Source of the DNA: a virus
DNA length: 36,762 nucleotides
IMG/VR virus record: IMGVR_UViG_3300022208_000016
Location: 1-36,762 of that record
Reading direction: 5' to 3' (one strand)
Part shown: in pieces, positions 1-36,762 of the stretch
Position numbering within the stretch: the stretch's first letter is position 1
Layout: each line of letters begins with the position of its first letter
Position numbers and translations under genes: made by a program
Notes under the pieces: generated by a model
What the model saw: only the letters and a program-made list of their open reading frames with translations
Databases searched by the model: none
What the model was told of the DNA's origin: nothing

Positions 1-172
1 AGTGGTGTGTTAATTGCAAGGAATGCGCGTACTGTGAGAATTGCAAGTGGTGTGTTAATTGCAAGGAATGCGCGTACTGTGAGAATTGCAAGTGGTGTGT
101 TAATTGCAAGGAATGCGCGTACTGTGAGAATTGCAAGTGGTGTGTTAATTGCAAGGAATGCGCGTACTGTGA
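1..172. repeat. 45-bp perfect tandem repeat, at least 3.8 copies
   Basis: Three complete identical 45-bp units (1-45, 46-90, 91-135) are followed by 37 bp of a fourth (136-172). The window begins inside the array, so the true copy number is unknown. The unit length is a multiple of three, so copy-number changes keep the reading frame. Within the unit there is a 9-nt sub-periodicity (NNN-TGY-NNN) that encodes a Cys at every third residue. There are no unique spacers between copies, so this is not a CRISPR array. Confidence 0.95.
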
Positions 173-215
173 ACGTGAACTAGATACTTTTAACCAGGAG
201 AATGGGGAGGGGTGA
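3..215 (+). CDS. Cysteine-triplet repeat protein, C-terminal part
   Basis: This is the 3' end of an open frame that runs off the left edge; 70 residues are visible. The 15-residue unit WCVNCKECAYCENCK has Cys at positions 2, 5, 8, 11 and 14, so Cys recurs exactly every third residue across unit borders. The repeat ends at about residue 56, followed by a short charged tail and TGA. Such (xCx)n arrays occur in uncharacterised phage and bacterial proteins; a metal-binding or beta-helical solenoid fold is my inference. Frame 1 across the repeat is also open, but the Cys periodicity and the ATG of the next gene 1 nt after the stop favour this frame. Confidence 0.65.
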   Translation, partial: WCVNCKECAYCENCKWCVNCKECAYCENCKWCVNCKECAYCENCKWCVNCKECAYCERELDTFNQENGEG

Positions 216-216
216 T

Positions 217-327
217 ATGAATATATTATGCGAGTTTATGTTCGACTGTTTTATTTTGGGGGTGGAACTACTGTCCATTATGCTAATAGCGTGGGTACTT
301 GTTATAGTGGGCGAGGTGTACAAATGA
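217..327 (+). CDS. Small single-pass membrane protein
   Basis: A 36-residue protein starting at an ATG one base after the previous stop, with a GGGGAGGGG Shine-Dalgarno sequence inside the end of the previous gene. Residues 12-32 are a continuous hydrophobic segment (around ILGVELLSIMLIAWVLVIVG) that would span the membrane once. The gene ends in an ATGA overlap with the next one, so the two are probably translationally coupled. Function unknown; it is too short to match to a family. Confidence 0.5.
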   Translation: MNILCEFMFDCFILGVELLSIMLIAWVLVIVGEVYK

Positions 328-515
328 AACTCTCTGCCGTAGGATATTGCATCCTTATTGATAGCATGTGCGAGTTTTCGCTTGGTCACACGAAACAGCA
401 CGGCCTCCCAAAGTGCGAGGCTGGCATATGCTCTCAGGGGCGGGCTAGGATAGATGTTATCCTGGACGATATACAATTAATGAGGGAGGTTGAGAATGAC
501 ATTGAACCAAGCTAG
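324..515 (+). CDS. Hypothetical protein, 63 aa
   Basis: The start is placed at the ATG that overlaps the previous stop (ATGA at 324-327) rather than at an in-frame ATG further upstream, because of the coupling. The protein holds four Cys in its first half and ends in an acidic segment (IDVILDDIQLMREVEND). It overlaps the start of the next gene by 20 nt. I do not recognise a family. Confidence 0.5.
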   Translation: MKLSAVGYCILIDSMCEFSLGHTKQHGLPKCEAGICSQGRARIDVILDDIQLMREVENDIEPS

Positions 516-918
516 GAAGATATGTAATAACTTCGCAGTAAAGCATAAAGTAATATTTATCGAAGATGGCGAAATTGGGTTTATGCGGCCATGCGTTGGC
601 TTTGTGAAAGGACTAGGTTACATCGACTATAATCCAAGGCATGATATAAGCGAAGCCGAAGCGGACGATTTTTTCTGCAAAGAGTTTGACCAAATAAAAC
701 CAGAAGACGCTTACCATAAACATGATTGTCTCGCGGTCTTAGTGCGCAGCAAGGCAAGCGAAGCAATTAAACAGTTAGCTCATTGGGCGCAAGCGTTAGA
801 TGTTATAGGGATAGAAGTTGTAGCATACCGCAGAGTAGATACACATTACGACCATGCGCTACTACATGGGGGGGTTGGGTATTCTATTAAAAGAAAAGAG
901 GTCGAAAATGAAAGCTGA
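496..918 (+). CDS. Hypothetical protein, 140 aa
   Basis: The start is ATG 496, six bases after GGGAGG. An in-frame TTG at 490 directly abuts that Shine-Dalgarno and is less likely. The protein looks globular, without membrane segments, with an early HKVIFIEDGEIGFM segment and a later helical stretch (SEAIKQLAHWAQALDVIG). It overlaps both neighbours, which places it in one plus-strand operon with the ribbon-helix-helix gene. No family recognised. Confidence 0.6.
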   Translation: MTLNQARKICNNFAVKHKVIFIEDGEIGFMRPCVGFVKGLGYIDYNPRHDISEAEADDFFCKEFDQIKPEDAYHKHDCLAVLVRSKASEAIKQLAHWAQALDVIGIEVVAYRRVDTHYDHALLHGGVGYSIKRKEVENES

Positions 919-1081
919 ACTTGAAGATAGACTAGAAAAAGCTCTGGCCGATGTTATACCGTTTTTGATTCGGAAAATGCCAGCGTCCCTACATAAGCGG
1001 ATAAAAGTAACAGCTGCGAAAAAGGGCGTTACCATGGAGAGCCTAATCATAGAAACGCTGGAAAGGGGGTTACGGGGCTAG
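908..1081 (+). CDS. Arc/MetJ-type ribbon-helix-helix DNA-binding protein
   Basis: A 57-residue protein. The C-terminal two thirds reads as a ribbon-helix-helix fold: a beta strand (FLIRKMPASLHKRIK), helix A (HKRIKVTAAKKG), and helix B beginning with the typical turn GVTMESLIIETLERGL. Such proteins bind operators as dimers and often act as phage repressors or antitoxins; no toxin partner is obvious here. The start at 908 has AAGAGGT upstream. It is the last gene of the plus-strand operon, and its 3' end overlaps the convergent HNH gene by 12 nt. It could regulate the left operons, though no operator was identified. Confidence 0.7.
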   Translation: MKAELEDRLEKALADVIPFLIRKMPASLHKRIKVTAAKKGVTMESLIIETLERGLRG

Positions 1082-1441
1082 ATAGTCCTGTAACCTAGCT
1101 ATCTCATCATCTATGTCCTGAAGCCAGATATTATTGGCTTTAAGTATGAGGTCTCTAACTTTAGTCGAATCGCCGATAAATGAAAAGCAGAACTCTTGGA
1201 GTTTGCCCTTTTCTTTGCCTATTGCGTCCATGTTATGGCATTCCCGGCAAAGAGATATGCCATTCTCCATGTCCCATCTGACAGCAAACCGCCCACCGCC
1301 CTTGTGTATTATATGATGGGCCTCTGAGGCTTCCTTGCGTACTCCACGAGATAGGCACCTTTGGCATAGATACTTGTCCCTTTCAAGGACGGCCATTTGC
1401 CAGAGCCTGTCGGCCTTTTTTATTTTAGCTTTCCTTGTCAA
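1070..1441 (-). CDS. HNH endonuclease
   Basis: A 123-residue protein with a zinc-supported HNH motif: Cys26-x2-Cys29, His42-His43 in SEAHHIIHK, Asn60 in WDMENGISL, and Cys65-x2-Cys68-His69. This order matches phage HNH nucleases. Its position directly after a RusA resolvase resembles the NinG/recombination-nuclease slot of lambda-like phages rather than the packaging-associated HNH beside TerS. It is the last gene of the leftward operon and ends against the convergent ribbon-helix-helix gene, with no terminator between. A homing nuclease is possible, but it is not inserted in another gene. Confidence 0.85.
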   Translation of the reverse strand: MTRKAKIKKADRLWQMAVLERDKYLCQRCLSRGVRKEASEAHHIIHKGGGRFAVRWDMENGISLCRECHNMDAIGKEKGKLQEFCFSFIGDSTKVRDLILKANNIWLQDIDDEIARLQDYLAP

Positions 1442-1823
1442 TCCTTACATACACCCCCGTGTCCTCTCCCTCTTCGGCGTATCTTTTGTTGACTCTCCCG
1501 TATCCTACTATCTGACAATCATCATGGTATAGTAACCCACTCATAGAGTCCTTTATGGGTTTTATGAGGTTGTCGAGGTCTGGTTTTGTTGTGTGATACT
1601 CTAGCTCGCTAGACTTCGGACTTGGTAGGATAAATGTAAACGATGCCCTTAAAGGGATGCCCTTTTCTATCATAGTCCATTTTTCCCTAGCCTTGATAAC
1701 CATGATCTGTTGTTTGACGTACTTACTCCATGCCCTAGACTTGGCCGGAGTGTATGCGTGTTTACCAGTAAACCTTGGCCTCCCTTGAGGCACTGGGTTG
1801 CCCTCTATGAAGAAATCAAACAT
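1425..1823 (-). CDS. rusA: RusA-type Holliday junction resolvase
   Basis: The 132-residue protein carries the RusA signatures: the N-terminal strand GNPVPQGRPRF, then KPDLDNLIKPIKDSM and LLYHDDCQI, giving the conserved Asp residues (about D82, D84, D92, D101/102) that bind Mg2+. RusA dimers cut four-way DNA junctions during phage recombination and clear branches before packaging. The start is ATG 1823, seven bases after AGGTGGGG. A GTG at 1835 would sit on that Shine-Dalgarno. It overlaps the HNH gene by 17 nt and works with the ERF annealase, SSB and nuclease of the same operon. Confidence 0.93.
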   Translation of the reverse strand: MFDFFIEGNPVPQGRPRFTGKHAYTPAKSRAWSKYVKQQIMVIKAREKWTMIEKGIPLRASFTFILPSPKSSELEYHTTKPDLDNLIKPIKDSMSGLLYHDDCQIVGYGRVNKRYAEEGEDTGVYVRIDKES

Positions 1824-2007
1824 TAGAATCCCCACCTTTCTCAGTTATCTCAAAATCTCGCCCGAACTCTCCATGTAAGAAGGAACCTATAGCATCGAAT
1901 ATCCTCTCTTGGTCGCAATCAATGTCCACTGCACTATAACTCGTTAGGTTCCCATCCTTCATGTATCCAATAATAAAATATTCTCTATTTCCCTTCACTT
2001 GTATCAT
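1816..2007 (-). CDS. Hypothetical protein, 63 aa
   Basis: The start is set at ATG 2007 because it forms an ATGA overlap with the preceding small zinc-ribbon gene and has GGAG nine bases upstream. The in-frame ATG at 2022 lacks a Shine-Dalgarno. The protein opens with MIQVKGNREYFIIGY and ends with a Lys/Asp-rich tail. It appears small, mostly beta, soluble and acidic. No family recognised. Confidence 0.6.
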   Translation of the reverse strand: MIQVKGNREYFIIGYMKDGNLTSYSAVDIDCDQERIFDAIGSFLHGEFGRDFEITEKGGDSNV

Positions 2008-2120
2008 GTTAAAAGTCTCCATGCTGTTGCCGCCACTGCCGGAACGTGCCTATCGCCTTCAAAATCAGGTATACCGCCCGAGACGCCAGTGCCTTTGCAA
2101 TCAGGACAAGGTTTACCCAT
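2004..2120 (-). CDS. Tiny zinc-finger-like protein (CxxCxGxG)
   Basis: A 38-residue protein beginning MGKPCPDCKGTGVSGG. The single CPDCKGTG unit is the repeat unit of the DnaJ central zinc finger. Many phages encode isolated copies of this kind, whose role is unknown. It is joined to the upstream gene by a TGATG overlap and to the downstream gene by ATGA, which makes a real coding gene likely despite its size. One Cys pair cannot fully coordinate zinc, so it would need to dimerise or join a partner. Confidence 0.6.
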   Translation of the reverse strand: MGKPCPDCKGTGVSGGIPDFEGDRHVPAVAATAWRLLT

Positions 2121-2365
2121 CACTCGCATACCTCCTGTTCCTTTGTATGGTAGTCTGTAATTTTATGCAGCTCTCCATTATATGCCATATACTTTAGCCC
2201 TTGGACACAGACGAGGGTATACTTTGGGGATAACTCTGTCTGAGTAATAGGGGTGGGTTCCGGGCATTTATTTAAGGGAGCATTAGGATGCCTCTGGGTA
2301 ATTAACCCCAAAAATGCAATTATTAGTACAACCGCAAGTAATAATGTCTCAAATATCTGTTTCAT
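2120..2365 (-). CDS. Small membrane-anchored protein
   Basis: This 81-residue protein has an N-terminal hydrophobic helix (residues 4-22, FETLLLAVVLIIAFLGLIT) preceded by Lys2. It reads as a signal anchor with the remaining 60 residues outside the cytoplasm. A lipoprotein signal is not present, as there is no Cys at the end of the helix. It has a strong GGAGGGATAA Shine-Dalgarno. Its place among small accessory genes suggests host-takeover or superinfection functions, which is inference. Confidence 0.6.
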   Translation of the reverse strand: MKQIFETLLLAVVLIIAFLGLITQRHPNAPLNKCPEPTPITQTELSPKYTLVCVQGLKYMAYNGELHKITDYHTKEQEVCE

Positions 2366-2536
2366 TTATCCCTCCTGTTCCGGCGGTTCTAGAGAGGCCC
2401 AATGAGTGGCCTCTGTTGCTGCCTGCCTAAATAACCCTTTTGGTATTATTCGCCATTTATGCGGCTCGTCATCTGTGGGAGTGTAAGCTAAACATCGCTC
2501 ATCAGGCAGCCTGTCTTTAACGCTTATCCACTTCAT
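2366..2536 (-). CDS. DUF551 domain protein
   Basis: A 56-residue protein starting MKWISVKDRLPDERCL and ending ATHWASLEPPEQ. The N-terminal WISVKDRLPDE and the C-terminal THW-x-x-L-x-PP signature define DUF551, a small domain common in phage accessory regions and of unknown function. Start at ATG 2536, ATGA-coupled to the Lar-like gene. A second DUF551-like tail occurs as a 13-codon frame at 7862-7903. Confidence 0.8.
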   Translation of the reverse strand: MKWISVKDRLPDERCLAYTPTDDEPHKWRIIPKGLFRQAATEATHWASLEPPEQEG

Positions 2537-2697
2537 TTATCCCTCCTATTCCATGCTGCCATAGCTTCTTCTTGACTTTTCCCGCACTCCTCTAAAGCAC
2601 ACTCACACACTCCACATCTAGCTGTATAGGTGTCAGTTATCCAGAACTTATATATTTCAGCCCCACCCCCACAAAACGGACACGGTTTCAGTTCCAT
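2533..2697 (-). CDS. Lar-like restriction alleviation family protein
   Basis: A 54-residue zinc-ribbon protein. The opening MELKPCPFCGGGAE, a second pair CGVC around residues 29-31 and the closing SQEEAMAAWNRRDK match the Lar_restr_allev family. Rac-prophage Lar lessens EcoKI restriction by modulating its methylase, but most phage homologues are untested. The pattern of two Cys pairs plus the C-terminal AWNRR is the diagnostic part. Coupled to the downstream DUF551 gene by ATGA. Confidence 0.8.
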   Translation of the reverse strand: MELKPCPFCGGGAEIYKFWITDTYTARCGVCECALEECGKSQEEAMAAWNRRDK

Positions 2698-3087
2698 TTA
2701 TTTATCCCTCCCTGTCTCCACCGCGAACTTGTAAAGTAAGTCACGGAAGTGAGTTGGATTGACTACGCAATTTTCACATGGGTAAATCCCTGTCAGCCAA
2801 GTGGTCCAAAAATAACTCGCGGGCATTCCTTTTCGACCTTTATATAAACCTTCTGCCATCTCGTATACGAAGTCCCAAAACTCACCCCACCACGGCATGG
2901 TCTGAGCCTTTTCCCACGCAGGGCCGAAGCCAGCCCATGTGGTGTAGTCGGGATTTTTAGAATGACATTCATGTCTATATGTTTTCCCACAATACATCAA
3001 TCCTTTGTTGGCTTCCGATTCCTCATGCCAGCACCCCATATCTAATAGCTTGTGGACTACTTTGTTTTTATCAGTTTGTGGTGTCAT
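2698..3087 (-). CDS. Hypothetical protein, Trp/Cys-rich, 129 aa
   Basis: A soluble protein with an unusually high Trp content (for example TWAGFGPAWEKAQTMPWWGEFWDF). His-Cys pairs (GCWHEE, HECHSKNP) and a late PCENC suggest metal binding. It shares the size and layout of neighbouring accessory genes and is ATGA-coupled upstream. I recognise no named family, though similar Trp-rich proteins recur in siphovirus accessory clusters. Confidence 0.6.
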   Translation of the reverse strand: MTPQTDKNKVVHKLLDMGCWHEESEANKGLMYCGKTYRHECHSKNPDYTTWAGFGPAWEKAQTMPWWGEFWDFVYEMAEGLYKGRKGMPASYFWTTWLTGIYPCENCVVNPTHFRDLLYKFAVETGRDK

Positions 3088-3314
3088 TTCCCTACCTCTT
3101 CACATTCAATAGTAAAATACCAGTATTTACTTTCTTTTTCCTTCGCTTCCTCGCATCTAACGCAAGCTCTGATACACTTTTCGTAGTGCGGAGTTAACGG
3201 GTCATACTTGCAGCTCTTATTGCATTTCTCTTGCCTTACCTGCTGTTCCCCCCTTGTAATATCCTCCACACTCACCTTAAACTTAAACTTTTTACGTTTC
3301 CCTTTTGGTCTCAT
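3084..3314 (-). CDS. Hypothetical basic/Cys-rich protein, 76 aa
   Basis: The N-terminus is strongly basic (MRPKGKRKKFKFK). The middle carries Cys pairs (NKSCKYDP, EKCIRACVRCEE) that could form a small zinc site, and the C-terminus is acidic. A GGAGGTGGGGGA Shine-Dalgarno precedes ATG 3314, and both ends are coupled by ATGA overlaps. Nucleic-acid binding is plausible from the basic head but not shown. Confidence 0.55.
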   Translation of the reverse strand: MRPKGKRKKFKFKVSVEDITRGEQQVRQEKCNKSCKYDPLTPHYEKCIRACVRCEEAKEKESKYWYFTIECEEVGK

Positions 3315-3748
3315 TCCCCCACCTCCATACCATTTTCAATTACCCATAGCTTCAACTGTCCAAGGGCTTCGGCGGGGTTTTCGTGTGCGAAGACTTCAAG
3401 ATCATCGCCATATGTAGCAGAGTAATAATCTTTTTGATTGCCCATGCACTTTTCACAGTTAATGTCTATTTCTCCATTCCCCTCACAAAAGTTTAAGTTT
3501 AATTCGGGGCAAGGCCCTTTGGAAAGGGTAAACCATAGCGTTGCATTGTCGTCTACAATATATAAAGGCATCGCAAATAACAGTTCAGATGTGGTGTATG
3601 CTGGGATGTAAGCGTCATATCCCGGCTCATATGCTAAATCAATGAGCCTGTATTTGCGGCCTGTATTTTTGTCATACACATACTTATGCGGCCCCATATA
3701 ACCAGCATCCTGCAATTGCTGCGACAACTCTTTGCTTGTTGTGCTCAT
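3311..3748 (-). CDS. Hypothetical phage accessory protein, 145 aa
   Basis: The middle PAYTTSELLFAMP and the C-terminal NPAEALGQLKLWVIENG match a layout seen in many small phage proteins (a T-x-S/D-E-L-L-x-x-L-P segment, then a P-A-E/D-A-L helix with L-W-V/L). Those are annotated hypothetical. A CEKC pair near residue 98 is extra. ATGA overlaps on both sides and an AGGAGG Shine-Dalgarno support it as real. Confidence 0.65.
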   Translation of the reverse strand: MSTTSKELSQQLQDAGYMGPHKYVYDKNTGRKYRLIDLAYEPGYDAYIPAYTTSELLFAMPLYIVDDNATLWFTLSKGPCPELNLNFCEGNGEIDINCEKCMGNQKDYYSATYGDDLEVFAHENPAEALGQLKLWVIENGMEVGE

Positions 3749-4155
3749 TTGGTTGCCTCCTGTAGCGCCCTCACAAGGGCTTCTGTTTTCTGTGCCGGGG
3801 TGGATTTAAGAATGGGCCATAATGTGGCATCTAAAAACACAGTCGTTATGCTATCAACTTCAACGGATGTGTCCATTGTGCCATCATCCCCCATGAGTAA
3901 TATTAACCAAGCGCACATTTTAAGATGCAGCCCCCGCCCCTCAATCCACTTAAAAAACTCAGGAGTCCATACGCCGGGGTCGTTCTCGTAGTCGGGGGGT
4001 TTGCAATCAGGCCGAGTACAATGAGTTAGTTTTGTTGCTGTGTCTATTCCTCGTTTACATGTAGGACAATACAAATAATAAATGCCAGCCGCCCATCCAT
4101 GAACCACGAGAATCTTATCCCCCCGCGCCTTACTTATGATCTGACTATTTGTCAT
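3745..4155 (-). CDS. Hypothetical protein with zinc ribbon, 136 aa
   Basis: The first third has a Cys-rich ribbon: YCPTCKRG followed by HCTRPDCKPP, giving a plausible four-Cys zinc site. The rest looks helical and acidic (LILLMGDDGTMDTS), with PAQKTEALVRALQEATK at the end, a helix typical of phage accessory proteins. It is ATGA-coupled on both sides. No family named. Confidence 0.6.
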   Translation of the reverse strand: MTNSQIISKARGDKILVVHGWAAGIYYLYCPTCKRGIDTATKLTHCTRPDCKPPDYENDPGVWTPEFFKWIEGRGLHLKMCAWLILLMGDDGTMDTSVEVDSITTVFLDATLWPILKSTPAQKTEALVRALQEATK

Positions 4156-4550
4156 TTCCTTATCCCCCTTGCAAGCTCTTTGGCCTCGTCCGTGTCAATA
4201 ACCATGAGCGCGGCTTCGATGTGTAGGAGGGGGTCGACAAATATCATATCTTCAACACGCGCCCTATCTTTTCCGGGTGAGATTGCTTCACGTAAATGAA
4301 ACCAATGCAATGCCTTTTGTTTATTGTCCATCACAGGCCAGATATGCTCAGCCCACGCGTCAAGGCTGGTTGCGAGGGGTGGTTTGAGTCCTAGTTTTTC
4401 AGTAGCTGGATTTATGCCACAAAATAACCATTTCTTACATTTAGGACAAAATCTGCTATCATCTCCTGGGACGCCTCGCCACCTATGCCAACACTCGCCC
4501 GTGAAATGCTCGTATACGATCTCGCAAGCCCTGTCAATTTTATCGCTCAT
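4152..4550 (-). CDS. Hypothetical protein with zinc ribbon, 132 aa
   Basis: It contains HFTGECWHRWRGVPG followed by FCPKCKKWLFCG, a His/Cys-rich zinc-binding region in the first 50 residues. The C-terminal half (ALHWFHLREAISPG, then DPLLHIEAALMVIDTDEA) matches a layout common to phage accessory proteins of unknown role. It resembles its neighbour at 3745-4155 in overall plan, a metal-binding head plus helical tail, which suggests an old duplication. GGAGGG precedes the ATG; coupled to both neighbours by ATGA. Confidence 0.6.
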   Translation of the reverse strand: MSDKIDRACEIVYEHFTGECWHRWRGVPGDDSRFCPKCKKWLFCGINPATEKLGLKPPLATSLDAWAEHIWPVMDNKQKALHWFHLREAISPGKDRARVEDMIFVDPLLHIEAALMVIDTDEAKELARGIRK

Positions 4551-5479
4551 GACTCAGCCCTCCACGCGAGGTCGTTGTGCTCACGCCCGTCCAGCAGGCG
4601 GCCCGCCTTGGTGTTGTGACGAATAATCGCCACGTCCGTTCTGTCCTCGTCTCCCACGCAAGCGCTGTACCATTGGCCGTTGGGGTATATCTTGAGGTGC
4701 CCCTTGCCGTCCTCGAACTCGCACGGCTCGAAAGCCCCCCAACTCTTGAAGTAAAACGGCACGCCCGCAGCCGCGCACTGGTCGCGCACAGAGCGCACCC
4801 ATTCCGGATGCATGGGCCTTGCCCCCGAGCCCGTCTCGCCGCCCATGATGACCTGGTGGATGGCATCGCGAATCATAATGCTTTCATGTCGAGGTATGTT
4901 ATCGGAGGTTCCCCACATAAAGTTAAGGTCGATCCCCCCCAGCATCGGCTCAAGGATCAGCCCGCGCTTGCCCGGAATCCGCAGCAGGTGCCCCCCGCGC
5001 TCGTCGAGCATGGCCTGATTCTCAGCCGTGACAATGTGCCAGATGTCCGGCCACAGCTCCTCCATCATTGCCGCGTGCGCGAAACTGGAGGCCAGGGTGA
5101 GAAATTCGCTCCAGAACTCAGCCGCCCTCTCAGGCCGCTTGGTGACAATGAGATATGTATGCTGCGGGTTCCGCGCCATCACGGCAGTCACGTTTAATAT
5201 CTGCTCATCCGTCACGCCTTCGTGGTACAGGTCATTCCAGATAGCGTAGACCGTGGGCTCGCGCCTCTTTGCCGCCTTCTCCAGCAGGTGCATATTAACC
5301 TGCACCTTACCATTGAACCTGCCGTCCGTCAGCAGGTCAGGGTTATAGGTGCGGGCCACCGTCTTGTTATGACAGCGCATTGAATGCGCCTTCTCGCTCC
5401 AGCAGCCCCGACACCCCGGCGAGACCTTCGTGCACCCCGTAACCAGCATGATACCCTTATCCCAAAATTTACCCGCCAT
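4547..5479 (-). CDS. DUF5131 (phage Gp37/Gp68) family protein, radical-SAM-like
   Basis: A 310-residue protein beginning MAGKFWDKG. The TGCTKVSPGCRGCW segment puts Cys16, Cys23 and Cys26 in the family's iron-sulphur-like motif, followed by the conserved WNDLYHEGV and KRPERAAEF blocks and GGETGSGARPMHPEWVR. The family is widespread in phages and predicted to be radical-SAM-related; its substrate is not established to my knowledge. The start at ATG 5479 has GGGGAGATAAG upstream; longer in-frame starts lack one. It sits just downstream of a DNA methyltransferase, so nucleic-acid modification is a reasonable guess. A copy of its C-terminal tail lies at 6740-6817. Confidence 0.85.
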   Translation of the reverse strand: MAGKFWDKGIMLVTGCTKVSPGCRGCWSEKAHSMRCHNKTVARTYNPDLLTDGRFNGKVQVNMHLLEKAAKRREPTVYAIWNDLYHEGVTDEQILNVTAVMARNPQHTYLIVTKRPERAAEFWSEFLTLASSFAHAAMMEELWPDIWHIVTAENQAMLDERGGHLLRIPGKRGLILEPMLGGIDLNFMWGTSDNIPRHESIMIRDAIHQVIMGGETGSGARPMHPEWVRSVRDQCAAAGVPFYFKSWGAFEPCEFEDGKGHLKIYPNGQWYSACVGDEDRTDVAIIRHNTKAGRLLDGREHNDLAWRAES

Positions 5480-5480
5480 C

Positions 5481-5621
5481 TTATCTCCCCTCCATCGCCG
5501 CGTCATATCGCGCGGCCCTTGCGGCCTGCTCGTGTATCGCCGCGTCCAGCTCCAGCGCAATCAGCGCGTAAAGCGCCAGCGCCGCCAGAATAAGCCCCGC
5601 CCCCCGGAGAATGATTGTCAT
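5481..5621 (-). CDS. Small membrane protein, 46 aa
   Basis: Starts at ATG 5621 within an ATGA overlap with the methyltransferase stop and ends one base before the DUF5131 start. Residues 8-27 (AGLILAALALYALIALELDA) form one transmembrane helix, followed by an Ala/Arg-rich amphipathic tail. Unusually GC-rich codon use, as in the adjacent methyltransferase, suggests both arrived together. Function unknown. Confidence 0.5.
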   Translation of the reverse strand: MTIILRGAGLILAALALYALIALELDAAIHEQAARAARYDAAMEGR

Positions 5622-6739
5622 ACCAGCACCCCCTGGCGACCAATGCGGTCTTCGTTAAGCGCCAGATAGCTCGCGTTAAGCTCGATGCCGATATACCGTC
5701 TGCCGAGCCGCTTGCAGACCTGCCCGGTCGTGCCGGATCCGTTGAACAGGTCGAGCACAACGTCCCCCGGACGCGAGCCCGCCAGGATGCACGGCTCTAT
5801 CAGTTCCGGCGGATAGGTCGCAAAATGTGCGCCTTTATATGGCTTGGTCGCCACAGTCCAGACCGTGCGCTTGTTTGCACCTCGGACGACAGATCCCACC
5901 ATTTTCATCGGGCCGTTTGTTTTGCCTACGGCTCTAGTGCTCCCTGCCTGATGTTCTATGTCTTGTGCCGCCCTTTTTATAGAGCTTTCTCGAAACGGCT
6001 CCCTGATCGCCTCGTGGTCGTAGTAGTAACGCTCGGACTTGCTCAGGAGGAAAAGGTACTCGTGCGCCTTGGTCGGCCTGTCCGTCACGCTCTCGGGCAT
6101 TGGGTTGGGCTTGTGCCAGATAATGTCCGAGCGTAAGTACCAACTCGTACCCTTGGCCTCCGCATACTCGGAGCGAAGGCGATCAAGAACCAACAAGGCT
6201 TTCTCAGGTATTGGTTCGTCGCCATAGGCGCTTATCATGTCTGATAAGATTCTTTCAATTATGAGACATGCCTTGGGGTCCGCCATCCCGGACGACTGAA
6301 GCGCGAACGCCACGCGCCACGGCACGCCCACAAGGTCCTTGGGCTTGAGGCCGGGCGGGGTTTCAGGCCGCAAGCCATCCTTAAAAGCCTCCCCCTTAAA
6401 AGCAGGATGCATATTTGATTGTCCAGGGTCCCTTTCCTTGCGGCCGCCCGAGGCGTAGCTGTCCCCTAGGTTAAGCCAGAGCGTGCCGTCCGGTCGGAGC
6501 GCGGCGCGGACGTGCTCGAAAACGTCCCGCATCCTGGCCACGTACTCCTCGAGCGTGGGCTCCAGCCCCATCTGGCCGGATACGCCGTAGTCCCGGAGGC
6601 CCCAATACGGGGGCGAAGTCACGCAGCACTGGACGCTCTCCGGCGCGAGCTGGGGCATGATCTCCCGGCAGTCGCCATGAAGCAGGACAATGCCCGGCTC
6701 CTCGTGGTAGACGTACTTTTTAACCGCGTCCGTTATCAT
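5618..6739 (-). CDS. DNA methyltransferase (N4-cytosine/N6-adenine, beta class)
   Basis: 373 residues. Catalytic motif IV TSPPYW lies at residues 41-46, and the SAM-binding motif FNGSGTTG at about 332-339 followed by RRYIGIEL. This order (IV before I) is the beta class. TSPPYW favours N4-cytosine but occurs in N6-adenine enzymes too. An insert of about 40 residues (ACLIIERILSDMISAYGDEP region) sits between motif IV and the second half. No restriction partner is visible, so it is probably an orphan enzyme protecting phage DNA or regulating expression. The DNA here is visibly more GC-rich than the flanks, suggesting recent acquisition. GGGAGAG precedes the ATG. Confidence 0.92.
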   Translation of the reverse strand: MITDAVKKYVYHEEPGIVLLHGDCREIMPQLAPESVQCCVTSPPYWGLRDYGVSGQMGLEPTLEEYVARMRDVFEHVRAALRPDGTLWLNLGDSYASGGRKERDPGQSNMHPAFKGEAFKDGLRPETPPGLKPKDLVGVPWRVAFALQSSGMADPKACLIIERILSDMISAYGDEPIPEKALLVLDRLRSEYAEAKGTSWYLRSDIIWHKPNPMPESVTDRPTKAHEYLFLLSKSERYYYDHEAIREPFRESSIKRAAQDIEHQAGSTRAVGKTNGPMKMVGSVVRGANKRTVWTVATKPYKGAHFATYPPELIEPCILAGSRPGDVVLDLFNGSGTTGQVCKRLGRRYIGIELNASYLALNEDRIGRQGVLV

Positions 6740-6817
6740 CTCTCCCTTTCCGCCGTGGCGCTTGTTAAGACGCCCGGCCCTCCATGATAGGTCGTTATGC
6801 TCACGGCCATAGGTATC
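6740..6817 (-). pseudogene. Remnant of a DUF5131-type C-terminus upstream of the methyltransferase
   Basis: Read in the methyltransferase frame, this stretch encodes GREHNDLSWRAG after a stop and without a start codon. The DUF5131 protein at 4547-5479 ends GREHNDLAWRAES. Ten of eleven residues agree and the DNA is also similar, so this looks like the broken 3' end of another DUF5131 gene. An alternative 24-codon ORF (6736-6810, ATGA-coupled to the methyltransferase) covers the same bases in another frame and may simply be chance. Confidence 0.55.
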
Positions 6818-6833
6818 AAGTTAGCACATCCTA

Positions 6834-7199
6834 TTAACTTTTGTCAATAGTTTTTTCCCAACCCCACGAGCGATTAAAAAGCTTGTCAAGGGCTTTCTTC
6901 GCTGTCTCTGGTATCTCGGCCCTCTCAGGGAGTTTTATGCCCTCTGCGTTCATTTGACGGCGTTTGGCGGCCTCTTCTGCCAGCCTCATGGACTTCTTTT
7001 CGTTAATATGGCGTTTGATATTAGCTAAATTGATCTTATCATCCCCGTTAGCTAGTTGCTTAAAGGCATAATAGAGATCTCCGTCCACCTCGTTTTTCAA
7101 CTCATGGTATAGTATCCCTCCCTCTTTTTCTGGAATAGGGTAAGCCTGTTGACAAGCCCGTGCTTTACTTAGTATGCGGAAAAACTCTTCCTTCTTCAT
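6834..7199 (-). CDS. Hypothetical protein next to replication initiator
   Basis: A 121-residue helical, charged protein; start ATG 7199 with GGGAGGGATA upstream. The middle (YHELKNEVDGDLYYAFKQLANGDDKINLANIKRHI) resembles the helical N-terminal layout of phage helicase-loader or loader-inhibitor proteins such as SPP1 G39P, where a similar segment precedes a variable tail. That similarity is weak and by eye. Position directly downstream of the replication initiator agrees with a helicase-loading or replisome role. No Walker motif is present, so it is not a DnaC/DnaI-type ATPase. Confidence 0.6.
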   Translation of the reverse strand: MKKEEFFRILSKARACQQAYPIPEKEGGILYHELKNEVDGDLYYAFKQLANGDDKINLANIKRHINEKKSMRLAEEAAKRRQMNAEGIKLPERAEIPETAKKALDKLFNRSWGWEKTIDKS

Positions 7200-7255
7200 T
7201 ATCCCTCCCATATCTCCCTTGTAAGCGGCTTACCTATGGTCTGGTTATTGCTCAT
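7199..7255 (-). CDS. Possible 18-aa coupling ORF
   Basis: ATG 7255 overlaps the stop of the replication initiator (ATGA) and its TAA overlaps the ATG of the next gene (TAATG). It encodes MSNNQTIGKPLTREIWEG and its 3' end contains the next gene's Shine-Dalgarno. The exact double coupling suggests it is translated, perhaps only to carry ribosomes onward. It could also be a remnant of a longer gene. Confidence 0.3.
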   Translation of the reverse strand: MSNNQTIGKPLTREIWEG

Positions 7256-7869
7256 AGATATTCCCCCCTCTGTTTATTATTTTGCTCCCATGTCCGCACA
7301 CAAGCCTTCCAATCTTTTATCTTTGTATTCCCTCGTTTCCAGCCCGTAGTCTCGTAGTGATTAACAAAGGCTTGAGCGTTTATACCGTTGTCCCTTTCCT
7401 CGCAGTAAACAGAGACTTCTTCAACTGTAGGAGGGATAAATCTATTAGTATTCTTTTCATTCTTTACATTCTTATCATTCTTGTTAGTGTAACGTCTGCT
7501 GCTTTTCTGCTGCTTTTCTGCTGCAACGTCTGGTGTAACGTCTCCCTGATAGATGTTGTAATTAAGTATTGTAATCAGGGAACTTACATTGTTATTCTGC
7601 TGTAACAAAAAACCGTCTTTTTCGAGGTCGTTTATAAACCTTTTTATTTTAGGTCTTGACCACCCCCAACGCTCTGAAAGTTTGATCTGTGACCACCCCA
7701 CTTGCCCCCTTGAAACATTCAGATGGTTCCCGCGCTTATAGATAAACCCGTCCTTATGGTTTGCGAGCATGAGTAGGTCTACCATAGCCTGTCCTTTTGT
7801 AAATGGCTCCGCTTTCCATAGCTCATTATCCATTAGTTTTCTGTGCAACTTAATCCAGCCCCTATCCAT
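7252..7869 (-). CDS. Phage replication initiator / replisome organiser (lambda O/DnaD-like)
   Basis: A 205-residue protein. The N-terminal half is a winged-helix domain typical of phage replisome organisers: GWIKLHRKLMDNELWK, then GQVGWSQIKLSERWGWSRPKIKRFINDLEKDGFL. A low-complexity linker rich in Lys/Asn (NKNDKNVKNEKN) follows. The C-terminal segment PTVEEVSVYCEERDNGINAQAFVNHYE through GWKRGNTKIKDWKACVRTW matches the helical tail that recruits the helicase or loader. The linker DNA contains ordered direct repeats that may be the origin. SSB and recombination genes lie upstream. No strong Shine-Dalgarno beyond GGAG at 13 bases. Confidence 0.85.
   Translation of the reverse strand: MDRGWIKLHRKLMDNELWKAEPFTKGQAMVDLLMLANHKDGFIYKRGNHLNVSRGQVGWSQIKLSERWGWSRPKIKRFINDLEKDGFLLQQNNNVSSLITILNYNIYQGDVTPDVAAEKQQKSSRRYTNKNDKNVKNEKNTNRFIPPTVEEVSVYCEERDNGINAQAFVNHYETTGWKRGNTKIKDWKACVRTWEQNNKQRGEYL
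7447..7543. other. Candidate replication origin: repeats inside the initiator gene
   Basis: Within the initiator gene (minus-strand sense) are three copies of an 11-mer like AGACGTTACAC (7533-7543, 7521-7531 with two changes, 7487-7497). Between them are two tandem 11-mers AGAAAAGCAGC (7498-7519), then four exactly 9-nt-spaced AAGAAT units (7450-7482) in an AT-rich run. Clustered iterons beside an AT-rich stretch inside the initiator gene is the design of lambda ori in gene O. The codon-aligned repeats could instead reflect a simple low-complexity linker. Confidence 0.5.
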
Positions 7870-7903
7870 TAATAGGCGGCTCCGGTAGTGGCATCCAGTT
7901 CAT
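7862..7903 (-). pseudogene. 13-codon DUF551-like C-terminal remnant
   Basis: ATG 7903, after GGGGGGATTAA, encodes MNWMPLPEPPING and stops. NWMPLPEPP is the usual last block of DUF551 proteins; the complete member here (2366-2536) ends HWASLEPPEQ. It lies between SSB and the initiator and overlaps the initiator start. Most likely a deletion remnant that kept a ribosome site, possibly now helping translation of the initiator. Confidence 0.4.
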
Positions 7904-7913
7904 TTAATCCCCC

Positions 7914-8273
7914 CTAAAAAGGTTCTATGTCTGTATGTTCCTGCGGTATTTCTTCCTTTTTGCCAAGGAACTTAACCTCTTCAGCTATGACCTCTGTCTT
8001 GTATCTCTTCTGTCCGTCTTGTTCCCATGACCTTGTTTCAATGCGGCCCATGGCAAATACAGGAGACCCTTTCGAAAGGTACGGGGTAAGATTCTCAGCC
8101 CGTTTACCCCATACCACAACCCCTATGTACTCCGCTTTATCTGTCCACTCGTCACCGTTCTTTACCCTGTAGTTACAAGCAACGGTCATGTTAAGTACGG
8201 CTGTGCCCTGTCCAGTGTATCTCAGCTCTGGGTCTCTTGTTAGATTCCCTGCTACTATAGCTTTGTTAATCAT
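7914..8273 (-). CDS. ssb: Single-stranded DNA-binding protein
   Basis: A 119-residue SSB with the OB-fold pattern: MINKAIVAGNLTRDPELRYT, AVLNMTVACN, EWTDKAEYIGVVVWGKRAENL, YLSKGSPVFAMGRIETRSWE, and a final strand YKTEVIAEEVKFLG. It is shorter than host SSB because the linker is minimal; the acidic tip DIEPF keeps the terminal Pro-Phe used to bind partner proteins. It coats ssDNA during phage replication and annealing. Start overlaps the ERF stop; Shine-Dalgarno GGGAGGT. Confidence 0.96.
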   Translation of the reverse strand: MINKAIVAGNLTRDPELRYTGQGTAVLNMTVACNYRVKNGDEWTDKAEYIGVVVWGKRAENLTPYLSKGSPVFAMGRIETRSWEQDGQKRYKTEVIAEEVKFLGKKEEIPQEHTDIEPF

Positions 8274-8895
8274 TGTTAAAACCTCCCTTTATCTCTTCTA
8301 TCCTTGCAAGGATGTCCGTTTTATCTTTTTCTGGCATACCTAGTATTTTACCCCTGTTTGCTTTGTACCACTTTTCTAGCTCTGCAAGTTTCCCATTGTC
8401 TTCAATTTCTTGCAGTTCGATCATGAATTTATCACGTAAGGCTGGGTCGTTATTACCCTTAACCGCCCCGCCACTCATATCAGGCGATTCCGCGTCCGGG
8501 TCTAACTCTCCTGTTGGGATTGAGAATGTCTGGAAAAATGCGTACTTATGAGCGTTTGAAAGGCTTTTAGCTGCGGCCTTATCGCCCATATCCGCGCCCT
8601 CTCCGATTGATCTAACAGTAACCTTACTCCCATCGCTTGCCATAAAATCGTATTCCACTGTTGATAAAACGTGCTGCATAGTCTTACCATGAGCCGTCTT
8701 ATACTCGCTCCTCTGGCAGTCAATAACCCTCATCAAGGTAAATACTTGATACTCTGCCAGTAAGGGGTGTAATGTATTATATACATCATCAATCCCTCGG
8801 AAGTTGAAACGCTGGTCTTTGTTCTGTTGCGCCTTTGTTATAGCAGTAACTCTACCCATGATGTTAGCCATCGCCTGATAAATCTTGTCGCTCAT
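8266..8895 (-). CDS. erf: ERF-family single-strand annealing protein
   Basis: 209 residues. The N-terminal block FNFRGIDDVYNTLHPLLAEY and the core GEGADMGDKAAAKSLSNAHKYAFFQTFSIPT are the hallmark of the ERF superfamily (P22 Erf and relatives). These ring-forming recombinases anneal complementary strands, circularising or recombining phage DNA. Lys/Asp-rich tail. Operon order nuclease - ERF - SSB is a standard phage recombination module. ATGA-coupled to the nuclease gene. Confidence 0.95.
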   Translation of the reverse strand: MSDKIYQAMANIMGRVTAITKAQQNKDQRFNFRGIDDVYNTLHPLLAEYQVFTLMRVIDCQRSEYKTAHGKTMQHVLSTVEYDFMASDGSKVTVRSIGEGADMGDKAAAKSLSNAHKYAFFQTFSIPTGELDPDAESPDMSGGAVKGNNDPALRDKFMIELQEIEDNGKLAELEKWYKANRGKILGMPEKDKTDILARIEEIKGGFNND

Positions 8896-9665
8896 ATCGC
8901 CCCCTTATAGTTTTTCAGGAAGTCTATCCTGACGCCTTTTTTGGCATGATCCAAGTAAAACACGCTTCTGCGGCAAAGGAAGCTCACATAATCCATATGC
9001 ATCGTACTGGTATAATCCTTGAAATAAGGTATACCAGACTCCTTATCAAGCCTTAAAACGCCTGTCCCTACAACATCTTCATTCCCGTCTGCATTGGCGT
9101 ATGCATTCACTTGCAGCGGCATTTCAGGCTCATAAAACGCCTTGCTAGTCTTTAGGTCGATTATGTATACACATTCCCTCCCAAGGTTTTCCCCTGCGTC
9201 TTTCCATGTGGGTGTTACTTTAACTTTCAGATCCTGAGTGCCAGCCCAAAAGTTAAGCTCAGAATATACAGATTTCTCAACTGATATGACCTCTACATTG
9301 TTATCAACAAACCAATTAATTGCGGCATGATATGGCTTGTCAATGTCTGCTGGCACATCATGAGCCTCATTCCTTAACCAATGCTCTATTGCTTCGTGCG
9401 TCCTGGAGCCTATATCAAGAGCCTTCTTTGACACGCTCCTAAACTCTTTCTTGCCTTGTTCATAAAGCTTAAATAGAGTTTCCCTGCGCCTCTCCTCGTC
9501 TTCTATGGCGGCTGCTATTACAAGAATGTCAGTGTTCTCTTGAAGCCACTGTTCGAAACAATTGACAGCCCAATGCAGAAGGGGTGCGCTTTTATCGCTT
9601 GTGGCCCCCAGTATGGTTGTGACTGACGCGAACTCATAGTCTTTGAATGGATAGTATCGGCTCAA
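8892..9665 (-). CDS. PD-(D/E)XK nuclease, RecB/Cas4-like exonuclease
   Basis: 257 residues. Motifs in order: GSRTHEAIEHW (His90), VEKSVYSE (Glu130), FWAGTQDL (Asp145), YIIDLKTSK (Asp170-x-Lys172) and LQVNAYA (Gln185), the catalytic set of the RecB nuclease family. There is no Cys cluster for an Fe-S site as in Cas4. Directly upstream of ERF, it most likely resects DNA ends for annealing. The start appears to be TTG 9665 behind GGGAG, as no ATG or GTG is nearby; that may lower its expression. Confidence 0.88.
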   Translation of the reverse strand: MSRYYPFKDYEFASVTTILGATSDKSAPLLHWAVNCFEQWLQENTDILVIAAAIEDEERRRETLFKLYEQGKKEFRSVSKKALDIGSRTHEAIEHWLRNEAHDVPADIDKPYHAAINWFVDNNVEVISVEKSVYSELNFWAGTQDLKVKVTPTWKDAGENLGRECVYIIDLKTSKAFYEPEMPLQVNAYANADGNEDVVGTGVLRLDKESGIPYFKDYTSTMHMDYVSFLCRRSVFYLDHAKKGVRIDFLKNYKGAI

Positions 9666-9673
9666 GCGGCTCC

Positions 9674-9862
9674 CTACCTATGTCTCTCATTAAGATAATT
9701 AGCTAGATCGGGCCTTGCAAGTGTGCCATACTCTGTCCAAACTAATATACATTCGCGCCTGCCATAAAATAGCGGCCTATGGCTTTCGCGCTTCCGCTTT
9801 ACTTCCTCTTTGTCTTTTGAAGAGAAACTAGCTCCGCACTTTTCACAATAAAAGCTATACAT
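9674..9862 (-). CDS. Small zinc-finger-like protein, 62 aa
   Basis: Start ATG 9862 is preceded by GGGAGGA and a hairpin. It opens MYSFYCEKCGASFSSKDKEEVKRKRESHRP, a CxxC followed by a His-containing helix, which resembles a C2H2/C2HC-like finger with the second ligand pair partly missing. The remainder has a Trp/Tyr block and ends LNERHR. It may bind nucleic acid or be a structural domain. Overlaps the upstream gene by 8 nt. Confidence 0.55.
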   Translation of the reverse strand: MYSFYCEKCGASFSSKDKEEVKRKRESHRPLFYGRRECILVWTEYGTLARPDLANYLNERHR

Positions 9863-10247
9863 GATCCTCCCTTTCTCCCCCGAAGGGGGATACCCTTTCA
9901 AAATCAACACTCTCGGAATAGTAACCATTTGACGAACCATACCACCTTATAGTTACATGCCCTTTTATTGTTGCAAAGTTGTAAAAAGTCCATGTCCAGC
10001 TCTCTGGATATTCCTCTATTGACGGGCGATCTACATTATTGTCTTCGGATGCTTTTATTATTGGAGCACCGATAAGGTCAGACAACCTGCCAACTATATC
10101 TTCGATATACACGTCTTCGCAACAATCTTGACAATGGAACATCTTATATTTTTCACCTGAATCTGTCGTGAAAGTTAGTGCATCATCCCCAACTTTGCCC
10201 GTGATATTGACTAGTGTCTTACCTATTAAATCTTCTACTTTCCCCAT
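9855..10247 (-). CDS. DUF7448-like phage protein, 130 aa
   Basis: Start ATG 10247 (GGGAGGA upstream); a longer in-frame start would run through the leader hairpin. The segment FHCQDCCEDVYIEDIVGRLSDLIGAPI, followed by ESWTWTFYNFATIKGHVTIRWYGSSNGYYSE, is a conserved phage protein pattern that I associate with DUF7448; the function is unknown. The Cys trio could bind metal. Its tail codons are overlapped by the hairpin of the next gene. Confidence 0.65.
   Translation of the reverse strand: MGKVEDLIGKTLVNITGKVGDDALTFTTDSGEKYKMFHCQDCCEDVYIEDIVGRLSDLIGAPIIKASEDNNVDRPSIEEYPESWTWTFYNFATIKGHVTIRWYGSSNGYYSESVDFERVSPFGGEREDHV
9865..9890 (-). promoter_or_regulatory. Hairpin plus Shine-Dalgarno module before the 9862 start
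   Basis: On the minus strand a 6-bp stem TCCCCC/GGGGGA (9876-9890) is followed directly by AGAAAGGGAGGA, which ends three bases before the ATG. The same 12-mer after a similar hairpin precedes the 10247 gene. It lies inside the coding end of that gene. It could mask or expose the ribosome site, or be an RNA-processing site. Confidence 0.45.
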
Positions 10248-10249
10248 AA

Positions 10250-10276
10250 TTCCTCCCTTTCTACCCCCAGAGGGGT
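10250..10276 (-). promoter_or_regulatory. Hairpin plus Shine-Dalgarno module before the 10247 start
   Basis: Stem ACCCC/GGGGT (10263-10276) with a short loop, followed by the same AGAAAGGGAGGA 12-mer (10250-10261) found before the 9862 start. No U-run follows, so it is not an intrinsic terminator. Confidence 0.45.
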
Positions 10277-10440
10277 GGGGCTGGCTCGGCATCCCGAATC
10301 GCCTACTCGCTTCACCCGTTTAAGCGGATACAATGTCTTGCGTCCATTTACTTAACGGTGTCTTGCTTTGGTGGTTCACACCAGCCCCATAACTGGGGCT
10401 TATCGCCCCGTACCCCGCAGCCGAAGCCTTGGGGGTAATT
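10277..10440 (-). other. GC-rich intergenic leader with competing hairpins
   Basis: This 164-base stretch between a tRNA-like RNA and the 10247 gene holds no convincing ORF (longest with ATG about 11 codons). On the minus strand it contains GGGGC-GATAA-GCCCC-AGTTAT-GGGGC, where the central GCCCC can pair with either flank, then GGTG-TGAAC-CACC, and a CGCTT/AAGCG stem. It is probably the untranslated leader left after processing of the upstream RNA; alternating pairing hints at a structural switch, not shown. Confidence 0.4.
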
Positions 10441-10586
10441 TGGCAGAGGCAAGATTCGAACCTGCATGGATGGTAAGCGGGATATGCCTGGGCTTGTTAA
10501 TCACCCGCCGGGCCAGCCGTCTACCGTGCGAACTACCATCCTTATGGAGCTACCCATTTTAGCGTCTACCATTCCGCCACTCTGCC
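10441..10586 (-). ncRNA. Extended tRNA-Leu-like RNA, 146 nt
   Basis: The 5' end GGCAGAG pairs perfectly with CTCTGCC at the 3' end, followed by A73; CCA is not encoded. After TG comes a leucine-type D arm (GCGGAATGGTAGACGC), and before the acceptor a 5-bp T arm with loop TTCGAAT. In place of a normal anticodon arm and variable arm there is a short ATGG/CCAT hairpin and a long arm closed by GGATGGTA/TACCATCC. A normal Leu tRNA is about 85-90 nt. I find no canonical 7-nt anticodon loop in register. It may be a tRNA mimic or degraded tRNA. Confidence 0.6.
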
Positions 10587-10592
10587 TATTTG

Positions 10593-10618
10593 TCCCGGCG
10601 GCAGGGATTTGAACCCTG
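10593..10618 (-). repeat. Duplicate of the 3' 26 nt of the second tRNA-like RNA
   Basis: Identical to 10840-10865 (T-arm half and acceptor 3' strand plus A73). No matching 5' part is attached. Together the two copies bracket the small gene at 10634-10813, as in att-type duplications at tRNA 3' ends. Confidence 0.8.
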
Positions 10619-10633
10619 TCAGACAAACCAGTT

Positions 10634-10813
10634 TTATTTCCCTGAGCACGCTATTCGAACAGAAACACCCACCCCAAATAGATACAGATCGACATTGATT
10701 CCTGCGTCAAATTCAACTTCGAATACTGCCATATGGAACACTTTTGTTAGCCTGTCCATAATCAGACCTGACCAGTCCTCGTGAAACCTGACATACAACG
10801 TTTTCCCTAGCAT
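10634..10813 (-). CDS. Hypothetical protein between tRNA-like repeats, 59 aa
   Basis: ATG 10813 follows AGGAGAAAGG. The 59-residue product begins MLGKTLYVRFHEDWSGLIMD and continues with alternating hydrophobic residues (HMAVFEVEFDAGINVDLYLFGVGVSVRIACSGK), reading as a small all-beta protein with an N-terminal helix. No family recognised. It is bounded on each side by the same 26-nt tRNA 3' sequence, so it may be a minimal mobile or duplicated cassette. Confidence 0.55.
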   Translation of the reverse strand: MLGKTLYVRFHEDWSGLIMDRLTKVFHMAVFEVEFDAGINVDLYLFGVGVSVRIACSGK

Positions 10814-10839
10814 AATATTACCTTTCTCCTTTTTTTATT

Positions 10840-10865
10840 TCCCGGCGGCAGGGATTTGAACCCTG
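10840..10865 (-). repeat. 26-nt repeat, tRNA-like 3' end (original copy)
   Basis: Exact partner of 10593-10618. Flanking bases differ at both ends, so the identity boundary is sharp. Confidence 0.8.
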
Positions 10866-10992
10866 CATGGATAGCACTGAACCCTTGTTAGCAGGCCCCA
10901 GTTTTGTGGTGATAGCTTGGCACCCTGCCATTCAGCATCCACAGGACTATACTATCCTGCCCCTCAGCGTCTACCTATTCCGCCACGCCGGG
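10840..10992 (-). ncRNA. Extended tRNA-Leu-like RNA, 153 nt
   Basis: Acceptor CCCGGCG/CGCCGGG is perfect, with A73 and no encoded CCA. TG plus GCGGAATAGGTAGACGC gives a leucine-type D arm. The T arm has loop TTCAAAT and a stem extendable to 6 bp. Between them are a CAGGA/TCCTG hairpin with an 8-nt loop, where an anticodon arm might sit, and a long arm made of TGGAT/ATCCA and CTGAA/TTCAG. An alternative GGATAG/CTATCC pairing corresponds to the closing helix of the sister RNA at 10441. Its 5' end abuts the stop codon of the upstream gene, so it must be cut from the operon mRNA. Confidence 0.6.
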
Positions 10993-11250
10993 TTAAATCA
11001 TGGCCCCGCATTTGGGGCACGTCTCTAACATATCGCCTCCCTCTGTATAATTAATAACTGGCCTGCAAAACCCGTTACCGCACATCTTACAAGTATATTT
11101 AGGCTCTTGGCTTGCCATGTTGGATGTGTAATGTAAGAAATCCTCACAGCCCAAAATCCTCATAGGTGGGCTGGCAATTGTTGTGTAAACAGCTGTCGAT
11201 GGGTTTTCGCACAATTCGACCATTTTACAGCCATCGCAAGGGTATCTCAT
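10993..11250 (-). CDS. Double zinc-ribbon protein, 85 aa
   Basis: N-terminal CDGCKMVELCEN and a C-terminal ribbon YTCKMCGNGFCRP ... ETCPKCGAMI give two clusters of Cys pairs. The C-terminal four-Cys ribbon is a convincing zinc site. Such small rubredoxin-like proteins often bind nucleic acid or protein partners. TAATG coupling links it to the next upstream gene, which encodes a related ribbon. The stop codon directly touches the 5' end of the tRNA-like RNA. Confidence 0.65.
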   Translation of the reverse strand: MRYPCDGCKMVELCENPSTAVYTTIASPPMRILGCEDFLHYTSNMASQEPKYTCKMCGNGFCRPVINYTEGGDMLETCPKCGAMI

Positions 11251-11447
11251 TAAACCTCCCTGTCATTTATATGCCCATACTCTATGCGGTCTATTTGATG
11301 GCACCCGCATTCAGGGCATGTGCTTATTGTCTGACCGTCCACTGTGCGCTCGTTAGTGTGCTCAAAAGACTCTTCACAGCATCTACACTCCCACCTCTCG
11401 TAATACTTACTCTCTGGTGGGTCAAGGCTCGGATACGGTATCTCCAT
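11250..11447 (-). CDS. Zinc-ribbon protein, 65 aa
   Basis: Start ATG 11447 behind GGGGGG, inside the end of the preceding small gene; a longer in-frame start lacks support. WECRCCEESFEHTNERT followed by STCPECGCHQIDR forms a classic four-Cys ribbon. It resembles the downstream 10993-11250 ribbon, so the two may be paralogues. Early position in the operon fits a regulatory role, unproven. Confidence 0.65.
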   Translation of the reverse strand: MEIPYPSLDPPESKYYERWECRCCEESFEHTNERTVDGQTISTCPECGCHQIDRIEYGHINDREV

Positions 11448-11550
11448 ATTCCCCCCTGATACTATCGACTTCAACAGCGTCCACAAGTTTCCCGTCCTCT
11501 TCAAAGAGTATAATGTACTTACCTTCTACTTTTATTATTTCAGCTTTCAT
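11422..11550 (-). CDS. First gene of the leftward operon, 42 aa
   Basis: ATG 11550 lies about seven bases after the -10 element of the promoter at 11557-11586, so its mRNA would have almost no leader. The product MKAEIIKVEGKYIILFEEDG... is a small beta-rich acidic protein of unknown role. It overlaps the next gene by 26 nt and contains that gene's Shine-Dalgarno. Confidence 0.55.
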   Translation of the reverse strand: MKAEIIKVEGKYIILFEEDGKLVDAVEVDSIRGEYGDTVSEP

Positions 11551-11556
11551 GGTATA

Positions 11557-11586
11557 ATAGTAAACCAAGGGTAGGTGGAAAGTCAA
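11557..11586 (-). promoter_or_regulatory. Sigma70-like promoter of the leftward early operon
   Basis: On the minus strand: TTGACT (-35, 11581-11586), an 18-base spacer, TACTAT (-10, 11557-11562). Predicted transcription start is at or within a few bases of ATG 11550. It lies between the structural-operon terminator and the first early gene, exactly where an early promoter is expected. Confidence 0.75.
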
Positions 11587-11622
11587 CTAAAAAGAATTAA
11601 TGGAGGTATAAGAAAAGCTAAT

Positions 11623-11649
11623 AAAAAAAGGGGACTCCGAAGAGTCCCC
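11623..11649 (-). terminator. Intrinsic terminator of the structural operon
   Basis: Perfect 8-bp stem GGGGACTC/GAGTCCCC with a TTCG tetraloop on the minus strand, followed by seven T. It stops the 25-kb late transcript after the holin gene and insulates the early promoter just downstream. On the plus strand the stem is preceded, not followed, by A residues, so it acts on minus-strand transcripts only. Confidence 0.93.
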
Positions 11650-11664
11650 CTAGTATACTGTAAA

Positions 11665-12102
11665 TTACTTCTTAATTCTATCGACTACATTCGAAATCGC
11701 GTAATACCCAAAGTAAAATGAGACAACCGCGATATTAGCACCAGACCACTTCAAAAAGAAATTATATGTCAACTCCGAGACTCCGGCAAACGATTCCCAA
11801 TGCAGACTCAGCCCTGCAAATAGAATAGAACACCAAGTCAGTAGTATGGCGTTAATGACTATAGCCCATGCCATATACCTACGTGTGATAGACCTTATAG
11901 TGCTCTCGTTTTTAGTGGCCTCAACAAATCCCGCTATTGAGTTTCCAATCTTAATTTTTAACTCAGCACTCTTTAGCCCGAACTCAGCTTTTTCTTGTTC
12001 CGTGTAAAAGAGCGCGTCTATTCCGTTCGCGCCCATCTTTGCGATGTCGGTTATATTTTCTACCGACTTGGTTGAACTTTTAAAAAGGTCGAAGAAGCTC
12101 AT
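11665..12102 (-). CDS. Holin (3TM holin-like)
   Basis: 145 residues; start ATG 12102 in a TAATG overlap with the tail-spike stop. N-terminal amphipathic part SFFDLFKSSTKSVENIT, a charged helical middle (YTEQEKAEFGLKSAELK), then Arg-Arg-Tyr-Met-Ala-Trp and hydrophobic segments at about 81-101 and 119-138. This plan matches the holin family associated with gene-transfer agents and phages (Phage_holin_3 type), which permeabilises the inner membrane at lysis. It is the last late gene, with the amidase two genes upstream. Confidence 0.75.
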   Translation of the reverse strand: MSFFDLFKSSTKSVENITDIAKMGANGIDALFYTEQEKAEFGLKSAELKIKIGNSIAGFVEATKNESTIRSITRRYMAWAIVINAILLTWCSILFAGLSLHWESFAGVSELTYNFFLKWSGANIAVVSFYFGYYAISNVVDRIKK

Positions 12103-13973
12103 TATAAATGCGCCTGCCACGCGAAAGTTGCTGTTGTAGCGCCAGGGTCTGCGTCTACCGTAATCGTAAATGTTGTTGCGGCCACAGCCGAAACCCAAAA
12201 CTTTGTCGCTGTACCAAGGTTATTGGTAGGAGTAATCTTTACGTCCTCAAGAGCAGGCGTTGACAATAACCCATGAGTTACATTGACGGTTGTTGATCCA
12301 TTCGGAACAGTGGCAGTGCCTTTGTTCTGTGACCTCACAGTAGACGTTGTGTCGGTATTATACCCTGTTACCTCCCAGTGTTCCGAGTTATCCGCCTGTG
12401 GGCCGAACCCTGAAAAAGCTGTCTGTCCAGCTGCCGCATTAAGTCTTATCTTCCACCTGTTTCTTTGGCCTTGCTTTGCGTTATTCCAAAGTGTAGCGCA
12501 GTTGGATATATGCAAGTTAATATCATTGTAATTCCCATTAGTGACAGGGTTTGTTTGCAACCCTATACCACCAGCACCAGAATAAGATTTGATATATCCG
12601 CCGCTAATTGTGTTACCAGAGGAATCTATAATCACACCCTTAGACGTTATTCCCGTACCTGTTGCAAGTATGTGTACCTCACCAATCTGCGCGAAACTTC
12701 CAGCGAGTTTTAGCCCCCCGGCTGCTGCGTACTGCGTATTTACCTGAACCTGCCCAAACATGGCTTCATTCGCGCTGACAAGTATATCAAAATATGTTGA
12801 AGTCCCACTCCTATCATTGCCATAAGCTTCCAGCACGGCAACGTTGATCCAATTAGTTTCAAAGATCATACCGTTACCCCAGTTGGCCTCACCTATCCAG
12901 TAGTCTCCCTTTGCCCAAGCATTTGAGTAGATACCATTACCAACGCAACCGTAAGAGTGGATAAATGATATATCAATCGTGCCTTTGTATGCCCCACCTG
13001 ATTCTATGCGCACGCCGTCTGCTCCGGCATCCTTCGAAAACAGCTTACCAACTGTGCCATCATGGGGGCCACGGTAATGGAAATTATGTGACCCGCTATC
13101 ATCAATGTAGATAGATTTAATAATTGCCTCCGGCATCCCCTGCCAGTGCAAATCACCACCGGTTAGACTAGTCCCAGCTTCTGAGTAAAAACCAACGTCC
13201 TTTGCATCTGTTATAACTAAGTCTTCAATAAAATACCGCTTACCATAAATCGAAACTCCATTACCGGAAGCCTGATTAGCCTTATTCCCATCAATGAGAA
13301 TTCCCTTAAGAACAAACCCGTCTATAACTCCTTCACTTCGTTTCCATTTATTTTGGCCCGTTAGGCTTACAAAGTCGTTTGTGGCAATGCACACCTTGTC
13401 TGAGTTGGCCGCCATTTTTAGCTTTGTCATGGCGAATCCATCAGCAAACAGATTAGTGTGGTTGTAAAGTGTGATTGTCTCATCCCCAACAATATAAGTG
13501 CCGGGCGCAAGCTTAACTGAAATCTGCGTATACATATTTTCAGGCAATGGCTCACTTGTGTTGGTTGAAGATGCAATAGCCTTATTTATCAACGCGCCCT
13601 GTCCAGCAGTGCTATTGTCTGCAACTGCACCCCACCACTCAGGATATACTACATCAAGAAATGTATTATTCCAAAACGATACACTCCCAGTGCCGCTGAA
13701 TACCTGATACATCCCAGCATCAAATGATCCTAATATTGTGAGAGTAACGCCCCCGGAAATATTAAACGAGCCGCCGTTAAGCACGACTACATTAACAGTA
13801 GCTGCAATCGTGGTGTTAGCTGTAATATCAACTTGACTGTCAATTAATAATGTCTTGCCAGCCGCAGCCGTAGCAGCCGCGTTAATATCATCATAAGCCC
13901 TGTAAGATATCCAAGGTCCGTCAACTATGATGTCATTGAAATTCGTCTGAGTACCAAAAACCCTAGTTTCCAT
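12102..13973 (-). CDS. Tail spike/fibre with right-handed beta-helix
   Basis: 623 residues. A short N-terminal connector is followed by a pectate-lyase-like beta-helix region: LLIDSQVDITANTTI, VVVLNGGSFNISGGVTLTILG, WWGAVADNSTAGQGALINKAI (a hallmark of phage pectate-lyase folds), then many GILIDGN/FVLKG-type rungs. The C-terminal about 90 residues look like a separate receptor-binding or trimerisation domain (TATVPNGSTTVNVTHGL). Such proteins bind or cut surface polysaccharides. Whether it is enzymatic cannot be judged by eye. Confidence 0.85.
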   Translation of the reverse strand: METRVFGTQTNFNDIIVDGPWISYRAYDDINAAATAAAGKTLLIDSQVDITANTTIAATVNVVVLNGGSFNISGGVTLTILGSFDAGMYQVFSGTGSVSFWNNTFLDVVYPEWWGAVADNSTAGQGALINKAIASSTNTSEPLPENMYTQISVKLAPGTYIVGDETITLYNHTNLFADGFAMTKLKMAANSDKVCIATNDFVSLTGQNKWKRSEGVIDGFVLKGILIDGNKANQASGNGVSIYGKRYFIEDLVITDAKDVGFYSEAGTSLTGGDLHWQGMPEAIIKSIYIDDSGSHNFHYRGPHDGTVGKLFSKDAGADGVRIESGGAYKGTIDISFIHSYGCVGNGIYSNAWAKGDYWIGEANWGNGMIFETNWINVAVLEAYGNDRSGTSTYFDILVSANEAMFGQVQVNTQYAAAGGLKLAGSFAQIGEVHILATGTGITSKGVIIDSSGNTISGGYIKSYSGAGGIGLQTNPVTNGNYNDINLHISNCATLWNNAKQGQRNRWKIRLNAAAGQTAFSGFGPQADNSEHWEVTGYNTDTTSTVRSQNKGTATVPNGSTTVNVTHGLLSTPALEDVKITPTNNLGTATKFWVSAVAATTFTITVDADPGATTATFAWQAHL

Positions 13974-14382
13974 TTATCACCTCAAAGTATTCCTTTACGT
14001 TAAAACATGGACAATCTTTATGCGGGTCTAAATCTCTATGGCCTATTATCTCAGCTTCGGGAAATTCGTCTTTATAAGATGAGACAAGGTTCCGTAATGA
14101 TTCGTATTGCTCGGCTGTAAAGTTTGCATCTGGCTTACCGTCTTTATCAATACCACCTATCAGACAAACTCCGATTGAATAAGCATTGTGTCCCTTGACG
14201 TGCGCTCCGGCTACCTCTATAGACCGCCCATCCTCAATTCGTCCGTTCCTTCTTATCACGGCATGGTATCCAATCCTAGACCACCCGCGCTGTATGTGCC
14301 ATGAGTTAATAGTCAACGCCCCTATATCCATACTTGGAGGCGTTGCGGAACAGTGTATAATAATCTTTTTAATAGTCCTCAT
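13963..14382 (-). CDS. N-acetylmuramoyl-L-alanine amidase (T7 lysozyme-like endolysin)
   Basis: 139 residues from ATG 14382. Amidase_2/PGRP signatures: KKIIIHCSATPPSMDIG (His10), WSRIGYHAVIRRNGRIEDGR, HNAYSIGVCLIGG, and EIIGHRDLDPHKDCPCFNV (His115 and Cys124 as the other zinc ligands). It cuts the amide between muramic acid and L-Ala at lysis. Single-domain with no cell-wall-binding repeats, which is the usual form in phages of Gram-negative hosts. Followed by spike and holin genes. Confidence 0.95.
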   Translation of the reverse strand: MRTIKKIIIHCSATPPSMDIGALTINSWHIQRGWSRIGYHAVIRRNGRIEDGRSIEVAGAHVKGHNAYSIGVCLIGGIDKDGKPDANFTAEQYESLRNLVSSYKDEFPEAEIIGHRDLDPHKDCPCFNVKEYFEVINGN

Positions 14383-15406
14383 GATATCCAGCCTCCCATG
14401 GGTTAGCGACTTGCAGGCGCATATTTTTAACAGCCGCCTCATTGTTTGCGCCAGTTGAGCGGTGCGCATATATCTGTACCAAATCATCCGGCTTCCAGCC
14501 GGATATTACAGTTGATATTGTGGTAAACACAAGAGCAGCTGTAGATACACCTGTTCCGTTTGCTGCAAGGGTTGTTTCCGTCCCTATCGCCGAACCATTA
14601 CGCCAAATTTGGAAATACCCTCCGCCAACCCCGCCAAGTACATCACCGCCATACGCTGCCTCATAGTGTATTTTTATACTTCCTAAAAGGTTTATCTTTT
14701 GCTCTTTTAGCTTAATGTATGTAGGGTCTTTTGTTCCCCTTCTTGCTGTTGATTCAATAATAATATAAGATCCGCCCGTAACGCTCTTTATTGTTTTGGG
14801 CTTCATGGTAATATTGTCAAAGTAAATATTAGCCAATGCGCCGGGGTCAGTATCTGTTGTTCCACCTTGCGGAATGACTTTGACAAATCTAGCAGACGAA
14901 GGTGGCGTATAAGTTGCGTATACATCGGCATAAACGCCTGTCCCGTGAGCACTGCTTAATGTATCGTAATAAGTCGAATCAGGTAGTGTAGTCAGGTTTT
15001 TATCGTAAGGTCTTATTAAGACTTTGTTCCTAACCCCAACTACTGTGTTATATATCTGATGTCCTACTACATACTTGATAGATGTAGTAACAGGGAATAA
15101 ATCTGACTCGCCCTGCCCTCCGCCGTTACCAGCCCCACCCGGATGCGTAAATTTTAACGACTTGCCTCCGTGCGCTACAATGGAGGTATCAACTGAATAT
15201 GTCCCACCCGTGAATAATGTAATTGTCCAGTTTGCGGGGTTAGTTCCAGACAACACCTCAAAGGACGGATTCGATATATTTATATCTGCGATAGACCCAA
15301 CACGTGCATTCAGGTCTTCGTCTCTATTATAGAGGGCGCTAATTAAATCAGTAGTAATCGGCCTAGCAGGCTGTAGTTGAACAGTTGATATTGTTGAGAA
15401 AGGCAT
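14369..15406 (-). CDS. Tail fibre / tail tip protein with carbohydrate-binding-like domain
   Basis: 345 residues. An N-terminal attachment segment (RPITTDLISALYNRDEDLNARVG) is followed by a jelly-roll-like domain of the CBM type: NPSFEVLSGTNPANWTI ... GGKSLKFTHPG ... ANIYFDNITMKP. The C-terminal part is a second beta domain (SGWKPDDLVQIYAH). Its position between the tail-tip protein and endolysin and the surface-protein-like composition suggest a host-contact protein. Confidence 0.7.
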   Translation of the reverse strand: MPFSTISTVQLQPARPITTDLISALYNRDEDLNARVGSIADINISNPSFEVLSGTNPANWTITLFTGGTYSVDTSIVAHGGKSLKFTHPGGAGNGGGQGESDLFPVTTSIKYVVGHQIYNTVVGVRNKVLIRPYDKNLTTLPDSTYYDTLSSAHGTGVYADVYATYTPPSSARFVKVIPQGGTTDTDPGALANIYFDNITMKPKTIKSVTGGSYIIIESTARRGTKDPTYIKLKEQKINLLGSIKIHYEAAYGGDVLGGVGGGYFQIWRNGSAIGTETTLAANGTGVSTAALVFTTISTVISGWKPDDLVQIYAHRSTGANNEAAVKNMRLQVANPWEAGYHEDY

Positions 15407-15414
15407 AGTATCCC

Positions 15415-17220
15415 CTAATATATATGGTAGGCTGGCTGTCTGGTAGAACCGACAACGTTGGAACTATCAGCTATCCAGCCGCCTTCGCGTTGCTGTTTTT
15501 CGGTTGCCGTATCAAATGAAGACGGATACGCGCCCGCTACTGTAGAACTTGTTATATAAGCAACTAAGTTTGCGCGTTGCTCTTCGGCTGTATATTTGAT
15601 TTTATTATCACGAACCTCTCTCTTTAAAACCTGATAAATACCCCTAACAGGGGTGCCGTCAATATTTTCTATAACATCGGAATTTAGATAAGTATAGTCA
15701 CCCGTCAAGATAGTTGAATCCTTAATCTCAGTTTCAAACGTAACAATAGGGCGCGCCCTTCTCCTATGCGCAAACTCCCTTGCCACGGAATCACGGGCAA
15801 ATTTCTCGACACTTGTGGACGCGTCCATAGTAGCGCTTAGCCACATCTGAAACGTGGTGTCTTCTATCATTTCGTCATAGAAAACGCTTGACTCTTCTTC
15901 AGCTCCAACAAACGCATTACGTCTGGTAAACGATGCTATCTTGTTATCATCATCAACTAAATTCCAATTCCAAAAAACATACTTACGAGTGAACCGCTTT
16001 GGCTCATTCATGTCAAAGCCGTCTGAGTCTAAAGCTATATGCGCGGAATCGGTTATAGTTGCCATATCCCTTCCGGGTAAGTTAGGGACGTTTCGTCTAA
16101 CAGTAATTTTTAAATCTTCACCAACCCATGACTTTGAATCGTATAGGGAAACCAACCCGAAGTAAGCCTCATCTAATTGGACATCCTCCGGGAAAAACCC
16201 TTCAGTCTGTATTTCTAAAGTAGTATCGTTTCCCAGCCAATCTCGCCAAGTAGCAAAAGCTGTCAGATTTATTTTAGCTGTGCTTATCCCGGCCCCCGGC
16301 TCATCATCTGTCGCCGCATTCGTCAACATGCGTTGCATAATGTTAAACGCATTGCCGGGTCCATAATGAGCCACCCTAACAACCTTATCATCTTCGCTAT
16401 GTGAGGTAGTCTTTGAATTTTTAAAACCTCTGATTATCGGTGCTATAGAGTTTGCAGTCGAATCATAATCACTAGACTGATACTGCATAACCTCATCATT
16501 GACTTTGATATATAATGTCTTGCCCGTACTCTGTCCGCCAAGTGTGTCAACATCATCGCCGCTGAAAGTGATAGATGTGTCAGTTGCTAGGATATCTTTA
16601 CCTAACGAGATATCATACTTATACGGTATTTTGACTTTAGATATGTCCGCTATATAATCAACGCCTTCGATTGTAACACCGCTATTTGAGAATGTTATAT
16701 TGTCTATTGTCCCGGCAAACCTCTGTTGATATTCTGCCTGAGTATCACCGCTGAAACCCTCGTAAACTCGTATAGTCCTGCCTTTATAATTGATATTGCG
16801 CCTTACAAGTTTGTGCCAAAACCTGCCCTGTATAGCAGACCTGTCTGAAACATAAGGATCAATGCCAACATCATTATCAGGCTCGTTAAGCATCTTTACC
16901 TTGATACGCCCTTTGACAGTAAACTTATCAGTCTTGATTTCAGTCGGCAACTGAGTAATATCTTGTATATAAGGGCGCTCATTGTTGGAAAATGGTAACG
17001 GCGTGTCGTGTGAGCTAAATCTATAAGTCTTTACCCCCTTAACGTAGTTAGTTGTGTCTTGGCAATGAGGGTATGTGTTGTAGCACTTATCTAATCCGGT
17101 CACACCAACGGATGCCGTACATGGCGCGTTACCGTAAGTGTTAGAGCAAAAATCTAGGTCAAGTTCTACGTACCATATCTTGACCCTTGAAAAGCTCTTC
17201 AGGTTAGTTGTGTAGCTCAT
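15415..17220 (-). CDS. Tail tip/hub protein with Cys4 cluster
   Basis: 601 residues. The N-terminus carries Cys25, Cys34, Cys46 and Cys53 in DLDFCSNTYGNAPCT ... DKCYNTYPHCQD, a conserved four-Cys cluster of siphovirus tail-tip proteins, by analogy with the Fe-S cluster of lambda gpL; the metal is not known here. The following region (TVKGRIKVKMLNE, then QQRFAGTIDNITFSN) matches hub domains, and the C-terminus contains the ARPIVTFETEI segment typical of baseplate hubs. ATGA-coupled to the upstream tail gene. Confidence 0.8.
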   Translation of the reverse strand: MSYTTNLKSFSRVKIWYVELDLDFCSNTYGNAPCTASVGVTGLDKCYNTYPHCQDTTNYVKGVKTYRFSSHDTPLPFSNNERPYIQDITQLPTEIKTDKFTVKGRIKVKMLNEPDNDVGIDPYVSDRSAIQGRFWHKLVRRNINYKGRTIRVYEGFSGDTQAEYQQRFAGTIDNITFSNSGVTIEGVDYIADISKVKIPYKYDISLGKDILATDTSITFSGDDVDTLGGQSTGKTLYIKVNDEVMQYQSSDYDSTANSIAPIIRGFKNSKTTSHSEDDKVVRVAHYGPGNAFNIMQRMLTNAATDDEPGAGISTAKINLTAFATWRDWLGNDTTLEIQTEGFFPEDVQLDEAYFGLVSLYDSKSWVGEDLKITVRRNVPNLPGRDMATITDSAHIALDSDGFDMNEPKRFTRKYVFWNWNLVDDDNKIASFTRRNAFVGAEEESSVFYDEMIEDTTFQMWLSATMDASTSVEKFARDSVAREFAHRRRARPIVTFETEIKDSTILTGDYTYLNSDVIENIDGTPVRGIYQVLKREVRDNKIKYTAEEQRANLVAYITSSTVAGAYPSSFDTATEKQQREGGWIADSSNVVGSTRQPAYHIY

Positions 17221-17996
17221 TCGTACAATCCCTTTAAGGATAAGGACAGGTTTCTAAAATCAGTGTTGTCCAAGTAATTAGACTCAAACGAATTATCCGG
17301 GACTACTTGCATGTAATAAGATGCCGTGCTGGCTATTGATATATTCCAGTTATAGAAAGCTGGCTCTGATTTGTGCATCCAGCTATCCCACTGTGGAATG
17401 AATGTATCGCGAATCCAAGTAGACGGCACGGCCTTTAAGTTGACTTTTCTGTTTCTTTGTCTTCCTCTGACCGTGACTCCGAGAGGATGTAGCGATTTAC
17501 TATCTGCGCCAATTGAATTAGTCTGGTGCGAGTCAGGATTAATCTCCCTTTGTTCCCCGGCGGTTAGCTCGAATTTATTGCCAATAACAGCAACGCCTAT
17601 CCTTAGTTTAACGCTAGTGGGCTGCGTTATGGCAAATCTCCAATACCTGTTAGATGCACTAGAAAAAGTGGACATGAAAGTTTTATCATTAGTGGGCGTG
17701 AATGTAGCAACCGTTGTGACAGACACAAAGTTATCTGATGAGTTCTGTATAGCTATTACAGCTCCATTCAGGTTATGCCCTGTGATCCCGTAAGCATCCG
17801 CTGAAGCAGTGGCATTGCTTGTGTCTATGGTTATATACTTTTCCCCAGTGGACGTGCCACTTTGCCAAATAGTATAGGGTCTTTTGTCTATCACATTCAG
17901 GACGTTGAAGGACGTATCACTGGGATCAACGGTAGAAGCCGTTAAGCTAGTGGTATCCTCAAATCTATTATCATGTAGGAATATTGGGTTACTCAT
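17217..17996 (-). CDS. Distal tail-region protein
   Basis: 259 residues. The opening MSNPIFLHDNRFEDTTSL and the pattern NVIDKRPYTIWQS ... KYITIDTSNATAS ... YGITGHNL ... NRYWRFAIT resemble a discoidin/F5-8C-like beta sandwich at the N-terminus. The C-terminal half ends in a Distal-tail-like strand set. It lies directly after the tape measure, the slot of the Dit/gpM-type protein. Exact family uncertain. Confidence 0.7.
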   Translation of the reverse strand: MSNPIFLHDNRFEDTTSLTASTVDPSDTSFNVLNVIDKRPYTIWQSGTSTGEKYITIDTSNATASADAYGITGHNLNGAVIAIQNSSDNFVSVTTVATFTPTNDKTFMSTFSSASNRYWRFAITQPTSVKLRIGVAVIGNKFELTAGEQREINPDSHQTNSIGADSKSLHPLGVTVRGRQRNRKVNLKAVPSTWIRDTFIPQWDSWMHKSEPAFYNWNISIASTASYYMQVVPDNSFESNYLDNTDFRNLSLSLKGLYE

Positions 17997-19708
17997 ACGC
18001 CGTCAGCCAAAGCTTTCTCAATCGCAGGTAGGGTTTCACGTGCAAACTTGTCATGGTCCACAATGTTCCCTTGTATGATTATAGTAGTCTGTGTAGCGGG
18101 TGCCGCAGTTTCCATGGGAGCAATCTGACTCAACCCCTCATTTGTCACTGGGGTTGCCCCACCACCGCCACCGCTACCGCCTCCCGGCCCAGAAAACCCT
18201 GTAGCCATGATAAGCGCCGGGACCGCATAGGACATAGCCGTCAAAACAGTTGACATAAACGGATTTATTGACTTAGCTTTAGCAGCCGCGACCTGATAAT
18301 ATATAAATGCCTGTGAAGCTGCAAGCCCCTTTTGCGCCAAAAACGCCGCCCTATCATTTAGAATGCCTAGCTGGTTAAGTGAATTAGCCATATCAACGGC
18401 GCCGCGTAAAATTGTCATCTTAATATTAGATAAGTCTTGCTCTCTTTGAATCCTATCTCTATTGGCTTTTTCCTCTGATTCCTCCAACTTTTGAATAGTC
18501 TCAATTTCTTGATTTAATCTGTCCTCTCTATACTTAGCATATATCTCGTTTTTCTGTTGTTCAAACTGTTCTATTTTTGCTAATGTTTCGTCACTTATTA
18601 TGGTTTCCTGTATTTCAGGTTCAGGCACTTTTAGCTCTTGGATTTGGGAGTATTTTTCTACAAGTCTCCTAATGGCAAGTTCCATTTCTCTTTCTGTGAC
18701 GCCAATTAAAGATAGAGTATGAGTTGAAAGAATATCACCGACATTAGCGTCGATAATGCTTTTACCAATGGTATTTTTTATTTCTTTATAAAATTCGCCG
18801 CTTGTGCTGGCAAGCAATTTGGCTTGTTTTATTACATCTTCAAATGGTAACTCTATTGGCTTTTCAACATCTTTTGTTTTTGATAAAACTTGCTCTAATC
18901 CATTTAACCAAGTGTCGATAAAATCAGAGACAGCGGGTGCCAACTTTAAAAAAGACTGCGAAAGCCTAGCCCCTATAACGGCATTCATTTCTGTTAATTT
19001 ATCATTTGCCTCTGTCGCATTGGCTATCAAATCCCTGTCGAGGACAATGCCAAGCTCCCTCGCCCTTGTTCTTAATTTATCAACACCAGACGAACCTTCA
19101 TTTAACATAGTGACTAATGCAGCGCCTTCGGAGTCGAAGAGCTTAAACGCTATCCTTAACTTTTCCTGTTCTGATTTAGCGTTTTTAATAACGTCTGCAA
19201 AGTCGTTAAATATATCTATGTTACTTCTAAGCTGGCCGCTTGAATCCTTGAGTTTGATATTATAGAGTTCGGCTGTCTTTTTGAGTTCTCCTGTTCCCAT
19301 GGCGACTTCACCGATACGCCGCGAGAATCTTTGCAACCCCATATCAAGGGCGGTAACCTCAACGCCTGATAGCTTGGCTGCAAATCTTAACTCCTGCAAA
19401 GCGTCTGTGCTGAAACCGACCTTTTCAGCGACCTTACCTATCTTGTCCGCTTGCTCTACTGAGTTCACGAACATGTCAACGGCTTTTCTTGCCGCCATCA
19501 ACGGGGCTGTGACACCTACAATTGATAATGCGAGTCGCTTGAACCCATCAACAGATTTAGCCACGCCGTTTAATGAGTTGGCAGTCCTTTTTGACGCATC
19601 TTGGACGCGGTTAAGTTGTGCTTGTACTTTTGCTACATCGGCTTGCAAGTTCGTTACATTGGCCGATATATCGACTACAAGACTTCCTAGTGTCCCTGTT
19701 CTAGCCAC
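17993..19708 (-). CDS. Tape measure protein
   Basis: 571 residues, starting at GTG 19708. The N-terminal LVVDISANVTNLQADVAKVQAQLNR coiled coil, KVGFSTDALQELRFAAKLSGV (a phage tail-length domain), long helical coiled-coil stretches (about 365-430), two hydrophobic segments near 50-70 and 470-500, and a Gly-rich stretch near residue 516 fit a tape measure. Length predicts a short tail, of the order of 85 nm at 0.15 nm per residue (inference). Follows the frameshifted chaperone genes as in lambda. Confidence 0.93.
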   Translation of the reverse strand: MARTGTLGSLVVDISANVTNLQADVAKVQAQLNRVQDASKRTANSLNGVAKSVDGFKRLALSIVGVTAPLMAARKAVDMFVNSVEQADKIGKVAEKVGFSTDALQELRFAAKLSGVEVTALDMGLQRFSRRIGEVAMGTGELKKTAELYNIKLKDSSGQLRSNIDIFNDFADVIKNAKSEQEKLRIAFKLFDSEGAALVTMLNEGSSGVDKLRTRARELGIVLDRDLIANATEANDKLTEMNAVIGARLSQSFLKLAPAVSDFIDTWLNGLEQVLSKTKDVEKPIELPFEDVIKQAKLLASTSGEFYKEIKNTIGKSIIDANVGDILSTHTLSLIGVTEREMELAIRRLVEKYSQIQELKVPEPEIQETIISDETLAKIEQFEQQKNEIYAKYREDRLNQEIETIQKLEESEEKANRDRIQREQDLSNIKMTILRGAVDMANSLNQLGILNDRAAFLAQKGLAASQAFIYYQVAAAKAKSINPFMSTVLTAMSYAVPALIMATGFSGPGGGSGGGGGATPVTNEGLSQIAPMETAAPATQTTIIIQGNIVDHDKFARETLPAIEKALADGV

Positions 19709-19880
19709 GGTATTTATCCAATGCTGTCATTAGACTTTGCTCAACTGCAACGGGGTCTTTGCTTTCCGCCTTCTTGCTTTTCATTTTCAAGTAGATAAAC
19801 CACTCGTTGAGTTCGCGCTTTCCCATTGTCTGCCGTATCTCTCCGATTGTCTTTTTTAACTCAGCCGCCACAACAAACAT
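19701..19880 (-). CDS. Tail assembly chaperone, frameshift extension (gpT-like)
   Basis: A 59-codon frame in the -1 register of the upstream chaperone. It can start by itself at ATG 19880 (TAATG) but is also open back to the slippery site at 19907-19913, so a -1 shift would join it to the chaperone and yield a longer protein. It is Lys-rich and helical (KKTIGEIRQTMGKRELNEWFIYLKMK). In lambda, gpG-T binds the tape measure, and the tape measure gene follows here too. Confidence 0.8.
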   Translation of the reverse strand: MFVVAAELKKTIGEIRQTMGKRELNEWFIYLKMKSKKAESKDPVAVEQSLMTALDKYRG

Positions 19881-20257
19881 TAACTGTCTGTCAGGACGGC
19901 TTCGGAGTTTTTTTCCATTGCCTCTGACTCATCTAACGTATCTCCATTGAGTCTCTGTGCAACATCATAAAGAGGCTTCAGCTTCTTCGCGGGTAGCTTC
20001 TTAATCTCGTCTTTAGTCATTAGCGGTTTCATGTTCTCATTAACCAAACAATATGACAGCATGAGAGACATAGTGTCCTTTAGGTCACTCTCTATGATCT
20101 GCTTACCGTCCGCGCCCCTTTTGATCTTAACGAGTTGCATTTGGTAATCATCATATTCACCAACTGTCATTTCACGGACACGCACACTACCCTTGCCTAT
20201 CTTCACATCTTCGAAAGCCAGGTCTATCCCCATTAATTCAGATTTGGTCAGCAACAT
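19880..20257 (-). CDS. Tail assembly chaperone (gpG-like)
   Basis: 125 residues, mostly helical and charged, beginning MLLTKSELMGIDLAFEDVKIGKGSVRVREMTVGEYDDYQ. The strand-then-helix opening resembles tail-chaperone or tail-tube-interacting proteins of siphophages. It lies between the tail tube and tape measure genes and carries the slippery site near its end. It keeps the tape measure soluble until tube polymerisation. AGGAGG precedes the ATG. Confidence 0.8.
   Translation of the reverse strand: MLLTKSELMGIDLAFEDVKIGKGSVRVREMTVGEYDDYQMQLVKIKRGADGKQIIESDLKDTMSLMLSYCLVNENMKPLMTKDEIKKLPAKKLKPLYDVAQRLNGDTLDESEAMEKNSEAVLTDS
19907..19913 (-). other. Programmed -1 frameshift site (A AAA AAC)
   Basis: The heptamer A_AAA_AAC lies in the chaperone frame at residues 115-117, 10 codons before its stop. 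It is the classical XXXYYYZ slippery sequence. After a -1 slip the reading frame is open through 19701. The location, between the major tail protein and tape measure, is where siphophages place this signal. Confidence 0.88.
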
Positions 20258-20269
20258 CTAAAGCACCTC

Positions 20270-20719
20270 CTATGTGGTCTGCTTAGTTGACAGCACGTCA
20301 CCCGTAATACGGATGTTTACAGCCGCTTTTATGACATCATCCGCCGCACCTGTAAATGAGTAGCCCTTAACATATCCGTCAAAAGTCTTGCGTGCGATTG
20401 TAGAAGATGCCACAACGCTTATGGTTGAAAAGTCAAGTGTGAATTTTCTCTTTGACCTGGTGTTTCTTGCGGTCTGTAAGTTTGCCTGCCCATCATTAGA
20501 GACAGTCGAAGCAATCAAGTTAAAAGAAAAGCTTCCTTCGTCTTTAAGTCCAACTATGTATTCCTTCGCTGTCGAATCAAAAGACGTTATATCTATCTCA
20601 GCCGCTTCACCACCCGGCCCAGAAAAGTCTGTGATCCCGCCTATCAACGCCGAAGCCGATGTGCTAACGGCTGTTGACGAAGACATATAAAGTTTAGTTT
20701 TTTGCGATTCAATAGCCAT
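20270..20719 (-). CDS. Major tail tube protein
   Basis: 149 residues. Features of a phage tail-tube fold: N-terminal MAIESQKTKLYMSSS, GGITDFSGPGGEAAEIDITSFDSTAKEYIVGLKDEGSFSF (the conserved I-x-x-F/T-D-S loop and G-L-x-D-x-G strand), then KRKFTLDF. Tubes of this protein form the DNA channel. AGGAGG 9 bases before the ATG implies strong translation. Confidence 0.92.
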   Translation of the reverse strand: MAIESQKTKLYMSSSTAVSTSASALIGGITDFSGPGGEAAEIDITSFDSTAKEYIVGLKDEGSFSFNLIASTVSNDGQANLQTARNTRSKRKFTLDFSTISVVASSTIARKTFDGYVKGYSFTGAADDVIKAAVNIRITGDVLSTKQTT

Positions 20720-20730
20720 TTCAAATCCTC

Positions 20731-21096
20731 CTAATCGACCAGTAAGAGGACATCCCAGTTAGCCCCGCTTGAAGGCGCGGCATTAGTGGTAGTCCACATT
20801 AAAGATGGATAATGTTTATTAATTACGCTAAACGAGCCTACACCCGCCGTTTTATGTGCATCCGTGAAAGTTATGTTTCCGAGTTCAACATATTTAGATC
20901 CGTCAAGCGACCCCATCAAAGAGCCGCCAAACGAAGAAGCCGTTGCAAGCGTACCGTTTACATTGACCTGAACCGTAATGTAGTTAGGAACCCCCGGCCT
21001 ATACTGTGACTGCGAAGTGGGCGCAAGCATATTCAGTGTCGTGCTATTGCCTGTTGACGTTATCGCAGTAGCTAATCGTATCGGTGTATATCCCAT
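20731..21096 (-). CDS. Hypothetical structural protein, 121 aa
   Basis: All-beta, Ser/Thr-rich protein (GNSTTLNMLAPTSQ; ASSFGGSLMGSLDGSKYVELGNITF). The TVQVNVNGTLATASSFGGSLMGSLDG segment looks like a virion decoration or tube-associated beta sandwich. It sits between the tail tube and a tail-terminator-containing block, so virion location is likely. No family recognised. Confidence 0.6.
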   Translation of the reverse strand: MGYTPIRLATAITSTGNSTTLNMLAPTSQSQYRPGVPNYITVQVNVNGTLATASSFGGSLMGSLDGSKYVELGNITFTDAHKTAGVGSFSVINKHYPSLMWTTTNAAPSSGANWDVLLLVD

Positions 21097-21102
21097 GTTA
21101 CC

Positions 21103-21327
21103 TCACATTTTTATCAATTCTTGTACTATTATTATTCCGACCCAGCCCAAAACGCCATAAATAAGCATCCGACTAATAGCAGCCGAAACTCTATGCTTTT
21201 CAATAAACTTCTCTATTTTCTGGACACGAGAAACCAGACCGATAGCCCCGCCATCTTGTGTTCCCTCAAGCGTTGTTATAATCCTATCAACCTTTGTATT
21301 TATATCGATTAAAAGTTTATCACTCAT
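21103..21327 (-). CDS. Small coiled-coil membrane protein (XhlA-like layout)
   Basis: 74 residues. An amphipathic N-terminal helix (LIDINTKVDRIITTLEG), a second helix (SRVQKIEKFIEKHR), then a C-terminal membrane span at about 51-70 (SRMLIYGVLGWVGIIIVQEL). This is the layout of XhlA/haemolysin-type lysis accessory proteins, but its place inside the head-tail connector block is unusual. An unrelated virion-associated membrane protein is equally possible. Confidence 0.55.
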   Translation of the reverse strand: MSDKLLIDINTKVDRIITTLEGTQDGGAIGLVSRVQKIEKFIEKHRVSAAISRMLIYGVLGWVGIIIVQELIKM

Positions 21328-21706
21328 GGTTCCACACCGAATATTCTCTGGTTACGCGGTAAACGTTTTTGTTTGTACGATTGTCCATAGGGAAAGCGAA
21401 GTCCCTTCCATTAATGAACAAAGCTTTAAATGAGGGCGCTATATTCATAGTATCTCTGATAGAATCGGCCAACTGTTTAGCCGCTAGTTTACTTGTAGCA
21501 AATGAGTCAATTTCAAGGCTTATATTATTTAGTCCCTCGTATCCGTCAAATGAATTGACCGGGCCTTCACCTATAACCTCATACGCCATAGCTGGATATA
21601 CGACCTCTTGCGGAAGGACGCTAGGATATATCCTAGTCCCTACCTGATTAGTTATAGTCGCGCTGGTAGTCATAAGGTTATAAAATTCAGCCTCAACGTT
21701 AGCCAT
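21320..21706 (-). CDS. Tail terminator/completion protein (DUF3168-like)
   Basis: 128 residues: AEFYNLMTTSATITNQVGTRIYPSVLPQEVVYPAMAYEVIGEGP followed by SLEIDSFATSKLAAKQLADSIRDTM matches the DUF3168 tail-completion family. These proteins cap the tube end and join it to the head. Gene order (connector, closure, gp10-like, terminator, tube) agrees. Confidence 0.85.
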   Translation of the reverse strand: MANVEAEFYNLMTTSATITNQVGTRIYPSVLPQEVVYPAMAYEVIGEGPVNSFDGYEGLNNISLEIDSFATSKLAAKQLADSIRDTMNIAPSFKALFINGRDFAFPMDNRTNKNVYRVTREYSVWNHE

Positions 21707-22245
21707 TATATCCTGCCTTTAAGCCCAGCGGCATACTCTCCAAAGATAAACTTTTCTATTTCGCTCTTCATGATTTTAAAAATAGCGTCCTGATTGTCTA
21801 CAAAGGCAGGGACTAGGTGAGGAAACTTCTTTGTCCTAGCTCCTGTGTCGATTGATTTGGAACCCTTTCTACCTTTCCAGACATTACCTTCCTTAAAGAC
21901 TTGCGCTGGCCTTTTTATCTTATGTCCAAATTCTACCAGTCTCCCATGATGCCCCCCGCCCTTGCCGCCTGTCCATCCTATAGAGTATGTCACGCCAAGG
22001 ACAGCGCCGTTTTTAGTCGGATACGCTCCTGTTTTATTTTTATTCAGGACCGCCCGTATACCCTTAGAAGAGGAAAGTATCTTATTTGCGCCCCTAGGTG
22101 CGCGCTTCCGAGCCTCCCTTGCTACCATGGCCGCAGCCTTCGAAACGGCACGGCCTAATGCTTTCCTAGCAGTGGCAGTAGGTAAGTTTTCCAATCGCTT
22201 AATAGTCTGTTGAAACTTATGGTCATTGAGGGCTAATTGTATCAT
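21706..22245 (-). CDS. HK97 gp10-like neck/tail protein
   Basis: 179 residues. The central GTGG-rich block (VTYSIGWTGGKGGGHHGRLVEFG) and the basic helical N-terminus (RKALGRAVSKAAAMVAREARKRAPR) are the HK97-gp10_like hallmark, including the HGRLVEFG strand. Family members act at the head-tail junction or in tail completion. ATGA-coupled to the closure gene. Confidence 0.9.
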   Translation of the reverse strand: MIQLALNDHKFQQTIKRLENLPTATARKALGRAVSKAAAMVAREARKRAPRGANKILSSSKGIRAVLNKNKTGAYPTKNGAVLGVTYSIGWTGGKGGGHHGRLVEFGHKIKRPAQVFKEGNVWKGRKGSKSIDTGARTKKFPHLVPAFVDNQDAIFKIMKSEIEKFIFGEYAAGLKGRI

Positions 22246-22580
22246 GTAGCCACCCTGTCAACTAGCAAGGCTATTTGATGACGCCTCTCGTTATAATCGA
22301 TAATAGACTTAACATCGTACTCTTGCGAGTTCCATATTATCCTTGACTTTGGATTAACCACGCTTGTATATCTAATGACTATCTGCTTATCTATATTGGC
22401 TTGTACTTGATCTGCAACAAACCTTTCACTCATTGATAATGGTCTTATATATGCCGGGACGTTTGAGGCCGAAGTAGTCCAAGTAGCGATATCTTGACCA
22501 AAAGCGTCCCTAGTAGACCCCCTAGCCTGTATAGAGATTCGCTCTCTCAATTGTCCAGCACTTATAAAACCCCTACTCAT
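22242..22580 (-). CDS. Head closure / head-tail adaptor (SPP1 gp16-like)
   Basis: 112 residues. GQLRERISIQARGSTRDAFGQDIATWTTSASNVPAYIRPLS and the ADQVQANIDKQIVIRYTSVVNPKSRIIW strand follow the head-tail joining family fold, with the conserved final segment YDVKSIIDYNERRHQIALLV. It plugs and extends the connector after packaging. Overlaps the upstream connector gene by 8 nt. Confidence 0.92.
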   Translation of the reverse strand: MSRGFISAGQLRERISIQARGSTRDAFGQDIATWTTSASNVPAYIRPLSMSERFVADQVQANIDKQIVIRYTSVVNPKSRIIWNSQEYDVKSIIDYNERRHQIALLVDRVAT

Positions 22581-23184
22581 ATCTAGTAAAATCCTCTATT
22601 GAGTAAGCGTCAAGAAGCCCATTGAATGCGCGTCTATCTACATTTACAATTCTGTCAACTGTTACAGGCTCTCGCTCTTCATACATTTCACCCACTCGCA
22701 TTTTAATCCAATGCTTAATTGGGTCAGGCACTTTGTCCGCCGAAGAGTAGCCAGAAACATACTGGATAGTAACGGAGTGTGAAACTTCAAGATCATCTGT
22801 CGGCCACTCATTATTATAAGTAGGATAGACTTTACCCGGAGTGGACTCATAGTCTACATGATAAGCGGTTGCGCTTAAAGTAGTAGACGAAGCCCCGGCC
22901 ACTGTTGAATTAATATACGTAATGACAACGTTACTAGATACCGTGGACAGTGGAGCACGCGGCAACTCTATATGTCCGGTCGAAGATGGGAACCCTCTGA
23001 ATATCCTCTTCCAAGTCGCTGGCAAAAGCTGTCTCTTTGTGTAGTTCTCGACCTGCAAACGAGCAACCGTAATATACGAGTTTAAAAGGGTATCATCTAG
23101 TGTAGTCGTTATGTTTAGATGCGCTTTGACTTCAGCTAAAGTAACAGGCTCGGAGGTTGCGCTAGTTATTAATATAAGTGCCAT
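22573..23184 (-). CDS. Head-tail connector (HK97 gp6-like)
   Basis: 203 residues from ATG 23184 (TAATG-coupled; GGGAGGG upstream). SEPVTLAEVKAHLNITTTLDDTLLNSYITVARLQVENYTKRQLLPATW is the characteristic opening of Phage_gp6-like connectors. The middle beta insert (PLSTVSSNVVITYIN to VTIQYVSGYSSADKVPDPIKHWI) is larger than in the core family and is typical of phiE125 gp8-type members. It forms the ring below the portal. Confidence 0.92.
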   Translation of the reverse strand: MALILITSATSEPVTLAEVKAHLNITTTLDDTLLNSYITVARLQVENYTKRQLLPATWKRIFRGFPSSTGHIELPRAPLSTVSSNVVITYINSTVAGASSTTLSATAYHVDYESTPGKVYPTYNNEWPTDDLEVSHSVTIQYVSGYSSADKVPDPIKHWIKMRVGEMYEEREPVTVDRIVNVDRRAFNGLLDAYSIEDFTRYE

Positions 23185-23663
23185 TACGTTCCCTCCCACC
23201 TTTCGTTACTAGTCGAAATTCTATGTAAGTTAAAATTAAAGTGAGTAAATGTTACTTGCATACCGGTTGACTCCGGGCTTATCCTTATATCTGCATAATC
23301 GTTTGGGCCATCAATTGGCATCTTACCATTAATTACTATTTGTGTATTAGCAGCAGTTGTTCCTATTCTTGTTTCAGCCGTTAAGCATTCTATTCCTACT
23401 CCATTTTTAAAAACAGCTACATGATAATTCTTATTGGACACATCTGCCTGTGCTGCGGTCACAAAATTCACATTATAAATCCCCTTGCCATCTTTACCAA
23501 AGACGAATCTGACAGACGTGGTATCTTTATATTGAGCTTTAACAACATTGTTGTTTACCCAGCACGCCTTAAAGAATGTAGAAGACGGTATAGGGGTATA
23601 TCCAGTAGTCAAGAGCGTCAACGTAGACGGAACGTGACTTGTATATATCTGGCCTATGCTCAT
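23184..23663 (-). CDS. Virion protein of a tandem paralogue pair, 159 aa
   Basis: The product shares VRF-F-KDGKG, NYHVAVFKNG, ETRIGT and ADIRI-PESTGMQVTFTHFN with the next upstream protein (23660-24133), so they are tandem paralogues. The FKNG and jelly-roll-like strand pattern resembles phage C1q/TNF-like decoration or fibre heads. Its position between capsid and connector genes suggests head decoration; inference only. Confidence 0.7.
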   Translation of the reverse strand: MSIGQIYTSHVPSTLTLLTTGYTPIPSSTFFKACWVNNNVVKAQYKDTTSVRFVFGKDGKGIYNVNFVTAAQADVSNKNYHVAVFKNGVGIECLTAETRIGTTAANTQIVINGKMPIDGPNDYADIRISPESTGMQVTFTHFNFNLHRISTSNERWEGT

Positions 23664-24133
23664 AAACTCACTAAAGCTGTTGAAGACGTTACGCGGGACA
23701 TCCTGATCGATAGATGATTAATTGTCATTTGCACGCCAGAAGTTTCTGACTCAACGCGGAAGTCAACTATATCTGTTGAATTTTTCAGAACAACATACCC
23801 CCCACCACCCGCTGCCCCAATATCGCCGCCTGTGCCTATTTTTCTTTCTATAGAAGTTGGTCCCATTTTGCTAGAATTTTTAAATAAAGATATATGGTAG
23901 GTTTGATTTCCAGCCGATCCCGTAAAAGACGCTGACCACTGGGCTAACCATGTCCCTTTCCCATCTTGTCCAGTTACGAAGCGCAAATGCTCCCTATCAG
24001 GCTTTATGTATCGTATGTCCATAGTTTGCGCTACAAACTTAGTAGACCCCGGAAATGTAGAAAAGTCAGAGGTAGGGACTGTAAACGTAGCCCCCACCTC
24101 TTCTCCATATATTTGTGCAATCGGACTAGGCAT
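23660..24133 (-). CDS. Virion protein of a tandem paralogue pair, 157 aa
   Basis: Paralogue of 23184-23663: LRFVTGQDGKGTW, TYHISLFKNS, ERKIGTGGD, VDFRVESETSGVQMTINHLSIRM. A Gly-rich loop (GAAGGGGYVVLKN) replaces the corresponding loop of its sister. The C1q-like arrangement (strand DGKG, FKN loop, final strand GVQMTINHL) suggests trimeric decoration. ATGA-coupled to the sister. Confidence 0.7.
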   Translation of the reverse strand: MPSPIAQIYGEEVGATFTVPTSDFSTFPGSTKFVAQTMDIRYIKPDREHLRFVTGQDGKGTWLAQWSASFTGSAGNQTYHISLFKNSSKMGPTSIERKIGTGGDIGAAGGGGYVVLKNSTDIVDFRVESETSGVQMTINHLSIRMSRVTSSTALVSL

Positions 24134-24329
24134 TCTTCTTCGGCCTTCCGCGTTTTCTGTTCTCGGGCGGGTTCACTGTGCGCTCTTCAAAAACTTCGAT
24201 GCACTCTTCACCTAAAAGCCTTTTGGCTTCGTTAGGTGGCAGGTCAATTAATTCACCCGGAAAAAAGCGCGCGAAGTGAGAGCCTTGCCCATTTATCTGT
24301 GTGCATTCCTTTAAGACGCGGCACTTCAT
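24126..24329 (-). CDS. Small head-module protein with AT-hook-like tail, 67 aa
   Basis: Start ATG 24329, ATGA-coupled, GGAGGTG upstream. MKCRVLKECT-x-GQGSHFARFFPGELIDLPPNEAKRLLGEECIEV is a common small SH3-like protein of siphovirus head modules, of unknown role. The C-terminus KRGRPKKN is an AT-hook motif, which could touch packaged DNA. Confidence 0.65.
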   Translation of the reverse strand: MKCRVLKECTQINGQGSHFARFFPGELIDLPPNEAKRLLGEECIEVFEERTVNPPENRKRGRPKKNA

Positions 24330-25249
24330 TCGCACACCTCGCCGCACTTCTTGATTGTATATTTTTCAACTTTCCAAGGTGGCCTTCCGTCGAAGTCATG
24401 GCCGCCCATCCAAAGTTTCTGAATTTCAGTGATAGCGTTTTTTGCTCCGATTATCTGATTCTGCTTTGCCTGCTTGTTTGCTATCTCGTTTTGCAGATAA
24501 CCTATCTCGTTTGCAGCTTTGCTGAACTGTTTATCCATTTTTTTAACGAGGGTGTCCAGCTTGTAGTCGAAGTCGTTTTCCTTCGGCTCATCCCATCCAT
24601 ACAGAAAGCGAGCTTTGAGCATGTCAGACTCCGGCGGGAGATAGACCTTTATCCCCTTACCCTCTGCGATACCAATAAAGTATTCGCAGGACGGACGCTG
24701 CCAACTATACTCATCTTCGGCAATCTTCTTCGAAGTGACGGCCATATCAACACCGTATATCCGTATCTCTTCAAAGCCCTCAACAATAGCAAGGGCTATC
24801 TGGTAAGAAACGGAGTTTGTAAAGTACCGTCTGGGAAACGATTCAAGGATAAACTCAATTGGGTAGGCAAGGCTATTGGGAATCTCAGGCCATTCATTTT
24901 GCATGTAGACAGGGATGCTGTATTTCTCTCCAAGCCCACCAAGGTCTATCATGTAGTCCTTAACGGCCTGTCCACGGAATGTCTCTTTGCCCCTGCGCCT
25001 GTACTTACCGTCTTCAACATCAATGGGATGGATTTCAAACCAACGTGTAAACTTTTCCATCCTGTCCGGCCCGCCCTGCGCGTGCTCATTGACATAAGTG
25101 ATAAAGGCGTTATTCACGCCCCAAAACTCGAATGAGTTATCATCCCATGGCACATCTGTGCGAGACGAACCGCAGCCAACAATACAAACCTTATTCTTTT
25201 TTTCTTTGGTCTTCAGTACCACTTCCTTTTTGATTTCCGGGTCAGACAT
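24326..25249 (-). CDS. Rossmann-like nucleotide-binding phage protein, 307 aa
   Basis: N-terminal KVCIVGCGSSRTDVPWDDNSFEFWGVNNAF is a Rossmann-type loop (GxGxS) seen in phage proteins related to DUF115/MAF-like glycosyltransferase folds. SVSYQIALAIVEGFEEIRIYGVDM is the second conserved block. The last 90 residues form a coiled coil (KLDTLVKKMDKQFSKAANEIGYLQNEIANKQAKQ). A sugar-nucleotide role is possible and would fit NeuB in the same operon, but this is inference. AGGAGG precedes the ATG. Confidence 0.6.
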   Translation of the reverse strand: MSDPEIKKEVVLKTKEKKNKVCIVGCGSSRTDVPWDDNSFEFWGVNNAFITYVNEHAQGGPDRMEKFTRWFEIHPIDVEDGKYRRRGKETFRGQAVKDYMIDLGGLGEKYSIPVYMQNEWPEIPNSLAYPIEFILESFPRRYFTNSVSYQIALAIVEGFEEIRIYGVDMAVTSKKIAEDEYSWQRPSCEYFIGIAEGKGIKVYLPPESDMLKARFLYGWDEPKENDFDYKLDTLVKKMDKQFSKAANEIGYLQNEIANKQAKQNQIIGAKNAITEIQKLWMGGHDFDGRPPWKVEKYTIKKCGEVCE

Positions 25250-25278
25250 TAACAGCCTCCTAATTAGCGGGTTGTAAA

Positions 25279-25313
25279 GTGGTAGGGGCCGGGAAACCCG
25301 TAACCCCTACCAC
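25279..25313 (-). promoter_or_regulatory. Strong hairpin between capsid-module genes
   Basis: A 10-bp perfect stem GTGGTAGGGG/CCCCTACCAC enclosing a second CGGG/CCCG stem, in the 93-base gap between the 25343 and 25249 genes. No U-run follows on either strand, so not a standard terminator. It may stabilise the highly expressed capsid mRNA or give partial termination. Confidence 0.6.
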
Positions 25314-25342
25314 CGGAAGCACGTTAGACGCGCTGACCCGCT

Positions 25343-26131
25343 TTATGTAGTCTTAACGTTAGTCCTAGCCACGTTCTTTGCAGCACCGTAGCGCAGACCG
25401 TCTTTAATCGCAACAATGGAAATCTGAGCAAGCGTGGTAGCAGAGCTAACCTGAATACCTACGTACTGAGACGTAGCATTAAGATCATCTGCCAGCACTT
25501 CAATAATGCTCTGCGATTTCTCGTATGAAGGCGCAAAGTTCACGCCAGTGGTAAGAATGGTTATGCCAGTAGTCGCAGTGGCCGTATCATCATAGACAAG
25601 CCTGATAGCGTTCGTGCCGACAGTCGATGCAACAATGCCAGTCAAAGCCGTAGCCGCGTTAATGACACTTGAGAGGCTGTTCATGGTACCTTCAAGCCCA
25701 CCAGCATTAGTTGATCCAAGGGTGGAACCGAAAGCGTAAGTAGTGGCATCCGTGCTATTGGGCGTAGTCGAGTAGGTGAATATAATCGAAGTCACACCGT
25801 CACTAATCGTAATAGTCTCGGCAAGGGTGGCCGCAGTGGTCATAGTAATAAGCGCCTGTTTAGCACTCTGTACCTGATTAGCGGTCGAAGGACCAAGCAC
25901 CCCAGTTGCCCCGGTAACAGCCGCCGAAGTGGCAAAGGTCTTATCCGCAGACTGGACAACGGTTAAGGTAGGAGCCGTAGCCGTAGAAGCCGCAGCCGTA
26001 CCCATGCCGACTATAAAAGTAATACGTTTGCAATCATCCATGGAGTACCCGTTAGAGGTAGCCCCCGCAGCCGAAGACACTGACACCGTTTCGACTGCTA
26101 TTTTATTCCTTTCGGAAAGTCTCGAAGACAT
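25343..26131 (-). CDS. Ala/Thr-rich capsid-associated protein, 262 aa
   Basis: A Ser/Thr/Ala-rich, nearly Trp-free protein with repeated beta-strand character (ITFIVGMGTAAASTATAPTLTVVQSADKTF; TTYAFGSTLGSTNAGG). It follows the major capsid gene directly with an AGGAGG-type Shine-Dalgarno and is followed by a strong hairpin, as for a high-copy virion protein. A head decoration or head fibre protein is likely. Confidence 0.65.
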   Translation of the reverse strand: MSSRLSERNKIAVETVSVSSAAGATSNGYSMDDCKRITFIVGMGTAAASTATAPTLTVVQSADKTFATSAAVTGATGVLGPSTANQVQSAKQALITMTTAATLAETITISDGVTSIIFTYSTTPNSTDATTYAFGSTLGSTNAGGLEGTMNSLSSVINAATALTGIVASTVGTNAIRLVYDDTATATTGITILTTGVNFAPSYEKSQSIIEVLADDLNATSQYVGIQVSSATTLAQISIVAIKDGLRYGAAKNVARTNVKTT

Positions 26132-26142
26132 GGTAAATCCTC

Positions 26143-27492
26143 CTAGTTAAGTATGATAAACGGGCTAACAGTTGTTGCGGAAACGGCCCCGCCAACGGTT
26201 GCGCTATTAGATTCGAGAGCCATCGGCTCATTCATGGCACCCTGTCCGTCCACGTTCCAAAATGCTTTAATAACCGTCTTATTCTGGCGGAAGAAGACAT
26301 GCTCTGAGGTCGCCACGAATGGCCCGGAACCATCCTTGATAAGATACTCGGACAGATCAAGCAAGCAGAGGTCTCCGCGTGTACCAAGAGACGGGACGCG
26401 CTCGTTAAAGACAATCGGATAACCAAGAAGCGTGGCAGGGATACCCTGTGCCGCGTTAAACACGAATATGTTATTGTTGCCAGTGTCGCGGATGTTTGCC
26501 AACTGCGGGATGATAGTCTGGTTACAAGTCCATATCGGAGAGCCGCCGCGCCTTATCATACGGGCAAGCATCCCAACTACATCAGCATAAGTAATTGTGC
26601 TAGCAGTGGCCCTTGTGTAGTCAATCCTAGCTGGACTGTTAAGAACGCCCATCGGTTTAGCAACGCCGTTGCCAGTGAAGAATGCGTACTCTTCAGCACC
26701 GATCATAGCCCCGCGAAGCTTAGAGCTAAGGATTGAAGAGGCCGCGCCCCAGTTACGGAGAAGCTTATCAGTAACGATAATATGAGCAGCAACCTCATGA
26801 GGCTTGAGCGAAATCTTATCAAGCTTGAGATCTGTCTCAGGCTTGGTGTCACCCTCATCAATCCACTGGACCTGTACGCCGCCATAAATGTTCTCAGCCG
26901 AACTCTGATTAAGGACAGGTATCTCAATCTCAGCGTCAGGCGGACTGCCAGCCGGGATAACCGTAGCCCTCGGCCTGAATATGGCGGAATCAGGCTCAAT
27001 AGAGCGCATGGCCTCAACAAACTGTGTAGGCACCATAAACCCGCCGTCCGTGCCGTTTTTCATGTTCTGTTCACGAACTTCAATCCCAACGCCAGGGTCA
27101 TAGAGATCATCAAGCCTCTTATCCTGCGGGTTGTAGCGGACAGAGTGAATAAACTCTCCGAAGTTCCTAAACTCTTTAGTATAGTCAGCTTCGTCTTTGT
27201 TCGTGTTGATCTTTGCGAAATCATCTCGCCTGTCCATCGGAGAGTTGGCTGATTTCTTTAGGTCGCTTTTCAGAGACTTAGCCTTATCCCGCATATCTGA
27301 CATGCGCTTTTCTTTGTCTTCGGCCTCTGTTATGGATGCCTGAAGCTCAGTAATCTCAACATCAACTTCGTTAAATCGTTTCTCTTCGTCTTCAGAAAGT
27401 TCGCGCTTTGCCTTATCGGCACCTGATATAATACCGTCCATCTCAGTGACGAGCGCGGAAAGTTTCTCTCTCATTTCCTTCAAGGTAAGCAT
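26143..27492 (-). CDS. Major capsid protein, HK97 fold
   Basis: 449 residues. Residues 1 to about 105 are a charged coiled-coil delta domain (MLTLKEMREKLSALVTEMD ... EITELQASITEAEDKEKRM) that acts as scaffold and is normally removed by the prohead protease. The rest has HK97 signatures: GGFMVPTQFVEAMRSI, PVLNQSSAENIYGG, PHEVAAHIIVTDKLLRN, FFTGNGVAKPMGVLN, LLGYPIVFNERVPSLG, and a final strand set DLSEYLIKDG. Order protease then capsid is standard. Confidence 0.97.
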   Translation of the reverse strand: MLTLKEMREKLSALVTEMDGIISGADKAKRELSEDEEKRFNEVDVEITELQASITEAEDKEKRMSDMRDKAKSLKSDLKKSANSPMDRRDDFAKINTNKDEADYTKEFRNFGEFIHSVRYNPQDKRLDDLYDPGVGIEVREQNMKNGTDGGFMVPTQFVEAMRSIEPDSAIFRPRATVIPAGSPPDAEIEIPVLNQSSAENIYGGVQVQWIDEGDTKPETDLKLDKISLKPHEVAAHIIVTDKLLRNWGAASSILSSKLRGAMIGAEEYAFFTGNGVAKPMGVLNSPARIDYTRATASTITYADVVGMLARMIRRGGSPIWTCNQTIIPQLANIRDTGNNNIFVFNAAQGIPATLLGYPIVFNERVPSLGTRGDLCLLDLSEYLIKDGSGPFVATSEHVFFRQNKTVIKAFWNVDGQGAMNEPMALESNSATVGGAVSATTVSPFIILN

Positions 27493-28095
27493 TTATGAAA
27501 TCCTCCCAATATTGGCCCTATATTTAATTAATTTGGCCTTTGCTCTATATGTATTAATAAGCCCGCCTTTTGAATTGCGGTAACTGTCCCAACTCCTAAC
27601 GGCTATATCTGTATTCTGGTAAGCTGGAAACGTCACAGGCGACACGTCAAACAATTCAACTGAGTTAATCTCTCTCGTGTCTAGGTCGCCATCCTCTCCC
27701 TCTCGCCATGTTTCCTCAGTAACACGGAAGCCGAACGACATTTGGTCAATGTCACCACGGCTGATTGATTCGGCAAGGTCTTTTGCAAACGAGGTTTCAG
27801 GTGGGTCTATAGATATCTTTAGTCCGCGTTCGTCTTCTTTTAGTGTTAGAGTCCCTGATTTAGTGCGGCCCAAAACAAAGTTAGAATCATGATTAAACAA
27901 CGCCCTAACATCATCTTTGCGTTTTATGGCCTCTCGGAAGGCTCCGGGCTTAATAACTTCACGAAACGCCCCGCTAAAGGTTTGTATTTCAGCCGGGTCG
28001 TTAAATATGGCCGCATGTCCTTCAAGCTTGCCGCTTTCCTTGTTTTCTTTTCTTATCTCAGCGATAAACGCTCTTCTCTCTATATCGTTACTCAT
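27493..28095 (-). CDS. Prohead protease (U35 / HK97 gp4 family)
   Basis: 200 residues. EGHAAIFNDPAEIQTFSGAFREVIKPGAF, VRALFNHDSNFVLGRTKSGTLTL (catalytic His in the FNHD block), then SFGFRVTEETW with the catalytic Ser, and ELFDVSPVTFPAYQNTD. It cleaves the capsid delta domain during maturation. Its short tail is basic. Overlaps the portal stop by 8 nt. Confidence 0.96.
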   Translation of the reverse strand: MSNDIERRAFIAEIRKENKESGKLEGHAAIFNDPAEIQTFSGAFREVIKPGAFREAIKRKDDVRALFNHDSNFVLGRTKSGTLTLKEDERGLKISIDPPETSFAKDLAESISRGDIDQMSFGFRVTEETWREGEDGDLDTREINSVELFDVSPVTFPAYQNTDIAVRSWDSYRNSKGGLINTYRAKAKLIKYRANIGRIS

Positions 28096-29614
28096 TTTCT
28101 ACCTCTTCAGGTTCTTCTTCTGGCTCTTCTGTTGGTTTATCCTTTGGCGTTTGTTCCCCTTGAGGCTCGATCTTTACTACATCTTTTAAGATAGCCTCTG
28201 CCTGTTGCCTACCAACAGGGAAGGCATTTAATATTAATTCGACACCTGTAGTCTTTGGAATTATGCCTAAAGCAACATAATTAACTATCTCAAGCATAGC
28301 CGTAACCTGTGCGCCGTTTAGTGCTGTCGCAGGATCAACGGCCTCTTCAAAGGAATCATCTTTTATCCCTATCGCCTCCATATTCATTGGCCTTACGTAT
28401 TCGTCGCCGTTTTCAATCGGGGGTAGGTTTTCTTTTCGCCTTATGTCATTGGGAGACATGATGCCCCACTCTCTGGCTGTCTTATATGTCTCATAGCGTG
28501 TCTTGACATCGCCCCGCAGTAGCCCCTCAAGATTAAATTCAACGAATAGATTTTGCCTCTCTTTGGGTGCAAAAAACTCATTATTGAATTGATGCTCAAG
28601 CCGCGAAGCCCATGGCCTTATAGTATGGGTTACGAAATTGAGGGTTATCTGTTCACTGGATGCGAACGTATTAGACTTGTCAGCGTTACCAGCCCCGCCA
28701 ATCATGATTGTAGGCACGCGGAATATACGGGCAATATCGGCTGTTTGCCATTGCCTAGTTTCAAGCAATTGGCTGTCTTCGGGGCTTATTGACACGGGCT
28801 GCCATTCCCAGCCAGCCTGCATTAAAGCTGTTTTCTGTGCCTTACCAGACCCCCTGTGCGTATCCTCCCATGTCTTAATAGCCCTTGCGTATCCCTCTTC
28901 TGATAGCTTGCCGGGGTAAGTCAGGATGCCTGAAGGCGTGGCAGAGTTCGCATAGAACTTGCCTGCATACTCTTCTGTTGAAATAGAAGCACCTATAGTA
29001 TTGGCAAGCTGTGAAATCCTAGAACGTCCAATAAGCCCGTCTGCAATCCAATCCTTTAAGTGTAAGATTTCATTATATTTGTATGGAATTTCTCCGAAGT
29101 TAATGGAGGTATATAAGTATCCATCAATCAAGGAAACCCCCGTTTTACTTTCAACTCCCATAACTTTGACGCGCTCTGGATTGAGCGGCCAAAGCCCTAT
29201 CAAGTCACCGTTATTAGCATACTCTTTATATAAGTAGGCATTGCCATGTAAAAGAAGATGAGACACAATAAGCTCAAGGAAAAGGAAGGAATCTTGTACA
29301 GCGTTCGGCTGGTTTCTGACTATCTGCCATACTGGATGTTTTGTTTCCTCTTTTCGGGTTCCGTCCGTCTCGCGTTTGTAAAGAAAAAGAGGGAGGGAGG
29401 CTATTGTCTCGGATAAAATCTTAACGCAAGCATAAACTGTTGATAGATTTGAGGCAGTCTCAGGGCTTACATCAACGCCGGAAGCTGAAAGGCTCCTATT
29501 AACAAATAAATTCCAATGGTCAGCTGTAGCCGGGTCACTTACAGATGCGCGTTGCTCTGCCACCTCTCGGATGGCGCGCGTAAAGTCCCTTATTAGCTGG
29601 TCATTATAGGTCAC
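28088..29614 (-). CDS. Portal protein, HK97 family
   Basis: 508 residues. SNLSTVYACVKILSETIASLPLFLYKR, HPVWQIVRNQPN, ELIVSHLLLHGNAYLYKE, LKDWIADGLIGRSRISQLA, and IARIFRVPTIMIGGAGNADKSNTFASSEQ define the HK97-type portal, the dodecameric DNA gate. The C-terminal tail is rich in Glu/Pro (TEEPEEEPEEVENE), as in relatives. The start is GTG 29614, with little Shine-Dalgarno support and AT-rich DNA before it. Confidence 0.96.
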   Translation of the reverse strand: MTYNDQLIRDFTRAIREVAEQRASVSDPATADHWNLFVNRSLSASGVDVSPETASNLSTVYACVKILSETIASLPLFLYKRETDGTRKEETKHPVWQIVRNQPNAVQDSFLFLELIVSHLLLHGNAYLYKEYANNGDLIGLWPLNPERVKVMGVESKTGVSLIDGYLYTSINFGEIPYKYNEILHLKDWIADGLIGRSRISQLANTIGASISTEEYAGKFYANSATPSGILTYPGKLSEEGYARAIKTWEDTHRGSGKAQKTALMQAGWEWQPVSISPEDSQLLETRQWQTADIARIFRVPTIMIGGAGNADKSNTFASSEQITLNFVTHTIRPWASRLEHQFNNEFFAPKERQNLFVEFNLEGLLRGDVKTRYETYKTAREWGIMSPNDIRRKENLPPIENGDEYVRPMNMEAIGIKDDSFEEAVDPATALNGAQVTAMLEIVNYVALGIIPKTTGVELILNAFPVGRQQAEAILKDVVKIEPQGEQTPKDKPTEEPEEEPEEVENE

Positions 29615-29635
29615 TCTAATATATATATGTAATTT

Positions 29636-29956
29636 TTAAACTCTTTTTAGCTTTTTTTCGGCCCTTTTTATTGTTTTGGAAACGTTTTGTACTGTAACCC
29701 CATGATAATTAGCAATTCTATCATGCGACATCTTGCCCAAAGTAACCTGTGCAACGTAAGTAAATTCAACCTCTGTCAATGAATCAAATAGACTTGGGTT
29801 AACTGTCGAAGGGGCCAAGTGCTCTATAATCTCCGGCTCAAGGCATACAGGCTTGTAAGAATAGTCCTTTATCCGTAGAATATCACACGAAAGGCATATA
29901 TTAGTGCCTTCTCCGTCCTTCCAGTTATTGCAGCCCCAGCACTTAAACGGTGCCAT
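29636..29956 (-). CDS. Sigma-region-4-like HTH protein with Cys cluster, 106 aa
   Basis: N-terminal Cys-rich zinc site: FKCWGCNNWKDG ... NICLSCD. The C-terminal half (LTEVEFTYVAQVTLGKMSHDRIANYHGVTVQNVSKTIKRAEKKLK) reads as a sigma70 region-4 or LuxR-like helix-turn-helix, with the spacing E-x3-YVA ... S-H-D-x-IA-x-x-x-G-V-x-x-x-x-V-S-x-x-I-x-R-A. Proteins of this type act as late-gene activators in many phages; a stand-alone region 4 cannot be a full sigma factor. It overlaps the neuB-like stop by 14 nt. Confidence 0.7.
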   Translation of the reverse strand: MAPFKCWGCNNWKDGEGTNICLSCDILRIKDYSYKPVCLEPEIIEHLAPSTVNPSLFDSLTEVEFTYVAQVTLGKMSHDRIANYHGVTVQNVSKTIKRAEKKLKRV

Positions 29957-30998
29957 TTCCCCCCCTTATCGGCTCTCCCTGCTTTATATCAATAGCAGAA
30001 ATTGAGCCTATAACCTTATCTTTGTATTTTGTAGGTAGACCCAAAGCTGGGGCCATGTATACGATATCTTCTTTTCCAATTGTCTGTCCAATCTTTATGT
30101 CTCTGGCTGCATAGATTGAGCGTGTCATTTTATTAAGGGGTTTCCTTTCCCCCTCATATAGCCCCTTATCATTTCCTTTAACCTGAGTATATGACTTGTA
30201 GTAACGTATGAGATTAGCAACAGAGCGAGGCTCAAGGCTGAATGATTGATCCGTCCCTTTCCATGCGCGGTCTAGCGTAAAGTGAAACTCGACTATGGAC
30301 GCGCCAAAGGCCGGGGCATATACAAGCGGTTTGATTGAGCTGTGGTGGTGGGAGTACCCTATAACAGAGGACGGGAAAAGCTTCCTGTAATCTCGGATAA
30401 CTCCGAGATTAATCTTGGTTTGATCGTATACAGGATACTCAGACGTACACTGAAGCAAGGCAAGGTCAAGTCCATAATGATGAGTCTTTATGTAATTATA
30501 TGTTTCGAGCACGTCTGACATATAAGCCCCGCCCGTAGACATTATGATAGGCTTTCCAAGGCTTGCTATGTGGTCTATTAAGGCCCAATCCTTCAAGTGA
30601 AACGAGGCCAACTTAAAACAATTGCACCCGGCCTGATATAGAAAACTTGCGCTATCTTCTTCGAATGCAGTACATAGAAAGTCTATGCCCACACTATTGC
30701 AGTAGTCTATTATCCGTTTAAATGATTCGTCTGGTAGCGTCAATGCCTCTCTATGTTTCCCATAGGTAGGGGCAAAGGCGTTCTCTGAGTTATACGGCTC
30801 TCTATAGGCTTCCTGCGTAAATAATCTCTTAGCGTTAATCCTTTGGAGCTTTACCGCGTCCACCCCGGATTTTCGAGCCTCTGTAATCATCTCTAAGGCC
30901 AAATCTTCGCGCCCTTGATGGTTATGCCCTATCTCTGCTATAACATATGGAGGTGAATTGTCATTGATTTCTTTGCCGTTAATCTTAAAGGTTCTCAT
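29943..30998 (-). CDS. neuB: NeuB-like N-acetylneuraminate (sialic acid) synthase
   Basis: 351 residues. The TIM-barrel part shows PPYVIAEIGHNHQGREDLALEMI, AVKLQRI, DFLCTAFEEDSASFL, KLASFHLKDWALIDHIASLGKPIIMSTGG, ALLQCTSEYPVY, and GYSHHHSS (NeuB has GYSDHT here). The C-terminal SAF/antifreeze-like domain is YAARDIKIGQTIGKEDIVYMAPALGLP ... IGSISAIDIKQGEPI. NeuB condenses PEP with a hexosamine to form a nonulosonic acid. GYSHHH in place of GYSDHT changes one conserved residue, so substrate or activity may differ. It sits between terL and portal as an added gene, ATGA-coupled to terL. Confidence 0.85.
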   Translation of the reverse strand: MRTFKINGKEINDNSPPYVIAEIGHNHQGREDLALEMITEARKSGVDAVKLQRINAKRLFTQEAYREPYNSENAFAPTYGKHREALTLPDESFKRIIDYCNSVGIDFLCTAFEEDSASFLYQAGCNCFKLASFHLKDWALIDHIASLGKPIIMSTGGAYMSDVLETYNYIKTHHYGLDLALLQCTSEYPVYDQTKINLGVIRDYRKLFPSSVIGYSHHHSSIKPLVYAPAFGASIVEFHFTLDRAWKGTDQSFSLEPRSVANLIRYYKSYTQVKGNDKGLYEGERKPLNKMTRSIYAARDIKIGQTIGKEDIVYMAPALGLPTKYKDKVIGSISAIDIKQGEPIRGGNGTV

Positions 30999-32560
30999 AT
31001 CACCGTTATCCCTATAGCGTCCTCGTCAGTTTCTTCATGCCTCATGACCCTATCTATCGCCATAATAAGCGCAACTATGCCGTCAATGCGGTCTGTTGAC
31101 TTGCCCTTGTTGGGCTTAATTTGGTCTACCGCGTTGACCTCTGCATAGACATTATTAGCACACCACCTCAACACTGGATTATCTCCATGGTTAATCGCTC
31201 CCTCGTATATCAGCCTTTTCAAGTCCTTCATGGGTGCGGACATTGAGGCATACCCCTGTCCAAAGGCTATTAAGTGACGCTCTCCATATGCTTTCTTTTC
31301 GTCTTCAAAGCCCATGTCCTGTAACTGTCCAATAACCCCAGCCGAACCCCACCTGTCAAATGCAAGTTCTCTAATGTCAAACTTTTCTAAGTCCTTCATG
31401 AGCAAATCACAAACAAACGTGTGGTCTACCGCATTGCCCGGAGTAGGTATTATCCAGCCCTGTTCTACCCATATATCATATGGCACCCTATCTCTCATAA
31501 CTCGCTCTCTGATATTATCCTCTGGAATAAAGAAGCGGCACACAACTTGGTGGGGGTCACCAGGAAACACATATACCAACGCTGTTAAGTCAAGCGTACT
31601 AGACAAGTCTAAGGCCGCATAACATGGCCTGTCCTTCAGGTCGTCTTCGTTTATAGTACCCGAACACTTATCCCATTTATCCGGCATAATCCATTGACTT
31701 ACCGAAGCCGCAGGGATGTTTAAACGAAACCGCTTGAAGTTGTTAACCTCTATGGGATCATCTTTAATGCGTTCGTAATCAGCGCGTATCTTGTCAATGG
31801 TAAATATCTGGTTAAGTGCTGGGTTATTCTTTTTCCAAACCTCTTCGTCTGACACGTCCGCGTCCTTATCTGCTATGTACAGTATAGGAAGAAACGCGGG
31901 GTCTTCAACTATACCGTCCCTAACCTTAATGGCATGACTTCGGACTTTCCACCAAATAGACTCAGGGTCAAACACCCCCGCCGTGGTCAAGACAATAATA
32001 GCCTGTTGCGAGCGTGCGTAATCAGTGCCGGAAGTTAGAACGTCCCATAGCTCGTGGTTAGGCTGCGCGTGTAACTCGTCAAAGATAATAGCGGATGGGT
32101 TTAGACCGTGTTTAGAAAACGCCTCAGAGGAAAGGACCTGATAGTAAGAATTTGTCATGGGGTCAATAATGCGCTTACGAGAATTAAGGACGGTTAGGCG
32201 GCTGGTAAGGGTTTTACTATTGTTCCGCATGGTCTCTGCGGCCTTGTAGACTAGTCCAGCCTGTTCCCTCTCAGCCGCCGCCCCGTATACTTCAGCCCCG
32301 TTTTCCCCATCGTTACAAGTATGGTACAGGGCTAATGCACCTCCAATCTCGGTCTTCCCGTTCTTCTTGGGTATCTCAATATAACAGAAACGATACTGTC
32401 TGGTCCCGTCTTCTTTAACGGTTCCGTAGAATTTATGGATAAAATCAAGCTGCCAATCAATTAATTGGAAAGGTTGCCCCGCCCATACCCCAGCCGTATG
32501 GGTACAGTAACGAGAGATAAAGTCAATTACTCTTTGGGCTTTCTTTTTGTCGTAAGGCAA
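30995..32560 (-). CDS. terL: Terminase large subunit (Terminase_1, HK97-type)
   Basis: 521 residues. ATPase: Walker A IPKKNGKT at about 63-70 and Walker B AIIFDE at about 157-162, followed by LHAQPN. Nuclease half: ALDLSSTLDLTALVYVF, AFDRWGSAGVI, and a final DRIDGIVALIMAIDRVM. It translocates DNA into the prohead and cuts concatemers. The start must be TTG 32560, because a stop lies three codons upstream and no ATG or GTG is close; no good Shine-Dalgarno is visible. Walker A is nearer the N-terminus than in typical relatives, so the leading segment appears shortened. Confidence 0.95.
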   Translation of the reverse strand: MPYDKKKAQRVIDFISRYCTHTAGVWAGQPFQLIDWQLDFIHKFYGTVKEDGTRQYRFCYIEIPKKNGKTEIGGALALYHTCNDGENGAEVYGAAAEREQAGLVYKAAETMRNNSKTLTSRLTVLNSRKRIIDPMTNSYYQVLSSEAFSKHGLNPSAIIFDELHAQPNHELWDVLTSGTDYARSQQAIIVLTTAGVFDPESIWWKVRSHAIKVRDGIVEDPAFLPILYIADKDADVSDEEVWKKNNPALNQIFTIDKIRADYERIKDDPIEVNNFKRFRLNIPAASVSQWIMPDKWDKCSGTINEDDLKDRPCYAALDLSSTLDLTALVYVFPGDPHQVVCRFFIPEDNIRERVMRDRVPYDIWVEQGWIIPTPGNAVDHTFVCDLLMKDLEKFDIRELAFDRWGSAGVIGQLQDMGFEDEKKAYGERHLIAFGQGYASMSAPMKDLKRLIYEGAINHGDNPVLRWCANNVYAEVNAVDQIKPNKGKSTDRIDGIVALIMAIDRVMRHEETDEDAIGITVI

Positions 32561-32600
32561 TTTAAATTAATTTAATCCTTAAATTTGAATTTTAATCTAA

Positions 32601-33047
32601 TTATTTAACATGTAAACTCATTCTGCCATTTTTTTCTATTTTATTTTTTTTTATATAACAAGCCATTAAACTTCTAGTTTTACATTGACCTGTATTTATT
32701 AACTCTTCTTCTTCTTCTTTACTCCAACGATTATGCTTTATGCCTTTAAACCTTCTTGTGCTCTCAGATAAAAATACATCTCGTAAAGATTTAAGATCAA
32801 AAAACCAAGTACCCTTATATTTAATTCCTTTTATTCTACCAGATAAGCGCCATAACCTAACAGTAGACGAGTCTACATTAAACTCACGTGCAACCTCACT
32901 CGTTTTAATTGTTAATTTTGTCTCTTCTGTATCATCGAAAAGCCCTATAGATTTGCTAAACAATTGTCTTGCGCCTTGATATCCAACACCAAGCCCGTAT
33001 AAATTTTCCATTGGGTTGTAATCTGGGTTATGGGTATCACTTGACAT
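32601..33047 (-). CDS. HTH/Myb-like DNA-binding protein after cysH
   Basis: 148 residues from ATG 33047 (GGAGG upstream). The middle part TIKTSEVAREFNVDSSTVRLWRLSGRIKGIKYKGTWFFDLKSLRDVF is a MerR/excisionase-type winged helix (HTH_17). It is followed by HNRWSKEEEEELINTGQCKTRSLMACYIKKNKI, which resembles a Myb/SANT-like helix set as in phage DNA-binding proteins. The DNA of its 3' end and of the 40-base gap up to terL is visibly AT-rich. It overlaps cysH by 11 nt, so it belongs to the CRISPR-associated operon by position, but it could be an older phage gene. Confidence 0.65.
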   Translation of the reverse strand: MSSDTHNPDYNPMENLYGLGVGYQGARQLFSKSIGLFDDTEETKLTIKTSEVAREFNVDSSTVRLWRLSGRIKGIKYKGTWFFDLKSLRDVFLSESTRRFKGIKHNRWSKEEEEELINTGQCKTRSLMACYIKKNKIEKNGRMSLHVK

Positions 33048-33726
33048 TGCGGAACCTCCATGAAAGTATCCCATCAACGCTTGAGCAACCTAATCGATCA
33101 AACTCTGGATCAAATAGTGTAGTAAACCGCGCCAAATTCCAGCCGACCATTGGCCCGTAAACATCATAATGAGAAAGATAAGGTATATCATTTGCAACGA
33201 TGTAGGCCCATATGTCCATCCATGTCCATGCACGCACAGGCCATACCTCATTGATAATAGTTATTGAGCGTTCAGCGCTTATCCGTCTTTTTCTCTTAGC
33301 GCTTTCCTCTGAGCGCAAACCAACAAAAACACAATCATATCCCTCTTCAGCAAGACTTGGTATTAGTTTTTTCATCATTTCGTTACCCAACACATTAACA
33401 GCATTGCGCCCCAACTCTTCATATTTTGGGGATGTTTCTATCCTTAGGTCCACCCCCATCGCCTTAGCGTTTGCCTTTATCTCACCTCTCAGCGCATCAG
33501 GAATATAGAATCTGCCGTAATCCCAATGTAAAACCATAATGTCTGGCATTTGCAGTAAAACCAAACCCATCATTACGGTAGAGTCCTTCCCTCCACTGAA
33601 TGACAGATAAGGTTTATTGTATTGCTTTAGCGCATTAGATATAAGCATATTAGCATCATACACACGGGTTTGATATTCTTCGCTTTCCGCATACATCAAG
33701 AATGTATCGCGCCAGAAGTTATCCAC
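33037..33726 (-). CDS. cysH: CysH-like PAPS-reductase-family protein of type IV-B CRISPR-Cas
   Basis: 229 residues. PP-loop LSFSGGKDSTVMM (SGGKDS at 44-49) binds ATP or an adenylylated substrate. Later blocks are VFVGLRSEESAKRKRR and WPVRAWTWMDIWAYIVANDIPYLSHYDVYG, typical of the PAPS/APS reductase superfamily. The C-terminal catalytic Cys motif of true reductases is not evident. cysH-like genes are a recurrent partner of type IV-B loci, with unknown function there. It follows csf3 with an 8-nt overlap, so it is co-translated with the effector genes. No sulphate-assimilation neighbours exist. Confidence 0.9.
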   Translation of the reverse strand: MDNFWRDTFLMYAESEEYQTRVYDANMLISNALKQYNKPYLSFSGGKDSTVMMGLVLLQMPDIMVLHWDYGRFYIPDALRGEIKANAKAMGVDLRIETSPKYEELGRNAVNVLGNEMMKKLIPSLAEEGYDCVFVGLRSEESAKRKRRISAERSITIINEVWPVRAWTWMDIWAYIVANDIPYLSHYDVYGPMVGWNLARFTTLFDPEFDRLGCSSVDGILSWRFRNVK

Positions 33727-34447
33727 GCAATTCTACCTCAGCACCTGGTGGGGCGCACACATCAACACTATCAGCGGCCCAATAAGGAGACCGCCATGCC
33801 ATACGGAGGTACTCAGAGCTGCTCGTTAGCATCTTCTTTGGGATAGGCCGCATCGCCCGGCCATCCTTGATAATGCTCCAATCCTCCTGCTGTTGCTCAA
33901 TCTCAAACGATCGCACATGGCCCCATCCGATGCGCGTATTATCTCCAATACCAACTAGGCTATCTAGTATTTTAGATAGCAATTTCTTGTCTCCGAAAAC
34001 ATAAAACTCACACGTGGGAGCGGAGACGTAAACCGTTGACATCATGTAGTTGCGGAAGTGCCCGGAGCCAATGTTTATCTTTCTGCGCCCTCCAGCCCAC
34101 CGATCCTCAAAGCGCTTATAGATTGTTTCCATACCATCTTTTTTGATTTCAAAAATTGAAGCAGAGGAATGGGCCAGCCCGCTGGTATGCTTAATGGGCA
34201 ATGAGCCGCCATGCCCAAGTATTTTACCCATGGGAAACTTTGCGGGCAACAAGTAAAAATTATCTTCCAGCGCATTCACAAGCATTAGATGTTTGATGAT
34301 GCTGTCCAAGTAAACCCATGGGTGTGTGAGCGCAACCGGAGCGCCTAAGTGCAAAGTTACGCGCAATGGCTCATAATGCATATCACCCCGATGGCGGACA
34401 CCAGACTTAAACGCATTGCGGAAATATGCTTGTTCGGCGGCGTCCAT
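33719..34447 (-). CDS. csf3: Csf3 (Cas5-like), type IV CRISPR effector subunit
   Basis: 242 residues from ATG 34447, ATGA-coupled to csf2. The N-terminal strand-turn-helix block YEPLRVTLHLGAPVALTHPWVYLDSIIKHLMLVNAL is the Csf3 opening. The middle contains STVYVSAPTCEFYVFGD and the C-terminal Gly-rich turn NTRIGWGHVRSFEIEQ expected in Cas5-type RAMP folds. In type IV complexes Csf3 holds the crRNA 5' handle end. Position in the order csf1-cas11-csf2-csf3 agrees. Family assignment is by motif and context; no search was run. Confidence 0.85.
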   Translation of the reverse strand: MDAAEQAYFRNAFKSGVRHRGDMHYEPLRVTLHLGAPVALTHPWVYLDSIIKHLMLVNALEDNFYLLPAKFPMGKILGHGGSLPIKHTSGLAHSSASIFEIKKDGMETIYKRFEDRWAGGRRKINIGSGHFRNYMMSTVYVSAPTCEFYVFGDKKLLSKILDSLVGIGDNTRIGWGHVRSFEIEQQQEDWSIIKDGRAMRPIPKKMLTSSSEYLRMAWRSPYWAADSVDVCAPPGAEVELRG

Positions 34448-35283
34448 CAAATCATCCCCTCGATAGTATCCAGCATAGTTTTAATATCTTCCTTATTATC
34501 ATCAACATACTTTAGATAAAGAGTTGAATCTGGTATATCTGGTGTATAGGTAAACGTTACCTCTCCATTGCCTGAATTGCTCTTGCCGCCAAGATATGGA
34601 GACTTGGAAAACAATTCAATAAGCCTACCAAAACAAGATGTCTCAACATCGGATGGATGCTCAAGCGCAAACCAGTGGGATAGGCGAGTGCCAGGGATAA
34701 AGCATTCATAGTCTACTTTCATCTGGACGGCTTGCTCGTTTTCCGCTCGGTCCGCCCTCAAGTCATCGCGGCGAGTAGAAAACGACATATCCGTAAACTC
34801 TCTAACATACTTATCCGCACGAGTATCAGCTTTAAGCTGAACAGGCAATAGGCCACTATACTCTTTGCAAACCGGGTATGCCATGCCAACTTTTAGCTTG
34901 CCAGGTATCATCTGGTTAGACAAACTACATCCATAAAGCGATATGGGCGTGAGTAGCTTTCTAATCTCCCGCCTCAAATGAAGGTCAATGCTAGCATAAG
35001 TTGATTCGCCTGCTTCAAGCGCACCACCAGTAAAGAGCATATGATAAATCTTTGTGTTAATACTCTCAGGCGCACAACCAATAAGCAAGCAAAAATCATA
35101 CATCAACTTGCGGCGCATATTTCCTCGTATGGCGTTCCCATTAAGGTAAGGCAAACGCACAAATCCAAATTCCTCGCTGTATATATGTGTGGCCCTGAGT
35201 ATAGGGGATGACCCAGTCTTCTCATTACCTGCATGGTGTAGCGTTGAAACTATATCGATATATCCTTCATACTTTTTTATCAT
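34447..35283 (-). CDS. csf2: Csf2 (Cas7-like) backbone subunit, type IV CRISPR effector
   Basis: 278 residues. Cas7/RAMP features: YEGYIDIVSTLHHAGNEKTGSSPILRATHIYSEE, VRLPYLNGNAIRGNMRRKLMYDF (the conserved P-x-L-x-G-x-x-I-R-G loop plus basic helix that contacts RNA), and a C-terminal Gly-rich segment PYLGGKSNSGNGEVTFTY. Multiple copies of Csf2 line the guide RNA in type IV complexes. It overlaps cas11 by 17 nt and csf3 by 4 nt. Type III Csm3/Cmr4 are the nearest alternatives, but the small Csf1-like and Csf3-like neighbours and absence of cas10 argue for type IV. Confidence 0.88.
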   Translation of the reverse strand: MIKKYEGYIDIVSTLHHAGNEKTGSSPILRATHIYSEEFGFVRLPYLNGNAIRGNMRRKLMYDFCLLIGCAPESINTKIYHMLFTGGALEAGESTYASIDLHLRREIRKLLTPISLYGCSLSNQMIPGKLKVGMAYPVCKEYSGLLPVQLKADTRADKYVREFTDMSFSTRRDDLRADRAENEQAVQMKVDYECFIPGTRLSHWFALEHPSDVETSCFGRLIELFSKSPYLGGKSNSGNGEVTFTYTPDIPDSTLYLKYVDDNKEDIKTMLDTIEGMI

Positions 35284-35626
35284 TTTTCTTAATCTCCTTA
35301 GCAGATTCTTTTTTTTGTTTACTTTTTACGATACCCCTCATGCACCAAGCGACATGCTCATTTGACAATGCATTTAAAACACTCTGTTCATAAGGTTTAA
35401 GCGTCTCAATAACACTAACAACTCTTGAGGGTAAGCTTTGTAAGCCAAAGTGATTACAAAGGCTTGAGATAAATGCATCTACCGTCCCCCGGCTCGCCGC
35501 ACATCTCACACGATGGTTAAAAATATCATATGGATTCTTGGATGTTCGCATTTTCCCCCATGGTACCTTGCTATATACTTCTGCCAGTAAATCTATCAAA
35601 GCCACTTGGGCCTCACACTGCAACAT
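35267..35626 (-). CDS. cas11: Cas11-like small subunit of the type IV-B effector
   Basis: 119 residues, helical: QVALIDLLAEVYSKVPWGKMRT, GTVDAFISSLCNHFG, SVIETLKPYEQSVLNALS, ending in a very Lys-rich tail. Size, helical composition and position between csf1 and csf2 match the small subunit described for type IV-B. Sequence conservation in this family is low, so the call rests mainly on context. Overlaps csf1 by 14 nt and csf2 by 17 nt. Confidence 0.75.
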   Translation of the reverse strand: MLQCEAQVALIDLLAEVYSKVPWGKMRTSKNPYDIFNHRVRCAASRGTVDAFISSLCNHFGLQSLPSRVVSVIETLKPYEQSVLNALSNEHVAWCMRGIVKSKQKKESAKEIKKNDKKV

Positions 35627-36194
35627 GTACCATTACCTCCCATTGTGGATTGTTTTTATTTCCTAAAGCGTTTTTGATATCTTCCTCCCATCCTTCCTCT
35701 ATTGCTTTACGCCAAGCTATGGCCGGAAATTCTCCAGACAATAAAACATTCTTAGATGTTTTATGTTCTCGCAGCGTGCTTATCAGTTTATCCATTATTG
35801 TTATTTCCTTTCTGTTTATCATTACAACACTTAAAAAATCAGTGCCAATAATAAAATTATCTTGACTGTAATTCTCCAATCTAAGTAAAGGTATCCACCC
35901 TATCTTTTTTCTTCCTTTTGTTAAATATATTGAAAATGGTCTCTCAGGTGGAGCTAACAACCATTGACGCATCTCTTTCATTTTATAAAATGTAGTTTCA
36001 TTACCTACCTTGATCCACGACTTCCATGTGTGATTCCTGTCAATAAACATGACATTGCATTTTTCGCAAACACCATCACCCGATACCAACTCAGAGTATC
36101 CAGTGAAGCTATCAGAGAACGGAGGGTCTAAAATAGTCACTTCGCTTGCTCCACAAACTATGCAGCCTCCAGTTTTTTTATAGGTCGATTCCAA
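35613..36194 (-). CDS. csf1: Csf1 (Cas8-like large subunit), type IV CRISPR effector
   Basis: 193 residues from TTG 36194, which lies seven bases after AGGAGGT; GTG 36203 is also in frame but its start codon overlaps that Shine-Dalgarno. It has a zinc-finger head: Cys11-x2-Cys14 (GGCIVCGAS) and Cys43-x2-Cys46 (DGVCEKCNVMF), as in Csf1 proteins. The following region (APPERPFSIYLTKGRKKIGWIPLLRLENY, then VMINRKEITIMDKLI) fits the Csf1 core, the reduced large subunit that replaces Cas8/Cas10 in type IV. First gene of the module, 30-40 bases after terS. Confidence 0.85.
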   Translation of the reverse strand: MESTYKKTGGCIVCGASEVTILDPPFSDSFTGYSELVSGDGVCEKCNVMFIDRNHTWKSWIKVGNETTFYKMKEMRQWLLAPPERPFSIYLTKGRKKIGWIPLLRLENYSQDNFIIGTDFLSVVMINRKEITIMDKLISTLREHKTSKNVLLSGEFPAIAWRKAIEEGWEEDIKNALGNKNNPQWEVMVHVAV

Positions 36195-36233
36195 GTATTC
36201 CACCTCCTGCGCCTATGAATAATGATAACTCCA

Positions 36234-36704
36234 TCATGTCAACAGCACCCCCCCGCCCTCTTCCTCATCGTCAAAGTTATACAACCCCTTCATGTCTGAC
36301 GGCCTGAGCTTAAACATCTTTGCATACTTATCAAGATTCCCCTGATACGCCCGGCGCATTTTCGAGTATGCCGACTCTGCCAGTTGCTCTCTCACATCCC
36401 CCCCACGCGGGTCGTATTTCTCGTTTACCTGTATGAGAGACTGGTTACTCTCAGCGATAAACTTGTTAATCTTCCTTAATTCTACCACAAGGTTACAGTA
36501 TTCTGCAAACTCATCTTCGTTTAAAGCAGACAAGACACGGATTCTCACAAGGGACGGAGCCTTCCTGTCCCATATTTCCCGCGCCTCTTCAGACAGCCAA
36601 TCAGGGCATCTAGGCTCTATATAGTCAAGCGAGTACTCATCATGTACTCGGCTCTTGTGTGTTCCTTTTAACTTCTTATCGCTAACTGATTGTTTAATAG
36701 GCAT
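36234..36704 (-). CDS. terS: Terminase small subunit (P27 family)
   Basis: 156 residues. PRCPDWLSEEAREIWDRKAPSLVRIRVLSALNEDEFAEYCNLVVELRKINKFI is the core of the phage P27-type terminase small subunit, which recognises the packaging site and regulates TerL. The N-terminus is basic (KQSVSDKKLKGTHKSR) and the C-terminus acidic and Gly-rich. TerL, normally adjacent, lies 3.7 kb away behind the CRISPR module. The 58 bases upstream to the window end hold no gene. Confidence 0.93.
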   Translation of the reverse strand: MPIKQSVSDKKLKGTHKSRVHDEYSLDYIEPRCPDWLSEEAREIWDRKAPSLVRIRVLSALNEDEFAEYCNLVVELRKINKFIAESNQSLIQVNEKYDPRGGDVREQLAESAYSKMRRAYQGNLDKYAKMFKLRPSDMKGLYNFDDEEEGGGVLLT

Positions 36705-36762
36705 TTATTGTTATAGACCCCCCTTAAAGGAATTATTTTATCCGTAAAAACTTGTCTCAGAC

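What the first reader, a model, noticed from the sequence alone, without database searches (positions are those of the whole stretch)
10441..10992. Two oversized tRNA-Leu-like RNAs with a shared, co-varying extra arm
Both RNAs (146 and 153 nt) have perfect acceptor stems, a leucine-type D arm, T arm and A73. The anticodon/variable region is replaced by a short hairpin and a long arm. The arm-closing helix is GGATGGTA/TACCATCC in one and can be GGATAGTA/TGCTATCC in the other, with a compensatory pair change. Both share TAACAAG in the arm. No normal anticodon loop is in register. They could be tRNA mimics, decoys for host tRNA-processing enzymes, or a new phage ncRNA class.
Basis: partly seen in the sequence, partly recalled or inferred. 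Interest (0 to 1): 0.8.

Follow-up and report, generated by a model that had tools for sequence, protein, structure and literature searches.

The report
Phage tRNA shells carrying variable RNA cargo
This phage makes two RNAs shaped like leucine tRNAs but with an unrelated folded RNA where the codon-reading arm should be, and hundreds of other uncultured phages carry the same constant tRNA "shell" around ever-changing cargo, which points to a large, undescribed class of viral non-coding RNA.

Summary
RNA1 is comp(10441-10586) and RNA2 is comp(10840-10992), both on the minus strand, with perfect acceptor stems, a tRNA-Leu D arm, a T arm and A73. A >=8-bp arm ends two bases before the T stem and has one compensated pair change between the two. 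Neither has an anticodon arm, and no excision restores one.

They are not unique. All share a tRNA-Leu shell: U48 in 91%, A73 in 79%, C74 in 80%. Their 33-135-nt middles fall into 212 unrelated clusters, 107 of them in the single shell AGTCAGG. One phage holds five copies with the same shell and unrelated middles. One cargo was never seen outside a tRNA shell and occurs in several shells. Compensatory changes exceed a column-shuffle null threefold. Several cargos are pseudoknots, so the "short hairpin + long arm" reading is probably wrong for RNA1 and uncertain for RNA2.

Best reading: phage non-coding RNAs that use a tRNA shell for maturation and stability and display a structured cargo, probably to bind host factors (inferred). 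Leucylation is possible but not universal. Separately, non-Leu phage tRNAs carry 40-60-nt introns. I found no description of either in Rfam or the papers searched.

The parts
10441..10586 (-). RNA1: tRNA-Leu-like shell with a 96-nt cargo instead of anticodon and variable arms
   Evidence: sequence; Rfam tRNA model 31.2 bits with insert; class membership
10840..10992 (-). RNA2: second tRNA-Leu-like shell with a ~100-nt cargo; 7+6 bp acceptor/T stack
   Evidence: sequence; 13-bp subgroup
10580..10586 (-). RNA1 acceptor 5' strand GGCAGAG (pairs with 10442-10448)
10986..10992 (-). RNA2 acceptor 5' strand CCCGGCG (pairs with 10841-10847; could also pair with 10594-10600)
   Evidence: fold
10534..10541 (-). 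RNA1 P2 5' strand GGATGGTA
10468..10475 (-). RNA1 P2 3' strand TACCATCC, two bases before the T stem
10549..10555 (-). RNA1 candidate P1 5' strand GGGTAGC, partner GCTG(G)CCC at 10510-10517 (7 bp, one bulge), crossing P2; alternative partner for TGGGT is GCCCA at 10489-10493
   Evidence: read from sequence; one search scores the TGGGT/GCCCA + P2 crossing pair above the nested pair (-26.0 vs -22.9, helix stacking sums only)
10950..10957 (-). RNA2 P2 5' strand GGATAGTA
10869..10876 (-). RNA2 P2 3' strand TGCTATCC
10493..10499 (-). TAACAAG motif in RNA1 cargo
   Evidence: sequence; 3 of 217 cargos hold it
10884..10890 (-). TAACAAG motif in RNA2 cargo
   Evidence: sequence
10593..10618 (-). orphan 3' shell: T arm + acceptor 3' strand + A73, identical over 26 nt to RNA2's 3' end, 7 nt upstream of RNA1
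   Evidence: direct repeat D1, 100%
10634..10813 (-). small ORF (59 aa) with a GGAG upstream, between RNA2 and the orphan 3' shell; no Pfam match
   Evidence: sequence

Best explanation
The two RNAs belong to a large class of phage non-coding RNAs built from a constant tRNA-Leu-shaped shell (acceptor, D arm, T arm, discriminator) and a variable structured cargo that replaces the anticodon and variable arms. Shown: the shell keeps what tRNA folding and 3' maturation need; the middle holds no restorable anticodon; cargos fold with covariation, several as pseudoknots; cargos differ wholly between copies that share a shell; and cargos move between shells. Inferred: the RNA is cut from a longer phage transcript by host RNase P and 3' tRNA enzymes, gets CCA, and is protected as a tRNA is. 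The shell is the delivery and stability scaffold, and the cargo is the working part, most likely an RNA that binds a host protein or other host factor (counter-defence or take-over). Diversity of that sort is what an arms race gives. The cargo's target is unknown.
For: Most of the real ones there look like Bacteroidota phages or prophages beside recombination or replication genes. Shell: acceptor pairing was required, but U48 (91%), A73 (79%) and C74 (80%) were free to vary. Genuine tRNAs of the same contigs also mostly carry C at 74 (read from the ends). No anticodon: 3.7% of cargos versus 1.7% of shuffles allow a Leu anticodon arm by excision, several of these being two adjacent tRNAs; none for RNA1 or RNA2. 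A contiguous arm in place is also at chance. Structure: 66 double compensations in 28 families versus 20.6 in column shuffles, and crossing compensated helices in 6 families versus 1.6. In family A1, 9 pairs change on both sides versus 4.3 shuffled, with the sliding control collapsing. Modularity: 212 cargo clusters among 311 RNAs, 107 in shell AGTCAGG. Within a locus 21 of 26 pairs share a shell while cargo identity is 0.39, against 0.42 for random pairs. 7 cargo clusters sit in different shells. L512 has five copies. One cargo was found in 46 contigs inside a full tRNA shell, including a non-Leu shell in L521; the rest of 70 matches were about six damaged or cut-off shells and unrelated sequence.
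Against: No expression, processing or binding data. The D-arm search pattern fixes the Leu type, so how far the class extends to other shells is unknown. A pseudoknot is supported for some families only: 31% of cargos fall in the best 5% of shuffles for the anchored pseudoknot score. RNA2's P1 is weak. No gene recurs next to the RNAs, so nothing points to a target. No antisense match to the phage's own genome beyond chance.
Confidence: 0.6

Rival explanations
1. Leucyl-RNA: the point of the shell is to be charged with leucine by host LeuRS and to act as a charged, non-decoding RNA (a sink for LeuRS, EF-Tu or leucine, or a leucine donor). The middle merely stops decoding.
For: Bacterial LeuRS needs A73, A15-U48, G18G19 and D/T-loop contacts; E. 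coli tRNALeu lacking the anticodon and variable arms is still charged (review PMC9976931). U48 is kept in 91% and A73 in 79%. Both window RNAs keep all of these.
Against: 21% lack A73, including members with the commonest shell (G73); one cargo sits in a non-Leu shell (L521); the anticodon could be lost without a conserved structured cargo; about 5% have a 13-bp acceptor/T stack.
Confidence: 0.2
2. Intron-bearing tRNA-Leu: the middle is spliced out to leave an ordinary tRNA.
For: Class-I phage tRNAs in the control scan do carry small introns: 27 of 58 restore a near-perfect anticodon arm versus 0 shuffled.
Against: The same kind of test on the Leu class is at chance, and neither window RNA has a solution. 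Several middles (33-36 nt) are too short to hold an intron plus anticodon and variable arms.
Confidence: 0.04
3. [quoted passage not shown]
For: Pseudoknot cargos, several per phage, rapid diversification; the precedent of phage PhiTE (PMC3475682, found; abstract only read).
Against: No sequence tie to any type III antitoxin was tested or found; cargo sizes and folds vary far more than one toxin family would need.
Confidence: 0.1
4. Degenerate tRNA pseudogenes or tRNA genes broken by insertions, without function.
For: Phage tRNAs decay and recombine; the orphan 3' shell at 10593-10618 is such debris.
Against: Perfect acceptor stems, compensatory changes in both shell and cargo, cargo kept nearly unchanged across dozens of contigs.
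Confidence: 0.04

Closest known systems
tRNA-Leu (Rfam RF00005)
   Same: acceptor, D arm, T arm, A73, U48, C74; the Rfam model scores several members above its cut-off
   Different: no anticodon arm, no register for an anticodon, cargo of 33-135 nt; cannot decode
tmRNA
   Same: a tRNA-like end joined to a long pseudoknotted RNA
   Different: full Leu D arm, no Ala G3-U70 in the window RNAs or the AGTCAGG shell, no room for a tag frame in the shortest members; one weak tmRNA match (L282, E 0.0011)
Engineered tRNA scaffold for recombinant RNA (foreign RNA put in place of the anticodon arm; own knowledge, cf. PMC3753655)
   Same: the same architecture: tRNA shell, foreign structured RNA in place of the anticodon arm
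   Different: natural, viral, with hundreds of cargos
Pseudo-tRNA tRNA-Other of Bacillus cereus (PMC3399842)
   Same: tRNA-like element not used in translation
   Different: a single element on a genomic island within longer transcripts, no variable cargo
Phage pseudo-ToxI RNAs (PMC3475682)
   Same: phage pseudoknot RNA that counters a defence
   Different: tandem repeats without tRNA shell (own knowledge), one toxin target

Membership tests
functional tRNA-Leu | acceptor, D arm and T arm with tertiary contacts | tested here: met
functional tRNA-Leu | anticodon arm with 7-nt loop and a Leu anticodon (direct or after excision) | tested here: not met
functional tRNA-Leu | charged with leucine | not testable with these tools
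   identity elements present in both window RNAs; A73 in 79% of the class
tmRNA | Ala identity pair G3-U70 | tested here: not met
   pair 3-70 is C-G in RNA1 and RNA2, U-A in AGTCAGG
tmRNA | match to Rfam tmRNA models in the window | tested here: not met
intron-containing tRNA | removal of the insert restores an anticodon arm | tested here: not met
   class-I tRNAs as positive control
type III antitoxin RNA mimic | pseudoknot units that bind a type III toxin | not tested
   pseudoknots shown for some cargos; toxin binding cannot be tested here
any described RNA family | match in Rfam 15 other than tRNA | tested here: not met
   above cut-off only tRNA

The most novel reading that the evidence does not exclude
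Phages of many hosts share an exchangeable pool of hundreds of RNA effectors, each delivered in a constant tRNA shell that host tRNA enzymes mature and protect; recombination between shells swaps cargos, giving an RNA-level counterpart of the phage counter-defence gene repertoire.
Probability: 0.35. Interest if true: 0.95.

Novelty: categorically new. Interest (0 to 1): 0.86.

Why it matters
If right, a very common viral RNA class has been missed because tools either do not call it or call it a tRNA of odd anticodon. It would be a natural version of the engineered tRNA scaffold and a source of hundreds of compact, stable, often pseudoknotted RNAs with unknown host targets, directly testable by RNA sequencing and pull-down. 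It also warns that phage 'tRNA-Leu' counts include non-tRNAs.

Tried and rejected
Removable intron in the Leu class: rejected. Contiguous anticodon arm with an oversized variable arm: at chance across the class. Antisense RNA against the phage's own genome: longest matches equal shuffles. A common neighbour gene (toxin or partner): none recurs. Known Rfam family: none above cut-off but tRNA. Close relatives of this phage through its exonuclease and capsid proteins: none found; terminase relatives at about 45% identity are mostly phages of Firmicutes. Annotated cultured phages: no convincing copy among 50,697 records with the queries tried or in five records inspected; an absence for those queries only. 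Papers: ten searches, none describing the class; bioRxiv is not held.

Full report
What is there. On the minus strand the window holds two RNAs with complete tRNA-Leu-type shells: RNA1 comp(10441-10586) and RNA2 comp(10840-10992). Both have seven-pair acceptor stems, the D arm TGGCGGAAT(A)GGTAGACGC, a T arm, U48 and A73. ARAGORN calls neither. Rfam's tRNA model finds RNA1 with an 83-nt insert. A helix of at least 8 bp ends two bases before the T stem in both; between the two RNAs one pair is compensated and one becomes G-U. Nine-pair anchored helices of this kind arise in about 2% of shuffles of each middle. RNA2 has a sixth T-stem pair, a feature shared by 10 other members of the class. Between the RNAs lie a 59-aa ORF and an orphan 3' shell identical over 26 nt to RNA2's, which looks like debris of shell duplication.

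The class. After requiring acceptor pairing, 311 RNAs remained with middles of 33-135 nt, 217 of them non-redundant. A few false positives from adjacent tRNAs remain (L133, L150, L216). In 84,980 cellular genomes the same pattern gave 33 raw hits; most of the real ones are Bacteroidota contigs or prophages, near replication and recombination genes. In the window, too, the RNAs lie near ERF recombinase and exonuclease genes.

The shell is a tRNA shell. U48 (91%), A73 (79%) and C74 (80%) were not part of the pattern. Most genuine tRNAs of the same contigs also show C74, read from the ends ARAGORN reports. The genuine tRNA-Leu genes there have different acceptors (mostly G1) and often a different D stem, while the commonest shell here is AGTCAGG with A1-U72.

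No anticodon. Allowing any excision, 3.7% of Leu-class middles and 1.7% of shuffles give a Leu anticodon arm plus a variable arm, some of these from two adjacent tRNAs; the window RNAs give none. A contiguous arm in place is also at chance. The shortest members, 33 nt, leave no room: L203 and L376 fold as H-type pseudoknots with both helices compensated.

Structure of the cargo. Across 28 families of related cargos there are 66 double compensations versus 20.6 when alignment columns are shuffled, and crossing compensated helices in 6 families versus 1.6. In the five-member family A1 three mutually crossing helices give 89% paired cells; nine pairs change on both sides (4.3 in shuffles), and sliding the partners by 1 to 3 columns collapses the fit. 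An anchored pseudoknot score puts 31% of cargos in the best 5% of their shuffles, against 16% for the nested arrangement. So pseudoknots are common but not proven for every member. In the window, RNA1 can form P1 GGGTAGC/GCTG(G)CCC or TGGGT/GCCCA crossing P2; RNA2's P1 is uncertain.

Cargos are modular. The 311 RNAs fall into 212 cargo clusters, 107 of them in the shell AGTCAGG. Copies in one locus share the shell in 21 of 26 pairs while their cargos are no more alike than random pairs. Seven clusters occur in clearly different shells. Records hold 1-4 exact D-arm matches; a looser scan finds five copies in L512. One cargo, searched by itself, gave 70 contigs: 46 in a full shell, about six in damaged or truncated shells, and the rest unrelated sequence. 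One of the 46 (L521) sits in a non-Leu shell.

How it probably works (inference). The constant part gives processing by RNase P and 3' tRNA enzymes, CCA addition and stability. The cargo is what is selected and diversified. Binding of host factors, as counter-defence or take-over, fits the diversity and the several copies per phage; no target is known. Charging with leucine is plausible because LeuRS ignores the anticodon (PMC9976931), but a fifth of members lack A73.

A separate discovery. As a control I scanned for a class-I D arm and a distant T arm. Half the hits have perfect acceptors, and 27 of 58 distinct middles restore a near-perfect anticodon arm when 40-60 nt are removed, against none of the shuffles. 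These inserts often carry CAGCAA or GTTACTT (24 of 58, 1.2 expected). They look like small introns of phage tRNAs and are a different phenomenon from the Leu class.

Limits. All evidence is comparative; no transcript has been seen. The Leu D arm was imposed by the pattern. The novelty claim rests on Rfam 15 and ten searches of an open-access library.

Noticed in passing
L391-L508 (e.g. L439, L452, L436, L395, L399): Class-I phage tRNAs with 40-60-nt introns in the anticodon arm, often between positions 28-30; removal restores e.g. Lys TTT, Pro TGG, Ile TAT arms; recurrent motifs CAGCAA and GTTACTT. Splicing mechanism unknown.
   Followed up: partly
window 10593-10618: Orphan copy of RNA2's 3' shell, 7 nt upstream of RNA1, after a 59-aa ORF.
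   Followed up: partly
L521 around 1540-1559: A cargo otherwise found in Leu shells sits in a tRNA shell with a non-Leu D arm.
   Followed up: no
L510 5110-5290: Related RNA with a tRNA-like acceptor and encoded CCA but degenerate D and T loops; P1 GACT/AGTC crosses P2 GGATTC/GAATCC.
   Followed up: partly
RNA2 and 10 other members (L017, L163, L182, L214, L260, L291, L327, L329, L377, L141): Subgroup with a 13-bp acceptor/T stack (7+6).
   Followed up: no
L282 1916-2038: Weak Rfam tmRNA match (E 0.0011) to a 123-nt stretch near other phage tRNAs.
   Followed up: no
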